A stretch of DNA of 64,000 nt from Cephalotus follicularis (lineage: Eukaryota; Streptophyta; Magnoliopsida; Oxalidales; Cephalotaceae). Below the pieces are notes generated by a model. The model was given only the letters and a program-made list of their open reading frames with translations. It did no database searches and was not told the DNA's origin. This document shows positions 1 through 64,000 of the stretch, one piece after another. Position numbers and translations under genes: made by a program. Each line of letters starts with the position of its first letter. The stretch's first letter is position 1. The DNA is taken from NCBI GenBank assembly GCA_001972305.1, contig BDDD01001605.1, positions 163,599-227,598 on the forward strand, in the 5' to 3' direction.

Positions 1-2371
1 AAGACTTATCAACTCGGACTTAGGAGTTAGGGCCGATTAATTTTAAATTTCCCTCAATTGATTAATCCCTAAGCAATGGGATACCCTAATCAAAGTCTGA
101 ATCATCCCAATAAATTCCAAGGAACTCTAATCAACATTCAAACAAATCGAAACCAAAAACCAAGCATCGAGGCACAACGGGTCGATAAAGCTAGGGTTGC
201 CATAAACCCTAGAATTGGACACTAACAATGACTCACAAGGAAGAACACACAAAACCCTAGACGTATCTCAATCAACCCACACCCACATCATCCCTAACCC
301 TAAGGGATGACAAATAAAACAAAGCAAGAGAACCATGGAGGTTTGGAAAGGGTTCACACACCCACATCAACACCCACTGCCATGGTGCCACAAGGAGAGG
401 AAGAAAAAGATTCTTACCGGAGGTGAAGACTCCTTCCTTCAAGATAGCTCCCTCTACTCTTTATCCCTAAATGCTCCAAGAGCTCCAAGTTCCTCCACAA
501 GCCACGAATGGGAGAATGCAAGGCTAAGTGTTTAACCTAGTCAAAATCACTCTAGGTGTAGATAAGATGCAGTGTACAAAGTATCTCCACCTATTATGAC
601 CTTTGAGTGGTGAAAGGAGGCTTGAAAATGGCTGTAAAATGAATCAGACATTATTGGTGTCGACGTGTAGGCGATAGGCGTCGACGCTTATGATTGCAGC
701 AGGAAGAAGAGAGGCGCAGGGAAAAGAGAGAAAAGAAAGTCTGAAGTGTGTCTTGCAAGCTTCTCTCAAGCTTTATATAGTGTTGACTTTCTCTCTCCTA
801 CTTTAGTGCGCATCAGCCTGTCATGGCGTCAACGCGTAAGTAAGGCATCGACGTCATGCGTCTCACATTATGAAAAGGCGTCAATGCCAGAGATAATGTG
901 AAACAGGTGTCGAGTCTATTTGTCTTCGAGTCAATGCCTAAACCCCATGGCGTCGACGCGTAAAGCTACTGGTTTTTCCAGTGTTAACGCAATCCCTTTG
1001 CGTCAACGCCCAGTAACTTCAACTAGAGTTGGCGTCGATGCATGCTCTCCATGGCGTCGACGCCCAAAGACAAAAAAGACAATCTCTTCACATTTTCAAA
1101 AGCCTTCGCATAGAGTATTTTATCGTGGCATTACATGGACCTAAATCCATCAAATGAAATACTCACTAGTAAAGTAACATCTTCCTTGATGTTGTCATTT
1201 CACTAAATGATATGTATACCACCACATATCAACCTGTTCAAAGTTAGGCAGGACCCGAAAGCATGTCGTTCTCCGGTATGATGATTAATTCTTAGTGCAC
1301 CCCGTCATCTGGTACGAAAACTCTAATAGTACACCGACTATCAGAGCACCCCCGGTGTGAGCACCAGTCACCCCCCGAATCCGTGTATTACCACGTCTAT
1401 CAATCATGGACCAAATAGTCATTCACTTTATCCAGTCATCGGCATATGTGTCATGTTTTCCTCGTCATACTTGGCTCTGATCACAGCCTAGGGTTTGGAT
1501 GAATGTCACCCCTAGTAGTGCTGTGATAACTATGAATCTATGATCGCATTGAGACTATTAGTAGACCTCCCATGAGAACCTCTCGTTATCGGTCCACCTA
1601 TGCCTGATCAGGACTTTTAAATCTGCAATGTACATAGACAAATAGAGCCGGTCACCCTCAGCCCGGGTGTGACGATCCCCTATTGCGCACTCGCTCATAC
1701 ATCTCAATGTAGCTCCTACAAGACCCAAAGACAACCCTTTTGCCAGCACCTGGCTAGTGCTGGGAAATGAAGAAATCAAAGTCAAGCAGTCACCACACAA
1801 TGCATGCCAGCCGCTCAGGTCAAAGGAGACAACGTAGGCTATAGACCTACTAGTCACCATAGACTATACACTTTCGAGACCATAGGAATCCTATTGACAT
1901 TTGGTATTGACTATCCAAATAGGTTTCCTATTGGTGGGTCTGTTCAGTGTCACGCACTCTAGCATACACCTCACATTTAGCTTTAGGGGTAAACCTAATT
2001 GGCTATGAGATAACCAACCTCTACTGCTAACCTGGGAGCAAGCATAACGTGACAAGTCTTCACTGTTCATCAATGACCCTTAAGAAAGTGAACCTATGAC
2101 TTGGAACATTTGTCACAGGGAATAAGGATCTCATTCTCATTGCTCTCTCAACAAGAGATCCAACCCTTTGTATGTGACAGGACGCTATTGTGGCATACAG
2201 TTAATTAGGTATAATTAGTCTGTTCCTTTTGGTTGGTTGGGATGAGTCACATAGCCATGCCATTAAAGCAAAATGCACATAGAATATAAAAGGAATTCAG
2301 AATTGTATTAAATCAAGAGTGTTCATATACAAACGAGCCATATCGTGGCATACAGGGACACCCCAAACCTA
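1..2371. mobile_element. End of an unclassified LTR-type repeat, cut by the window edge
   Basis: No credible coding region is seen. The right boundary is sharp. The sequence ends with ...CCTAACA at 2371, and from 2372 it aligns with the antisense gene of a Tat element (compare 50916 onward). Read on the minus strand the block begins TGTTAGG, a normal LTR start, so this is probably an LTR or a terminal piece of a non-autonomous element inserted in the Tat copy. The first 1.1 kb has several copies of a GCGTCGACGC palindrome, also found in the Tekay-like LTRs here, so two repeats may be joined in this block. Open frames at 335-535, 920-1144, 1558-1860 and 1891-2073 resemble no family and are not called as genes. 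Confidence 0.5.
660..1065. repeat. Cluster of GCGTCGACGC-type palindromes
   Basis: Perfect copies of the 10-bp palindrome are at 678-687, 950-959 and 1054-1063. Degenerate copies lie between them (for example gcgtcaacgc, gcgtcgatgc and gtgtcgacgt). A TATA-like box (tatatagt, near 774) sits between the first and second copies. The same motif recurs in LTRs at 9.7-9.8, 28.8-29.0, 29.8, 36.9-37.1 and 37.85 kb. Confidence 0.75.
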
Positions 2372-3380
2372 ACAGGCCGGGTAAGAGAGATTCTCAAAGA
2401 GCTTGGCAACTCTGGTGTGAGCTTAAGAACGCCGGGGGTAGTAATCAAGCTCGGCTGGTCGGGGCTCTTTCCCTCTTAGATGGAAGCAAGGCAGAACTAG
2501 ACTGTCAGCCAGATGTGGACCCACCTTTTTTAGAGTAACTTAAGGGTTTGTAACTTCTCCTTATTTTCTCTTTAAGTTAATTTTTGCTCTTCTTTTGATC
2601 TTGAGTTTTCTTCTCCAGGCTATGGGAGACGCCTACTTCTTGCTTGGGAGAGCCAAGGATGACTATGATCTGTTTGAGCAACTCCAAACTAACAATGCCG
2701 AGCTCAAGAGGTCATCCGACAAGGCCCGGGCCCAGCTGGAGGTGGTGCTCGGGGCTGAAGAGTCTGTCATGGTAGAGAAGAGGCAGGTCCTTAAGGAGTT
2801 GGCAGTGGAGAAGAGGGAAAGGGAGGTAGTCATTCATAGCAATATCAAGCTTCAGGATAAGCTGAAGGCTTATGAAGAAAAAGTCTCCAAGTTTCATGAG
2901 CTGGAGGCTGCTCGGACTAAGGTAGCGGTGGACAGGGCCCTTATGGACTTCAATGCCTCCTCGGAGTTTCAGGATGCTCTGACTAAGGCTGTGGATGACT
3001 TTAGGGCTTCTCAAAGTTTTGAAGATGAGGTCCTTAAGGAGTCCGCGGTCCTTTACCGTAGGGGCTTCTACACATGTCGCAACCTAGTTGCTCGCCACTC
3101 TGAGGTTCCTTCGGACGACATCGTTTGCCGCCCGGCCATGAGCAAGTTTGATTTCTTTCCTGATGGGGTAGATGTTAAGGAAGCTGAAGCTCTCCTCACC
3201 TTCTAGGAACAAAACCGTCAAGGTCAGGAGACAGATGAAGTGCAAGTGACAGAGCACTCCACTGCTATTGTTGCAGACTCTGGGTCAGCCTCCGATGTTG
3301 TTTTGAGCCCTATTCCTCTGGACTCTCAGATGCCCGAGCCTTCTGATGTACATAACATCCCTTCAGGGGATAAGACTTAG
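2372..3380 (+). pseudogene. Antisense gene of left Tat element, 3' part
   Basis: This is the 3' portion of a Tat antisense gene of the family called 'putative gypsy type transposon' (Pfam Transposase_28-like). The end of exon 2 starts at 2372, where the gene is cut by another repeat. A pyrimidine-rich tract ending in CAG at 2618 is the acceptor, and exon 3 begins GCTATGGGAGAC at 2619. Exon 3 encodes a coiled coil, then the conserved block VLYRRGFYTCRNLVARH (compare EYYCRGFYTCKNWV and REYYTCRNMVE in the other two copies), then an acidic tail. An in-frame TAG at 3204-3206 interrupts the tail, which continues to TAG at 3378-3380. The ending NIPSGDKT resembles DIPSGDEAYD in the right-hand copy. 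Function is unknown. The conservation suggests a protein that was once functional. Confidence 0.7.
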
Positions 3381-3448
3381 ACTAGGATTTTTCTTCTCTT
3401 TTTGCTTTGGCCATGTATTCTGCTTTTATAATGTAACTTTTTCTGAGC

Positions 3449-3454
3449 AATAAA
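3449..3454 (+). promoter_or_regulatory. AATAAA poly(A) signal of the antisense gene
   Basis: An AATAAA hexamer lies about 70 bp after the stop codon. The same hexamer follows the other two antisense gene copies (19432 and 52098), which supports a real plus-strand transcription unit. Confidence 0.6.
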
Positions 3455-4437
3455 ACAAGGCTTTGGCATGTCTGGACTTTTTTATTCCCTTAGGAATTTT
3501 TCTTCTTGCTTTACAAGCTTTTGTAGCTTCTTTAACTGTGCTCAAGTACTTACCATCCCCTTAGGAAAATTTTAAGTAAGTAATAGAAACTTGACTTTCG
3601 TTTCATTTGAGCATTAGAATTCCTCTTAGGAATTTTTATTTAGTCTAACTTATAGACTTTTTGTATTATGGTCTTACATTTTTCAGACCAAGTTACCTAA
3701 ACTTTCTAGTCCCCATATGACACTTTGCATTAAAAGCACTTAGGCAAAGAGACTCGATATTTGCGAGTTCTTAAGTGTTCGCAGATCAAGTTTGAGGTCT
3801 GCTCGGACAAGTTCTTACGGGTTTGCCGAGTAGGATCTCGTCTGGTCCGTTATTCTACAGGCCAGGTCATCTGAGCTTGTAGCCCTTATAAGGGCACTTG
3901 TTTCAAAGCGCTCAGTCCAACGAACTTGATTGTTGTGAGTTCTTATGGATTCGCCTCTCAAGACACAATATTGGTTTGGTCAGACAAGTTCTTATGGGGT
4001 TTCCAACCAGCGTTTGCTCCCTTGGGAGTCTTATCGCTTCCTTAGAAATCTTTTGTTGATAAACTTTAGGTGCTCCTTAGACAGAGTCTTTATGCTCCTC
4101 GAAATGAGTCTTTATGCTCCTCAGAAGGAGTCTTTGTGCTCATCAGAAGGAGTCTTTGTGCTCCTCGGAAGGAGTCTTTGTTCATTTGAGACCTCGGTCT
4201 ACTCCAGACTTTAGTCTGTAATTGTTTACTCCCTTAGGAGTATGGTCGAACAATGCTTGTATAAAAGCTTTGTGATTGAGGGAACTAATCGGCAGGTGTT
4301 CAGAGGTTTAAGGACTTGAACATTGGGCCTCTGGTTTTTTGAAAACTTTGAACTATAATCTTGAACTTGCTTTTGAGTCAAAAATTGAACTTTTATTGAC
4401 ATTGTTGAATTTGAACATTTGTACATACTCACACTAG
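3455..4437. other. Non-coding spacer between convergent antisense gene and pol
   Basis: This is the 3'-to-3' spacer between the plus-strand gene and the minus-strand pol. It contains phrases shared with 52.3-52.65 kb of the right element (for example the run near 3945 beginning gttcttatggattcgcctc). It ends in short tandem repeats at about 4078-4182. No coding signal is seen. Confidence 0.6.
4078..4182. repeat. Tandem repeats of a small hairpin, about 24 bp per unit
   Basis: Four to five imperfect units of the form gctcctcagaaggagtcttt each pair CTCCT with AGGAG around a short loop and are followed by a T run. The equivalent place in the right element (52660-53290) has a longer array with CCCC/GGGG stems, so the structure, not only the sequence, is shared. 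Confidence 0.65.
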
Positions 4438-7400
4438 TCACTGATAGTATTTCCTTAGATGTTCGGTATTCCAAACTCTAGGAATCTCCCAACCCCCAGA
4501 GTTTCAAGTTTGAATGTTCCTGGTCAGAGCATTCTTTTCACTTTGAAGGGACCTTCCCAATTTGGAGCTAGCTTTCCTCTGGTACCGGTAGGATCAGCTA
4601 TTGTCGCATTGTGGAGGACTAGATCTTCTTTCTTTAGTGGTCAGGGATTTACCCTTTTGTTGTAATAACGGCTCACCCTATTTTATAAGCTGCTACTCTG
4701 ATAGATGCATTATCTCTAAGCTCTTCCACTAAGTCAAGGAGGTTTCTTACTCATTCTTCATTATTTTCTTCACTAAAATGCATAACTCTAGGTGAATGCA
4801 CTCCAATTTCGACCGGTATCATAGCTTCTGCTCTAAAACAAAGGTTGAATGGGGACTCACTAGTTGTGGTTTGAGGAGTGGTTTTATATGCCCATAGTAC
4901 ACTTGGTAGCTCCTCTGTCCATCTTTCCTTTCTATCTTCAAGGCGCTTTTTTAACCCTAAGATGATTTCTCTGTTAATGACCTCTACTTGGCCATTGCTC
5001 TGGGGGTAGGCCACGGATGCAAGCCTGTGTTCAATTCTCCACTCTTTGCAAAAATCTTAAAAAGCTTGGCAATCAAACTATTTCCCATTATCAGAGACTC
5101 TTGGGACTCCAAATCTACAGATGATTGATTTCCATACGAAACTTTCTGTGTTCTTCTTTGTTATCGTAGCTGGGGGCTCGACTTCCACCCATTTGGTGAA
5201 GTAGTCCACTGCCACAATGAGATAATTTCTTTGCCATGTCGTCACTGGTAATGGTCCTAAGAAGTCCATTCCCCATTGTGCAAAGGGCCAAGGGGCAGTG
5301 ATAGACGTCAGAGGTTCTGATGGTCTTCTGCTTATATTAGCATTCCTCTGACATTTCTCACACTTTCTCACAAAATTGATGGCATTTTGGTGCATGGTGG
5401 GCCAGAATTAGCCATGCCTCAACAATTTGTTGGACAAGGTTCTGCTCCTCGTGTGATTTCCACATACTCCTTCATAGACCTCTCTTAGAGCGTAGTCGAC
5501 TTCTGAGGGAGTTAAACATCTTATCCAAGGGAAAAAGAAAGACCTTTTATAGAGGACCCCTTCTCGGAATTGATATCTGTTGGATCGATACGCCAATCTT
5601 CTTGCCTCCTCTGGGTCCTTTGGCAATATTCCATCCCTTAGCCAACTAATAAATGGAGTCATCCAATTTGTCTCTTGTGGTACGTCAATGTCCATCACAT
5701 GTACTTCTGAAATGGTGGGCTTGTCCAAGTAGTCTACTAGCACGATTCGATTTTTCTCTAATTCTTCCGCTGTTGCTAGTTTTGACAACTGGTCTGCTCG
5801 GGCGTTCTCTGCTCTAGGCACTTTCAAAACTATGAGTACTTGGAAAGCCGACTTCAATCTCTGAAAATGGGCTAGGTATTTATCAATGGAATCTTCTCGA
5901 GTTTCATATTCTCCACTCACCAGACCAATCACTAACTAAGAATCACTAGAGGCTTCTATTTTTTGAACCTCTAAGTGCTTTGAAATTATCAGCCCGGTGA
6001 TCAGAGCTTCACACTTGGCTTCGTTATTTGTGGCTTTGAACCCAAATCTCAGAGTATACTCCAAGGTCCACCCATCTGGACTAGTTAACACCAAACCTAC
6101 TCCACTTTTGGAGACGCAGAATAAGCCATCCACGGATAACTTCCATAACTCATTCTCATCTTCTGATGGGTCTTCTTCCATACACTCCGTAAGTGTATTG
6201 TCTCCAACAAAATCAGTCAAGACCTATGATTTTATTGCTGGTCTGGCCTCAAATTTCACGTCGTATTCGCTCAACTCGACCGACCATTTGACTAGTCTTC
6301 CTGACATGTTGGGCTTTGCTAGCACTTGTCTAAGTGGCTTATTTGTCAAAACTTTGTTAGTGTGGGCTTGAAAATACTATATCGGCTTCCTCGCCGCAAT
6401 AATCAGACCATATGCATACTTCTCTACCTTTGGATACCTCCCCTCAGTATCGTTCAAAGCCTTGCTCACATAATACACTGGCTTTTGAACTTTTTCCTCT
6501 TTCCCGACAAGCACTGCACTCACTGCGCCTTTTGTTGCCACAAGGTACAAATACAAGTCTTCCCCATCTCTCGACTTTGATATCAAAGGAGGGGAAGACA
6601 AGTATTCCTTCAACTTATCGAAGGCTGCTTGACATTCTTCCTACTAGAAAAATCCCTTGGGATCCCTCAATACTTTGAAGAAAGGAAGGCACTTCTCCGC
6701 TGATTTGGAAACAAATCTGCTCTGGGCCACAATTTTTTCATTTAACTTATGTATATCCCTGATAGATTGAGGAGGCTTCAAGCTCTGAATCACCGAGATC
6801 TTCTCTGGGTTGGCTTTTATTCCTCTGCTAGAAACCATAAACCCGAGGAACTTACCAGAAGTGACCCCAAAAATGCACTTGGATGGATTGAGGCGCATCT
6901 TGTATCTTCTTAGTAACTCAAAAGTCTCATCCAAGTCCTTGATATAAGGACACCTTGCTGGCGTCTTGACGAGCATATCGTCAATGTAAACCTCCATATT
7001 CCTCATGATTTGAGGTTCAAAGATCTTGTTGACCAATCGTTGGTAGGTCACACCCGCATTCTTTAGCCCGAAGGGCATGACTTTGTAACAATACATGCCC
7101 TTGTCAGTGATGAATGCTGTCTTGTTCTCGTCTGGCCCATACATAGGGATTTGATTATAACCCGAGTACGCATCCAAGAAACTCAACATCCTGTAGCCTG
7201 AGGTTGCATCCACCAATTGATCAATCTTTGAGATGGGGAAGTGATCATTTGGACAAGCTTTGTTGAGGTTTGTAAAATCAATGCATATCCTCCACTTGTC
7301 ATTCACTTTCTTGACTAGGACTGGGTTCCCCAACCAGTCAGAGTATTGGACTTCTCTTATAAACACTGCTTGTAATAACTTGCTCACCTCATCTACTATT

Positions 7401-7700
7401 ACCTGTTGCCTATTGGGAGCGAAGTTTCTTTTCTTTTGCTTGGTCGGAGGCCTCATAAGATCTACACTTAGCTTATGCACCATTACCTCCGGGCTGATCC
7501 TAGGGACCTCCTCTGCCGACCAGGCAAACACATCTTTGTTATTTTTTAGGAACGTTATTAGTTCCTCTTTCTTCACCTCTCCAAGTTGTGAGCCGACTTG
7601 GAATACTTTCTTTGCATTACCTTCTTCTAAAGGCACTTGCACCACATCTTCAACAGGCTATGGACGCTCGGGCTCCACCTCTCCTCTGAGCTCCACATTA
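4438..7700 (-). pseudogene. pol: Tat pol (RT, RNase H, archaeal-type RNase H, integrase), left element
   Basis: This is the polyprotein of the left Tat element, broken into fragments by stops and frameshifts. The reverse transcriptase (6644-7645) keeps FLDAYSGYNQIPM and the catalytic box VYIDDM. The first RNase H lies at 6377-6613 (YYVSKALNDTEGRYPKVEK). The second, archaeal-type RNase H spans 5900-6220, with FGFKATNNEAKCEALITG and EASSDS. Integrase follows, with the zinc-finger part at 5408-5480, the core at 5078-5395 (WGMDFLGPLP, YFTKWVEVEPP) and the end of the core at 4751-5014 (NGQVEVINREI). The frame ends at a TGA at 4438-4440 after a segment matching EHLRKYY. Roles are reverse transcription and integration of the element. 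It cannot yield a full protein now. Confidence 0.85.
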
Positions 7701-8137
7701 GCTATGGGCAAGGCCTTCTCTTTCCCCTTGTTCATTATGACAGTTTTGTAACACTGCTTTGCTACCTGTTGGTCTCCTCGGACTTCCCCCACGCCAAACC
7801 TTATTGAGAATTTCATCACTAAGTGCATTGTTTGACACTATTGCCTCCATTAAGTTTAGCCCTGGTCCCCCGACTATAGCATTGTACGGGTTTGGCGTGT
7901 CAACCACCAAGAATGTCATTTGCACTTGAGTCTGGTGTGGGGCCGTGCCAGCTACCACTTACAAGGGGAGCATCCCTGTCAACATACTTGCGTAGATGAC
8001 CTTTCCTAATCAGGTCCTTAATCTGATTCTTTAAATGCCTGCACTCCTCCGTGTTGTATCCGTGGTCACAATGGCACTGACAATATTTATCCGTATTCCT
8101 CTTCTCTGTTGAGTACCTCAATGGTGCTGGCTATTGG
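7698..8137 (-). pseudogene. gag-pro: Tat gag C-terminus and protease region, left element
   Basis: The gag end (8121-7975) has a nucleocapsid-like knuckle, CQCHCDHGYNTEEC, followed by LKNQIKDLIRKGHLRKYVDR as in the right element. About 200 bp that encode the N-terminal part of the protease in the right element appear to be missing here, because the text passes from RDAPL at about 7975 to WHGPTPDSS. The C-terminal part of the protease, MTFLVVDTPNPYNAIVGGPG, is present. The solo LTR at 8138 separates this piece from the rest of gag. Confidence 0.75.
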
Positions 8138-8610
8138 TGTCACACCCCGTTCCATAACAACATATATATAGTGGTGGCAATCAACATATAAATCCGGCTT
8201 ATACAATTTACCATAAATTTAAAACTTTCCATATCCATTAACAACTTGCGGAAGCATTTAAATATAAGCCAAATAATAACGTAACATGCATCCCATACTA
8301 CATGCTACAACAATAAACATTATCAAAGTTAACTGCCCTTAAACGGAGCGTGAACAATATTCATCAATACATCGATTCATTTATTACAAAGATCCACTAA
8401 CGTTTCTCAAAAGCAGAAATAACATAAACTCCACTTTGCTCCACGAAACTGAACGGTAACAATCCGCTGCATCAACCTGAAATCAATCTGAAACTGTAGG
8501 GGGGTTAGCCTTTGTCCTCACTCGGCTAAGTTATAAACATGATTTGGGGTCAACGATAAAGAATGCTATGTAATGAATGCAACATGATGCAATACATACT
8601 ATATCCCGAT

Positions 8611-8611
<1 letters not shown>

Positions 8612-8667
<56 letters not shown>

Positions 8668-8676
8668 CACACACAT
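8612..8676. repeat. Compound microsatellite (CA)n-(TA)n-(CA)n
   Basis: An uninterrupted AC run, then AT dinucleotides, then AC again. It lies inside the solo LTR. Open frames across it encode runs of Thr-His or Ile-Tyr and are not genes. Confidence 0.95.
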
Positions 8677-9341
8677 ATGCCCAACCACAATGTCACAGTT
8701 CACGATGTCACAGTATCACAATGCACAATAACACGATATCACATTTCACGGTCTCAAACAAGTCCAAAGGACTACACAATACTCGGTTCACGGTTCACAG
8801 TGGATACGAAGAGCGTCGCCAACTCCTGGCCCCAACGTCATACTCCTGTCATCGGCCCTGACTCCGGACGGCGCGAAGCAGGTCACGGTACAGTGAGTCA
8901 CCCAGCCAACTCCTGGCCCCTGAGTCAACCCGACCACTAGTCATCGCTGGCATCTCCGCCACGCAACTAGTACGGTCACAATCACAATCACGATCAGCAA
9001 ACCACAGTCAACACAAACATAATCATCTCGATGCTCAAAACAGTTTTCCAAGTAAATTTATAAAACAAAGATACTTGAAAACAAAGTCATTTTCTCGATG
9101 TCATGGTTCTCGATTCACGATGTTACAAAACTCAGTTCACAATGTTTGGAAGCCATTTTCACAGTCCTTCGAAAATATATATTTGCTTGAACATACATTT
9201 TTGTGTAAAATAATGATTTATAATGATCATGAATGCACTTCCAAAAGAATAATACAACAGTTCACAATTAGCAATACTCAGTCACAATCAAAGTTCATCA
9301 CAGTACAAGATGCATACACATGCCCACAATGCAAGACAGAC

Positions 9342-9660
9342 ACAAACAATCGGTTGTCCCTCACTGACAGTCGGTTGTTTTCCTTCAACAGTCGGCTGTC
9401 CTAAACTGGCAGTCGGCTGCCCACACTCGACAGTCGGCTGTCATCCTTGACAGTCGGCTGTTCATACCCAACAGTCGGCCGCTGGCCTATAGCAGTCGGT
9501 TACTCAAGCCTCTGCAGGCATTTCTCAGTAACACACATGGAAAGTCGACTGGCTCCCAAGCACAGTCGGCTGGATCCATTGAGTAGTCGGCTGTTCATAA
9601 CGAACAGTCGACTGGCGCACTCAGCAGTCGGTTGTCCTCTTGGATAGTCGGTTGGATTCT
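9342..9660. repeat. Minisatellite built on CAGTCGGCTG, about 22 bp per unit
   Basis: Roughly a dozen or more units share a core of (a/c)AGTCGGcTGt separated by 10-14 variable bases. The spacer varies while the core is kept, including its near-palindromic CAGTCGrCTG. It lies inside the solo LTR. Confidence 0.85.
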
Positions 9661-9736
9661 GCAGACAGTGCAGAAATACAGCAGCAAAACAAAGCCACAA
9701 CTCACAACGATCCATTCTAACACACAACGAATCATA

Positions 9737-9837
9737 GCGTCGACGTTATCTCTAAGCGACGACGTCTATCGCGAATTAGGACTCATTCTCCGTATAACAA
9801 TCTATAGCGTCGACGCTTCTTTCCTAAGCGTCGACGG
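9737..9837. repeat. GCGTCGACGC palindrome cluster in the solo LTR
   Basis: Copies lie at 9737-9746 (last base changed), 9807-9816 (perfect) and 9828-9837 (last base changed), with one degenerate copy at about 9756. The arrangement AAGCGTCGACG(C/G)TT also occurs in the LTRs at 28.9 and 36.9 kb. Confidence 0.8.
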
Positions 9838-11260
9838 TTAAGTGAACCAAAACATGGTTCCCTTAACACGTCTCAAAACTGATCGAGTTCAAGGCATGCA
9901 ACACATGCGATCCGATCTACAATCATCGTAAAACACAATATACATAGCGGGTTAACTATTCATAGAAACCCTAACACAGTCATACAATTCACAATCCACA
10001 GCCCACAATCATTCTAAGACACGATATGCACGCATTTCATCAAGGAACATTTATTATAATTGAACTCAAACCACATTTATAAAATCCCCTACCTGTTACA
10101 GCAGTAACAACCGTACAGTCAAGCTGCACGTTCAATTGCCAAACATTTTCGATAACCGTTGAACCAAAGTCGGTTCTTGTCGATTGATCAGTTCCTCAAT
10201 GCCAAAACCAAATGCCACTCACACACTGCACATACAACACATTTCTGTTATGTTTGACACACAAAACATTTCCGTCGCCGAAACGCCGATCGGAATCCGG
10301 CCGACTCATCCAGCTCACGAAACACACATCAACGGGTTCCACATTGAACGGTCTACCCAAAACCCGTCAAGACTCGCCGGGAATCGGCGCCGAACGCCGC
10401 GCCACGGCCGGCAGTGAGTCGTGACTCACTGAGTTAACTCGCCGGACCTCCACAGGTCCGATCACCACCCAAAAATGCCACACATTCACCAGTTATACCC
10501 ATCCATGCCCGTGACTCGCCGAGACTCGGTGTCAAAAGCGCGGTCTCAGGCGGCCGTGAGTCGACTGGTTGAGTCGACTCAGTCTAGTGATTCCGGCCGA
10601 TTCCGACCGAATCACGCCTCACCGGTGGTCAAAATGGCAAGAGCTAGCCATCTACACCAAAACCCAAGCCACCCGCGACGCTAACGGCGTTGGGAACACC
10701 GGCAGCTTGCGCGAACAGCGACGGGGAAGAAAGGAAAAAGAAGAAAAAGAGAAGGAGGGGGAAGCGATTACCGGTCGGTGGTGTGCCTGGGTTGACCGCC
10801 GCGCTCTCCCGGTCCGGTAGCTGACTCCGGCGCGATCTCTCTCCCTCTGCTCCGATCTCTCTCCCAATCTCTGTTTCTCTCTCTCTGACGCGGGCGCCTG
10901 GTGCCCCCGCTGTCTCTTTCTTTTGCACGGGCGCGTGATACGCCCGTGTCCTTTCCCTTCCCTTTATATCTTTTGCTTCTCCCTTAGTATTTTCTGGCAA
11001 AATACTAAGGTATGGGTCCCGATTTTTCCGCGAAACACGACATAATTTATCCAAACGACCACCAAAATAATCGCAATAATATTGCGAGCATTCGGGCTTT
11101 ATTGTCGCACATTAAAAATAGGTTTTATTAGCCGTCTTAGCTAACACGATTACGACTTAAATGCGTAATGCCTTTTCATTACTCCGGGCTCTATCGATTT
11201 TATTACGATCGTACACGCACCAATTTCATAATAATTATTTATGAAATTCGGGGCGTTACA

Positions 11261-12729
11261 ATTGGATAGGGACCTTATTCTTCTCCACTGTCAGCACGTC
11301 TCCAGGAGGGGAGCAAAGTTGTTATAAGTGGGGATCGGTGCCCCCATTTTTGGGGATTCCTCCCTTCTGGAGAGCTTGTGTCTCATGTCATCTTTGGCTA
11401 GCTCTGACTTGTCCTTTCTCTTCTCTTTCTTCCTGGGAACACTTTGTGAGTGCTCCTCTTTCTCCTCCCGATTACCCGACCAGGAAGTCTTTTTCTTCCT
11501 AGCTGTCATCGCCTCCTCGGCATTGACGTACTTCTCTGCTCTCCTCAGCAGGTCCGCCATATCCTGAGCAGGCTTCTTCATAAGAGAGAAAGTGAAGGGG
11601 GAGTTGGCCTTCAATCCACTGTTCAGAGCTGCCAGGACAAAGGATGGCTCCAGGTCTTTCACTGTCAGAGACTCCTTGTTAAATCTGGTGAGGTAGTCTC
11701 TTAGGGACTCATCCTTCCCCTGCACCACATTGATCAAATGACTCGAATTCCTCCTCTGCGTGGTGCTGTTGAGGAATTTCGTAACAAACAGTTCCGTAAC
11801 TATTCAAAATTCACCACCGAATCTACTAGCAGGGTTGAATACAATGACTGGGCTGCTCCAGTCAATGTTGCCAGGAATCCTTGGCAAAGGACCTCGTCTG
11901 AGGCCTGGTGCACTAGCATGATTTGTGTGTAGTAGCACACATGCTGTATTGGGTCCGTGGACCCATTATACTCCTTGAGACTCGGGAATCGGAATCCCCT
12001 AGGGATACGCTCCTTCATTATCTCAGGAGTGAAATGAGTAGTGTTGATATTTCGTACCTCGGACAGGTACCCTTTCCTCTGCTCGGCTTCGCGGATCCTT
12101 CTTTCCATCTCGGCAAACCTTCTATTCATGGCTTGCTCGATATCCTCAATGTTCCTATTCTTGCTAGAAACTTGGGATGTGTCCGTTGCTAGTTGGACCG
12201 AGTGGTCTGACCTGCTCCCATGCAATGTTTCAGTCCTACGTGAAGAGTAGGAGCGTGCTCGGGTCTCCTCGGCATCTACTGGGCGATCCACTTCCATTGG
12301 TTCCTGCTCGGGATGCTCTTACCGAGGATTCTTACTGTGATCCCTGGAAGTTGAGGACTCTGCCCTCAGAGATGTATTAATCTCTGGTCTCCTCCTCAGA
12401 GGTGTATCAACCTCTGACCGCCTTGGGGGGACGCATGGCCCTCCTCGGCGGGTTTCGCCTTGCCCCTTGGGGCTGTTGAATCTCTAGGGCTGGTATACTC
12501 GAACCAGATTGTTCTCGAATGATTGGTCGGCTCGGTTCGACCTGACTCTGGTTGGCTAGATTGGTTGTCAACGAGGTGGTAAGACGCCCCATTTCCCAGA
12601 GTAGCTGTTGAATTGCTCCCCAGTAATGGGAGCTTGCTCGGTAGTGGCAACTTAACCGGCAAAAGGTGGTAGGTTCTCAGGTGCTTGGCTTCCGGTGGCT
12701 GCAGAGTTGGTGTTTCTTCTAGGAGGCAT
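11261..12729 (-). pseudogene. gag: Tat gag N-terminal part, left element
   Basis: The gag structural protein of the left Tat element starts at ATG 12729-12727, reading MPPRRNTNSAATGS. This aligns with MPPRKNINNHSATGG in the right element and lies about 35 bp inside the primer-binding site. Conserved blocks follow: APITGEQFN, RRFAEMERRIREAEQ (12.1 kb), IPRGFRFPSLKEYNGSTDP (12.0 kb), and the retrotransposon gag core with INVVQGKDESLRDYLTRFN (11.7 kb) and MADLLRRAEKYVNAEEAM (11.55 kb). Several stops break the frame, for example between 12396 and 12297 and near 11800. The protein would form the particle that packages element RNA. It is interrupted by the solo LTR at 11260. Confidence 0.8.
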
Positions 12730-12763
12730 GATTAGATGATCGTTTGAAAACTTTTTGAAGCGT

Positions 12764-12783
12764 TTCCCACAAACGGCGTCAAC
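12764..12783 (-). other. Primer-binding site, left Tat element (mutated)
   Basis: Directly inside the LTR, the minus strand reads GTTGACGCCGTTTGTGGGAA. It differs from the right element's GTTGGCGCCGTCTGTGGGAA at two positions. The tRNA is not assigned. Confidence 0.75.
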
Positions 12784-13280
12784 TGTTGATGTCGAAATCA
12801 ACTACTCAACAGCCCCTTATGTGGAAGGGTTTGATTTGTAGAGGAAACACTGCTAATCCTCTAAGAGATGGTGTTCAGGTGGGTGTTTGATCGTCTTCCC
12901 TGCACAAAGAAAGCAAACTAAACCTAGGTCCAGGAGGTTTCACTCCCGAGAACTCTCCGATGCTTAGGTTATAAAAGGCAAAGAAGGCAATACAAATGTT
13001 CTTTACTATATAAAAATGATGGACCTGTGTAATGTGTTCGATTGTAGTATTTATAGAACCTGGTTGTAACTGCCTTACTTGACTTGCGGAGATGATTATT
13101 GTACTCCTAAGGAAATGTCGAGTATCTCGCAATTTCTCTGATTTTACGTCGGAGCGTTATTGTGCGTTATCTGTTGAGATTGTAAACGTCCGACCACGTG
13201 TCTGTAGCTCTGGAGAACATTTGTCTTGCTCTCCTGATGACACGTAGCAATATCTTTTAGATAGAATTTTTTCCAAATCA
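12784..13280 (-). repeat. 5' LTR of left Tat element (497 bp)
   Basis: Plus-strand termini are TGTTGATG...CCAAATCA. The left end adjoins the primer-binding site, so this is the 5' LTR of a minus-strand element. The ends align with the LTRs at 15445, 39233 and 59104. The GACACGTGTC palindrome found in those LTRs is degraded here (gatgacacgtagc near 13236). The partner LTR is outside the window. Confidence 0.75.
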
Positions 13281-13811
13281 TGTGTCAAATTAAAACTTTT
13301 GTTTATGTTAAGGGTAATATTGAGATTTTTCTGTAAAAAATATGACACACGTGATATTTATTGAATAAAAACATCAAATGATGCCGTTTGGTTATTTTTC
13401 GTTAAGTTTTTAATGAAGGTAGACAGTAAATGTGAAATTGAGAACATTTGATAAGTTGAATTATTATGAAAAAAAAAATTAGATGCCAAATTGAAAAATT
13501 GCCTATATTGGAAAAGGTAACATTCGAATTTATCCAAAAAATTATTAGTCAAGTTTACATATATGCTTGACCAAGTTGTTGAATTAGGCATTCGTACAGT
13601 AAGCGGTTTATGGCCATATCTACTAAAATGAAGAAAAAACTGTAACCTAGATTCTCTGCTGCATTTTATGTACAAAATATGGATCATTGGATTTGAGTTT
13701 TTTATCTTTTTTTTTAAACTTTTTTTATAAAAAAAGATAGATATAATGATCTACACTTTGTCCAGTAAAAAGTTGAGAACCTGTTTTGAAAATAGTGAAA
13801 ACAATAGTTAC
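13281..13811. other. AT-rich DNA, probably intron 2 of the left monooxygenase copy
   Basis: It follows the splice donor after exon 2 of the minus-strand copy and runs to the Tat LTR. No sequence like exon 3 of the intact gene is seen. The intact gene has an intron of only 83 bp here. Either this intron is enlarged and the Tat element sits inside it, or exons 3-6 were lost. Confidence 0.5.
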
Positions 13812-14118
13812 CCTTGGATGGTGTGATGTTGTTGGCGGAGGGAGTCACCGATCCCAATAGCATCCAATGCCTTCCAAGCATTAGCCCATGTCGCGAATGC
13901 AAATCCAGAGGCCGTCAAAGAATCCGACGATTCCAACACCAAGCTTCGAATTCCTTGTCTGCAATATATATATAAAACATCTCTATTGGATATATATTAT
14001 ATATTACGTATGCGCACACATAATGTAGTTTGTTATTGGTATACCTATGAAGTCCCAAGGAAGTTGTGAGGCCAGCAATTCCAGCCCCCACTATCACAAT
14101 GTCTTCAACCCCTTCCAT
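13812..14118 (-). pseudogene. FAD-dependent monooxygenase, left copy, exons 1-2 only
   Basis: Exon 1 is 14118-14045 (74 nt), beginning [20 protein letters not shown], with the GxGxxG dinucleotide-binding fold at its start. Exon 2 is 13958-13812 (147 nt). It encodes a [10 protein letters not shown] stretch, [20 protein letters not shown] and a short tail ending in IQG. Both exon lengths and both splice phases match the intact gene at 60586-62549, and the 5' flank is also alike. No stop or frameshift is present in these 221 coding bases. Exons 3-6 are absent from the window. On the far side of exon 2 lies the left Tat element, so the rest may be beyond the left edge. It is called a pseudogene only because a transposon of over 10 kb separates it from any remaining exons. 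Confidence 0.8.
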
Positions 14119-15439
14119 TGTCTTTTATTTTCTTACTAATATTACATTTTAGAACAAAGGGTTTCTATATATGGAAATGGATAGTCAATTCAATACTGGA
14201 GGATGAGCAAAAAGGTTGTGTATACGTGGGAGTGATAAGATGTCTTCATACATATATAGTAAAGAACACCAAATTACAACAAAATACATATGGGCAATGT
14301 GGTGATGAAGGATACAATTCGGTGATGCCAGTGCTTGCGTAAGCTCTGGTGCAGAAAAACCAAAAACAAAAACCGTCAATGTCATGACTGGTATCATACG
14401 ATGTGAAGAATTAGGTGATGATTTACATAATCCCAAGAGACTCACGTGTAATTTGATATAACTGGTACACTAAGTTTGTTTTTGACATATATATACAACT
14501 CGACATAATTTCTAAATAGTGTCACAAAACCAAAAAAAATGAAAAAAATTATATAGATTTAGGACCTAATAACAATGCATGCAACTCTGATGTATAACAC
14601 CAATAGACGCGCATATTGTTATTGCTAAAAGTTTTGAATGAGGCTTATAATGAAAAAGAGAAAGGGGGCGGTTATGTTGTTTAATAGATAAATAATATAT
14701 ACAACATAAAATGCAATGACTTTCTTATATAAAAAAATACATCAATAATCATAAAATAGATGTGATATAGGACCTGATAACTCATAAGTATCATACGATA
14801 TAACTTTATATGAACGTAAATATTTTTAATTATTTCGTTTTTATATAACAGTCTGAACCGTTATAACTAGATATGAGAAAAAACTGACGTAATTGTTAAA
14901 ATTATTATATGATAGTTAAATAATCTCAATTCATTTCAAAATTGATATGTATGACCTACACATATAAATTATTAAATAGAACGATAAGATTTATAAAATA
15001 TAACTATTACGCATATCGTTTTTAGGTAATTCAACACTGAAGACTGATTCACCATATAAGATGATATAATACATTCATTTTTCTTAATTAATGTTTCACT
15101 ATACTTTATGGGAGATCAAGAGGTGTCAACCACGATTCTTTGAAACGTGTCAGTTTATAAAAAAAAAATACTCCCTTTGTCTCGTATTAAGAGTTTCATT
15201 GATAAATAAATAATATTTTAGATAAGCAATTAAAAATATTGACTTTCAGTTAAAATTTCATTCTAAACCTCTTTTAATATAAATAGTTGTTAAGCGAAAA
15301 AATGCACTTTTTAACTCAATATAAGGATAAAATTAATATTTTATGATAAGTTATTGAATTATTTTTCATATGAGATTATTAACATGAGATATCTTTAATA
15401 TTGTGTTTGAGAGTTTTTAAATGGAAAAAAACAAGATTA
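14119..15439. other. Upstream flank of the left monooxygenase copy and AT-rich unique DNA
   Basis: The first about 225 bp resemble 62550-62760 upstream of the intact copy, including shared 'aaattac(a/g)acaaaatacat' and 'ggtgatgccagtgc' stretches, so the duplication included the promoter. The rest to 15439 is AT-rich with no coding signal recognised. Confidence 0.6.
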
Positions 15440-15444
15440 ATACT
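15440..15444. other. Target-site duplication ATACT (left)
   Basis: Five bases directly before the terminal LTR copy. The identical ATACT follows the other end at 20433-20437. Confidence 0.8.
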
Positions 15445-16315
15445 TATTGATATAGAAATTCTTCCCACAATAGTACCCCACGTGTAAGGGCTTGATTTGT
15501 TTAGGGAAACGCTACTTGATGCTCCGAGGTGAAAGTAGAGGGTTGTAAGTGTTTTCCCTGCACAGAAGAGCAAACACGTTGAAGGTCCAGGAGGATGTTC
15601 TCCCGGGGACACTCCGACGCTCAAGTTAGATCTTTTTACAGAGAGAACTAGGTTCTTTTGGGAGTAAAAATGACTGACCTTTGTTCTGATTGTTGAACTA
15701 GTATTTATAGTGTAGGAGTGTAACTGTCTGAGCGTGAAGTGCAGAGGTGATAGCTGTCCCCTAAGGAAATGCCGAGGATATCGGGATTTCCCTTATCTCC
15801 ACCTGATTTGTCGCTGCTTTCCTTGCTGGTAGTTGACTGTATCTTATCTTCCATATTTGGTAGAGGTAAATCCCTGAAAAGTAGGCTGGTTTTGTGGCCC
15901 TATCCCGCCGAGGGCGAGGAAGGGTAGAATCTCTTGGTATTTATCCACTTCAAGGTCTTCAAGTTCCATGGCTTCTCTTAAGGCTGACGCCTGATACAGT
16001 AGGTCCTCTGCCAATCTGCCGAGGAAGGTATCTGATATAGTGCAGTTGAGGGGGAAAACCTTTGGCTTGGTCCTCGGCACCAAAGTTTGAAAAGAGGTCC
16101 TCGGCACTTTTGCTGAGGAGGATGGATCCTAAAACACCACTAGTGGGGAGTTCCTCGGCACTGAAGCCGAGGATGATGTCTGTCTACTTCTCCTTCCAGG
16201 GCTTGATAAGCCTCCTCTGACCAGTATCCGTGCTGACCTCAAGACCCTTGGACACTTGGCTTTGTCTGTGGATGACACGTGTCATTCTTGGTATAATTTA
16301 ATTTTTTCCATATCA
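15445..16315 (-). repeat. Left LTR of the inverted-LTR element (871 bp, full)
   Basis: The LTR runs from TATTGATATAG (expected TGTTGATA with one change) to CCATATCA. A CACGTGT box near the outer end and the palindrome ATGACACGTGTCAT at 16272-16285 match the Tat LTR pattern. A TATA-like box on the minus strand (ctataaatac) is near 15705. The open frame 15844-16107 is repeated in the right copy only because the LTR is. Confidence 0.85.
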
Positions 16316-16331
16316 TATGCCCCCCTGGTCC
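16316..16331 (-). other. Polypurine tract
   Basis: On the minus strand a purine-rich ACCAGGGGGGCATA run abuts the LTR start TGATATGG. This marks the left LTR as the 3' LTR of a minus-strand Tat element. Confidence 0.6.
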
Positions 16332-16714
16332 TTCTTCTCTGACCGTGGTCAGAGGAGGAGGAACAGAGTTGAGAGTATTGACCCGGGCCAAACTCTTGGG
16401 AACTTTACAAAGGCTTTTCCATGTGAAAGAACTGAGGTCCAATAGTGTGGCTTTTAGGGATCTTCTGGCACAAAAACAATCTCATCTTGGCAGAGGATTA
16501 AAGCTGGCCTATGCCTGGGTCCTTCTCTGCTAACGGGCTTCGTGTCACGAGCCCAAATCATTTGCATTTAAGTAGCGTATTGAACACAACTTACACGTGG
16601 CATAAACAGAGCATTTCCCGCCTCTGTCCCTTCGTCTCCTGCGTCTGATTTGACGGTTCACTCCTCAACCGTTGGATCTATGCGAGGTGGAGGGCCAGGA
16701 TCCAAGCAATGGGC

Positions 16715-16723
16715 CTATAAAAG
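16715..16723 (+). promoter_or_regulatory. TATA box of the antisense gene
   Basis: CTATAAAAG lies about 210 bp before the start codon, followed by a CT-rich leader, as in plant promoters. The right element has a TTTAAATA at a similar place (about 49135). Confidence 0.55.
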
Positions 16724-16931
16724 GATTCCTACTTCACTAAGCAAACCTTTTACTCCTTCAAACTCTCTTCTTTGCATTGTCGTTGTGAGCTCCTGAGATT
16801 TACATTGCCCTCAACCTTCATCTCCCTGCCATTCTCTCATCAAGGTCTTTGGTAAGTTGCCAGTTTTTTTGTAGCTCTAAGTCGAATCTGAGTCTTCCTT
16901 AGCTTCTTCTCTTTTTTTTTTGTCCAAATAG

Positions 16932-19221
16932 ATGGCCAGAACTAAACAGACGGCTAGGCCTTCTCCTCCCTTAGAAGTCGAACCCCTAGCCATGGTGGTT
17001 CCCACCGTCGAAAGTCCCATTTCCTCTGAAGGTAGCCTGGGGGCTGCGGTGGGTGGACCTGCTGTTCCCGTTACCGAGGCTGACACCCCTGCCCCAGATT
17101 GCTTTGGTGTCAGTACTCTTTCTCGCGATGAGGTGCTAGGACTTTCTCGCAAATACAATTTCCATGCTGGGTTGAGGTTTAGTCTCCCCTCGGATCCTCG
17201 GCTGGTTACCGAGAGTAGGGAGGGTCACTTCGCTGTCTTTGAAGGAGTGCTCTCTCATGGTTTGAGGGTCCCGGTGCCCTCTTTCGCTCTCTCGGTCTTG
17301 GAGACATTTCATCTCCACCCTTCTCTTCTCCAACCTCAATCTTGGAAGTTCATCATCGGCTTCTTAGTTAGGTGTCTAGAGTCCGAGGTGACCGCGACAG
17401 TAGGTCTATTCAAAGAATTTCATGTCATTTCGTCCTCGCCAGGAAAGCGTGGCTATTTCTTCAAGTCCCGCCCTGGTGTGAAAAAACTTCTTTTGAACCC
17501 TACTAAATCCATTAAGAACTGGAGGAGGAGATACTTCCTCATAAAAAATTTCGAGGGGTTCACCCCCCCTGCCTGGTGTGACTCTATGGAAACTACACTC
17601 CTTAACAGGAGATCCCCTCTAACATCGGCAGAGAACGTGGACTTTGGTAAACTTCTGCGCTTGGAGTCCGAGGAGGTCAACTCCACTGTGGTTGAGGATC
17701 GTCTGCTCCGAGTTGGGCTGAGTGTAGTTCCCATCCGAGGATCATACTCAGCAGAGGTCGAGGACACCTCAGGGGGTGGGGGATCCCCAGACAAATCCAT
17801 GCCCCAAGAGATGGGGGAAAACTGTATAAAGCTTTCGTCTCCTCCAGTTTTTTGCCTTCGTATATCTTCTGTTGTCTTACTGTTTATTGTCATGTTGACT
17901 TTCTTACCTCTTTTTCGTGTAGCAATGGCTTCTCGGCGAGGATTTGATGCTCTCTTTGGTGCTACCAAGATCACCAAGCCTTCCTCTGTTGAAGCAGACA
18001 AGCAGAAGGCTGCCGCGGAAGCAGCCAAGCAAAAAGAGAAAGATGCTGCCGAGGGGGCTAGGCAGAGGGCAAAGGCCGCCGCCGAGGGGGCCAAGCAAAT
18101 GAAGAAGGCTACAGTGGCTGCAAAGCAGAAAGGAGCCAAGCATCCTGCTGGAGGGCGTTCCTCTGGTGGTCCTTCTCATCCCCCAAGAAAAAAGGGGAAG
18201 TATGTGTCCGAGGTCGAGGTAGAGTATGCTCTCGGCAGGACCTCTAACAACCTCATCATCCTGCCTCCTCCTCGGGACGTGGAGAAGATGATCGAAGGAC
18301 TGGAGGGGGTTGGGAATGGGTCCTCCAGCTTGGACACGCACGGGGTGCCATTCGCTCTCAGCTCCCTGTGCCTCTTCCCTGACGAACTGAAGGAGAGGAA
18401 GGACTGGACCAATAAGGACCTTATCCATAACTCCCTGCAGAGCCATTTTGAGGTAAAGGGAGATCCTCTTCTTGTGTACTTTACATTCTTATGTGCTTTC
18501 TATTCTCATTCGTGTGTCTTGTTTGCAGGCTCTAAATGATCATCACCTCTTGGTCGAGAATTTCTCGATCATCTTGGAGAGGTATGACAAGGCACGGGAG
18601 GAGCTGATGGTAGAGATGGAGACCTCTGGCATGGCCAAGGCTCAGCTCGAGGAAGTCCTTAAGGCCCAAGAGTCAACCGTGGAGGAGAGGAACACAACTG
18701 TCTTGGAGAGGGATCAACTGGCGAAGGATCTCTCCAAGGTCGGCGACCAGTACCGGGTGCTGCTGAGGAAGCACGAAGACTCCGTCAAGGAGCAGGAGAA
18801 GAAGCGGGCTAAGGCGGTGGAGAATGCCCTGACGAAATTTATGTCCTCGGACAAATTCCAGAGCTTGATGGAGGCCTCCGTAGAGGATTACAAAGCCTCA
18901 AAAGCCTTTGCTGACGAGGTCTTCAAGGAATCCGCCGAGTACTACTGTCGGGGGTTCTACACTTGTAAGAACTGGGTTAAAGCTCTGCATCCGGAGGTTC
19001 CCTTCGATGAGGTCACCTATTGCTCAGCTGCCAAGGCTTTTGACTACTATCCTGATGGATATGAAGCCGAGGAGGTGAGGGCCGAGGAAGCCTTGGAAGG
19101 AAGAGCTGGCCTAGGGGCCGTGGAAGAGGAAGGGGAAATCCTGCCTGCTTCTGAAGCCGTTGTCAGCCAAGGAAACGGCTGGAAGAGATGGGTCAGATGC
19201 AGCAGTCGTTCCACTGCCTGA
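16932..19221 (+). CDS. Antisense gene of Tat elements, spliced, uninterrupted (704 aa)
   Basis: Exons are 16932-17823, 17923-18452 and 18529-19221. The introns have GT/AG ends (gtataaag...cgtgtag; gtaaaggg...ttgcag) in phase 1 and phase 0. Joined they give 2115 nt without a stop. Residues 1-10 read MARTKQTARP. About 90-250 is the conserved domain of the 'putative gypsy type transposon' family (Transposase_28-like), with FAVFEGVLSHGLRVPVPSFA and GLFKEFHVISSSPGKRG. The region about 315-390 is Ala/Lys-rich and probably helical. PPRKKGK near 425 could be a nuclear signal. Exon 3 is a coiled coil, then the RGFYTCKNWV block. The Pro-rich tail seen in other copies is in another frame, so a small indel near 19180 probably shortened this end. 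Function is unknown. Its domains and predicted nuclear signal suggest a nuclear protein, not a particle protein. Confidence 0.75.
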
Positions 19222-19431
19222 CCCTGAGTTGGCCTTGGCTTCACTGGCTCTCTCCTCGGATCTCGTCGCCCCTTAACCTCCTCAGACTGGGCCTTTTGTT
19301 CCTCCTCCTCCAGAGGATGAACCTTCTCTTGATGCTCCTCCCGTAGCTTAGTTTTTGTAGGCTAGCTTTTTTCTTCTTTTTGCATTGTAATAGTTTTCCT
19401 TTTGGTGAACTTGTAATCTTTACAATCTATA

Positions 19432-19437
19432 AATAAA
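19432..19437 (+). promoter_or_regulatory. AATAAA poly(A) signal
   Basis: AATAAA lies about 210 bp after the used stop, and about 70 bp after the stop expected if the frame were not shifted. It is conserved in position with the other two copies. Confidence 0.55.
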
Positions 19438-19591
19438 GAGACTTTTTTGCACTCTTGGATCTCTGTCTTTATTATTTTTTTATTTTTTGGATTGTGAGCC
19501 TGATGTATTTGTACTTGGCATGTATGTTCACAATTTCCTTAGGAATTTTGCCTCCACTTGGACCTCTGATTTCTTGTAGAAGTAGACACTA

Positions 19592-20432
19592 ATGACACGT
19601 GTCATCCACAGACATAGCCAAGTGTCCAAGGATCTTGAGGTCAACACGGATACTGGTCAGAGGATGCTTATCAAGCCCTGTAAGGAGAAGTAGACAGACA
19701 TCATCCTCGGCTTCAGTGCCGAGGAACTCCCCACTAGTGGTGTTTTAGGATCCATCCTCCTCGGCAAAAGTGCCGAGGACCTCTTTTCAAACTTTGGTGC
19801 CGAGGACCAAGCCAAAGGTTTTTCCCCTCAACTGCACTATATCAGATACCTTCCTCGGCAGATTGGCAGAGGACCTACTGTATCAGGCGCCAGCCTTAAG
19901 AGAAGCCATGGAACTTGAAGACCTTGAAGTGGATAAATACCAAGAGAATCTACCCTTCCTCGCCCTCAGCGGGACAGGGCCACAAAACCAGCCTACTTTT
20001 CAGGGATTTACCTCTACCAAATATGGAAGATAAGATACAGTCAACTACCAGTAAGGAAAGCAGCGACAAATCAGGTGGAGATAAGGGAAATCCCGATATC
20101 TTCGGCATTTCCTTAGGGGACAGCTATCACCTCCGCACTTCACGCTCAGACAGTTACACTCCTACACTATAAATACTAGTTCAACAATCAGAACAAAGGT
20201 CAGCCATTTTTACTCCCAAAAGAACCTAGTTCTCTCTGTAAAAAGATCTAACTTGAGCGTCGGAGTGTCCCCGGGAGAACATCCTCGTGGACCTTCAACG
20301 TGTTTGCTCTTCTGTGCAGGAAAAACACTTACAACCCTCTACTTTCACCTCGGAGCATCAAGTAGCATTTCCCCAAACAAATCAAGCCCTTACACGTGGG
20401 GTACTGTTGTGGGAAGAATTTTTGTATCAACA
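19592..20432 (+). repeat. Right, inverted LTR copy (841 bp, lacks the inner 30 bp)
   Basis: The reverse complement of 15445-16285, with scattered substitutions. It starts at the palindrome ATGACACGTGTCAT (19592-19605) and ends TATCAACA. Upstream of the palindrome (gaagtagacacta) there is no further similarity to the LTR. A TATA-like ctataaata is at 20166. Confidence 0.85.
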
Positions 20433-20437
20433 ATACT
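20433..20437. other. Target-site duplication ATACT (right)
   Basis: Identical to 15440-15444. Confidence 0.8.
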
Positions 20438-20993
20438 TAAAAAAATAAAAGAAAAGATATGATAAGATAATTTTTAATTTTTTTTGTTAGGATGTTTAAG
20501 AGAAAAAAAGAAAAGACATGTCATTGTTTATGTTTGTTTAGATCAAAATAATGAAATGAAAATTTTAAAATAAAATTAAGAAATGGACATTTTAAAAATC
20601 TTTATAATTAAGGGTATGCTAGGAATAAATGTTTTTAATAATATTGAAAATACCCTATCTCGCCCAATCTTTCAAAACTGAGATGACAAAAAAGTAAATA
20701 AACAAATTATCCTTCCTTATCACCTCAAGTCTCTCCAACTCTTTCCAAAAAAAAAAAAAAAAGAATTCAAACAAGAATGCGGTGGATATCTATTATTCAC
20801 TCTTTCTTTTCCTCTTAATTCTTTGAATCCAAACAAACACTAAATGCGAAGATGAACTCTGTGAGATGAAAGGTTCATTAATCATAAATATGACCTGATG
20901 CTTTCGAAAAGTGGAAAAGATAAGGTTCATTCCTCTTGAACAACATGGAATTAATTAAAAAAAGAGTAACGTTATTAATCAGTGGTATCACAA

Positions 20994-21100
20994 GTGTATC
21001 ACAAGTGAGTTATCAAAATATTGTTGATTATTGTTTGATTAAAAGTTAAAATATATAAAAAAAATATCAATCATATTTTGATAACTCACTTATGATGCAC
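20994..21100. repeat. Hairpin or foldback element with 35-bp arms
   Basis: The arm 20994-21028 pairs with 21066-21100, both built on AAGTGAGTTATCAAAATAT, with about four mismatches in 35 bp and a 37-bp AT-rich loop. No clear target duplication was found. Confidence 0.6.
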
Positions 21101-21415
21101 ATGTCGTATGTTTATAGGCTTGGAGTATGTAATTGACATAACACAAATACTTATATGTTTTCCGTCTTATATCAAACCTACGATTTATATTTTATAAATC
21201 CAACAGTGAATTTGATGTTATATTTATAGATATTTTGTTCAAAAATCTATCATTTTAGATTTATGAGAAAATTTATGATGATTAAAATTACTATATATAA
21301 ATGAAATAGTTAAAAATGTTCAATAAAATTGAAAACAAACGTATATGATTTAGATAAATAAAATATTAAATTTAATGTTAAGATAAATAAAATATAATTA
21401 TTAAATATAATAATT

Positions 21416-21700
21416 GGTAAAATACAAAAAACCCTTTGAGATTTAAACTCGTTAACACTTAACCCCCTGTATTTTCAAATATTACATATACCCCATTGAA
21501 TTACAATTTATGCTAATAACAAATGTGGTTAATCCTTAAACAGACTCAAATCTGAAGGGATTAATCGTTAAACGAACTCAAATCTAAGATGGTTAATCTT
21601 TAAACGGACTCAAACCTGAAGGGGTTTTTGTAATATTTGAAAACATATGGAGTAAAATATTAACGAGTTTAAAATTCAAAAGAGTTTTTGTATTTTACCC
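21416..21700. mobile_element. Mutator-like MITE (285 bp)
   Basis: Terminal inverted repeats of about 40 bp begin GGTAAAATACAAAAA (left) and, reversed, GGGTAAAATACAAAAA (right). A perfect 10-bp duplication, TATAATAATT, lies at 21406-21415 and 21701-21710. A 9-10-bp duplication with long inverted repeats fits a non-autonomous Mutator-type transposon. The middle has three imperfect units of about 33 bp of the type gttaatctttaaacggactc. Confidence 0.8.
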
Positions 21701-22029
21701 TATAATAATTATAGACGATACATTACAGTAATAATTAGGTTAGATGAAGCATATCAGTTTTTTCATATATTCGTATATTTAAATAGAGTGGATATTCCAC
21801 TTGATAAGTCTAAAAAGAAAAAAGGGCACTAAAATCGTTTTTTCCCTCTAAAGTTAAATAAAAACAGGGTCCGTGTCCGTGACGTGGGCAGCTTTCGTTA
21901 GTGCGGTGTGCTAGAGTTGTTAATCAAACAGTGGCATTGAGGAGAGTGTAGTAGCAAGCAGTCCCAACGCCCCCAGCCATGTCGGCTAGAGCACGTATTA
22001 ATTGAAAAAGTATCTCATATAATGGAATA

Positions 22030-22244
22030 TATCGTAGAATTAGTCAAAAATAGGTAAAAATTAGGTATGAATTACTATTCTAATAATCATGATTACTATT
22101 TCAACAACTCCCTAAACTCCTATAAATAAGAATGTATTGTTAAAAAGAAATTAAGGAATTCATAATATGAAATCTCTTATTATCTCTCAATCTCTCTTTA
22201 TAGTATAATCTTCAATTGTTAGTTAATCCCACAAGTTTATAACA
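22030..22244 (+). repeat. 5' LTR of the copia element
   Basis: Ends in TTATAACA. It has a TATA-like tataaata at 22127 and differs from the 3' LTR at a modest number of sites. The next bases (cgttatcagcacgagac) are in the primer-binding position, but the tRNA is not assigned. Confidence 0.8.
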
Positions 22245-23036
22245 CGTTATCAGCACGAGACTCTATCCAACTGAGATTTGAGATAATTTAAATTAGTTTC
22301 TCACATATATATGTACATATATATACATACATATATATATATATATAATAATAGAGATTAACGGTTCCATCGATTGGTCGGAGTACCGCCTATGTGTGGA
22401 AACGTATATTATATATATAATATAGTTTTGCGATTTCATCGTTTGTACAGAGTACCGACGACATATAAAAACGTATGCCTCTATTATTACTTTAGCATAT
22501 TACTTATATGTGTTGATCACCATATAAGTGGTGTGAAACATTATTATGATTTATTGTTCTTGAGGTACCATTTGTCTACTGAAATTGCCCAAAACTTAGT
22601 GGGAACCTAGATGTTTAATACCTAACGGTATCACCTTACGATATATATGTGAGAACCCGTTTACAGTTTTGTATATTTACATTATTTACTTTATGATTAA
22701 TTTCAATTATTGTAATTATCTAATATTTGATCAATTTAATAATATAAGTAAGGATATTATCATATATCTATATATATTTAATCTTGGAAACAGTTATCAT
22801 CACTTGAGGTGGTGACTTAATGGTAGGAAGTCGCTCGTTCATACATGAGGTCCGGCGTTCGAGTCTCGGCAAGCCCTATTATGCTTAAGTAGTCTCATGT
22901 CCTGATTAAATCGGGGGAAAGTGAGCGTGGCCTATGATTGCATCAATGAGGTCCCAAAATTTTTTTATTGCAGTAAACTTTATTTATTTACTATGCTTAA
23001 ATGACATTTATGTTTATGTTTTGATTCAGTATAAAA
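22245..23036 (+). other. Leader of the copia element
   Basis: AT-rich untranslated leader with (AT)n stretches near 22320-22345 and a SINE-like insertion at about 22801-22970. No coding signal. Confidence 0.6.
22801..22970 (+). mobile_element. tRNA-derived SINE-like insertion
   Basis: A polymerase III A-box-like GGTGACTTAATGGTAGG near 22812 is followed about 40 bp later by a B-box-like GCGTTCGAGTCTC near 22854. The block ends in a T-rich tail (aaaatttttttatt), as in some plant SINEs. Target duplications were not identified. Confidence 0.5.
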
Positions 23037-23992
23037 ATGGCAAACATTGAAAATCAGAAATTCATTGCTCTTGATATTTCTGGAAAGAATTATCTATCAT
23101 GGGTACTTTATGTGAAACCGTATTTGAGTGCTAAGAAATTAAGGCACACAATTGATGAAGATAATACAGCATCAAATGAGGAACGCGCCACTGCGCTGAT
23201 TTTCCTAAGGTATCATATTGATGATGACCTGAAATATGAATATTTAACTGTTAAAAATCCACTTGAATTGTGGCAAAACCTAAATGATGGGTTTGAGCAC
23301 TTGAAAACTGTTGTACTGCCAAAGGCATTGAATGATTAGTCACAGCTACGATTTTAAGATTTTAAAACAGTTTCGGAATATAATTCCACGTTATTCAAAA
23401 TTGTATCACAATTAAAGATGTGTGGTGAAGTTATCACCGATGATATGTTTCTAGAGAAAACATGTCGAACATTGCATGCATCCAATGTGTTACTGCAACA
23501 ACAATATAGATTGCACGGGTTCAAGAAATACCGTGAACTAATTCGATATCTTCTTATTGCGGAGCAAAATAACAAATTACTCTTGCAAAATCATGAAAAT
23601 CATCCGACTGGTTCAGCCCCTTTACCATAGGTAAATGCAACTTCGTCCCATTTTGGAGGACGAGGAAAAGGCGTAGACGAGGACATGGAAGAGGACGTGG
23701 CAGTGGAAGAAATCAAAATTTCTTGGGGCCACGTAATAATAATAGCATGAAATGGCAAAATCCTGATTCAAAACAACGTCAAAAGTGGCGTAATCCTGAA
23801 CAATCCAGTAATGATGAACAAACCCAAAATAGAAAGGGTAATTGCAACCGATGTGGTATGGAAGATCATTGGTACCGTGCTTGTCGCATATCGAAACATT
23901 GTGTTGACTTATATCAAGCTTCTCTAAAAGAGAAACACAAACGAATTGAAACAAATTTTATAGGTCATTGTGACCCTTTGGAAACTACGTAA
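23037..23992 (+). pseudogene. gag: Copia gag
   Basis: The copia gag starts MANIENQKFIALDISGKNYL, the usual N-terminus of this group, where the leader ends. A stop at 23337-23339 follows the first 100 codons. The frame then continues at 23418-23630 (MCGEVITDDMFLEKT) and, after a frameshift, at 23723-23992. That last piece holds the nucleocapsid zinc knuckle CNRCGMEDHWYRAC (CX2CX4HX4C). It would package element RNA. At least one stop and one frameshift make it non-functional. Confidence 0.85.
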
Positions 23993-24192
23993 TCAGACTT
24001 TGGTCCAATGGGTATAACCCATTTAGACATTGCTAATTTCGTAACTGATCCAACGAGAAAATGAATCAAGTGATTGTCGACGAAGACTTCCATTTCGGTT
24101 GATGTTATGTGCTATTGTTTTAATGTTTATCACTTTGTAATAAAGTGCTTATGAAGTTAAATTTAACATAGTTATATTTATTAATAATATGT

Positions 24193-27100
24193 GTGTTTTT
24201 ATCTATAGATCATCATACAATGGATATCGGAGATATATGCATAGCTGACAGTTCAACAACACACACAATACTTCAGAGTGAAAAATATTTTTCACATTTA
24301 AACATAGCAAAGGCTAATGTCGGAACAATTTCTTGTACATCAGACTTAATTGAAGGTTCTGGGATGGTCAGCTTTGTGTTATCAAATGGAACACAAATGC
24401 GCATCACATATGCTTTATATTCGACAAAGTCTAGAAGAAACTTGCTTAGTTTCAAAGATATTCGCCGAAATGGTTATCATATTGAAACCACAAATGAAAA
24501 TGGCAAAGAATATCTTTATATCACTGGTAAATCTTCCGGTCAAAAGCAAATATTGGAGAAACTCTCTGGGCTTTCTTCTAGGCTATACATTATAAAAATT
24601 AGAGCAATTGAATCTCATAATGTTGTGGATTCAAAAGTTATAGACTTAAAAGGGTTCATGATTTGGCATGAACGGCCAGGCCACCCAAGCGTGACAATGA
24701 TACGTCAAATAATTGAAAGTTCACATGACCATCCACTTAAAAAGCAGAAAATGCTATTGAATAATGAGAACCATTGCGTTGTTTGTTTGCAAGGAAAACT
24801 CATTATAAGACCATCTACAATAAAAGTGGTTGTAGAATCTCCAAAATTCTTAGAGAGAATTCAAGGAGATATTTGTGGACCGATTAATCCACCATCTAAA
24901 CCATTTAGATATTTCATGGTCTTAATAGATGCATCAACAAGATGGTCGCATGTATGCTTACTTTCAACTCGCAATGTTGCATTTGCGAGACTATTAGCTC
25001 AAATAAATAAATTACGAGCATAATTTCTAAATCATCCTATAAAGTCTATTCGGCTAGCTAATGCTGCTAAATTTTGTTCCAAAGCATTTGATGAATATTG
25101 TATGGCAATAGGAATTGCCTTTGAACATCCTGTTCCTCACGTACATACCCAAAATGGATTAGCCGAATCTCTTATCAAAATACTTCAATTGATTGCTCGT
25201 CCTTTATTGATGAGGTCAAAATTACCCATTTCAGCTTGGGGACATGCGATATTGCATGCTGCGGTTCTTATACGTATAAGACCGACTGCATATCATAAAT
25301 ATTCTCCATTACAACTTGTTCTTTGTCAAGAACCAAACATATCCCACTTAAGAGTGTTTGGATGTGCAGTATATGTCCCTATTTTACCTCCTCAGCGGAG
25401 TAAGATTGGACCATAATGCAGACTTGGTGTTTATGTGGGATTTGATTCTCCATCAATTATAAGGTATCTTGAACCATTAACAGGTGACATGTTTACTACA
25501 CGTTATGCAGACTGTCATTTTGATGAATTGGTTTTCCCAGTGTTAGGGGGAGATAAGATTTTATTGAAAAATGAAAATGAAAATTCATGGAAAGAATCAA
25601 AAGTACATAATTTTGATCCACGTACAAATGAATGTGAACTACAAGTTCAAATGATCATTAATTTACAAAATATTGCTAATTAAATACCATATGCATTTAA
25701 TGATGCTCAAAAGGTAGTAAAATCTAATATACCAGCTGTGAATGCACCAGCAAGAATTGATATATTTAAAGCTAGTGAAAGCTCAATCGATATGTTAAAG
25801 TCTAACCACAGTTGAAACGTGGTAGACCAATTGGTGCTAAAGATATTGTACCACAAAAACGAAAGGCAAATAAGGGTGGTGTACAGAACCCTAAAATAAC
25901 ATTAATACAAGATAATGTGTTATTTCTAGAACACACATTGACTCCAGAGAGAGTACAAAGCCCTAAAGAGGCTGCGGGATTTCAAAATCAAGAAGTCTCG
26001 ATTAATTATGCACATAATGAACAAATATGAAATCAATATGAGAAAATAGTTAATGACAAGTTTGCCTATGTCGTTGCATTGGATATTGCAAATCCTATTA
26101 TGGCTCCTGAACCACAAAGTGTTGAACAATGTTAACAAAGAAATGATTGGCCAAAATGGAAAGATGCAATACAAGCAGAGTTGCAATCTTTGTCCAAACG
26201 AGAAGTATTTGGACCAATAATTCAAACACCAAATGGTGTAACCCCTGTTGGATTCAGGTGGATATTTGTTCGAAAACGAAATAAGAAAAATGAAATTGTG
26301 AGATACAAAGCAAGGCTTGTAGCTCAAGGGTTCTCACAGAGACCAGGTATTGATTACCAAGAAACATATTCTCCAATTATTGATGGAATCACTTTTCGAT
26401 TCCTAATTAGTATGGCTGCTTAGAACGGACTTGAAACTCGTCTTATGGACGTAGTAACAACATACTTATATGGATTACTTGATAGTGACAGATACATGAG
26501 AATTTCTGATGGATTTAAAGTTCCTGAATCCAAAAAATCTCGCCACATGTATTCAATTAAGCTATAACGTTCGTTGTATGGATTGAAACAATCTAGTCGA
26601 ATGTGGTAAAATCGACTAAGTGAATATTTAATCAAAGAAGGGTATACAAATGATCAAATATGTTCATGTATTTTTATCAAAAAATATAACGATGGATTTG
26701 CTATTATAGAAGTATATGTGGATGACTTAAATCTTATAGGTATTTCTGAAGAACTTACAAAGACTATGACCTATTTAAAAGGTGAGTTTGAAATGAAAGA
26801 CCTTGGAAAAAAAAATTTATCTTGGTATACAGGTGGAGCACATATCATCTGTGATCTTCATCCATCAATCCACATACACTAAAAAGGTTCTTAGTCAATT
26901 CAACATGGACAAAGCTTATCCTCTAAGCACTCCAATGGTCGTCTGATCTCTTGATGTCAAGAAGGATCCATTTCGTCCTCAGGAAGAAGGAGAAGAAATT
27001 CTCGGACCTGAAGTCCCTTATCTTAGCGCAATTGGAACACTATTATATCTTGCAAATTACACAATACCTGATATTGCATTTTCCGTTAATTTACTAGCAA

Positions 27101-27512
27101 GATATAGCTCTACACCAATAAGAAGGCACTGGAATGTGATTAAGCACATAATGCGCTATCTGCGTGAAAGCACTTATATGGGTCTATTTTATCCAAGAGG
27201 AACAAAATCAACATTGATTGGATATACTGATACGGGATATTTGTCTGATCCACATAAAGCAAGATCACAAACCGGTTATGTCTTTACCTTTTGTGACACT
27301 GCTATATCATGGCGATCAACAAAACAGACAATGACAACAACTTCTTCAAATCATTCAGAGATCCTTGCAATTCATGAAGCAAGCTGATAATGTATATGGT
27401 TGAGATCAATGATTCAACATATACAAGAATCATGTGGACTATCCTCGATTAGAAATAATCCTACAGTAATATATGAAGATAATGCTGCTTGTATCACACA
27501 ACTCAGAGAAGG
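24193..27512 (+). pseudogene. pol: Copia integrase, RT and start of RNase H
   Basis: In order: the GAG-pre-integrase motif HERPGHPSVTMIRQII (24670); the integrase core, first Asp in GDICGPINPP (24870); the second catalytic block, IRLANAAKF (25060), where the usual Asp is Ala; HTQNGLAESLIK with the Glu (25150); RT, with VRYKARLVAQGFSQRPGIDY (26300) and the active-site box VYVDDLNLIG (26714); RNase H, with LIGYTDTGYLSDPHKARSQT (27217) and TSSNHSEILAIHEAS (27346). Stops at 25021, 25414, 25681, 26421 and 27385, plus frame changes near 25700-25810, break it. The coding text stops in the middle of RNase H at 27512, where a chromovirus is inserted, and resumes at 38144. Confidence 0.88.
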
Positions 27513-27517
27513 ATATA
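27513..27517. other. Target-site duplication ATATA (left)
   Basis: Directly before the chromovirus LTR. Repeated at 38139-38143, where the copia frame resumes. Confidence 0.85.
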
Positions 27518-30058
27518 TGTTACACCCCGTTTCTCGAGAGACAGTCATTAAAGCGGTAAAGGCAAATAACATAAAGTACAGCTCATGCAGAAACCATAAA
27601 ACTTGAACTTTTTCAAGGAGCATCAGTTGCGGAAGCATAACAAAATCATAAGCTGTAAACTCGTAACGTGCGTCCCATACCGCACGCTATCCAAATATAA
27701 GTCATTATAGTTAAAAGCCCATAAAACGAAGCGTGAATTACAGTACAAGATTAAAATCCATCAGTAACAAAACCATAACAACGGTACATCAGTCCTTTAA
27801 CCAAAACCAGGTTTATTACAAGACAGGAGAATAAGCAAAATCAAGAACATAACAACTTGATCTTCGTCCATGTCAGTCCAACAGTCCACTACATCAATCT
27901 GTAAAGTAGGAGGTTAGCCCTTGTCCTCACTCGGCTAAGTCATAAGAGCAGCTCGGGATCAACATTAAATGCATGTCATGTAATGTATGCATAAACGATG
28001 CAGTGTAGGAAAACCAGTTCATATATATAGGAGAAATATATATTTTAACAGTACAGTAAAATAACAGTGAGTACATATATAAGAAAATATATGTATGCAA
28101 GACCAGTACAGTAGTAACCCGGCCAGGGCTACATCAACAAACACAAGAGTGTCCAAGAAGGACCAACAGGCGGTACAGGATGTCCACACAGGACTACAAT
28201 AGGCAGGATGTCCACATAGGACCACAATAGGCAGTATGTGTAGCGCCGCCAACTCCTGGACCCACGCTACACTCCCACACCGGCCCCTACATCAGGCAAC
28301 CGAGCGAGGCAACAGTACAGGACAGTGAGTTACCCAGCCATACTCCTGGCCCCTAGGTCAACCCTCCACTAGTCGGCGCTGACAGTCTCCGCCATGCAAC
28401 TAGTGGCTCAAGCACAAACACATAGCAATTCACAGAGCAAACAGTGAATTCAAGCAGAAACAGTGCAGTAAACAGTAATGATCGTTTAGATCGACAACAG
28501 GCAAGTTATTTCCAAAATGTTTCCAAAAGTGACAACATTTGAAATATTGCATTTTCAGTAGAAAATACCATTAAACAGTTTCAGTAGTGTAAATTGTTTA
28601 GCAGTTCGTGGGAAAATGCGTTATTTAACCAATACACATTTTCATACTCAAAATAGTACATTTCGAGTTCACATATGCATTTCTAAATATCAAAACTTTA
28701 GAAATCATAAACAATTCACAAACAGTACACAAATAGGCAGTAAGCAGGGTATATGCAATGCATCAAAATGCTCTAATGCATCCTCAGCGAAATCGGGATC
28801 GTCGGGTATCAAAACGGTAAAATCGTCCAAACAGAACCCTAAAGCGTCGGCGTTTATTACTCAGGCGTCGACGCTTATGTGTCAGGGCGTCGATCTCTCT
28901 TCCTTTGAACGTCGGCGTTTAAGCGCATTCTAATATATAATACGCAGTTCATAGAGCAAAGCGTCGACGGTCATTACTTAGGCGTCGACGGTTTAAAATA
29001 GGGGTCGTCTTCTACCTCTCGACATGGCTAACCAGTGACATTTCCAAGCATAATACATGCATTCCAGCAGGTTATAAGCACAGAAAACGGCCATGCGACA
29101 TCATGTGACACACCCAGTACAAGATAGAATCATTTCAGTGACTAAAAATGGATCATTAAACCATGAATTTCATGCAAGAACATCACTGAACAAACATTAA
29201 GCATTGAACATGAAACTACAATTATGGCTTCCCCTACCTCTGGCCTCAAGTTAGAAGCCAAAAGTCCACCTCTTTTAGTATTCCACGAAGTCACTTGAGT
29301 CCCCAGGTACGGCTTAGATGCTCCCTGGTTCGCCCTAGCAGCTGGTGTGCAAGCTCCAAGCTTCCTTGCTCAACAATGGTGGTTAAGTCCCTCTCTCAAG
29401 TTCTCTTGCTCTCTTTTACCACTCACAGAGTCTCTATCAATTCTCTGGTTCTCTGTAACAGAAAGGAGGGTGAGAGGAGTAGGTATTTTATGCCAAACGT
29501 TTTTGTTTCTTCTGCTAAAACCCACCAGATCAACTCCTCCCCTTCATGCAGACCAGGTGTAACAGGTGTCATTCTCTTCCTCTTCTCAAGCCATGCACTG
29601 AAGGATTGTCCCTCTGTCCCATGCCCTGTTGTTGCAGGTATGTCTGGCAACAAGAGGCATGCACGCCACGTCCTTAAACGTCTGCCAAGACGCCTAAAAG
29701 AAGGCCAGAAACCACCTCCCTGTGACCAGTTCATCTGCTGTCATGAATGTGCAGAACACGCCGCAAAGCGTCGACAGTTACATACAAGCGTCGACGCTTA
29801 TGTGTTGTATTTAAACGCGCGTTTTAACGGCTTAAGCGTCGATGCTCCAAGTCTAGGCGTCAACGCTTTAACCTTAAAACTGTGCCGTTTTACCAAAACA
29901 CACATTTAACATTCCCCTCACAATTGGATTCCAATTCCTTCATCATTAGTGTTTGGGAAACATCATCAAATTCGAAAATTACATCCTTTATTAATTCCAC
30001 AATTCAAAAGTACAAATACATTGTGAAATTACAATACAAGAAAATCTCGGGCGTTACA
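27518..30058 (-). repeat. 3' LTR of the nested chromovirus (2541 bp)
   Basis: Plus-strand ends are TGTTACACCCCG and GGGCGTTACA. It contains GCGTCGACGC palindromes at 28865-28874 and 29788-29797, with near copies at 28961-28970 and 28982-28991. The 204-codon open frame at 29295-29909 is in both LTRs because they are copies of each other. It resembles no family. Confidence 0.9.
28841..28991. repeat. GCGTCGACGC palindrome cluster, left LTR
   Basis: One perfect copy (28865-28874), two with a final G (28961-28970 and 28982-28991), and degenerate copies at 28844 and 28886. A second small cluster is at 29767-29870, with a perfect copy at 29788-29797. Confidence 0.8.
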
Positions 30059-31504
30059 TCCACCCCTCCTTCAAGGAATTTCGTCCCCGAAATTAAAACA
30101 AATCTAGAACAATTGCGGGTAGCGTTCTCGGATGTCCTCCTCACGCTCCCAAGTTGCTTCATCTGGTCGGTGGAACTGCCATTGAACCTTGACCATGGAG
30201 ATGGTTTGGTTCCTCAGAATCTGCGTCTTCCTATCAAGAATCCGCACAGAAAACTCCTCACAAGATAAATCATCCTGTACCGGAATAGTATCATGATCCA
30301 GGACATGTGACGGGTCCGGAATATATCTCCTCAGCATGGAAATATGGAAGACGTCGAGTACGTTTGACAGTGCGGGAGGTAAAGCAAGCTGGTAGGCGAC
30401 CTCTCCGACTCTCTCCAAAATCTCGAAAGGACCAATGTAGCGAGAAGCTAATTTGCCCTTTCTCCCAAACCTTTGCACGCCCTTCCATGGTGAAACCTTC
30501 AAGAACACATGATCACCCACACTGAAGGTTAAAGGCCTTCTCTTGACACTGTCCGCAAAGCTCTTCTGCCGGCTCTGAGCAGCAAGCAGCTTCTTCTTGA
30601 TCATCCTGATCTTTTCTGAAGTTTCCTCCACTAACTCAGTCCCGAGTAAAGGTCGCTCCTCGACCTCATCCCAACACACAGGAGATCGGCAAACTGTGCC
30701 GTTTTACCAAAACACACATTTAACATTCCCCTCACAATTGGATTCCAATTCCTTCATCATTAGTGTTTGGGAAACATCATCAAATTCGAAAATTACATCC
30801 TTTATTAATTCCACAATTCAAAAGTACAAATACATTGTGAAATTACAATACAAGAAAATCTCGGGCGTTACATCCACCCCTCCTTCAAGGAATTTCGTCC
30901 CCGAAATTAAAACAAATCTAGAACAATTGCGGGTAGCGTTCTCGGATGTCCTCCTCACGCTCCCAAGTTGCTTCATCTGGTCGGTGGAACTGCCATTGAA
31001 CCTTGACCATGGAGATGGTTTGGTTCCTCAGAATCTGCGTCTTCCTATCAAGAATCCGCACAGACAACTCCTCACAAGATAAATCATCCTGTACCGGAAT
31101 AGTATCATGATCCAGGACATGTGACGGGTCCGGAATATATCTCCTCAGCATGGAAATATGGAAGACGTCGAGTACGTTTGACAGTGCGGGAGGTAAAGCA
31201 AGCTGGTAGGCGACCTCTCCGACTCTCTCCAAAATCTCGAAAGGACCAATGTAGCGAGAAGCTAATTTGCCCTTTCTCCCAAACCTTTGCACGCCCTTCC
31301 ATGGTGAAACCTTCAAGAACACATGATCACCCACACTGAAGGTTAAAGGCCTTCTCTTGACACTGTCCGCAAAGCTCTTCTGCCGGCTCTGAGCAGCAAG
31401 CAGCTTCTTCTTGATCATCCTGATCTTTTCTGAAGTTTCCTCCACTAACTCAGTCCCGAGTAAAGGTCGCTCCTCGACCTCATCCCAACACACAGGAGAT
31501 CGGC
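29877..31504. repeat. 814-bp tandem duplication spanning LTR end and pol end
   Basis: 29877-30690 is repeated at 30691-31504 with a constant offset of 814 bp and almost no differences (one is at 30251 against 31065). Each unit holds the last about 180 bp of the LTR, the polypurine tract and the last about 190 codons of pol. So the 3' end of pol occurs twice and a piece of LTR lies inside pol. Confidence 0.9.
30059..30690 (-). pseudogene. Duplicated 3' end of chromovirus pol
   Basis: The extra copy of the integrase C-terminus and chromodomain-like segment, ending EEDIRERYPQLF, produced by the 814-bp duplication. Its first coding residues (CWDEVEERPLLGTELVEETS) duplicate those at about 31493. 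It has no upstream pol of its own. Confidence 0.85.
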
Positions 31505-34500
31505 ACTTCCTCCCATACAGTGCCTCAAACGGTGCCATGTCGATACTGGAGTGATAGCTATTATTGTAAAAGAACTCTATCAGAGGAATGTGATCCTCCC
31601 AAGTACCAGCAAAATCAATAATGCAAGCCCGTAGCATATCCTCCAAGGTCTGGATGGTACGCTCAGACTGCCCATCGGTCTGAGGGTGGAAGGCAGTACT
31701 CAGGTTCAGCTTCGTCCCGAAAGCTGTCTGAAACCTCTTCCAGAAGTTGGAAGTGAAGATAGCATCTCTCTCACATACGATGCTGACTGGAACTCTGTGT
31801 AGCCTCACTATTTCTTTCATATACAACTGAGCCAGCTTGCTCGCAGAATCAGTAACATGTGTAGGCAGAAAGTGCGCTGATTTAGTGAGTCTGTCCACGA
31901 CAACCCACACGGCGTTGTGACGATTCCGAGTCAAAGGAAAACCAGAAACAAAATCAATCGTAACATGTTCTCACTTCCACTCTAGAATTGGCAAAGGTTG
32001 TAGCAAACCTGCCGGTCTCTGGTGCTCGGCCTTAACTGTCTGGCAAGTCAAACACCTTGCCACATACTCGGCGATCTCCTGCTTCATGCCGGGCCACCAG
32101 TAACACTTCTTCATGTCTTGATACATTTTAGTGCTACCAGGATAAATACTGTACAGAGATTTATAAGCCCCGCGAAGTAGTTCATCCTTCAACCGTGGTT
32201 CATTCGAAAGACACACGCGTCCCCGATATCTCAGAATACCATCAGCATGCACTCGAAAATCAGATTCTGAGTCCAGGTTCTCTCGGATCCGTTGCAACTC
32301 CGGATCGTGCGGTTGTGCATCCCTGATGAGATCCAGTAACACAGGCTGTACTCGCATATCGACTAGAAAGATCCCTGGTGACTGATTAAACGGAGACCAC
32401 TCTTGGAAGTCTTCCAACATCTTCCATTGTGACACCATCGCACTAGCAAGCATAGCCTTGCGGCTCAAGGCATCAGCGACTACATTCGCTTTCCCCGGGT
32501 GATACTGGACACTGCAATCGTAGTCATTAAAGAATTCTACCCACCTGCGCTGTCTTATGTTCAGTGTGTCCTGACAAAACAGGTACCTCAAACTCTTGTG
32601 ATCAGTAAAGATCTCAAACTGTGCCCCATAAAGATAGTGTCTCCACTTCTGAAGGGCGAAGACAATAGCCGCAAGCTCAAGGTCATGAGTCGGGTAGTTT
32701 TCTTCATACGGCTTTAGCTTCCTCGAGGCATATGCAATCACTCCGCCTCGCTACATCAACACACAGCCCAAGCCCTTACCCGATGCATCACTGTAGACTG
32801 CAAAGCCCTCATTACCCTCTGGTAATGCCAAGATAGGAGCGAAAACCAACCGATCCTTCAGTTCACGGAAACTAGCTTCACAATCTTCATCCCAGACAAA
32901 CAAGGTTTTCTTCTGGGTCAATCTAGTCAAGGGCTCGGCTATCCTTGAAAAGTTCTGGATAAACCTCATGTAATACCCTGTTAATCCAAGGAAATTGCGT
33001 ACCTCCGTCACGTTCTTCGGTTGTGGCCAGTCCCGCACCACCTCAGTCTTTGACGGATCCACCGTCAAACCTGCTCCAGATACGATGTGGCCGAGAAAGA
33101 TCACATGATTAAGCCAGAACTCACACTTTCTGAACTTTGCGTACAACCGATGCTCTCTAAGGACTTGCAATACTAGTTTCAGGTGATGAGTGTGCTCCTC
33201 CTCACTCTTCAAATATACCAGTATATCATCAATGAACACCACGACAAACTGGTCCAAGTATGGCCGGAATACATCATTCATCAATGACATGAAAGCTGCC
33301 GGTGCATTGGTAACACCAAACGGCATCACCAAGAACTCGTAATGACCATACCGTGTTCGGAAGGCAGTCTTCTCAATGTCTCCTTCCCTTACTCTCAGCT
33401 GGTGATAACCCGATCTCAAATCGAGCTTGGAAAACACCCTTGATCCCTGTAACTGATCAAACAAATCCTCAATGTGGGGTAAAGGATACTTGTTCTTGAT
33501 AGTCGCCTTGTTCAACATTCTGTAGTCGATGCAGAGCCTCATCGACCCATCCTTCTTCTTGACAAACAATACAGGTGCACCCCATAGAGAAACACTGGGT
33601 CTTACAAAACCCTTGTCAATCAGGTCTTGTAACTGTAGCTTCAGCTCTCGCAACTCAGCAGGAGCCATCCGGTAAGGTGATTTAGAGATAGGAGCCGTTC
33701 TAGGAACAAGATCAATAACGAACTCCATACTCCTCTTTGGTGGCAAGGATCCCAAGTCATCAGGGAAAACATCCGGGAATTCACACACGATAGAAATTTC
33801 CTCCAAGCTTAAACCTTTCTCCTTCCTTCGATCAATAACATAGGCCAGATATCCCTCGCATCCCTTCTCTAGGTATCTCAAAGCACGAATAAAAGATATG
33901 ATCAGTGTCGAGAACCCTTTGTCTCCCTTGAATTGAAAGGTCGTTCCGTCGGGCAGACAAAAATCCACAGTTTTGTTGTAACAATCCATGCGAGCACGGT
34001 GTGCTGCTAGCCAATCCATCCCCAGTATAACATCGAATTCACGGATAGGCAGCACTATCAAATCTGCATACAAGGGAATGCCTGCCATAGACATCTCACA
34101 ACTCCTATATACCGAGTCATTATACATGGGAGTCCCAGTCGGTGTACTCACATCAAGTATGTATGACATGCAGTAAGGGGTAACATCTAAACAAGATGCA
34201 AAACGTGCAGATATAAAGGAATGAGATGCTCCAAAATCCATCAGTACTCTAGCAGAATAACCATATATATACAGAGTACCTCCAACAACAGAAGTCGACT
34301 CTGGAACCTCTGTTTGAGCAAGTACAAAAATTCTACCTTTTGCAATGCCCTTGCCGGTGTCCTTCCTCTGTGACGGTCCCGCAGCTGCACCGCTACTACT
34401 CCCCGGCCCTGTAGGCGCTGTAGCAGAACTCTTTGGACAATCTTTCACTAAATGACCAGGTGCCCCTCACCTCAAACACCAACCATTGAACCTCCAGCAT

Positions 34501-34589
34501 TCTTTCTGTTGGTGACCGGTACGACCACAGTAATAGCAACCTCCGGATCTAGCATTACTCCCTTGGCTAGGAGTACCCTACGAAGCTGT
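30918..34589 (-). pseudogene. pol: Chromovirus protease, RT, RNase H, integrase and chromodomain-like end
   Basis: One frame, continuous with gag, read right to left. Two CCHC knuckles come first: CYYCGRTGHQQKEC intact, and a second whose second Cys codon is TGA. Protease has [16 protein letters not shown] (DSG changed to DFG). RT has [13 protein letters not shown] and [14 protein letters not shown] lies between RT and RNase H (32748). RNase H has [31 protein letters not shown] and VADALSRKA. Integrase has the HHCC finger ending CLTCQTVKAEHQ. A TGA at about 31968 replaces the Trp before the core, then [18 protein letters not shown]. The C-terminal part carries VQWQFHRPDEATWEREEDI, typical of plant chromoviruses. 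Only point stops disable it, so the insertion looks fairly recent. The part 30918-31504 is inside the tandem duplication. Confidence 0.9.
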
Positions 34590-35486
34590 CTAGTGAGTCT
34601 TGTTCTTAGACGACTTCGTCGGAGAACCACCATCTTGCCATTTCGACGATGCTGGTCGGGACTGTGTAGGACTCTGTTTACTCTCCTTTGCACGAGCTCT
34701 CTCAGCCCGATCCTCACTGGATATCGTCTCCAACAGTTTGGCTTTCTGAGCAACCTCCACAAAAGTCCTCAGCTCCATAGCTCTAATCCTTGACCGAAGA
34801 TCCGGTCGCAAACCTCTTCGGAATCTCCGTATCTTCTTCGCTTCATCAGCTACCAGATAAGGTGAATGTCTGGCCAGCTCCATGAACCTTGCTTGATACT
34901 CAGCCACAGTCATCTCACCCTGTCGCAACTCCAAGAGCTCAGTCTCTCGTCGCTCTTGCTGAATATGCAGAATATAAGTCTCCAAGAACTCCGTCTGGAA
35001 TCTGTCCCAAGTACTGTCCAGTCTCTGTATTTCCCATTTTGCCCTAACCATCTCCCACCAATGAGTGGCCTCACCCCATAGGCGGTACACAGCAAACTTC
35101 AGCTTCTGAGCATCAGTACAGTCCATCACTTCAAAGATCTTCTCTAAGTCTTGCAGCCATCTTTCAGCAATTGTAGCATCATGTTCCCCACGGAAACTGG
35201 GTGGATTCAGTTTCATGAACTTTTCAATATCCCTACCAAACTGGTTACCATCATCCCCCGGGCAATGGTCGGGAGCTCCACGTTGCGGTCGAGCCTGTGC
35301 GTGGTACTGGCGCATCTCCTCCGCATTAGCCCGATTAAAGGCCATCTGCTGCTGAAAATAGTCTGCGATCCGAGCCATCGGATCTCTGTCATCTTGGGGA
35401 AAATTCATTCCTTGCTGATTATTTGCTTCATCAGGGGCATCGGCTCCAATATCTCTAGCCCTAGCACGTGTTCTCCTTCGGTCCAT
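34590..35486 (-). pseudogene. gag: Chromovirus gag
   Basis: The gag start is MDRRRTRARARDIGADAPDE at 35486, just inside the primer-binding site. It contains the retrotransposon gag domain: FMKLNPPSFRGEHDATIAER, LWGEATHWWEMVRAKWEI and LRQGEMTVAEYQARFMELAR. The 298-codon frame ends at a TAG, and a second TAG follows a few codons later, before the zinc knuckles. In relatives gag and pol form one frame, so the stops are probably damage, not a regulated boundary. Confidence 0.85.
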
Positions 35487-35582
35487 TAGTTCCTATAAGA
35501 AGGATGACGGTTAGTCACGACTTTAGGAAAACGATTAATTAATTGCCGAGGAAAATATCCTAGCTAAGCATATATGGAATAT

Positions 35583-35597
35583 GCTCTGATACCACGC
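35583..35597 (-). other. Primer-binding site (initiator tRNA-Met type), nested chromovirus
   Basis: The minus strand reads GCGTGGTATCAGAGC directly after the LTR. TGGTATCAGAGC is the standard sequence complementary to the 3' end of plant initiator tRNA-Met. Confidence 0.9.
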
Positions 35598-38138
35598 TGT
35601 CACACCCCATTTCTTGAGAGACGGGCATTAAAGCGGTAAAGGCAAATAACATAAAGTACAGCTCATGCAGAAACCATAAAACTTGAACTTTTTCAAGGAA
35701 CATCAGTTGCGAAAGCATAACAAAATCATAAACTGTAAACTCGTAACGTGCGTCCCATACCGCACGCTACCCAAATATAAGTCATTATAGTTAAAAGCCC
35801 ATAAAACGAAGCGTGAATTACAGTACAAGATTAAAATCCATCAGTAACAAAACCATACCAACGGTACATCAGTCCTTTAACCAAAACCAGGTTTATTACA
35901 AGACAGGAGAATAAGTAAAATCAAGAACATAACAACTTGATCTTCGTCCATGTCAGTCCAACAGTCCACTGCATCAATCTGTAAAGTAGGGGGTTAGCCT
36001 TTGTCCTCACTCGGCTAAGTCATAAGAGCAGCTCGGGATCAACATTAAAAGCATGTCATGTAATGTATGCATAAACGATGCAGTGTAGGAAAACCAGTTC
36101 ATATATATAGGAGAAATATATATTTTAACAGTACAGTAAAATAACAGTGAGTACATATATAAGAAAATATATGTATGCAAGACCAGCACAGTAGTAACCC
36201 AACCAGGGCTACATCAACAAACACAAGAGTGTCCGAGAAGGACCAACAGGCAGTATAGGATGTCCACGCAGGACTACAACAGGCAGGATGTCCACATAAG
36301 ACCACAACAGGCAGTATGTGTAGCGCCGCCAACTCCTGGCCCCAAGCTACACTCTCACTCCGGCCCCTACATCAGGCAACGGAGCGAGACAACAATACAG
36401 GACAGTGAGTTACCCAGCCATACTCCTGGCCCCTAGGTCGACCCTCCATTAGTCGGCGCTGGCACTCTCCGCCATGCAACTAGTGGCTCAAGCACAAACA
36501 CATAGCAATTCACAGAGCAAACAGCGAATTCAAGCAGTAACAGTGCAGTAAACAGTAATGATCGTTTAGATCGACAACAGGCAGGTTATTTCCAAAATGT
36601 TTCCAAAAGTGACAACATTTGAAATATTGCATTTTCAGTAGAAAATACCATTAAATAGTTTCAGTAGTGTAAATTGTTTATCAGTTCATTCGAAAATACA
36701 TTATTTAACCAATACAAATTTTCATACTCAAAATAGTACATTCAAAGTTCACAAATGCATTTCTAAATATCAAAACTTTAGAAATCATAAACAATTCACA
36801 AACTGTACACAAACAGGCAGTAAGCAGGGTATATGCAATGCATACAAATGCTCTAATGCATCCTAAGCGAAATCGGGATCGTCAGGTATCAAAACGGTAA
36901 AATCGTCCAAACAGAACCCTAAAGCGTCGGCGTTTATTACTCAGGCGTCGACGCTTATGTGTCAGGGCGTCGATCTCTCTTCCTTTGAACGCCGACGTTT
37001 AAGCGCATTCCAATATATAATGCGCAGTTCACAGAGCAAAGCGTCGACGGTCATTACTTAGGCGTCGACGGTTTAAAACATGGGTCGTCTTCTACCTCTC
37101 GACATGGCTAACCAGTGACATTTCCAAGCATGATACATGCATTCCAACAGGTTATAAGCACAGAAAAAAGCCATGCGACATCATGTGACACACCCAGTAA
37201 AAGATAGAATCATTTCAGTGACTAAAAAAGGATCATTAAACCATGAATTTCATGCAAGAACATCACTGAACAAACATTAAGCATTGAACATAAAACTACA
37301 ATTATGGCTTCCCCTACCTCTGGCCTAAAGTTAGAAGCCAAAAGTACACCTCTTTTAGTATTCCACGAAGTCACTTGAGTCCCCAGGTACGGCTTGGATG
37401 CTCCCTGGTTCGTCCTAGCAGCTGGTGTGCAAGCTCCAAGCTTCCTTGCTCAACAATGGTGGTTAAGTCCCTCTCTCAAGTTCTATTGCTCTCTTTTACC
37501 ACTCACAGAGTCTCTATCAATTCTCTGGTTCTCTGTAACAGAAAGGAGGGTGAGAGGAGTAGGTATTTTATGCAAAACGTTTTTGTTTCTTCTACTAAAA
37601 CACACCAGATCAACTCCTCCCCTTCATGCAGAACAGGTGTAACAAGTGTCATTCTCTTCCTCTTCTCAAGCCATGCACTGAAGGATTATCCCTCTGTCCC
37701 ATGCCCTGTTGTTGCAGGTATGTCTGGCAACAAGAGGCATGCACGCCACGTCCTTAAACGTCTGCCAAGACGCATAAAAGAAGGCCAGAAACCACCTCCC
37801 TATGACAAGTACATCTGCTGTCATGAATGTGCAGAACACGCCGCAAAGCGTCGACAGTTACATACAAGCGTCAACGCTTATGTGTTGTATTTAAACGCGC
37901 GTTTTAACGGCCTAAGCGTCAATGCTCCAAGTCTAGGCGTCATCGCTTTAACCTTAAAACTGTGCCGTTTTACCAAAACACACATTTAACATTCCCCTCA
38001 CAATTGGATTCCAATTCCTTCATCATTAGTGTTTGGGAAACATCATCAAATTCAAAAATTCCATCCTTTATTAATTCCACAATTCAAAAGTACAAATACA
38101 TTGTGAAATTACAATACAAGAAAATCTCGGGCGTTACA
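35598..38138 (-). repeat. 5' LTR of the nested chromovirus (2541 bp)
   Basis: Plus-strand ends are TGTCACACCCC and GGGCGTTACA. Its length is identical to the LTR at 27518 and only scattered substitutions are seen, so the insertion is fairly young. Palindrome clusters are at about 36924-37072 and 37847-37945. Confidence 0.9.
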
Positions 38139-38143
38139 ATATA
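38139..38143. other. Target-site duplication ATATA (right)
   Basis: Matches 27513-27517. Confidence 0.85.
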
Positions 38144-38340
38144 TCAAGGGTGATCGAACAAAACATATTTCACCAAAATTCTTCTACACCCATGAGCTTC
38201 AGAAAAATGGTGATATTGATGTACAACAAATCCGATCAAGTGACAATTTAGCGGATTTATTTACAAAGGCATTACCAGGTACTACATTCAAGAAGCTCAG
38301 ACATGATATTGGGATGCGTCAGATTAAAGATCTTCATTAA
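38144..38340 (+). pseudogene. pol: Copia RNase H, C-terminal end
   Basis: The copia frame resumes after the nested insertion: HISPKFFYTHELQKNGDIDV, then RSSDNLADLFTKALPGTTF, ending at TAA 38338-38340. The break at the chromovirus is exact, with only the 5-bp duplication added, so removing the insertion restores a continuous RNase H end. Confidence 0.88.
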
Positions 38341-38473
38341 TACAGTACAAGAACTGGTGAAGTTTTTTTTCAGGGGGAGACTGTACTCTTTTTCCTTCGC
38401 AAAGGTTTTTATCCCAATGGGTTTTTCCTAGCAAGATTTTAACGAGGCAGTCATAGTAATGTGGAATAGAAAT

Positions 38474-38484
38474 TCAAGGGGGAG
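38474..38484 (+). other. Polypurine tract of the copia element
   Basis: A run of purines (AAGGGGGAG) abuts the 3' LTR. A second GGGGGAGA copy lies near 38373, downstream of the pol stop. Confidence 0.7.
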
Positions 38485-38699
38485 TATTGTAGAATTAGTC
38501 AAAAATTAGGCAAAATTAGGTATGAATTACTATTCTAACAACCATGATTACTATTCCAACAACCCCCTAAACTCTTATAAATAGGAATGTATTGTTAAGA
38601 AGAAATTAAGGAATTCATAATAAGAAATCTCTTATTCTCTCTCAATCTCTCTTTATAGTATAATCTTCATTTGTTAGTTAATCCCATAAGTTTATAACA
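38485..38699 (+). repeat. 3' LTR of the copia element
   Basis: 215 bp, from TATTGTAG to TTATAACA, aligning along its whole length with 22030-22244. Confidence 0.85.
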
Positions 38700-38704
38700 G
38701 AATA

Positions 38705-39227
38705 TTGTCTTTTGTATCACCCACTGACTGACATGATAAGTCCTATCATTTTACAAAGGGGAAATGCTCCGTTCAAGAAGAATTTTTTTCATATTATCAA
38801 CTACTAGAAAACTTGTTATGTGTATGTGTTACAACACATAACCAAAAAATTATGTGAATTACTTTGATGCATAGCTAACACATGACTTGGGTTATTATGA
38901 TCTTCTCTTATTGTCACTGAGAGAGAAAATCATGGTCTCGACTAAGATTTAAGTTCCTTTTTTTAAAAATATTTAATTGCCTGACGTTCACTACAATATC
39001 AAAATTTGATCAAGGAAAAATCATTTGATTTTATTGTATTCGAGAAGAAGTACATCTAATACATAGAAAAGAGAAGCATGCTTCTATTCTTAATAATTAT
39101 AGTAGTGAACTTGTTGGTCGTATCTTGACTAAAAGCTTAATCAAAAATATGTGGAGTGTTTTTTCCTCTGTTCACTGACAGCCTCTCAATCTCTATCTTG
39201 TCAAGTAAATCTTCAAAACCTTTTTTC
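38705..39227. other. Unique AT-rich DNA between two elements
   Basis: No gene is recognised. A short stretch near 39005-39140 vaguely resembles the end of a copia RNase H (a 'RILTKSL'-like phrase), but it is too weak to call. Confidence 0.5.
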
Positions 39228-39232
39228 AATAG
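39228..39232. other. Target-site duplication AATAG (left)
   Basis: Repeated exactly at 59647-59651 after the other LTR of the right Tat element. Confidence 0.85.
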
Positions 39233-39776
39233 TGTTGATGCAGAAATCTTTCCTTCAACAGTACCCCACGTGTAAGGGCTTGATTTGTTTAGAGAAATGC
39301 TAGAATCTGTCTGAGAAAGAGTGTTGGCTGGCTGGTAATCCTTGCACAAGTAAAAGAGAAGAGTAGAAGGTCCAGGAGGTGGTTCTCCCGGGGACACTCC
39401 GACGCTCAAGTTAGCAGTTTCACAGGGAGTATTGAGGTTCTTTGAGTACTAAAATAGCCGACCTTTGTATTGACTGTGAAACTGGTATTTATAGATCTCC
39501 CAGTGACTGACGAGCGTCTAATCAGGAGTTGGTTGCCCCTAGGGGAAATGTGTCAGTGGTCCTGGCATTTCCCCTGATCTCTTCCAGATTTGGTGGCTGT
39601 GGCGGCATGCCCATCTCTAGATTATGGGGCTATGGCGGCATGCCAGTCTCCTTTCCCAAGTTGATGTGATGGTAGGCCGTGATGACAGGCCACGCGCCCA
39701 AGCCCCAGAGCGACATATGTCTTCCTCTCCTTGAGACACGTGTCCTTACGCTTAAAAAAGGTTTTTTCCCATATCA
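39233..39776 (-). repeat. 3' LTR of the right Tat element (544 bp)
   Basis: Plus-strand ends are TGTTGATGCAG and CCATATCA. It contains CCCCACGTG near the U5 end and GACACGTGTC at about 39735, as in the other Tat LTRs. Aligns throughout with 59104-59646. Confidence 0.9.
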
Positions 39777-40789
39777 TATGTGTAAGAGTAAATATTATAA
39801 AATATTATTATTGGGCTTTATAATTATTTTTCCCACTTTTGGGCTGGACCCGAAATTTATGATGTATTTAATTGGGCCTTAATGGAAAATAAGTTATGAT
39901 TTGGGCCTTAAGATAATATAATTTGTAAATATGGGCTAAAAGGAATTATGTTATTCACCTTGGGCCGGATTTATTGGTATAATTAGATTTTCGGGCCCTA
40001 TTGTGGAAAGTGTAATTTGGCCCAAGTGGTGAAAGGCTGACCCAAGCCCAATAATGGCCTGCACCCGTGAGAATCCCCTCAAGAGTTCTAGACTCTTCCA
40101 ATGGCCTATATAAAAAGATAAGGACTCTTCAGACACACTTTTTGACTATCTTCTTGCACAATTTCTCTAGAGAATTCAGGAGAGAAAGAGAGAGTGAGGA
40201 GAAGGAAACTATGTGGGTGTTGTTCAAGTGAGCCCCACGCCCCTGCTCCTCCAATTATAAATACCTCTTTCAAAGGGAGCAAGGGATTTGTGTAAGGAAT
40301 AAGAGGAGATTATCAAGGCTAAAAGTGTGTAGCAAACCCCGTTGGAAGGAAGTCCAGAATTCAGAGAGCAGGAAACGTCTCCGTTTCCAACCTTACTCTA
40401 GGTAGGTTGCTCCATGTCCGAGTGCCTACCAGCTGTGTGTTGATGTTCGTGTATGTGTTTTCCCTGCTTGCTGTTTGTGTGTGATGATGTCTTTTTGTTT
40501 GATTACTAGAATTCATAGTAGATAGAGTATATATATACACATTATTATATGAGCATACCCTGCTATGTGCAATTGGCAAGGACATGTGCCTCGCACGTGG
40601 GCGTCCCCTCTTATTTTTGCGTTCTAGCTGTACCAAACGCCATGCCCGCACGAAGACGCCATGATTCACGTTACCGTTGAGGAGTTAAACTCCCTGGTCA
40701 CACGTCCGACCGTCGCCGCATGCCGAGCTCCTCGCCGGCAAGCGCCGAAGTCTCCCTACGTCAACGACGCGCACTATACAGGCATGGAA

Positions 40790-40920
40790 TGGGCCGAGCG
40801 TGCAAACTGGCCAGGCTGACCGTGCGAACTGGCCGGGCCGAAGGTGCGAACTGGCCATGACGAGCGTGCGAAATGGTCGGGCGGAGCATGCGAACTGGCT
40901 GGGCTTGGCGTTTGAGCTGT
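40790..40920. repeat. Minisatellite, unit near GAGCGTGCGAACTGGCCGGG
   Basis: Five or six imperfect units of about 24 bp. The matching stretch in the truncated 3' LTR is 48430-48550, with individual units diverged. Confidence 0.75.
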
Positions 40921-41784
40921 CCGAGCTGAGCGCGCGACCTGCCGGGGGTGACCTGCCGAGCGCCCGGGGCTGAGCGCATGGGCAGCCGGGGAGAAAAGCC
41001 ATGGATGCCGGGCTGAGCGCATGGACTGCCAGGGCCGAACTGTTATGGGTGAGTGCCGAGCTCCATGCCCGAGCGCCAGGGGCGAGCATCCAAGCTGCTA
41101 CCATGGCAGAGCAGCCATGCCCGAGCGCCAGGGATGAGCGTTAGGCATGCCCGGGGACGAACTGTTGGAGATGCTGGGGAAGCCTTACCAGCGGCGCCAA
41201 TGCCAGGGGAGCCGTCCATAGCTCTCCCCTGCCATGTAGGCTCATGGTGATTCCTTTCCATGCAACCCAGGGATGCTCCCGAGCTGTGTGCCATCATTTC
41301 CAACCACATGAGCTTCCCCTACTGTGAGCTGAGCAAGCCTCGGGTGAATGCACTGCTCCCTGGTAGAGTTCACCAGTGTGCGCTATGGTGGGGAAGACGA
41401 ACGACGCGAGCCTACATGTCCCTTGCATGCATGAAGAGAGAAATGGTTTGGGGCTGTACATGCGTCCCCGGCACGTGAAATGCAAAGGATGCTTTGCATG
41501 CGCCATGCATGCAATCCTCTACCCTGTTGTATGCCAAACATAACTCTAAATGTATTAAGCACGCGTATGTTAATAGGCATAAGAAGGTAAATGTTGATAT
41601 GCACGTGCTGAGGCGAACCTTGTGAAAGGGAAGTGCCCTGCACAATGGTGAGCCCTGGTCTGGCCTAAGAAATGGCTTAAGGAAGCCAAAGAAAAGAAAG
41701 GAAAATAAGCAAGAGAAGGAAATAGAATTAGGAAATGAAATGTAAAAGGAACAGATTTAGTTAAATGACTCTAGGAAAATGAGC

Positions 41785-42005
41785 CCAACTGGGGAGAATT
41801 CCGCCGAGCAGGTGAACCTAAGGGGTGAATTCAGCGAGGCAGGTGATCCTCGGGAGAACCGCCAATGGTGAACCTAAAGGTGAATTCAGACAAAACTGGT
41901 GATCCAAAGGGTGAACCGCAGAGCAGGTGAACCTAAGGGGGTGAATTCCGCTTAGCAGGTGAACCTGGAGGAGAATTCCGAGGGCTGGTGAACCTAAAGG
42001 TGAAC
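41785..42005. repeat. Minisatellite, unit near GGTGAACCTAAGGGGTGAATTC
   Basis: About six imperfect units alternate 'ggtgaacctaag' and 'gtgaattc' modules. It lies in the part of the LTR that is missing from the truncated 3' LTR. Confidence 0.75.
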
Positions 42006-42577
42006 AATGTATAATGACCAGACCATAAGAAGACCGGACTAGACTCCTCTATGCTATGATTGTTATGTATGATTCGAGTAGAATAGTCCGAGGATAAAGG
42101 ATGACGATGGTTATGCTATGGATTGTGATTTGAATTTATGTAGGAATGTATATTTATTATTATTTTCTCCTCTGCTTATATTGTTTGTTCCTCTGGTATG
42201 TGCCCGTATATGGGGTGACCTACACAACCCTCAGGGTTGCTGACCCATTCCTTTGAATGGGCCAGGTACAGGTACAGGTAGTAGAGGCACGTCGCAGCAG
42301 CGCTAAAGACAAGGATTATTGAGTAAGTTCCTCCTCGACAGTACGCTTTCGTGGACAAGTTGCAGGAAATAAATTATGTATTTTATTTTATTCTGGTTCA
42401 TAGCAGTATGTAATTTATATGATTCGAACTGGGTCTGTAATCCACACATTAAATAAAGGATTTTGATTATGATTTATTTTAAGTTTTAATTTCTATGCTT
42501 GTTTATGATGATGATTGTACGGATTGCCACGTGTCGAGTCGTGGGACCCATCCCACGGTTCGGGGCGTGACAGTTTT

Positions 42578-42589
42578 TGGTATCAGAGC
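42578..42589 (+). other. Primer-binding site, initiator tRNA-Met type
   Basis: TGGTATCAGAGC, a few bases after the LTR end at 42572. Confidence 0.9.
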
Positions 42590-42672
42590 TGTACTATTCT
42601 GGATACGCCGGGATAGGACCCTTGGCAAGTGGAATTAAGATATATGTGTTGATATTGACCCCGTTCATTTAT

Positions 42673-44520
42673 ATGAATCAGATGGAAGGACGAAGAAGTA
42701 GAAGCGTACGAGGAGAAAGGTCCGGGCCGTCAAATAGGCGTACCCGTTCAAATAGAGGTCCCGAAGAACAAGGAGAAGTTAATGCACCTCAAGAAGTACA
42801 ACCTGCTGCCCCTGCCAGAGAGGAACGAAGAGGAGTCATGAGGAGAATGCGCGCTATGATAAACCAAATGCATGAATTTCTTCAAGGACAACCGGATGAG
42901 GATGAACCACCTGCTACTGTACCAGCTAGACGTGCAGCAGAATCTTCTGAACAGACATCAGCCGCTCGACCAGCTAGGCGAGCTGTAGCTGCAAGGAGAT
43001 CAGTTGACCAACCTTCGCGACGAGAGAACCCTTTGATCGGATTTCTGAAGTTAAACCCTCCAGCCTTCACAGGAGATCCTGATGGTATTTCGGCGGAGAG
43101 GTGGTTAATGCAAATGGATAAGATCATTCGAGTCATGGACTGTTCTGATTCTCAGAAGGTTGTGTTCGCAATGTATATGCTACAAGGTGAAGCTGAACAC
43201 TGGTGGAAAATGATTGAATCCCAGTGGGAGATATGAGGAAGGACCTATTCTTGGGATACTTTTAAATCAGAGTTCAATGACCGATTCTATCCCGAGGTAG
43301 AAATTGACAAGAGAGAAGCTGAATTCTTGGGGCTGACACAGGGAGATATGTCGGTGGCCCAATACGAGGCCAAGTTCATCGAATTATCAAGGATAGCTCC
43401 GTACCTGGTGAATACTGAGCCACGAAAGGCTAAGAAGTTCCTTGCAGGACTTCGACCTGATATTCAAGAAAAGTTAGTGCCCCTACATCTGCGATCTTTC
43501 TTTGAGTTATCTAATAGGGCACGTGAAGTAGAAGCCTTGGCTCAGCGGTTTCAGAGTTTAGAAATCCAGACAGGCCAGCGAAGACCTGCCCCTTCTGGTG
43601 ATCAGTCGGGAAGGAGTTCTGGTAGTAGTAATAAATCCCAAAGGTCGGGATATCACAGCAATCCGAGGCAGGGAGAATCTCCCCGCAGTATTGGTAGCCC
43701 CGCAGGACCTTCGAGGTTGGGAAGACAATCTCGTGGTTCTCAATAGATAAGACTCGGTCGCGATGCACGACGGAGGCGACAGCGAAAGACAGCTTCGCAA
43801 GGAGGTTCCTCTAGACCTACAAATGATGAACAGGTGTCTGTTGAACCCTGTATGAATTGTGGTCGTACTAACCATGCTTCTGAGGATTGCTGGTGGAAAG
43901 ATGGTAGGTGTTGGACTTGTGGAGCTTCAGATCATATATCTATTCAGTGTCCACAGAATCAGTTCAACCCAGGAGGACAAACAGGACAAGGTTCGAACCG
44001 ACCACAAGGGAGTTTCCAGCAAAGCCGCCCTAGCACTAGTTCACGAGGAGATCGTGGTAAACAGCCGATGGGATCTGCACCTACGGTACAAGGAAGAGTT
44101 TATGCTCTGGATCGGCGAGCTGCAGCTGGATCACCCTCAGTGATTGGAGGTATGGTTCATGTATCTCATCTTTTGGCACGAACTTTGGTTGATCCAGGCT
44201 CGTCCCATTTATATGTTGCTTCTCATTTTGTAAGACGTATGAATGTGGAGCCCGAGCCTTTACCTTTTGTGATAGAAGTCATCACACCAGTAAGAGAGCC
44301 GGTTACATCTCGATGGGTGTGTAGATCTTGTGCCATTGAGATTTCTGGACATGTTCTTCCGGCAGACCTTATAGTACTGCCGATGGGCGAATTAGATCTG
44401 ATTCTCGGTATGGATTGGCTGTCAGTATACAATGCTTATGTGGATTGTAATAGGAAGGTTGTAACCTTCCATTTGCCAGGACAGTCTCCGTTCCAATTTA
44501 TCGGGACGTTAGAGCATTAG
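42673..44520 (+). pseudogene. gag-pro: Second chromovirus gag, zinc knuckles and protease
   Basis: Starts at ATG 42673 (MNQMEGRRSRSVRGERSG), the first ATG after the primer-binding site with a gag match. The gag domain has FLKLNPPAFTGDPDGISAER, MLQGEAEHWWKMIESQWEI, then a TGA at 43234-43236 in a motif that continues in frame, and LTQGDMSVAQYEAKFIELSR. A TAG at 43744 follows. Two knuckles are intact: CMNCGRTNHASEDC and CWTCGASDHISIQC (43850-43955). The protease has LARTLVDPGSSHLYVASHF, with the usual DSG changed to DPG, and IVLPMGELDLILGMDWL. The frame ends at TAG 44518-44520. It makes the particle and processes the polyprotein in intact relatives. Confidence 0.85.
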
Positions 44521-44529
44521 CCAGTTACT

Positions 44530-47445
44530 ATGATATCTGCTATTCAGGCTGACAGACTCTTGAGACAGGGATGTGTTGCTTACCTGGCACATGTAACGGA
44601 CGACAGCAAATGGATACCGAAGTTGGAGGATGTTCCTGTGGTTTGTGAATACCCGGATGTGTTCCCGGAAGATCTGACGTCCTTACCTCCTGAGAGAGAT
44701 GTGGAGTTTGCTATAGATCTTTTGCCAGGAACAGCTCCGATATCAACAGCTCCTTACCGAATGGCCCCTCCTGAGTTAAAGGAATTGAAAGTGCAATTAC
44801 AGGAGTTGTTGGACAAAGGTTTCATCAGACTCAGTGTATCCCCATGGGGAGCACTGGTCTTGTTTGTTAAAAAGAATGATGGATCCCTGAGAATGTGCAT
44901 TGATTACCGTCAGTTAAATAAGGTAACAGTCAAGAACAAGTATCCACTGCTGCATATCGATGATTTGTTCGATCAGCTCAAGGGATCTTCAGTGTTCTCT
45001 AAGTTGGATCTGAGATCAGGATATCACCAGATCAGGGTTAAAGCGGAAGATATTCTCAAGACTGCTTTCAGATCACGATATGGACACTATGAATTTGTGG
45101 TGATGCCTTTCGGGGTGACCAACGCCCCTGCAGCATTTATGAGCTTAATGAATAAGATATTCAATACATATCTTGATCGGTTTATAGTGGTGTTCATCGA
45201 TGACATCTTGATATACTCAAAGTCTATGGAAGAACATGGTGAACACTTACACTTGGCATTATAGACTCTCAGAGACCATTAGTTGTATGCCAAGTTTAGT
45301 AAATGTGAATTCTGGTTATCAGAAGTAACATTCCTTGGTCATGTTATATCCAGCGCAGGATTGTCCGTAGACCCTACAAAGATTGAAGCAGTGAAAAGCT
45401 GGAAGCGACCAACGAATGTGACGGAAGTCCGGAGCTTTCTCGGCTTGGCAGGATATTACCGTCGATTTGTAGAGGGTTTTTCAAAAATAGCGACACCTCT
45501 GACTAGATTGACGCAGAAAAATGTGGCCTTTATCTAGGATGATGCTTGTGAACGGAGTTTCCAAGAATTAAAGCATCGCCTGACTACTGCGCCAGTCCTA
45601 GCCTTACCAAAAGGCAACAAAGGCTTCGTTGTATACAGTGACGCATCAGGAAGTGGCCTGGGTTGTGTCCTTATGCAGAACGGAAGAGTGAACGCATACG
45701 CCTCAAGGAAGTTAAAGCCCCATGAAGAGAACTATCCCACTCATGATCTTGAGTTAGCAGCGATAGTATTCGCTCTGCGTAAATGGAGGCATTATCTATA
45801 TGGTACAAAGTTCGAGGTGTATACCGATCACAAAAGCTTAAAGTACTTGTTTTCACAGAAGGATCTGAATATGAGACAACGTAGATGGATGGAGTTGCTT
45901 AATGACTATAACTGTGAAATACAATACCATTCAGGCAAAGCTAATGTGGTTGCAGATGCCCTTAGTCGTCGATTAGCTTGCCTAACCATTGCTCGTATTC
46001 AGACACGCCCATGGCTAATGGACCGAATCCGTGAAGCTCAGAGCCATGATGGTAACCTTCTCAAGCTAGCTTTGAGCGAAGACGGAGGGTTAAAGGCGGA
46101 TTTCTCTGTTCAAGGCGATGGATTAATCCAATATCAGGACAGAATATGTGTTCCTAATGATAAGGAAGTGAAAGATAAACTGTTGTCACAAGCGCATCGT
46201 TCTAGCTTCTTCGTACATCCAGGAAGTACCAAGATGTACCGAGATCTTAAGCTGAGCTATTGGTGGAAAAACATGAAAAGAGAGATAGCTGAATATGTTG
46301 CTTCATGTTTAACATGCCAACAGGTTAAAGCAGAACACCAAAGACCAGCAGGATTGTTACAGCCGTTACCTGTGGTACAATGGAAATGGGAATACATAAC
46401 GATGGATTTCGTGACAGGACTGCCCGGAACAAGGAATGGTCATGATGCCATATGGGTAATCGTCGATCGCTTTACTAAGTCTGCACATTTCCTCACGATC
46501 AAGATGAACTTTTCTCTGACACGGCTGGCCAATATGTATATTGTTGAAATAGTGAGGCTCCATGGAGTACCAATCAGCGTGGTGTCTGACAGAGACCCCC
46601 GTTTTACATCGCGGTTTTGGAGGAAACTGCAAGAAGCTTTTGGTACTCAGCTGAACTTTAGCACAACTTTCCATCCCCAGACTGATGGACAGTCTGAGAG
46701 AACTATTCAGACTCTAGAAGACATGCTACGAGCATGCGTTTTGGATTGGGGAGGTAGCTGGGAAGACCATCTACCCTTAGTAGAGTTCTCGTATAACAAC
46801 AATTTTCACGCCAGTATTAGTATGGCGCCGTTCGAGGCTCTTTATGGAAGGAAGTGCAGAACCCCAATCTGTTGGTTCGAAGTGGGAGAAGAGAGTCTCG
46901 TGGGACCCAAACTTGTACAAGACACAGTTGAGAAGGCAAAGGTTATCCGGGAAAGACTCCGTACAGCACAAAGCCGACAGAAAAGTTATGCAGACCACCG
47001 CAGGCGAGAGTTGGAGTTCGCTGTGGGCGATCATGTATTCCTTAAAGTTTCTCCAACTAAAGGAATTATGAGGTTCGGCAAGAAAGGGAAACTGACTCCT
47101 CGGTTTATAGGACCTTTTGAGATCCTTGAAAGAGTGGGTCCTGTTGCCTATCGACTTGCCTTACCACCCAGCCTGGCGGATGTGCACAACGTGTTTCATG
47201 TTTCGATGCTGCGGAAGTACCATCCTGACCTTTCTCACGTTTTGTAATGGGAGCCACTGGAATTGAGAACGGATTTGAGTTTCGAGGAGATACCTATCCG
47301 GATTCTCGACCGCCGAATTAAACAGCTAAGGAGCAAGACCATTCCGTTAGTAAAGGTATTATGGCAATATCACGGAGTGGAAGAAGCTACGTGAGAAAGA
47401 GAAGATGATATGCAGGCTAAATACCCCCGATTGTTTTTATCCTAG
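44530..47445 (+). pseudogene. pol: Second chromovirus RT, RNase H, integrase, chromodomain-like end
   Basis: RT spans 44700-45260, with [13 protein letters not shown] and [12 protein letters not shown] stop lies at 45262-45264 and another at 45535. RNase H (45640-45970) has [26 protein letters not shown] and VVADALSRR. Integrase runs from the zinc finger ([13 protein letters not shown], 46307) through a core with [23 protein letters not shown] and [18 protein letters not shown], so the DDE residues are present. The C-terminal segment ends near 47445, with ILDRRIKQLRSKTIPLVKVL. Stops at 47245-47247 and in VEEAT*ERE (about 47391) break it. The 524-codon frame 45673-47247 is the longest intact piece. 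Confidence 0.88.
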
Positions 47446-47482
47446 GAAATCTCGGGATGAGATTTCTCTAAGGATGGGAGGA

Positions 47483-48972
47483 TGTAAGAGCCCTAAATAT
47501 TATAAAATATTATTATTGGGCTTTATAATTACTTTCCCACTTTTGGGCTGGACCCGAAATTTATAATGTATTTAATTGGGCCTTAATGGAAAATAAGTTA
47601 TGATTTGGGCCTTAAGATAATATAATTTGTAAATATGGGCTAAAGGAATTATGTTATTCACCTTGGGCCGGATTTATTGGTATAATTAGATTTTTGGGCC
47701 CTATTGTGAAAAGTGTAATTTGGCCCAAGTGGTGAAAGGCTGACCCAAGCCTAATAATGGCCTGCACCCGTGAGAATCCCCTCAAGAGTTCTAGACTCTT
47801 CCAATGGCCTATATAAAAAGATAAGGACCCTTCAGACACACTTTTTGACTATCTTCTTGCACAATTTCTCTAGAGAATTCGGGAGAGAAAGAGAGAGTGA
47901 GGAGAAGGAAACTATGTGGGTGCTGTTCAAGTGAGCCCCACGCCCCTGCTCCTCCAATTATAAATACCTCTTTCAAAGGGAGCAAGGGATTTGTGTAAGG
48001 AATAAGAGGAGATTAGCAAGGCTAAAAGTGTGTAGCAAACCCCGTTGGAAGGAAGTCCAGAATTCTGAGAGGAGGAAACGTCTCCGTTTCCAACCTTACT
48101 CCAGGTAGGTTACTCCATGTCTGAGTGCCTACCAGCTGTGTGTTGATGTTCGTGTATGTGTTTTCCCTGCTTGCTGTTTGTGTGTGATGATGTCTTTTTG
48201 TTTGCTTACTAGAATGCATAGTAGATAGAGTATATATATACACATTATTATATGAGCATACCCTGCTATGTGCAATTGGCAAGGACATGTGCCTCGCACG
48301 TGGGCGTCCCCTCTTATTTTTGCATTCTAGCTGCACCAAACGCCATGCCCGCACGAAGACGCCATGATTCACGTTACCGTTGAGGAGTTAAACTCCCTGG
48401 TCTTCGGCGCGCACTGTACAGGCATGGAATGGGCAGAGCGTGCAAACTGGCCGGGCTGACCGTGCGAACTGGCCAGGCCGAGGGTGCGAACTGGCCGTGC
48501 CGAGCGTGCGAAATGGTCGGGCGGAGCATGCGAACTGGCTGGGCTGGGCGTGTGAGCTGTCCGAGCTGAGCGCGACCTACCGGGGGTAACCTACCGAGCG
48601 CCCGGGGCCGAGCGCATGGGCAGCTGGGGAGAAATGCCATGGATGCCGGGCTGATCGCATGGACTGCCAGGGCCGAACTGCTATGGGTGAGTGCCGAGCT
48701 CCACGCCCGAGCGCCAGGGGCGAGCATCCAAGCTGCTACCATGGCAGAGCAGCCATGTCCGAGCGCCAGGGATGAGCGCTAGGCATGCCCGGGGACGAAC
48801 TGTTGGAGATGCTGGGGAAGCCTTACCAGCGGCGCCAATGCCAGGGGAGCCGTCCATAGCTCTCCCATGCCATGTAGGCTCATGGTGATTCCTTTCCATG
48901 CAACCCAGGGATGCTCCCGAGCTGTGCGCCATCATTACCAACCACCTGAGCTTCCCTTACTGTGAGCTGAGC
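47483..48972 (+). repeat. 3' LTR of the second chromovirus, truncated (1490 bp)
   Basis: Begins TGTAAGAGCCC after a purine run (aaggatgggagga). It follows the 5' LTR up to ...GTGAGCTGAGC and then stops. Relative to the 5' LTR it also lacks about 80 bp near 48402. The short repeat GAGCTTCC at the break suggests a deletion by illegitimate recombination that also removed Tat sequence. Confidence 0.85.
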
Positions 48973-49338
48973 TTCCTCAATTAATACCCATCATCGCACC
49001 GTAAATTACGAAATTTAAACTCCAGACACTTCGATGCCCGCGCATGACCTTTGGTTTTCCACTCCTGATTTGACAGGAGGATCTCCACCATTGAATATAA
49101 CTGGGATCTACCGTCTAGATTCGTCCCTAGGGTCTTTAAATACCCCTTCTCCCTTTGGGGATCCTCTTTACGTTTTCGCAAACCCTAAAAGCACCAGACT
49201 CTTGAATCTTCTGCTCTTCCAACCTTCAACTTCGTCTTCTTCTTCGCTCAAGAACACAGGTGAACCCAGTTTTCATCTACCAGTTACTTGTCAAAGCTTC
49301 CCCCATGTCCACTTCGTCTTCCTCTCTCAGATAACCCC
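48973..49338 (+). promoter_or_regulatory. Promoter and leader of the antisense gene, right Tat
   Basis: It corresponds to 16.6-16.93 kb in the inverted-LTR element. Shared 'ctgatttgac' and CT-rich leader segments are seen, with a TTTAAATA candidate TATA near 49135 and the leader ending in 'tctcagataacccc' before ATG. Confidence 0.5.
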
Positions 49339-52077
49339 ATGGCCAGAACGAAGCATACCAAGAGGTTTGTCAGGAGTTCAGAAGTGGTAGCCTGAGCGTC
49401 CACAGGGGTCATTGTCGCTGTTTGTCCCCTCAACATGAAGGTGGAGATGGAGGCCTCTGCCGCTGGGAACCCCAACGTTGAAGCTACGGGGGCCGGAGTT
49501 CAGGTTTTCCGGGCCAATTTTGATGAGACCACCATGCGCCCTCACAAACTGGTGCAATTGGTTAAGGAGTACTCTATTCTTGGTGGCCTGGACTTGGAGA
49601 TCCCAACTGACCCCAGGTCAGTCACAGTGAACCAACCCGAGCACTTTGTGGTGTTCCAAGATGCTTTGGAGCATGGGTTGAGACTATCGCTGCCGCTGTT
49701 CGCAGTTACCGTCCTCGGGCACTACCGGATCCATCCTTCAATGCTGTAAGCTCAGTCCTGGGGGTTCATCTTTGGGTTCATCGTACGCTGTCTTGAGGCG
49801 GATGCAGTGCCCACCCTCAGGCTGTTCAAAGAATTCCACATCGTGGCTCCCTCCCCAAAGAAGCGCGGCTTTCACTTTAAGTCACGCATGGGTCACCCCA
49901 AGCTGCTGGCGGAGAACACCAAGACGGTCAAGCGCTGGAGGGAGAAGTATTTCCTGGTCAAGAACCTCCCCGGCTTCCTCCCCTATCCTTGGACAGACAC
50001 ACTGGATACCGGGCTCCTGAACCAGAGGTCTTTTCTGACCAGAGAAGAGACCGCAGACCTGAGGAGGCTCTCGGCCCTTGCACCCGAGGATGTGCTGAAG
50101 GTGGTGTCCGAGGACCGCCTACGACGGCATGGGCTTAGCATGTCCATAGGGCGTAGAGCTAGCCTAGAGCTGGAGGCGAAGGAGGTACCAACAAGGATCC
50201 AGAGAGAGAGGGACCAGGGTGGTCATGGTGGAGCTGCTTCCTTGGCGGCCACACAAGGAGATAGCCGTACAAAGCCTTTTCTTGGGCTACCCCTTTTTTT
50301 TGAGTTAGTGACTAACTTTTTTTTAATGCCTTACCAACTGCTTCTTTGCTTGTCTCTGCAGAGATGGCCCGCCAAGAGTCAGCCATGGACTTGATCAGGG
50401 CCGACCGTGAACAGGCTCGTGCTACCGACCCAGGGGTACAGAGGAGAGACGCTGAGAAAAGGCAGAGGGCCTTGGAGAAGCCGCGGAAGGCGGCGGAGAG
50501 GAGGGCGGCCAGGTAGGTTGAGGGGAGGGACAGGCTTGACAAGCTGCCCCGGGTCATATCTGAGGAGGCCAGGGAGGCCAGTGATGCAGAGGCCAGGGAG
50601 ACCAGGGAGGTAGGGGCTGCGGAGGCCAGGGCTGTGGCGGCCATGGCTGCCAAGGCCAGGGAGGCCCGAGCTCCGGAGGCCCGGGCTGCTGAGGAGGAGC
50701 GCGCTGCTGTGGAGGAGTGTGCTGCTGAGGCCAGGGAGGCCGCGAAGGCTAGGGAGGCTAGAGCAGTGGAAGCCAGGGTGCCTATGACTGACCCTGAGCT
50801 CGGGCGTCCCTCAAAGAGGCAGCGGTTGGAGAAGGGGAAGGTTTCCCAGGGCGAATCCGTCGAGGGGCGCCTCTGTGACCCCCACCATCCTTACCCCGCT
50901 GCAAAGCTTGCACAGGTAAGGGATATCCTGGGAGAGCTTGGTCATGCCGGCGTTTGTCTGAAGATGCCCGGGGTCACCACGGAGCTGGACAGAGTAGGCA
51001 CGTTCCCCTACGAGCTGGGGCTAAGGGAGGAGTGGTCGACAGGGCAGCTTTGGACCACCCTCTTCCAGTGCTGCCAGTGGGTAAGAACACTTGCCCTGAC
51101 TTTCTTTTTTGAACTTTTTCTAGCTCTGGACTGACGTTGTTTTCTTTTTTCCCCAGGCCATGGTCAATTCCCATCTTCTGATGGACAGGACTGACCAGGA
51201 GACCAGCCTAAACGAGCAGCTCGGGGTTGAAAATGCTGAGCTGACCAGGTCTATGGCCACGGCCTGTGCTCAGCTGGATGAAGTTCTGGGTGCCCAAGAG
51301 GGCCTGACGGCTGAGAAGGACAAAGTTGTGGAGGAGGCCAGGAGGGAGAGGGGCCTCAAGATCGTTGCCATGGAGTGGACAAATGAACTTGAGGGCAGGC
51401 TGGAGGCTTTACAAGACCAGTTAGCCAGGTCCAAGGAGCTTGGGGATGCCCGGGCCAAAGCCGTTGCAGAGAGGGCAGTCCTGGACTTCAAGGCCTCAGT
51501 AGAGTTTCGAGACGCCATGGATCAGGCCGTGGACCTCTACAAGGCTTCTAAGGATTTCAACCGTGAGGTTTTGAAGAAGTCTTCGGCCAACTTTCGTCGG
51601 GAGTACTATACCTGTCGAAACATGGTCGAGTGCTTTCCGGATCTCCCGTTGGACTCCTTTGTCTGTGGCCCTTCCGTGGCAGAGTATGACTTCATCCCAG
51701 AGGGCGTTGAAGAGGCCGAGGATGAAGCCTTCAGAGCCTTTGATGAAGAGCAAAGTCATGCTAAGAACCCCTGTTGGTCTCCCAACGGCCATGACCTGGT
51801 TCCCTTCACTGCACCTGCTGAGGACGGCAACCTTGGGGCCTTTGCTGTCGAGCCTCTCTCTCACATCATTGCTGAGGAGCCTGCCCCAACGCGGATGACC
51901 GAGGATGATCCGGCTCCTTCTCCTAGTCCCTGCTTCGATGACCCTCCTCCTCCTCCTCCTCTGTCGGAAGAAGAAGCTCCTCCTCCTCCTCCATCCGTAG
52001 TAGACATCCCTTCGGGGGATGAGGCTTATGATAGATTTTTTTGTTTTTGCCTTGTAATTTTTCTTTCCTCTCAATAA
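49339..52077 (+). pseudogene. Antisense gene of the right Tat element, three exons, with stops
   Basis: Exons are about 49339-50266, 50362-51080 and 51157-52077. Introns (gtacaaag...ctctgcag; gtaagaac...tccccag) sit at the same places and in the same phases (1 and 0) as in the copy at 16932. The N-terminus reads MARTKHTKRFVR, similar to MARTKQTARP there. Conserved parts are FVVFQDALEHGLRLSLPLFA and RLFKEFHIVAPSPKKRG in the Transposase_28-like domain, an Ala/Arg/Glu-rich helical region, a likely nuclear signal GRPSKRQRLEKGK (about 50806), a long coiled coil, REYYTCRNMVE, and a Pro-rich acidic tail with PPPPPPLSEEEAPPPPP. Stops at 49393 (TGA), 49747 (TAA) and about 50515 (TAG) inactivate it. 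Function is unknown. Confidence 0.75.
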
Positions 52078-52097
52078 TGTAATCTTTTCAATGATCA

Positions 52098-52103
52098 ATA
52101 AAA
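52098..52103 (+). promoter_or_regulatory. AATAAA poly(A) signal, right antisense gene
   Basis: Follows the stop by about 20 bp and is conserved with 3449 and 19432. Confidence 0.55.
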
Positions 52104-52659
52104 TGAAGTATTTTTGTACTTCACTTGTGTATATTTTATTTCTGCTTTGGAATGTCAAGTACTTGTGAAGCATTAAGCTTCTTCTCCCCGGGCTTTCCTA
52201 GCTTTATTAGCGTTGCATGTTATGCTAGAGTTCTTCCCAGGCATTCACTATTCCCTTAGGACAATAGAATGTAAATAAAAAGAACAATCTTCTGGCTTGA
52301 TCACCTAAGCTTTGTAGTCCCCTTAGGACGCCTTATTTCAAAGGCGCTTAGGCATAGAGACTTAGTCTTTACGAGCTCAGTTATGTTCGTGGACTAAGAT
52401 CTTGGTATGCCCGAACAAGTTCCTATGGGTTTGCCGAGCAGGATGTCATCTGGTTCAGCATATTGTGAGCCAGGTCTTATGAGCTTGCAGTCCTCATAGG
52501 GACACTTGTATTAAAGTGCTTAGTACAACGAACTTGATCGTTGCGAGTTCCCATGGATTTGCCTCTTAAGACACGACTTTAGGTCTGGTCGAACAAGTTC
52601 CCATGGTGTTACCGACCAGAGAGTGCTCCCTGGGGAGTCTTATTGCTTCCTTGGAAGTC

Positions 52660-53290
52660 TTCACGTGCTCCCCTAGGGGAGGGTTTGTTGACCGCTCTCC
52701 TGGGGGAGTCTTATTGTAGTGCCCCCGGTGGGGTCTTTTTGTGATGCCCCCTGGGGGGTCTCTTTGTTGAGTGCTCCCCTTGGGGGGGGCTTTGTTCATG
52801 GTTAGTCAAACCCTGGGTTAACTTCGCAGCTCAGGTTGGTTGACCCTAGGTGAGCTCTGGTGGCGTTCTCGGGTGTTTGTCCCCGGGCCTGCTCGCGGGA
52901 ATTAAGGGAGGGTAAGAGGTTTGCCCTGGTTTTGCCCGTCCTCCCGACTTCGGACCGGCTTGGTCCCTGAAGATGTTTTGTTGGATGAGCCCCGGTGGGT
53001 CCCTTGGGTACCTGGCCGAGGTGAGATTCCATCTCCTTAATGTTAGATGAGCATTTGGGGGATCTCGGGTAGTTTCCCCTGCTTGGCGTTACTTTTTTTT
53101 ATATGCCCCTTGGGGGGTCTTTTAGAATTGCCCCCTGGGGGGGTCTTTGAGAAATGCCCCATGCGGAGTCTTTTTGGTGCTCCCCTAGTAGGGAGGCTTT
53201 GTTGCTTTGCCCCCTGGGGGGTCTTTTAGAATTGCCCCCTGCGGGGTCTTTTTGGTGCTCCCCTGGTGGGGAGGCTTTTTGGTGCTTTGA
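52660..53290. repeat. Array of G/C hairpins followed by T runs, between convergent genes
   Basis: Many imperfect units of the types TGCCCCCTGGGGGGTCTTTT and TGCTCCCCTGGTGGGGAGGC, each with a CCCC/GGGG stem and a T-rich tail. About 8-12 units, irregularly spaced, with a less repetitive stretch at about 52800-53045. The equivalent array in the left element (4078-4182) has CTCCT/AGGAG stems. The open frame at 53047-53229 is repeat noise. Confidence 0.75.
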
Positions 53291-53444
53291 GGGAGTTGAT
53301 CGGTGGTTGTTCAGAGGTTTAAGGACATGAACATTGGTCCTCCGGTCCCTTGAAAACTTGGAACTATAGTCTTGAACACAATTTTTGAAAAAAAATTCAG
53401 CTTTATTTCCTCTTTGAATTTTTGTACATCTTTACAAGGAATCA

Positions 53445-56400
53445 TTAGTAGTACTTCCTCAGATGCTCGGCATTCCAAGCTCTGGCAATTTCCCTGCCCC
53501 CCAGAGTTTCAAGTTTGAATGTTTTTGGGCGGAGCACTCTCTTGATCTTGTATGGCCCTTCCCAGGCAGGGGCTAGCTTTCCTCTAGTATCAGTTGGGTC
53601 TGAAATTCCTGAGTTGCGCAAGAGTAGATCTCCTTGCCTTAGTGGTCTGGGGCTCACCCTTTTGTTGTAGTAACGTTTCACCCTTTGTTGGTAAGCTGCG
53701 ACTCTGATGACGGCCTTGTCTCTGAGCTCTCCTACTAAATCAAGGAGGCATCTAAGTCCTTCTTCATTGTTCTCCTCCGTGAAGTGCACAACCCTTGGTG
53801 ACTGGACACCAATCTCTACCGGTATCATAGCCTTTGCTCCGAAGCAAAGACTGTATGGGGACTCACCAGTCGTGGTCCGAGGAGTGGTTCTATAAGCCCA
53901 TAAAACACATGGTAGCTCCTCTGTCCATCTTCCTTTAATGTCTTCAAGGCCCTTCTTCAAGCCCAAGATGATTTCTCTATTTATCACCTCTGCTTGATCA
54001 TTGCTCTGGGGGTAGGCTACTGAGGCGAGCCTATGCTCTATTCTCCATTCTTTGCAAAAGTCACGAAAGGCCTGGCAGTCGAATTGTTTTCCATTATCTG
54101 AGACTATTGTCCTGGGGACTCCGAATCTGCAGATGATGGATTTCCATACAAAACTTTTCGTGTTCTTCTCTGTGATTGTGGCTAGGGGTTCTGCCTCTAC
54201 CCACTTGGTAAAATAGTCCACTGCTACAATGAGAAACTTCCTCTGGCCTGTCGCCATAGGTAGTGGTCCTACGAAGTCCATTCCCCATTGTGCAAAGGGC
54301 AGGGGACCGTGATAGATGTCAAAGGTTGAGAAGGTCTTCTGCTTATATTTGCGTTCCTCTGGCACTTGTCACATTTCCTTACCAAATCTATAGCGTCTTG
54401 GTGCAAGGTCGGCTAGTAGTAGCCTTGCCTTAGCAGCTTGTGGTACAATGTTCTGCCCCCTGTGTGGTTGCCACAAAACCCTTCGTGGACCTCCCTTAGA
54501 GCATAATCGGCCTCTAGGGGAGTCAGGCATCTCAGCCAAGGGAAAGAGAAAGACCTTTTGTAGAGAATCCCGTCACGGAGCTGAAATCTGTTTGCTTTGT
54601 ACACCAAAATCCCATTCCTTAGCCAGTTGATAAACGGGGTCATCCAGTTTGGCTCATGTGGTAAATCTATGTCCATCACATCTACTTCAGATATGGTGGG
54701 TATATCCAAGTAGTCTATCAGCACGGTTTGATTCTTCTCTAGCTCTTCTGCAGTGGCTAGTTTTGACAATTGGTCTACTCGGGCGTTTTCTGCTCTGGGT
54801 ATTTTCAAAACTCTTAGAACTTTGAAGGCTGGCTTCAAACTCTGGAAGTGTGATAAATATTTCTCCATTGAGTCTTCTCGGGCCTCATACTCTCCACTGG
54901 CCAGACCAACCACTATCTGAGAATCACTAGAGGCTTCTATCTTTCGTACCTCCAGATGCTTCGCAATTGTCAGCCCGGCTATAAGAGCTTCCCACTCAGC
55001 TTCATTATTTATAGCTTTAAAACCGAACCTCAGAGCATACTCCAGCATCCACCCACTTGGACTTACCAACACCAGCCCTGCACCACTACCTATGATGCAA
55101 GAAGAGAAATCCACGGATAACCTCCAAATCTCCCTCTCGCTCTCGGAAGGGTCCTCCTCCATACACTCCGTGGGTGTATTATCTCCAACAAAGTAGGCCA
55201 GGACCTGTGATTTGATTGCTGGTCTGGTTTCGAACTTCACATCATACTCGCCTAGTTCGACTGACCACTTGATTAGTCTGCCCGAGGTGTCAAGCTTTGC
55301 AAGAACTTGCTTGAGTGGCTTGTCAGTCAGAACCTTGATTGTATGGGCTTGAAAATATGGCCTTAATTTCCTAGCCGCAATTATTAGAGCGTAGGCGAGC
55401 TTCTCTACCTTCGGGTACCTCCCCTCAGCATCATTCAAAGCCTTGCTCACGTAGTACACCGGCCTTTGAACTTTCTCCTCTTTCCTTACCATCACTGCAC
55501 TCACTGCACCCGAGGTGGCTGCAAGGTACAAATATAAGTATTCCCCGTCCTTAGGTTTTGAGACCAGAGGAGGGGAAGCCAGGTATTCCTTCAACTTGTC
55601 GAAGGCTACTTGGCATTCGTCTGACCAGGAAAATCCCTTGGGATACGTCAGCACCTTAAAGAAAGGGAGGTACTTCTCTGCTGACTTCGAAACAAACCTG
55701 CTCAGGGCTGCTATTTTTTCATTTAGCTTTTGTACATCCCTGATGGTTTGGGGAGGCCTCATATTCTGAACCGCGGAGATCTTCTCTGGGTTGGCCTCTA
55801 CTCCCCTGCTTGAGACCATAAACCCTAGGAACTTGTCCGAAGTGACCCCAAAAGAGCACTTGGACGGATTGAGTTTCATTTTATATATTCTTAGTACTTC
55901 AAACGTTTCCTCCAAGTCTTTGATATGGGGGCTCCTGGCAAGGGTCTTGACGGGCATGTCGTCGATGTAGACCTCCATGTTTCTCCCGATCTGGGGCTCG
56001 AAGATCTTGTTGATCAGTTGTTGGTCGGTGGCCCCTGCATTCTTCAGACCAAAGAGCATGATCTTGTAACAATACATCCCCCGGTCCGTGATGAAAACTG
56101 TCTTATTCTCGTCAGGATCATACATGGGGATTTGATTATACCCCGAGTAGGCATCCAAGAAGCTCAACATCCTGTAGCCCGAGGTTGCGTCCACCAACTG
56201 GTCTATCTTTGGGAGAGGGAAGTGATCCTTAGGACAAGCTTTGTTGAGGTCTATGAAGTCAATGCACATCTTCCACTTGCCACTTGCCTTTTTGACTAAG
56301 ACTGGGTTTGCCAGCCAGTCTGAGTAATGCACCTCCCTTATGAACCCTGCCTGCATGAGCTTGCTTACCTCCTCGGCTATTGCTTGCTGACGCTCAGGAG

Positions 56401-57132
56401 CAAAGTTCCTCTTCTTCTGCCTAGTCGGGGTCCTCGCCGGATCCACACTTAGTTTATGAACCATTACGCTTGGGCTAATCCCAGGGACCTCCTCCGCCGA
56501 CCAAGCAAACACGTCTCTGCTATTTTGAAGGAATGTTATTAGTTCCCCCTTCTCCATCTCTTCGAGCTGTGAGCCAACTTGGAAGACTCTCTCGGAGTTG
56601 CCCACTTCTAGGGGCACTTGGATCACATCTTCAACAGGCTGTGGACGCTCAAGTTCCACGTCCCCCCTGAGCTTCACGTTCGCGATTGGGAGTACATTGT
56701 CCTTCCTGTGGTCCATGACGACAGTCTTGTAGCACTGCCTGGCTGCCTGTTGGTCTCTTCTGGCTTCTCCCACACCAAACCTTGTGGGGAACTTCATGAG
56801 TAAGTGCCTCATGGACACTATCACCTCTATTAGGTTCAGCCCAGGTCGCCCGATTATTGCGTTGTATGGGCTTGGTGTATCAACCACCAGGAAAGTCATC
56901 TGCACCTGGGTTTGGCGTGGAGCCGTGCTGGCAACCACTGATAGGTCGATAGATCCCAGAGGATGGACCATCTCCCCTGCAAAGCCGACAGTGGGGTCTT
57001 CACGGGCTTCAGCTGATCAACCGGTATCCTTAACTGATCAAATGCATGCTTGTACAGAATATCAGCCGAGCTGTCGCTGTTAATTAAGATCCTCTTCATG
57101 GAGAAGAGTTCCACCATAAGAGTCACCACCAC
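53445..57132 (-). pseudogene. pol: Tat protease, RT, two RNases H and integrase, right element
   Basis: Protease is at 57132-56860: ILINSDSSADILY, in which the catalytic Asp of the usual ID(S/G)GSSAD box is Asn. A frameshift near 56990 joins it to the next frame. The 852-codon frame 56971-54413 holds RT (FLDAYSGYNQIPM, VYIDDMPVK), RNase H (YYVSKALNDAEGRYPKVEK) and the archaeal-type RNase H (WRLSVDFSSC, FGFKAINNEAEWEALIAGL, EASSDSQIVV, ENARVDQLSKLA). It then enters the integrase zinc finger (HEGFCGNHTGGRTLYHKLL) and stops. Integrase continues at 54365-53445 with the acidic triad in WGMDFVGPLP, TIVSDNGKQF and QAEVINREI, ending EHLRKYY. The second RNase H places it in the Tat clade. Confidence 0.9.
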
Positions 57133-57149
57133 TGGATCCTCGTGAGAGA

Positions 57150-59058
57150 AATGTACTCCCTCATAGTCCGCCTCGGAGAAGGATATAACCTCCTCATCTC
57201 CACCAGTCCTCAGCCTCTTGCTGTGATGGACCTGTTACACCGCAAGGGACTGCCTCTCATAGGCTTTCCTGACATTCTTATGGTCGCCACCAGACGCGAC
57301 CCCCCCAAAGATGGTGTGGATAACACCTCTGGGTTTCTGCTGCTGCTCCTCCTCTTCCCGAGGAGCCTTTTCTCTTCTTTGCTCCCTTCTTCCCTGGGGA
57401 GCCTCTCTATCCACATACTTGCGCAGATGTCCCCACTGGATCAGGTCCTCGATCTGATTCTTCAGCTGCCTGCACTCCTCGGTATCGTGCCCATGGTCAC
57501 GATGGTACCGGCAGTATTTTTCCACGTCCCTTTTCTCTGCTGGGGACCTTAACTTCTCAGGCCACTGGATGGGGACCTTATCCTGCTCCACCGTAAGTAT
57601 TCTGGTGCGCGTGTCCAGGAGGGGGGCAAAGTTGTTGTAGGATGAGTTTGGAGCCCCTCCCTGGGTTGAGTCATCCCTCCTGGAAAGCTTGTGTATGAGG
57701 TCGTCCTTGGTCAGGTCTGACCTCTCCCTCAACTTTTCCTTCCCGGGAGCATTTCGTGAATGCTCCCCTCTCTCCTCCTGATGGCCCGACCAGGGGGTTT
57801 TTTGTTTCCTGGCTGCCATCCCTTCCTCGGCATTGACGTACCTCTCTACTCTCCTCAGCAGGTCTGCCATGTCCACGGCGGGTCTCTTCAGAAGAGAGAA
57901 AGTAAAAGAGGAGTTGTTCCTCAGCCCACTGTTTAACGCCACCATGGCAAAGGATGGCTCCAGGTCCTTCACAGTTAGAGACTCATTGTTGAACCTGGTG
58001 AGGTAGTCCCTCAATGACTCATCTCTCCCCTGCACCACGTTGATCAAGTGGGTGGAGTTCCTCCTCTGCATGGTGCTATTGAGGAATTTGGTGACGAACA
58101 GCTCCGTAAGCTGATCAAAATCCTCCACTGACTTCTGAGCCAGGGTTGAGAACCACAACTGGGCAGCTCCAGTCAACGTTGCCGGGAACCCTTGGCAAAG
58201 TGTGGCGTTTGAGGCCTAGTGCACCAACATGGTTTGGATGTAGGTGCGCACATGTTAGAGGGGATCCGTGGACCCATCATACTTGTCAAGGTTGGGGAGC
58301 CGGAATCCACTGGGGATACGCTCCGTCATGACCTCGGTTGTGAATGGATGGGCGCTGAGGTTGCACACCTCCGCCAGATACCCCCTCAGCTTCTCGGCTC
58401 CTTGGAGCCTTTTCTCCACCTCTGTAAGCCTTCTGTTCATCGCTTGCTCCACATCTTCAATGTTCCTAGCCCTGCTAGAAACACGTGACCCCCCAGCCAA
58501 AGCGACTGTGTGGTCGTGCCTGCTCCCCTGCCTCGCTCCTGCTCTGCGCGAAGCATCGGAGGGCACTCGTACCTCCTCTACGTGCCTGGCCTCCTCTTGG
58601 GGATCCACTTCCATAAGCTGGTGCTCAGGACACACTCTTCTGGGATCGTTGGGTTGATCCCGGGCAGTTGAGGACTCTGCCCTCTGAGATACATTGATCT
58701 CAAGTCTCTTCCCCAGGGGAAGATTATCCCCTGACCGCCTAGGGGGAAGTTCGTCTCCCCTCAGCGGGTTTCGCCTGGCACCTCGGTGGTGCCTTGTCTC
58801 CACCACTGGCTTGTTAGGACCAGAAACTCCTCGGACCACTGAGGGAGCAGGTCCGGCCTGTTGTCGGTTGGCCAAAGTGGTGACCAGCAAATCGGTAAGG
58901 TGTTCCACCCCTTGGATCAGTCGGTTGAACTACTCCCCCGTAACGGGAGCTTGCTCGACGTTCGTGGCAACTTGACTAGTTTGGGCCGAGTCGTTCCCAG
59001 CCGCATGCTGGTTCCCACCCGTTGCAGAGTGGTTGTTAATGTTCTTCCTCGGAGGCAT
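57150..59058 (-). pseudogene. gag: Tat gag, right element
   Basis: Starts at ATG 59058, reading MPPRKNINNHSATGG, 26 bp inside the primer-binding site. A TAG lies where the left copy has Gln (GEQFN becomes GE*FN), about 58930. The frame continues through LTDLLVTTLANRQQAGPAPS and IPSGFRLPNLDKYDGSTDPL, a stop at 58255, and the gag core at 58176-57235 (GAAQLWFSTLAQKSVEDFDQ, INVVQGRDESLRDYLTRFN, ADLLRRVERYVNAEEGMAAR). Near the end is a CX2HX4HX4C knuckle (CRYHRDHGHDTEEC), then a basic stretch. It forms the particle in intact relatives. Three or more stops or shifts inactivate it. Confidence 0.85.
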
Positions 59059-59083
59059 GATTCTAAATGGCTTTTCGCTGCGA

Positions 59084-59101
59084 TTCCCACAGACGGCGCC
59101 A
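59084..59101 (-). other. Primer-binding site, right Tat element
   Basis: The minus strand reads TGGCGCCGTCTGTGGGAA, two bases inside the LTR. This type of site is familiar from Tat-like elements. The tRNA is not assigned. Confidence 0.85.
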
Positions 59102-59103
59102 AC

Positions 59104-59646
59104 TGTTGATGCAAAAATCTTTCCTTCAACAATACCCCACGTGTAAGGGCTTGATTTGTTTAGAGAAATGCTGGAATCTGTCCGAGAAATAGTGTTGGCT
59201 GACTGGTAATCCCTGCACAAGTAAATGAGAAGAGTATAAGGTCCAGGAAGTGGTTCTTCCGGGGACACTCCGACGCTTAAGTTAGCAGTTACACAGAGAG
59301 TATTGAGGTTCTTTGAGTACTAAAATGGCTGACCTTTGTATTGACTGTGAAACTGGTATTTATAGATCTCCCAATGATTGACGAACGTCTAATCAGGAGT
59401 TGGTTACCCCTAGGGGAAATGTGTCAGTGGTCCTAGCATTTCCCCTGATCTACTCCAGATTTGGTGGCTGTGGCGACATGCCCATCTCTAGATTATGGGG
59501 CTATGGCGGCATGCCAGTCTCCTTTCCCAAGTTGATGTGATGGCAGGCCGTGATGGCAGGCTACGCGCCTAAGCCCTTGAGTGACATCTGTCTTCCTCTC
59601 TTTGAGACACGTGTCCTTATGCTTAAAAAAGTTTTTTCCTGTATCA
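59104..59646 (-). repeat. 5' LTR of the right Tat element (543 bp)
   Basis: Aligns with 39233-39776, differing by one base in length and scattered substitutions. Ends TGTTGATGCAAAA...TGTATCA on the plus strand, and contains GACACGTGTC near 59610. Confidence 0.9.
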
Positions 59647-59651
59647 AATAG
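59647..59651. other. Target-site duplication AATAG (right)
   Basis: Matches 39228-39232. Confidence 0.85.
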
Positions 59652-60585
59652 CAATTGTGTTCCGTTTGTTAGTGTTGCGTACTAAGGATCTGCATGTTAA
59701 CTCGTTGCTATTTGATATCGCATAATTAATTCTTTTTTTTAGTCATTTTTTTATATGTGTTGTTATTTAAAGATGATTTTAGATCAATGATAAGCCTATT
59801 AGTTTAACTTATAAATTAATTGAGTTTCGAACAACGATATTTTTATTTTCATTTAATACAATTTTTAGCACAAACTAATAATCAACACTCGTTTTTTGTG
59901 TACACGAATTATATGTTAGTATGTTAGGTATCATTATTGTGTTGGCTTGTCCGATCATATAACAAAAAAAATAAGAAAACTATCTTATTATTAAGTATGT
60001 TGTAACACCTCGGAGGTACCACATAACACAAAGGTGAAAGAGTATATACTAAAAAAATATTCTAGGATATATGCCTAGAGAAGATATATCATAAATTATA
60101 CATGATATATGAGATACAATTTTCATTAAAACTCTTTTTCAAACTCAAAGTTAATACAGTGGAATCAAACTTGAGTTCTGAAAAAAATACAAAACTTTCT
60201 TGTGGATGTGATTTGGTGAAAATTTATGCTGATTGTTTGAAGCAATTGGGCCTTGATCCTTTGCAGTATTTTGTAGTATGCGTATCACAAAGTTTTGACA
60301 GTTAAATATGAGTTTTTTTTTTTAAAAAAAAGAAAGAAATATAAGTAGGATCAAACAATCAACAGTTTGTGCTAAAGAATGCTGCATCACAAAATGGTGT
60401 AGAGGATCTTGTTCTCAAACAATTGGATTGACATGAAGAGTATGATGCTGAAGATGACAGTCAGGTGATAATCAATCTCAATGTTTAGAAGTCGTTTACA
60501 ACACAATGAAAAACGGAATATGTACAGCACAGGATTTGGACAACCATCAAGCAATTGGATTTGGAACTTTAGATAGTAGTTGTAA
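59652..60585. other. AT-rich unique DNA downstream of the monooxygenase gene
   Basis: No recognised gene. Some stretches (60120-60300 and 60360-60480) have coding-like composition but no domain is recognised and stops are frequent. Part of it must be the 3' untranslated region of the gene at 60586. No clear minus-strand AATAAA was picked out. Confidence 0.5.
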
Positions 60586-62549
60586 TCAACACACACTGAG
60601 CTTGCCACAATCAAAATCAGCTTTCTTCAATAGCATTTTAGCAAGGAAAACTGACAAAATTTTATCTCTCAAGAAAGTCATTATCTTCCCATCGCTTTCT
60701 TGTATAAAACCGACAGTATAAGCTGTGGTGATGAGATCAATGCTTCTCCATTTCCTCTGTTTGGAGAACTCTTTTAGGCCCTTCTCAATCCTCTTATATT
60801 CCTTATTGTTGTCTTCATCTCCACATGGTTTATTCAACAAGGCATTTCCAATAAGTTTGGCTAACACAACACCATCTTCCAATGATGAGCAGCCACCTTG
60901 GCCAATGTCCGGTGTCATGGGATGGAGTGCATCGCCGGCGACACATACATTGCCTTTGCTGATTTGTCTCCATAGCAGCTCCCATGGGTACCTAAATCTT
61001 AGAGGAGATGATATAATACTGTCCAGATCTGTCTTTTCTATAATATTTCTTGCCTCATCAGGTAAATCTACAAGCTTGCTTAATACGAATTGCTTCATTT
61101 TAGATGGGTTGTCCAACTCTTTGTCTACAAGTAAACGATGGAAGTTGATTTAGAAACAATGAGAGTTAAAAATGAGACTACAAAATAAAGATATCTTCAA
61201 TCTGAATGTTAGCAGCATTTAGGCAACAAGACCATTATGAAGAGACAATAACATGGTCATTTACCAATTTTAAACCTATCACGTCCATTTAGGCTCTGAG
61301 ATTAAGCAATAAAATCATTAAGAAAATCTAGTTAGGTGGATTCCATGTGTAGGTGAGGTTTTACTTATTTTGCAAGTATGTGTAAGTGCAGATACATTAT
61401 CCAAGGCATTTTACCTTCGATGGAGGGCCTCCAAGTAAAAAACCAATACATTTTTTTATCATCACAGGGGAGCAAACCATATCGATAACCTTTCCCAAAG
61501 AATTGCAGAAATTTGGAACCAAAGTCATGGCTTTCACTGAAATATGCAAATCCTCTAATGGCTGATCGTCCTGTAAAAGCTGGTTTCTTGAACCCCAAAT
61601 ACTTTGAAACCACAGAGTTCACTCCATCACATCCAATCAAAACCTGTTATTGACAACTAAATACAGTTAATGATACGGGTAAATGTGATAACTTGAACTG
61701 GAACGGTAGTCTTGTTAAAGTTACATTGCTTTTACCTTGGTTTTGAGGATGGTTCCATCAGCAAGATGCACCAACTTGAAGAAACCTGATTCCTCAATAG
61801 AAACCACTTTGGAGGAGAACCTAATGGTGCCACTAGGGAGATCCCTCTCAAGGGACTCCAATAAAAGTTCCCTTTGCACACAACGAACTTCGTGCTCTCC
61901 GCTGGATATGGCAACCCCCCACAATTTAGAAATCACCAAATATCACAACCATATATGAACACAACTCAACATATTAACAGTATTGAAATGCCCACAAAAA
62001 CTTTTAAATGGCTTTGCAGGCAGCGTGAGATAAATACAATGAGTTGGATGACATGAGTACCATAAATTTAATAACTTACTTTGTTCCTTTGGCCTTGCAT
62101 GATATCTCAGAAGGGGGTTGCCCTGAAATTTTCGAGGCAACCACTATCCTGCAATCAGATCTCTCCAAATCAGTTCATTGTAAACATAAAAAAAAAAAAA
62201 AGATGTCAGTTACATATATTTATGTAGTTACCCTTCGATCAGGCCATGTTTTTGACGAAGAGAGTCACCAATACCAACAGCATCCAATGCCTTCCAAGCA
62301 TTAGTCCATGTTGTGAATGCAAATCCATTGGCCCTCAAATTATCCGATGATTCCAACACTAAGCTTCCAATTCCTTGTCTGCAGCATATATTACATATTT
62401 CTATTATAAATAATTACTATAGGGATATATATTAAAACATATGCACACACATAAAGTAGTATGTTTTTGGTATACCTATGAAGTCCCAAGGAAGTTGTGA
62501 GGCCAGCAATTCCAGCCCCCACTATCACAATGTCTTCAACCACTTCCAT
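60586..62549 (-). CDS. FAD-dependent monooxygenase (plant MO1-like), six exons, 407 aa
   Basis: Exons: 62549-62476, 62378-62232, 62148-62080, 61901-61736, 61643-61415 and 61124-60586, all with GT/AG introns and matching phases. They total 1224 nt including the stop. The protein has the three marks of the aromatic-hydroxylase flavoprotein family: the N-terminal GxGxxG fold ([19 protein letters not shown]), the DG motif in the middle ([17 protein letters not shown]), and the GD motif near the C-terminus ([19 protein letters not shown]), which bind FAD and NAD(P)H. The length fits plant MO1/CTF2-type monooxygenases (about 400-410 aa), related to salicylate hydroxylases and zeaxanthin epoxidase. 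The substrate is unknown. No signal peptide or transit peptide is evident, so it is probably cytosolic. A shorter relative lies at 13812-14118. No stops or shifts were seen. Exon edges are my reading of splice sites. Confidence 0.9.
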
Positions 62550-63872
62550 TATCTTTTTGTTTTTTATATAGTGATACTATAGCTTAGTACAAAACTGATA
62601 TAGGAGGGTGACTACATAGAAGTTATAACATGTCTAAATCTTATATAGAGTAATGATTATCAAATTACGACAAAATACATTTTGGGAATTTGGTCGGGAA
62701 CGAAAAATACAATTTGGTGATGCCAGTGCATGCGTAAGCTCCGGGGCAGTAAACCATGGCGGCGGCCATGCTATTTATATTTAATGATACATTTATTAAA
62801 CTCTGATCGGATTTAATTGATACGACAAGTGAATCGGTCTGAATCTATTATAAAACTGTTTAAGTAGTTAATTTATTTAGACATCGATCAAATCAGTGAC
62901 TTAGAATTGATTTAAACTAATCAAACTGGTGAACTTATCTGAGTCACATCGAATCGTTCGAATTGAATCATTGATTCATTAATCCGAAATTTTAACCTGT
63001 TTATTCACAGGTTTAATTTTTTCAAGTATGATTAAGACAATGTGATGATTTGCTTAAAAAAATACAAAAACAAATATGTCAATCCATATGATATTATAAT
63101 TGGAATAATCAATTATTTTTCTTCTTAATTTATTGTATAGAAAAATTCTGGATAGTTAGCAAGCGTGAAAGCCATCAGTTTATTGGCCCTTTTAATAGGC
63201 TAAAAAAAACATGTATATAACATAAAAAAAAAAAATTGACAACATTTCATAAATATCCGTACAGTGCAACATGACGTTAAAAAGAAAACTAAACGTGGAC
63301 TAATGTTATTAATCACAAGTGAGGTGATATTATAAGTACATGAATTTTCAATAAATCAAATATTTTCACATAAGAGACTATTGAAGAGAAGATTTTCGTA
63401 TAAACAAATTTGTTCTCGAAAGAGTAAAAAATTCACAGTTGAGTACAGTTGTGAAGTCAAATTATAAGTGGTGTTATCAGCGTTAATACCTTGAACGCAA
63501 CACATGCATGCACCTAGTAAACTTCCAATCTTAGCTGTTAGTATGAGCTCTAGCCGTCAAGGCTAAAGATCCAAAGCTAATTAATACTAAGTTTCATTTG
63601 TCTATGTCAAAAAATATCTATGTAGACTAAACCCTATCATACGTCATATAACTACATAATAAAGCCGCGTTTTGTATTGTGGTTGGGTTGCCCAACCACA
63701 GTTGGGGACCCAATCACAGTGTTTAGTAAATAAATTAAAACTGCTTTTAAGTGAAAGCGCTTTTAATTTTTACAAAACGCACCGTGATTTTTGACTTTAC
63801 CTCAAAAGACTGGTTGGCGTTCTCTCTACCGTTCTTTCCTACCATTCTTTTTCCCTCAAAATAAGACGTTCC
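62550..63872. other. Monooxygenase promoter and AT-rich intergenic DNA
   Basis: The first about 210 bp match the flank of the left copy. The rest has no coding signal. A perfect short hairpin GGTTGGGTTGCCCAACC lies near 63682, within a stretch ending in 'acaaaacgcaccgtg' that may be a small transposon remnant. Confidence 0.5.
62642..62649 (-). promoter_or_regulatory. Candidate TATA box of the monooxygenase gene
   Basis: The minus strand reads CTCTATATAAG about 95 bp before the start codon, a normal plant distance. A second TATA-like run lies only about 20 bp before the ATG and is too close. Confidence 0.5.
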
Positions 63873-64000
63873 TCTCTCTCAGTTCTCAGACTGTCTCTCT
63901 CTTTCTCAGACTCTCTCTCTCTCAGTTCCCAGTCTCTTGAATCGCTCCTCTCTCTCAGTTCTCAGACTGTCTCTCTCTTTCTCAGACTCTCTCTCTCTCA
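63873..64000. repeat. CT-rich tandem repeats at the right edge
   Basis: CTCTCTCTCAGTTCTCAGAC-type units form two longer blocks, the second beginning about 63950. Such CT runs often lie in plant 5' leaders, so a plus-strand gene may start beyond the window, but nothing proves it. Confidence 0.7.

Follow-up and report, generated by a model that had tools for sequence, protein, structure and literature searches.

The stretch analysed here, referred to below as the window, comprises 64 kb of the Cephalotus follicularis genome (C1605:163599-227598, in an assembly of 1.577 Gb and 9746 contigs) and contains no N. Positions 15440 to 20437 of the window hold two long terminal repeats (LTRs) that are inverted relative to each other and enclose a segment of 3.28 kb. 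The left LTR (15445 to 16315, minus strand, 871 bp) is complete and corresponds to the 3' LTR of a minus-strand element. Its outer terminus is U5 and reads TATTGATA, one substitution away from TGTTGATA, and its inner end is U3, reading CCATATCA. The second LTR (19592 to 20432, plus strand, 841 bp) likewise has its U5 end outward (TATCAACA) and lacks the first ~30 bp of U3. Both outer termini of the element are U5. The inverted arms, at 15444 to 16286 and 19591 to 20433, are 97.27% identical over 843 bp, and a second inverted-repeat comparison matched them as 850-bp arms. The U5-out inverted layout is confirmed as genuine. The initial annotation had placed both LTRs correctly, as reverse complements with the same terminus at both outer ends, and had overlooked the truncation of the right one by ~30 bp of U3.

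On its U3 side the left LTR adjoins positions 16316 to 16330, where the minus strand reads GACCAGGGGGGCATA. We take this stretch to be the polypurine tract, and the same sequence or a variant lies beside U3 in canonical copies of the family. The internal segment (16316 to 19591, minus strand) is collinear with the 3' part of canonical copies and is 96.3% identical to a copy on contig C244 (L018). Taken from 15440 to 19591, the collinearity with the C244 copy covers 4154 aligned bases at 96.5% identity, and ten more stretches align to at least 2.7 kb of the internal part (L026, L019, L030, L028, L035, L015, L013, L011, L009 and L037). Inward of the polypurine tract, adjoining the 3' LTR, an open reading frame (ORF) of 535 residues (16932 to 18539) runs on the plus strand, antisense to the minus-strand element. 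It matches the Pfam family PF04195 (Transposase_28, "putative gypsy type transposon"), and its relatives among 7994 scored candidates are three C. follicularis proteins with 57-67% identity. The second antisense ORF, of 248 residues (18475 to 19221, plus strand), has tblastn relatives at 51154 to 51705 and 2712 to 3167 and no Pfam match at an E value of 0.001. An antisense ORF between pol and the 3' LTR is common in the Tat lineage, and a related one occupies the same place within another element of the window (39233 to 59646). The 15440-20437 element contains no pol, and neither GGCGCCAAC nor GGTGCCAAC, looked for as exact primer-binding-site matches, occurs inside it on either strand.

The internal segment ends at a chimeric junction (19591/19592), where internal sequence ending in GTAGACACTA is joined to U3 at ATGACACGTGTCAT with a 1-bp microhomology (A). 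Past 19591 the C244 copy continues with CTCCAAAAG, whereas the window enters U3, and no processed U3 terminus is present at the junction. Judged by this collinearity, the element is a chimera of the part of a minus-strand copy that carries the 3' LTR, the polypurine tract and the antisense ORFs with a second LTR. A perfect palindrome of 14 bp (19592 to 19605) lies at the junction. Its sole other copy in the element is found at 16272 to 16285, and the two are the only perfect palindromes of at least 12 bp in the element, with 0.05 of that length expected per shuffled LTR. The palindrome was noted as a join point after the fact and may be a coincidence, because reverse transcriptase would be expected to pause before a hairpin, yet here it would have copied through.

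When up to three mismatches are allowed, the chimeric junction is found at one place in the 1.577-Gb assembly, as compared to 69 places for the normal continuation, which served as a control. Amplification of the inverted layout was rejected on these counts. The initial annotation had suggested that what it called a Tat derivative now amounts to a transposon with long inverted repeats. That suggestion is not supported: the search for further copies located this junction sequence once, no movement is seen, and the likeness to an inverted-repeat transposon is one of layout only. The inverted layout does not appear to have spread, and the normal cycle should not copy the element, because host DNA directly adjoins both of its U5 ends and its interior lacks an exact match to either of two primer-binding-site variants. 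It looks like a single dead-end accident, well documented.

The LTR query returned 7165 first-look candidates in the assembly, the 40 best of which were scored, and 1943 matches to a 46-base pattern of the U5 end were found with three mismatches allowed. The best 40 LTR matches comprise 14 single matches and 13 same-contig pairs, 12 of them direct and one inverted, the latter being the 15440-20437 element. Every end was inspected in 12 relatives with two LTRs on one contig; a thirteenth pair, on C2646, had no U3 match and was left out of this inspection. The LTRs are direct in all 12 relatives, and wherever host DNA borders both sides, as in 11 of them, the element ends in U5 at one side and in U3 at the other. 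Exact 5-bp target duplications flank seven of the 12, and three others agree at four of five bases (C1660, C708 and C557). The flank match of C450 is out of register, and the low LTR of C7455 is an inner LTR with no host flank on one side. Read in the orientation of the window's left LTR, the family LTR has TGTTGATA at its U5 end and CATATCA at its U3 end, or variants of these. The inner U5 of canonical copies adjoins GGCGCCAAC or a variant, the primer-binding side, in 12 of 12 cases, and the inner U3 adjoins TATGCCCCCCTGGTCC or a variant, the polypurine tract. Compared with 30 LTR copies from 18 contigs, a set made of the best matches to the left arm and hence biased towards it, the arms show 92.6-97.9% identity to 29 and 90% to the remaining one, C2646b. 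By LTR sequence and termini the 15440-20437 element belongs to this family, with arm termini as in canonical copies, and it departs from the family in having neither direct LTRs nor one U5 and one U3 outer end.

The element at 39233 to 59646 is a related canonical copy; its LTRs are direct (93%), and AATAG flanks it at each end. An apparent nested gypsy-type element lies directly inside its low LTR, with repeats at 39781 to 41334 and 47483 to 48972. Elsewhere in the window, a direct tandem duplication of 815 bp with 99.9% identity (29877 to 31505) may be recent or may be an assembly effect. On C7455 (L024 and L025; 10383 to 26110), one LTR is located between a polypurine tract and a primer-binding site, and two normal internal stretches run in the same direction, 8.2 kb apart. 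This locus resembles a complex of three direct LTRs. In L009, L015, L019, L030 and L018, and at position 15446 of the window, the outer U5 terminus has TA, TC or TT in place of TG, a change of its second base. Such substitutions affect six of 18 integrated outer U5 ends versus none of 14 beside the primer-binding site (Fisher 0.024), in a small, similarity-biased sample whose 18 ends include both of the 15440-20437 element.

The inverted unit is flanked by ATACT at both sides, at 15440 to 15444 next to the left LTR and at 20433 to 20437 next to the right LTR. The flank match extends to seven bases (ATACTTA, at 15440 to 15446 and 20433 to 20439) because the substituted left LTR end reads TA. 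We read it as the 5-bp target duplication of this LTR family plus a terminal substitution, as among the relatives; alternatively, it may be a 7-bp duplication with a left LTR that is two bases shorter. At the composition of the flanks, two 5-mers would match by chance with a probability of 0.0034.

The right flank (20447 to 20835, plus strand) is part of a dispersed AT-rich repeat, other copies of which continue into the left flank (~15392 to 15439). Its best matches among the best 40 of 90 candidates are 70-74% identical. With the left flank as sole query, the best 40 of 1148 candidates gave no second copy except of a dispersed repeat at ~14790 to 15103. For an empty-site test, the two flanks were joined with one ATACT and aligned to repeat copies, and the alignment across the joining point was compared with 200 versions in which the left side was shuffled. 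The 11 copies tested, out of 43 other matches, were our own choice, mostly from the higher-ranking ones; copies starting far from the joining point (among them C2228 and C7184) and many short matches were left out. Eight of the 11 (L046, L047, L048, L049, L053, L054, L055 and L056) beat all 200 shuffles, and with L046, L047 and L048 the joined flanks align in one piece over the joining point. L052 is marginal, its score being reached by one of the 200 shuffles, and L050 and L051 gave no alignment to the left side of the joined flanks. ATACT is present once and exactly in L054 and L056, and as a close variant in the remaining supporting copies; L048 is not clean here and reads ATCACT. In most supporting copies the alignment is broken by small gaps, a few bases long, within an A-rich stretch close to the joining point. 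L054 equals the joined flanks over 30 bases, AAGATTAATACTTAAAAAAATAAAAGAAAA. Because repeat copies align across the joined flanks, the host repeat was interrupted one time, with duplication of ATACT. Comparison with these paralogous empty sites shows that the target duplication is genuine.

The two arms differ at 23 of 842 bp (18 transitions and five transversions, K80 0.028). Six of the 23 differences are private to one arm, and at the other 17 the rarer state is also found in other copies; one of the transversions is common to the left arm and a single solo LTR, C1761, only. This solo LTR (L017, ~404840 to 405710, with GTTAT on both sides) is the closest relative found for the left arm (97.9%). 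Private differences were compared with those of 12 same-element LTR pairs after omission of the outermost alignment columns, which leaves 22 arm differences. The arms have six private differences of 22 (27%) versus 25-58% in these pairs, 11 of the 12 being higher, and the C1402 pair behaves like the arms. Rare states common to both members number zero for the arms versus 0-12 for the pairs, again with 11 of the 12 higher. This comparison, which draws on a biased sample, leans towards an origin of the arms from two different templates, as two RNAs would give. The arms are also closer to each other than the LTRs of any of the 12 same-element pairs (93.9-96.3%), and none of the 423 LTR pairs from different loci, a count that excludes the two arms, reaches 97.27%. 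This identity proves little on a common birth, however, because the left arm is even more similar to C1761 (97.86%) than to the right arm. The LTR tree, from which matches aligned over less than 780 bp (C2646a among them) were excluded, does not separate a one-template from a two-template origin of the arms. Their divergence is an upper bound on age only.

We propose, with a probability of about 0.86, that the element results from one aberrant Ty3/gypsy-type integration, in which the 3' ends of two cDNAs formed a chimera with U5 at either outer end, and integrase inserted this product concertedly, in a single event that duplicated a short target. The initial annotation had likewise argued for integration as one unit with two U5-type ends, and the paralogous empty sites and the short duplication support this. 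The same empty sites speak strongly against the separate insertions that it had named as the contrary outcome. Counted against our proposal are the three of 11 repeat copies (L050, L051 and L052) that gave no empty-site support. Only two places leave a U5 end free, the 3' LTR of a cDNA and the 5' end of a minus strand; a 5' LTR instead has the primer-binding site next to its U5, as also observed in the 12 relatives here. Since both LTRs of the element have an exposed U5, the right one would derive from the 3' end of a different cDNA, or of a further copy of the same one. Two incomplete cDNAs, or two copies of one, would most likely have been joined 3' to 3'. One nascent minus strand would have stopped ~30 bp short of the U3 end and the other ~3.3 kb past the polypurine tract, and reverse transcriptase may have jumped 3'-to-3' between them with pairing of one base. 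Each minus strand has its U5/primer end at the 5' side, and copying one from the other would yield a U5-to-U5 molecule. Integrase would then have used both U5 ends in a concerted manner, duplicating the short target. In this respect the element behaves as a normal product of integrase whose substrate was abnormal.

Alternatively, end joining by the cell could have made the chimera from the 3' ends of two broken double-stranded cDNAs, with the same single integration to follow, so that this possibility, to which we give somewhat less than an even chance, overlaps with the odds stated above. A 1-bp microhomology is usual for such joins, both cDNA fragments would bear an integrase-ready U5 end, and a break at the edge of the 14-bp palindrome is conceivable. 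End joining requires that a single cell contained two broken cDNAs ahead of integration, and no sequence feature contradicts it. The two routes would leave the same letters in the DNA; we favour the reverse-transcriptase jump between nascent minus strands, at about even odds with end joining.

An assembly artefact, from a fold-back read or a misjoined scaffold, is improbable. The division of the assembly into 9746 contigs speaks for it, but a fold-back would predict near-identical arms rather than 23 differences, and the arms join two flanks that are neighbours in a repeat, in a window free of N. Slighter still is the chance of two independent insertions in opposite orientation that were fused by deletion of the intervening DNA. 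Young LTRs of this family are all alike and the arms have no rare states in common, so that a separate birth is possible, and were it not for the empty sites, the arm divergence and the closeness of C1761 would also fit two insertions. Against this, the ATACT match would have to be due to chance, the outer flanks are neighbouring sequence of one repeat, and L054 matches over its 30 bp with no base lost or gained except the second ATACT. A canonical insertion rearranged later in place, by inversion, gene conversion or LTR recombination, would require a cut falling exactly at the outer LTR/target border, whereas on the right side the border is exact to the base and is followed by a flank that matches the empty sites. 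Because the flanks joined with one ATACT match uninterrupted repeat copies, both two insertions and a later inversion are very unlikely, and we set them aside on the empty sites.

In favour of rearrangement, two opposed LTRs 1.7 kb apart do occur on C86 (269000 to 273400; L021). They belong to another subfamily (83%) and stand head to head with their U3 sides inward. Inspected by eye, this pair adjoins sequence resembling a primer-binding site at one end and pol-like sequence at the opposite end, its flanks being element sequence and not host DNA. It is probably a rearrangement and was not counted as a second inverted insertion.

Autointegration, in which a processed LTR end would have attacked the element's own DNA and the inverted form then integrated, is hardly credible: deletion or inversion circles are named as its products (PMC2644782), which gives it inversion forms in common with our element, but the products known so far are circles made by integrase in which a processed LTR end is joined to internal sequence, whereas we find a chromosomal insertion with no LTR end at the junction. 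We rejected it on the missing first ~30 bp of U3 there.

The proposed single integration can be compared with several known systems. Retroviral integrases join two U5 ends concertedly in vitro, likewise using two identical U5 ends in one reaction; those assays employ short donor DNAs, whereas the 15440-20437 element is a natural insertion in a plant genome. Fold-back DNA transposons have the same layout, their long inverted terminal repeats being flanked by a short target duplication. Unlike them, the element has LTR U5 ends, its first ORF matches a retrotransposon family, and its junction is present once, rather than in several copies with different duplications. Complexes of direct LTRs with shared duplications arise by abnormal template switching (Sabot and Schulman 2007, PMC1950507). 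As proposed here, a chimeric cDNA from abnormal reverse transcription integrates as a unit with 5-bp duplications; those complexes have three direct LTRs and two internal regions, whereas our element has a pair of inverted LTRs, a single partial internal region and U5 at both ends, and shares with them the common duplication. Among the titles and abstract openings listed, a scope outside which most subscription journals lie, we found no U5-U5 or inverted-LTR chromosomal insertion.

The element provides a natural, base-exact record of an apparent concerted two-U5 integration in a plant. It suggests that integrase is able to use two identical ends in the living plant, and that the U3 end is dispensable, a truncated and fused cDNA still being integrable. 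Both LTR promoters would face outward into host DNA. Annotation that relies on direct repeats would overlook such an element, its LTRs being inverted, and a search aimed at U5-U5 and U3-U3 insertions that share a duplication would give the rate of these reverse-transcription or cDNA-repair errors. More tentatively, and on balance doubtfully, plant Ty3/gypsy integrases may accept two U5 ends in vivo while 3'-to-3' joining of incomplete minus strands recurs, feeding a hidden class of inverted-LTR insertions. If so, the 15440-20437 element would be the first clean U5-U5 example, complete with its empty site, of a class concealed from programs that seek direct repeats.
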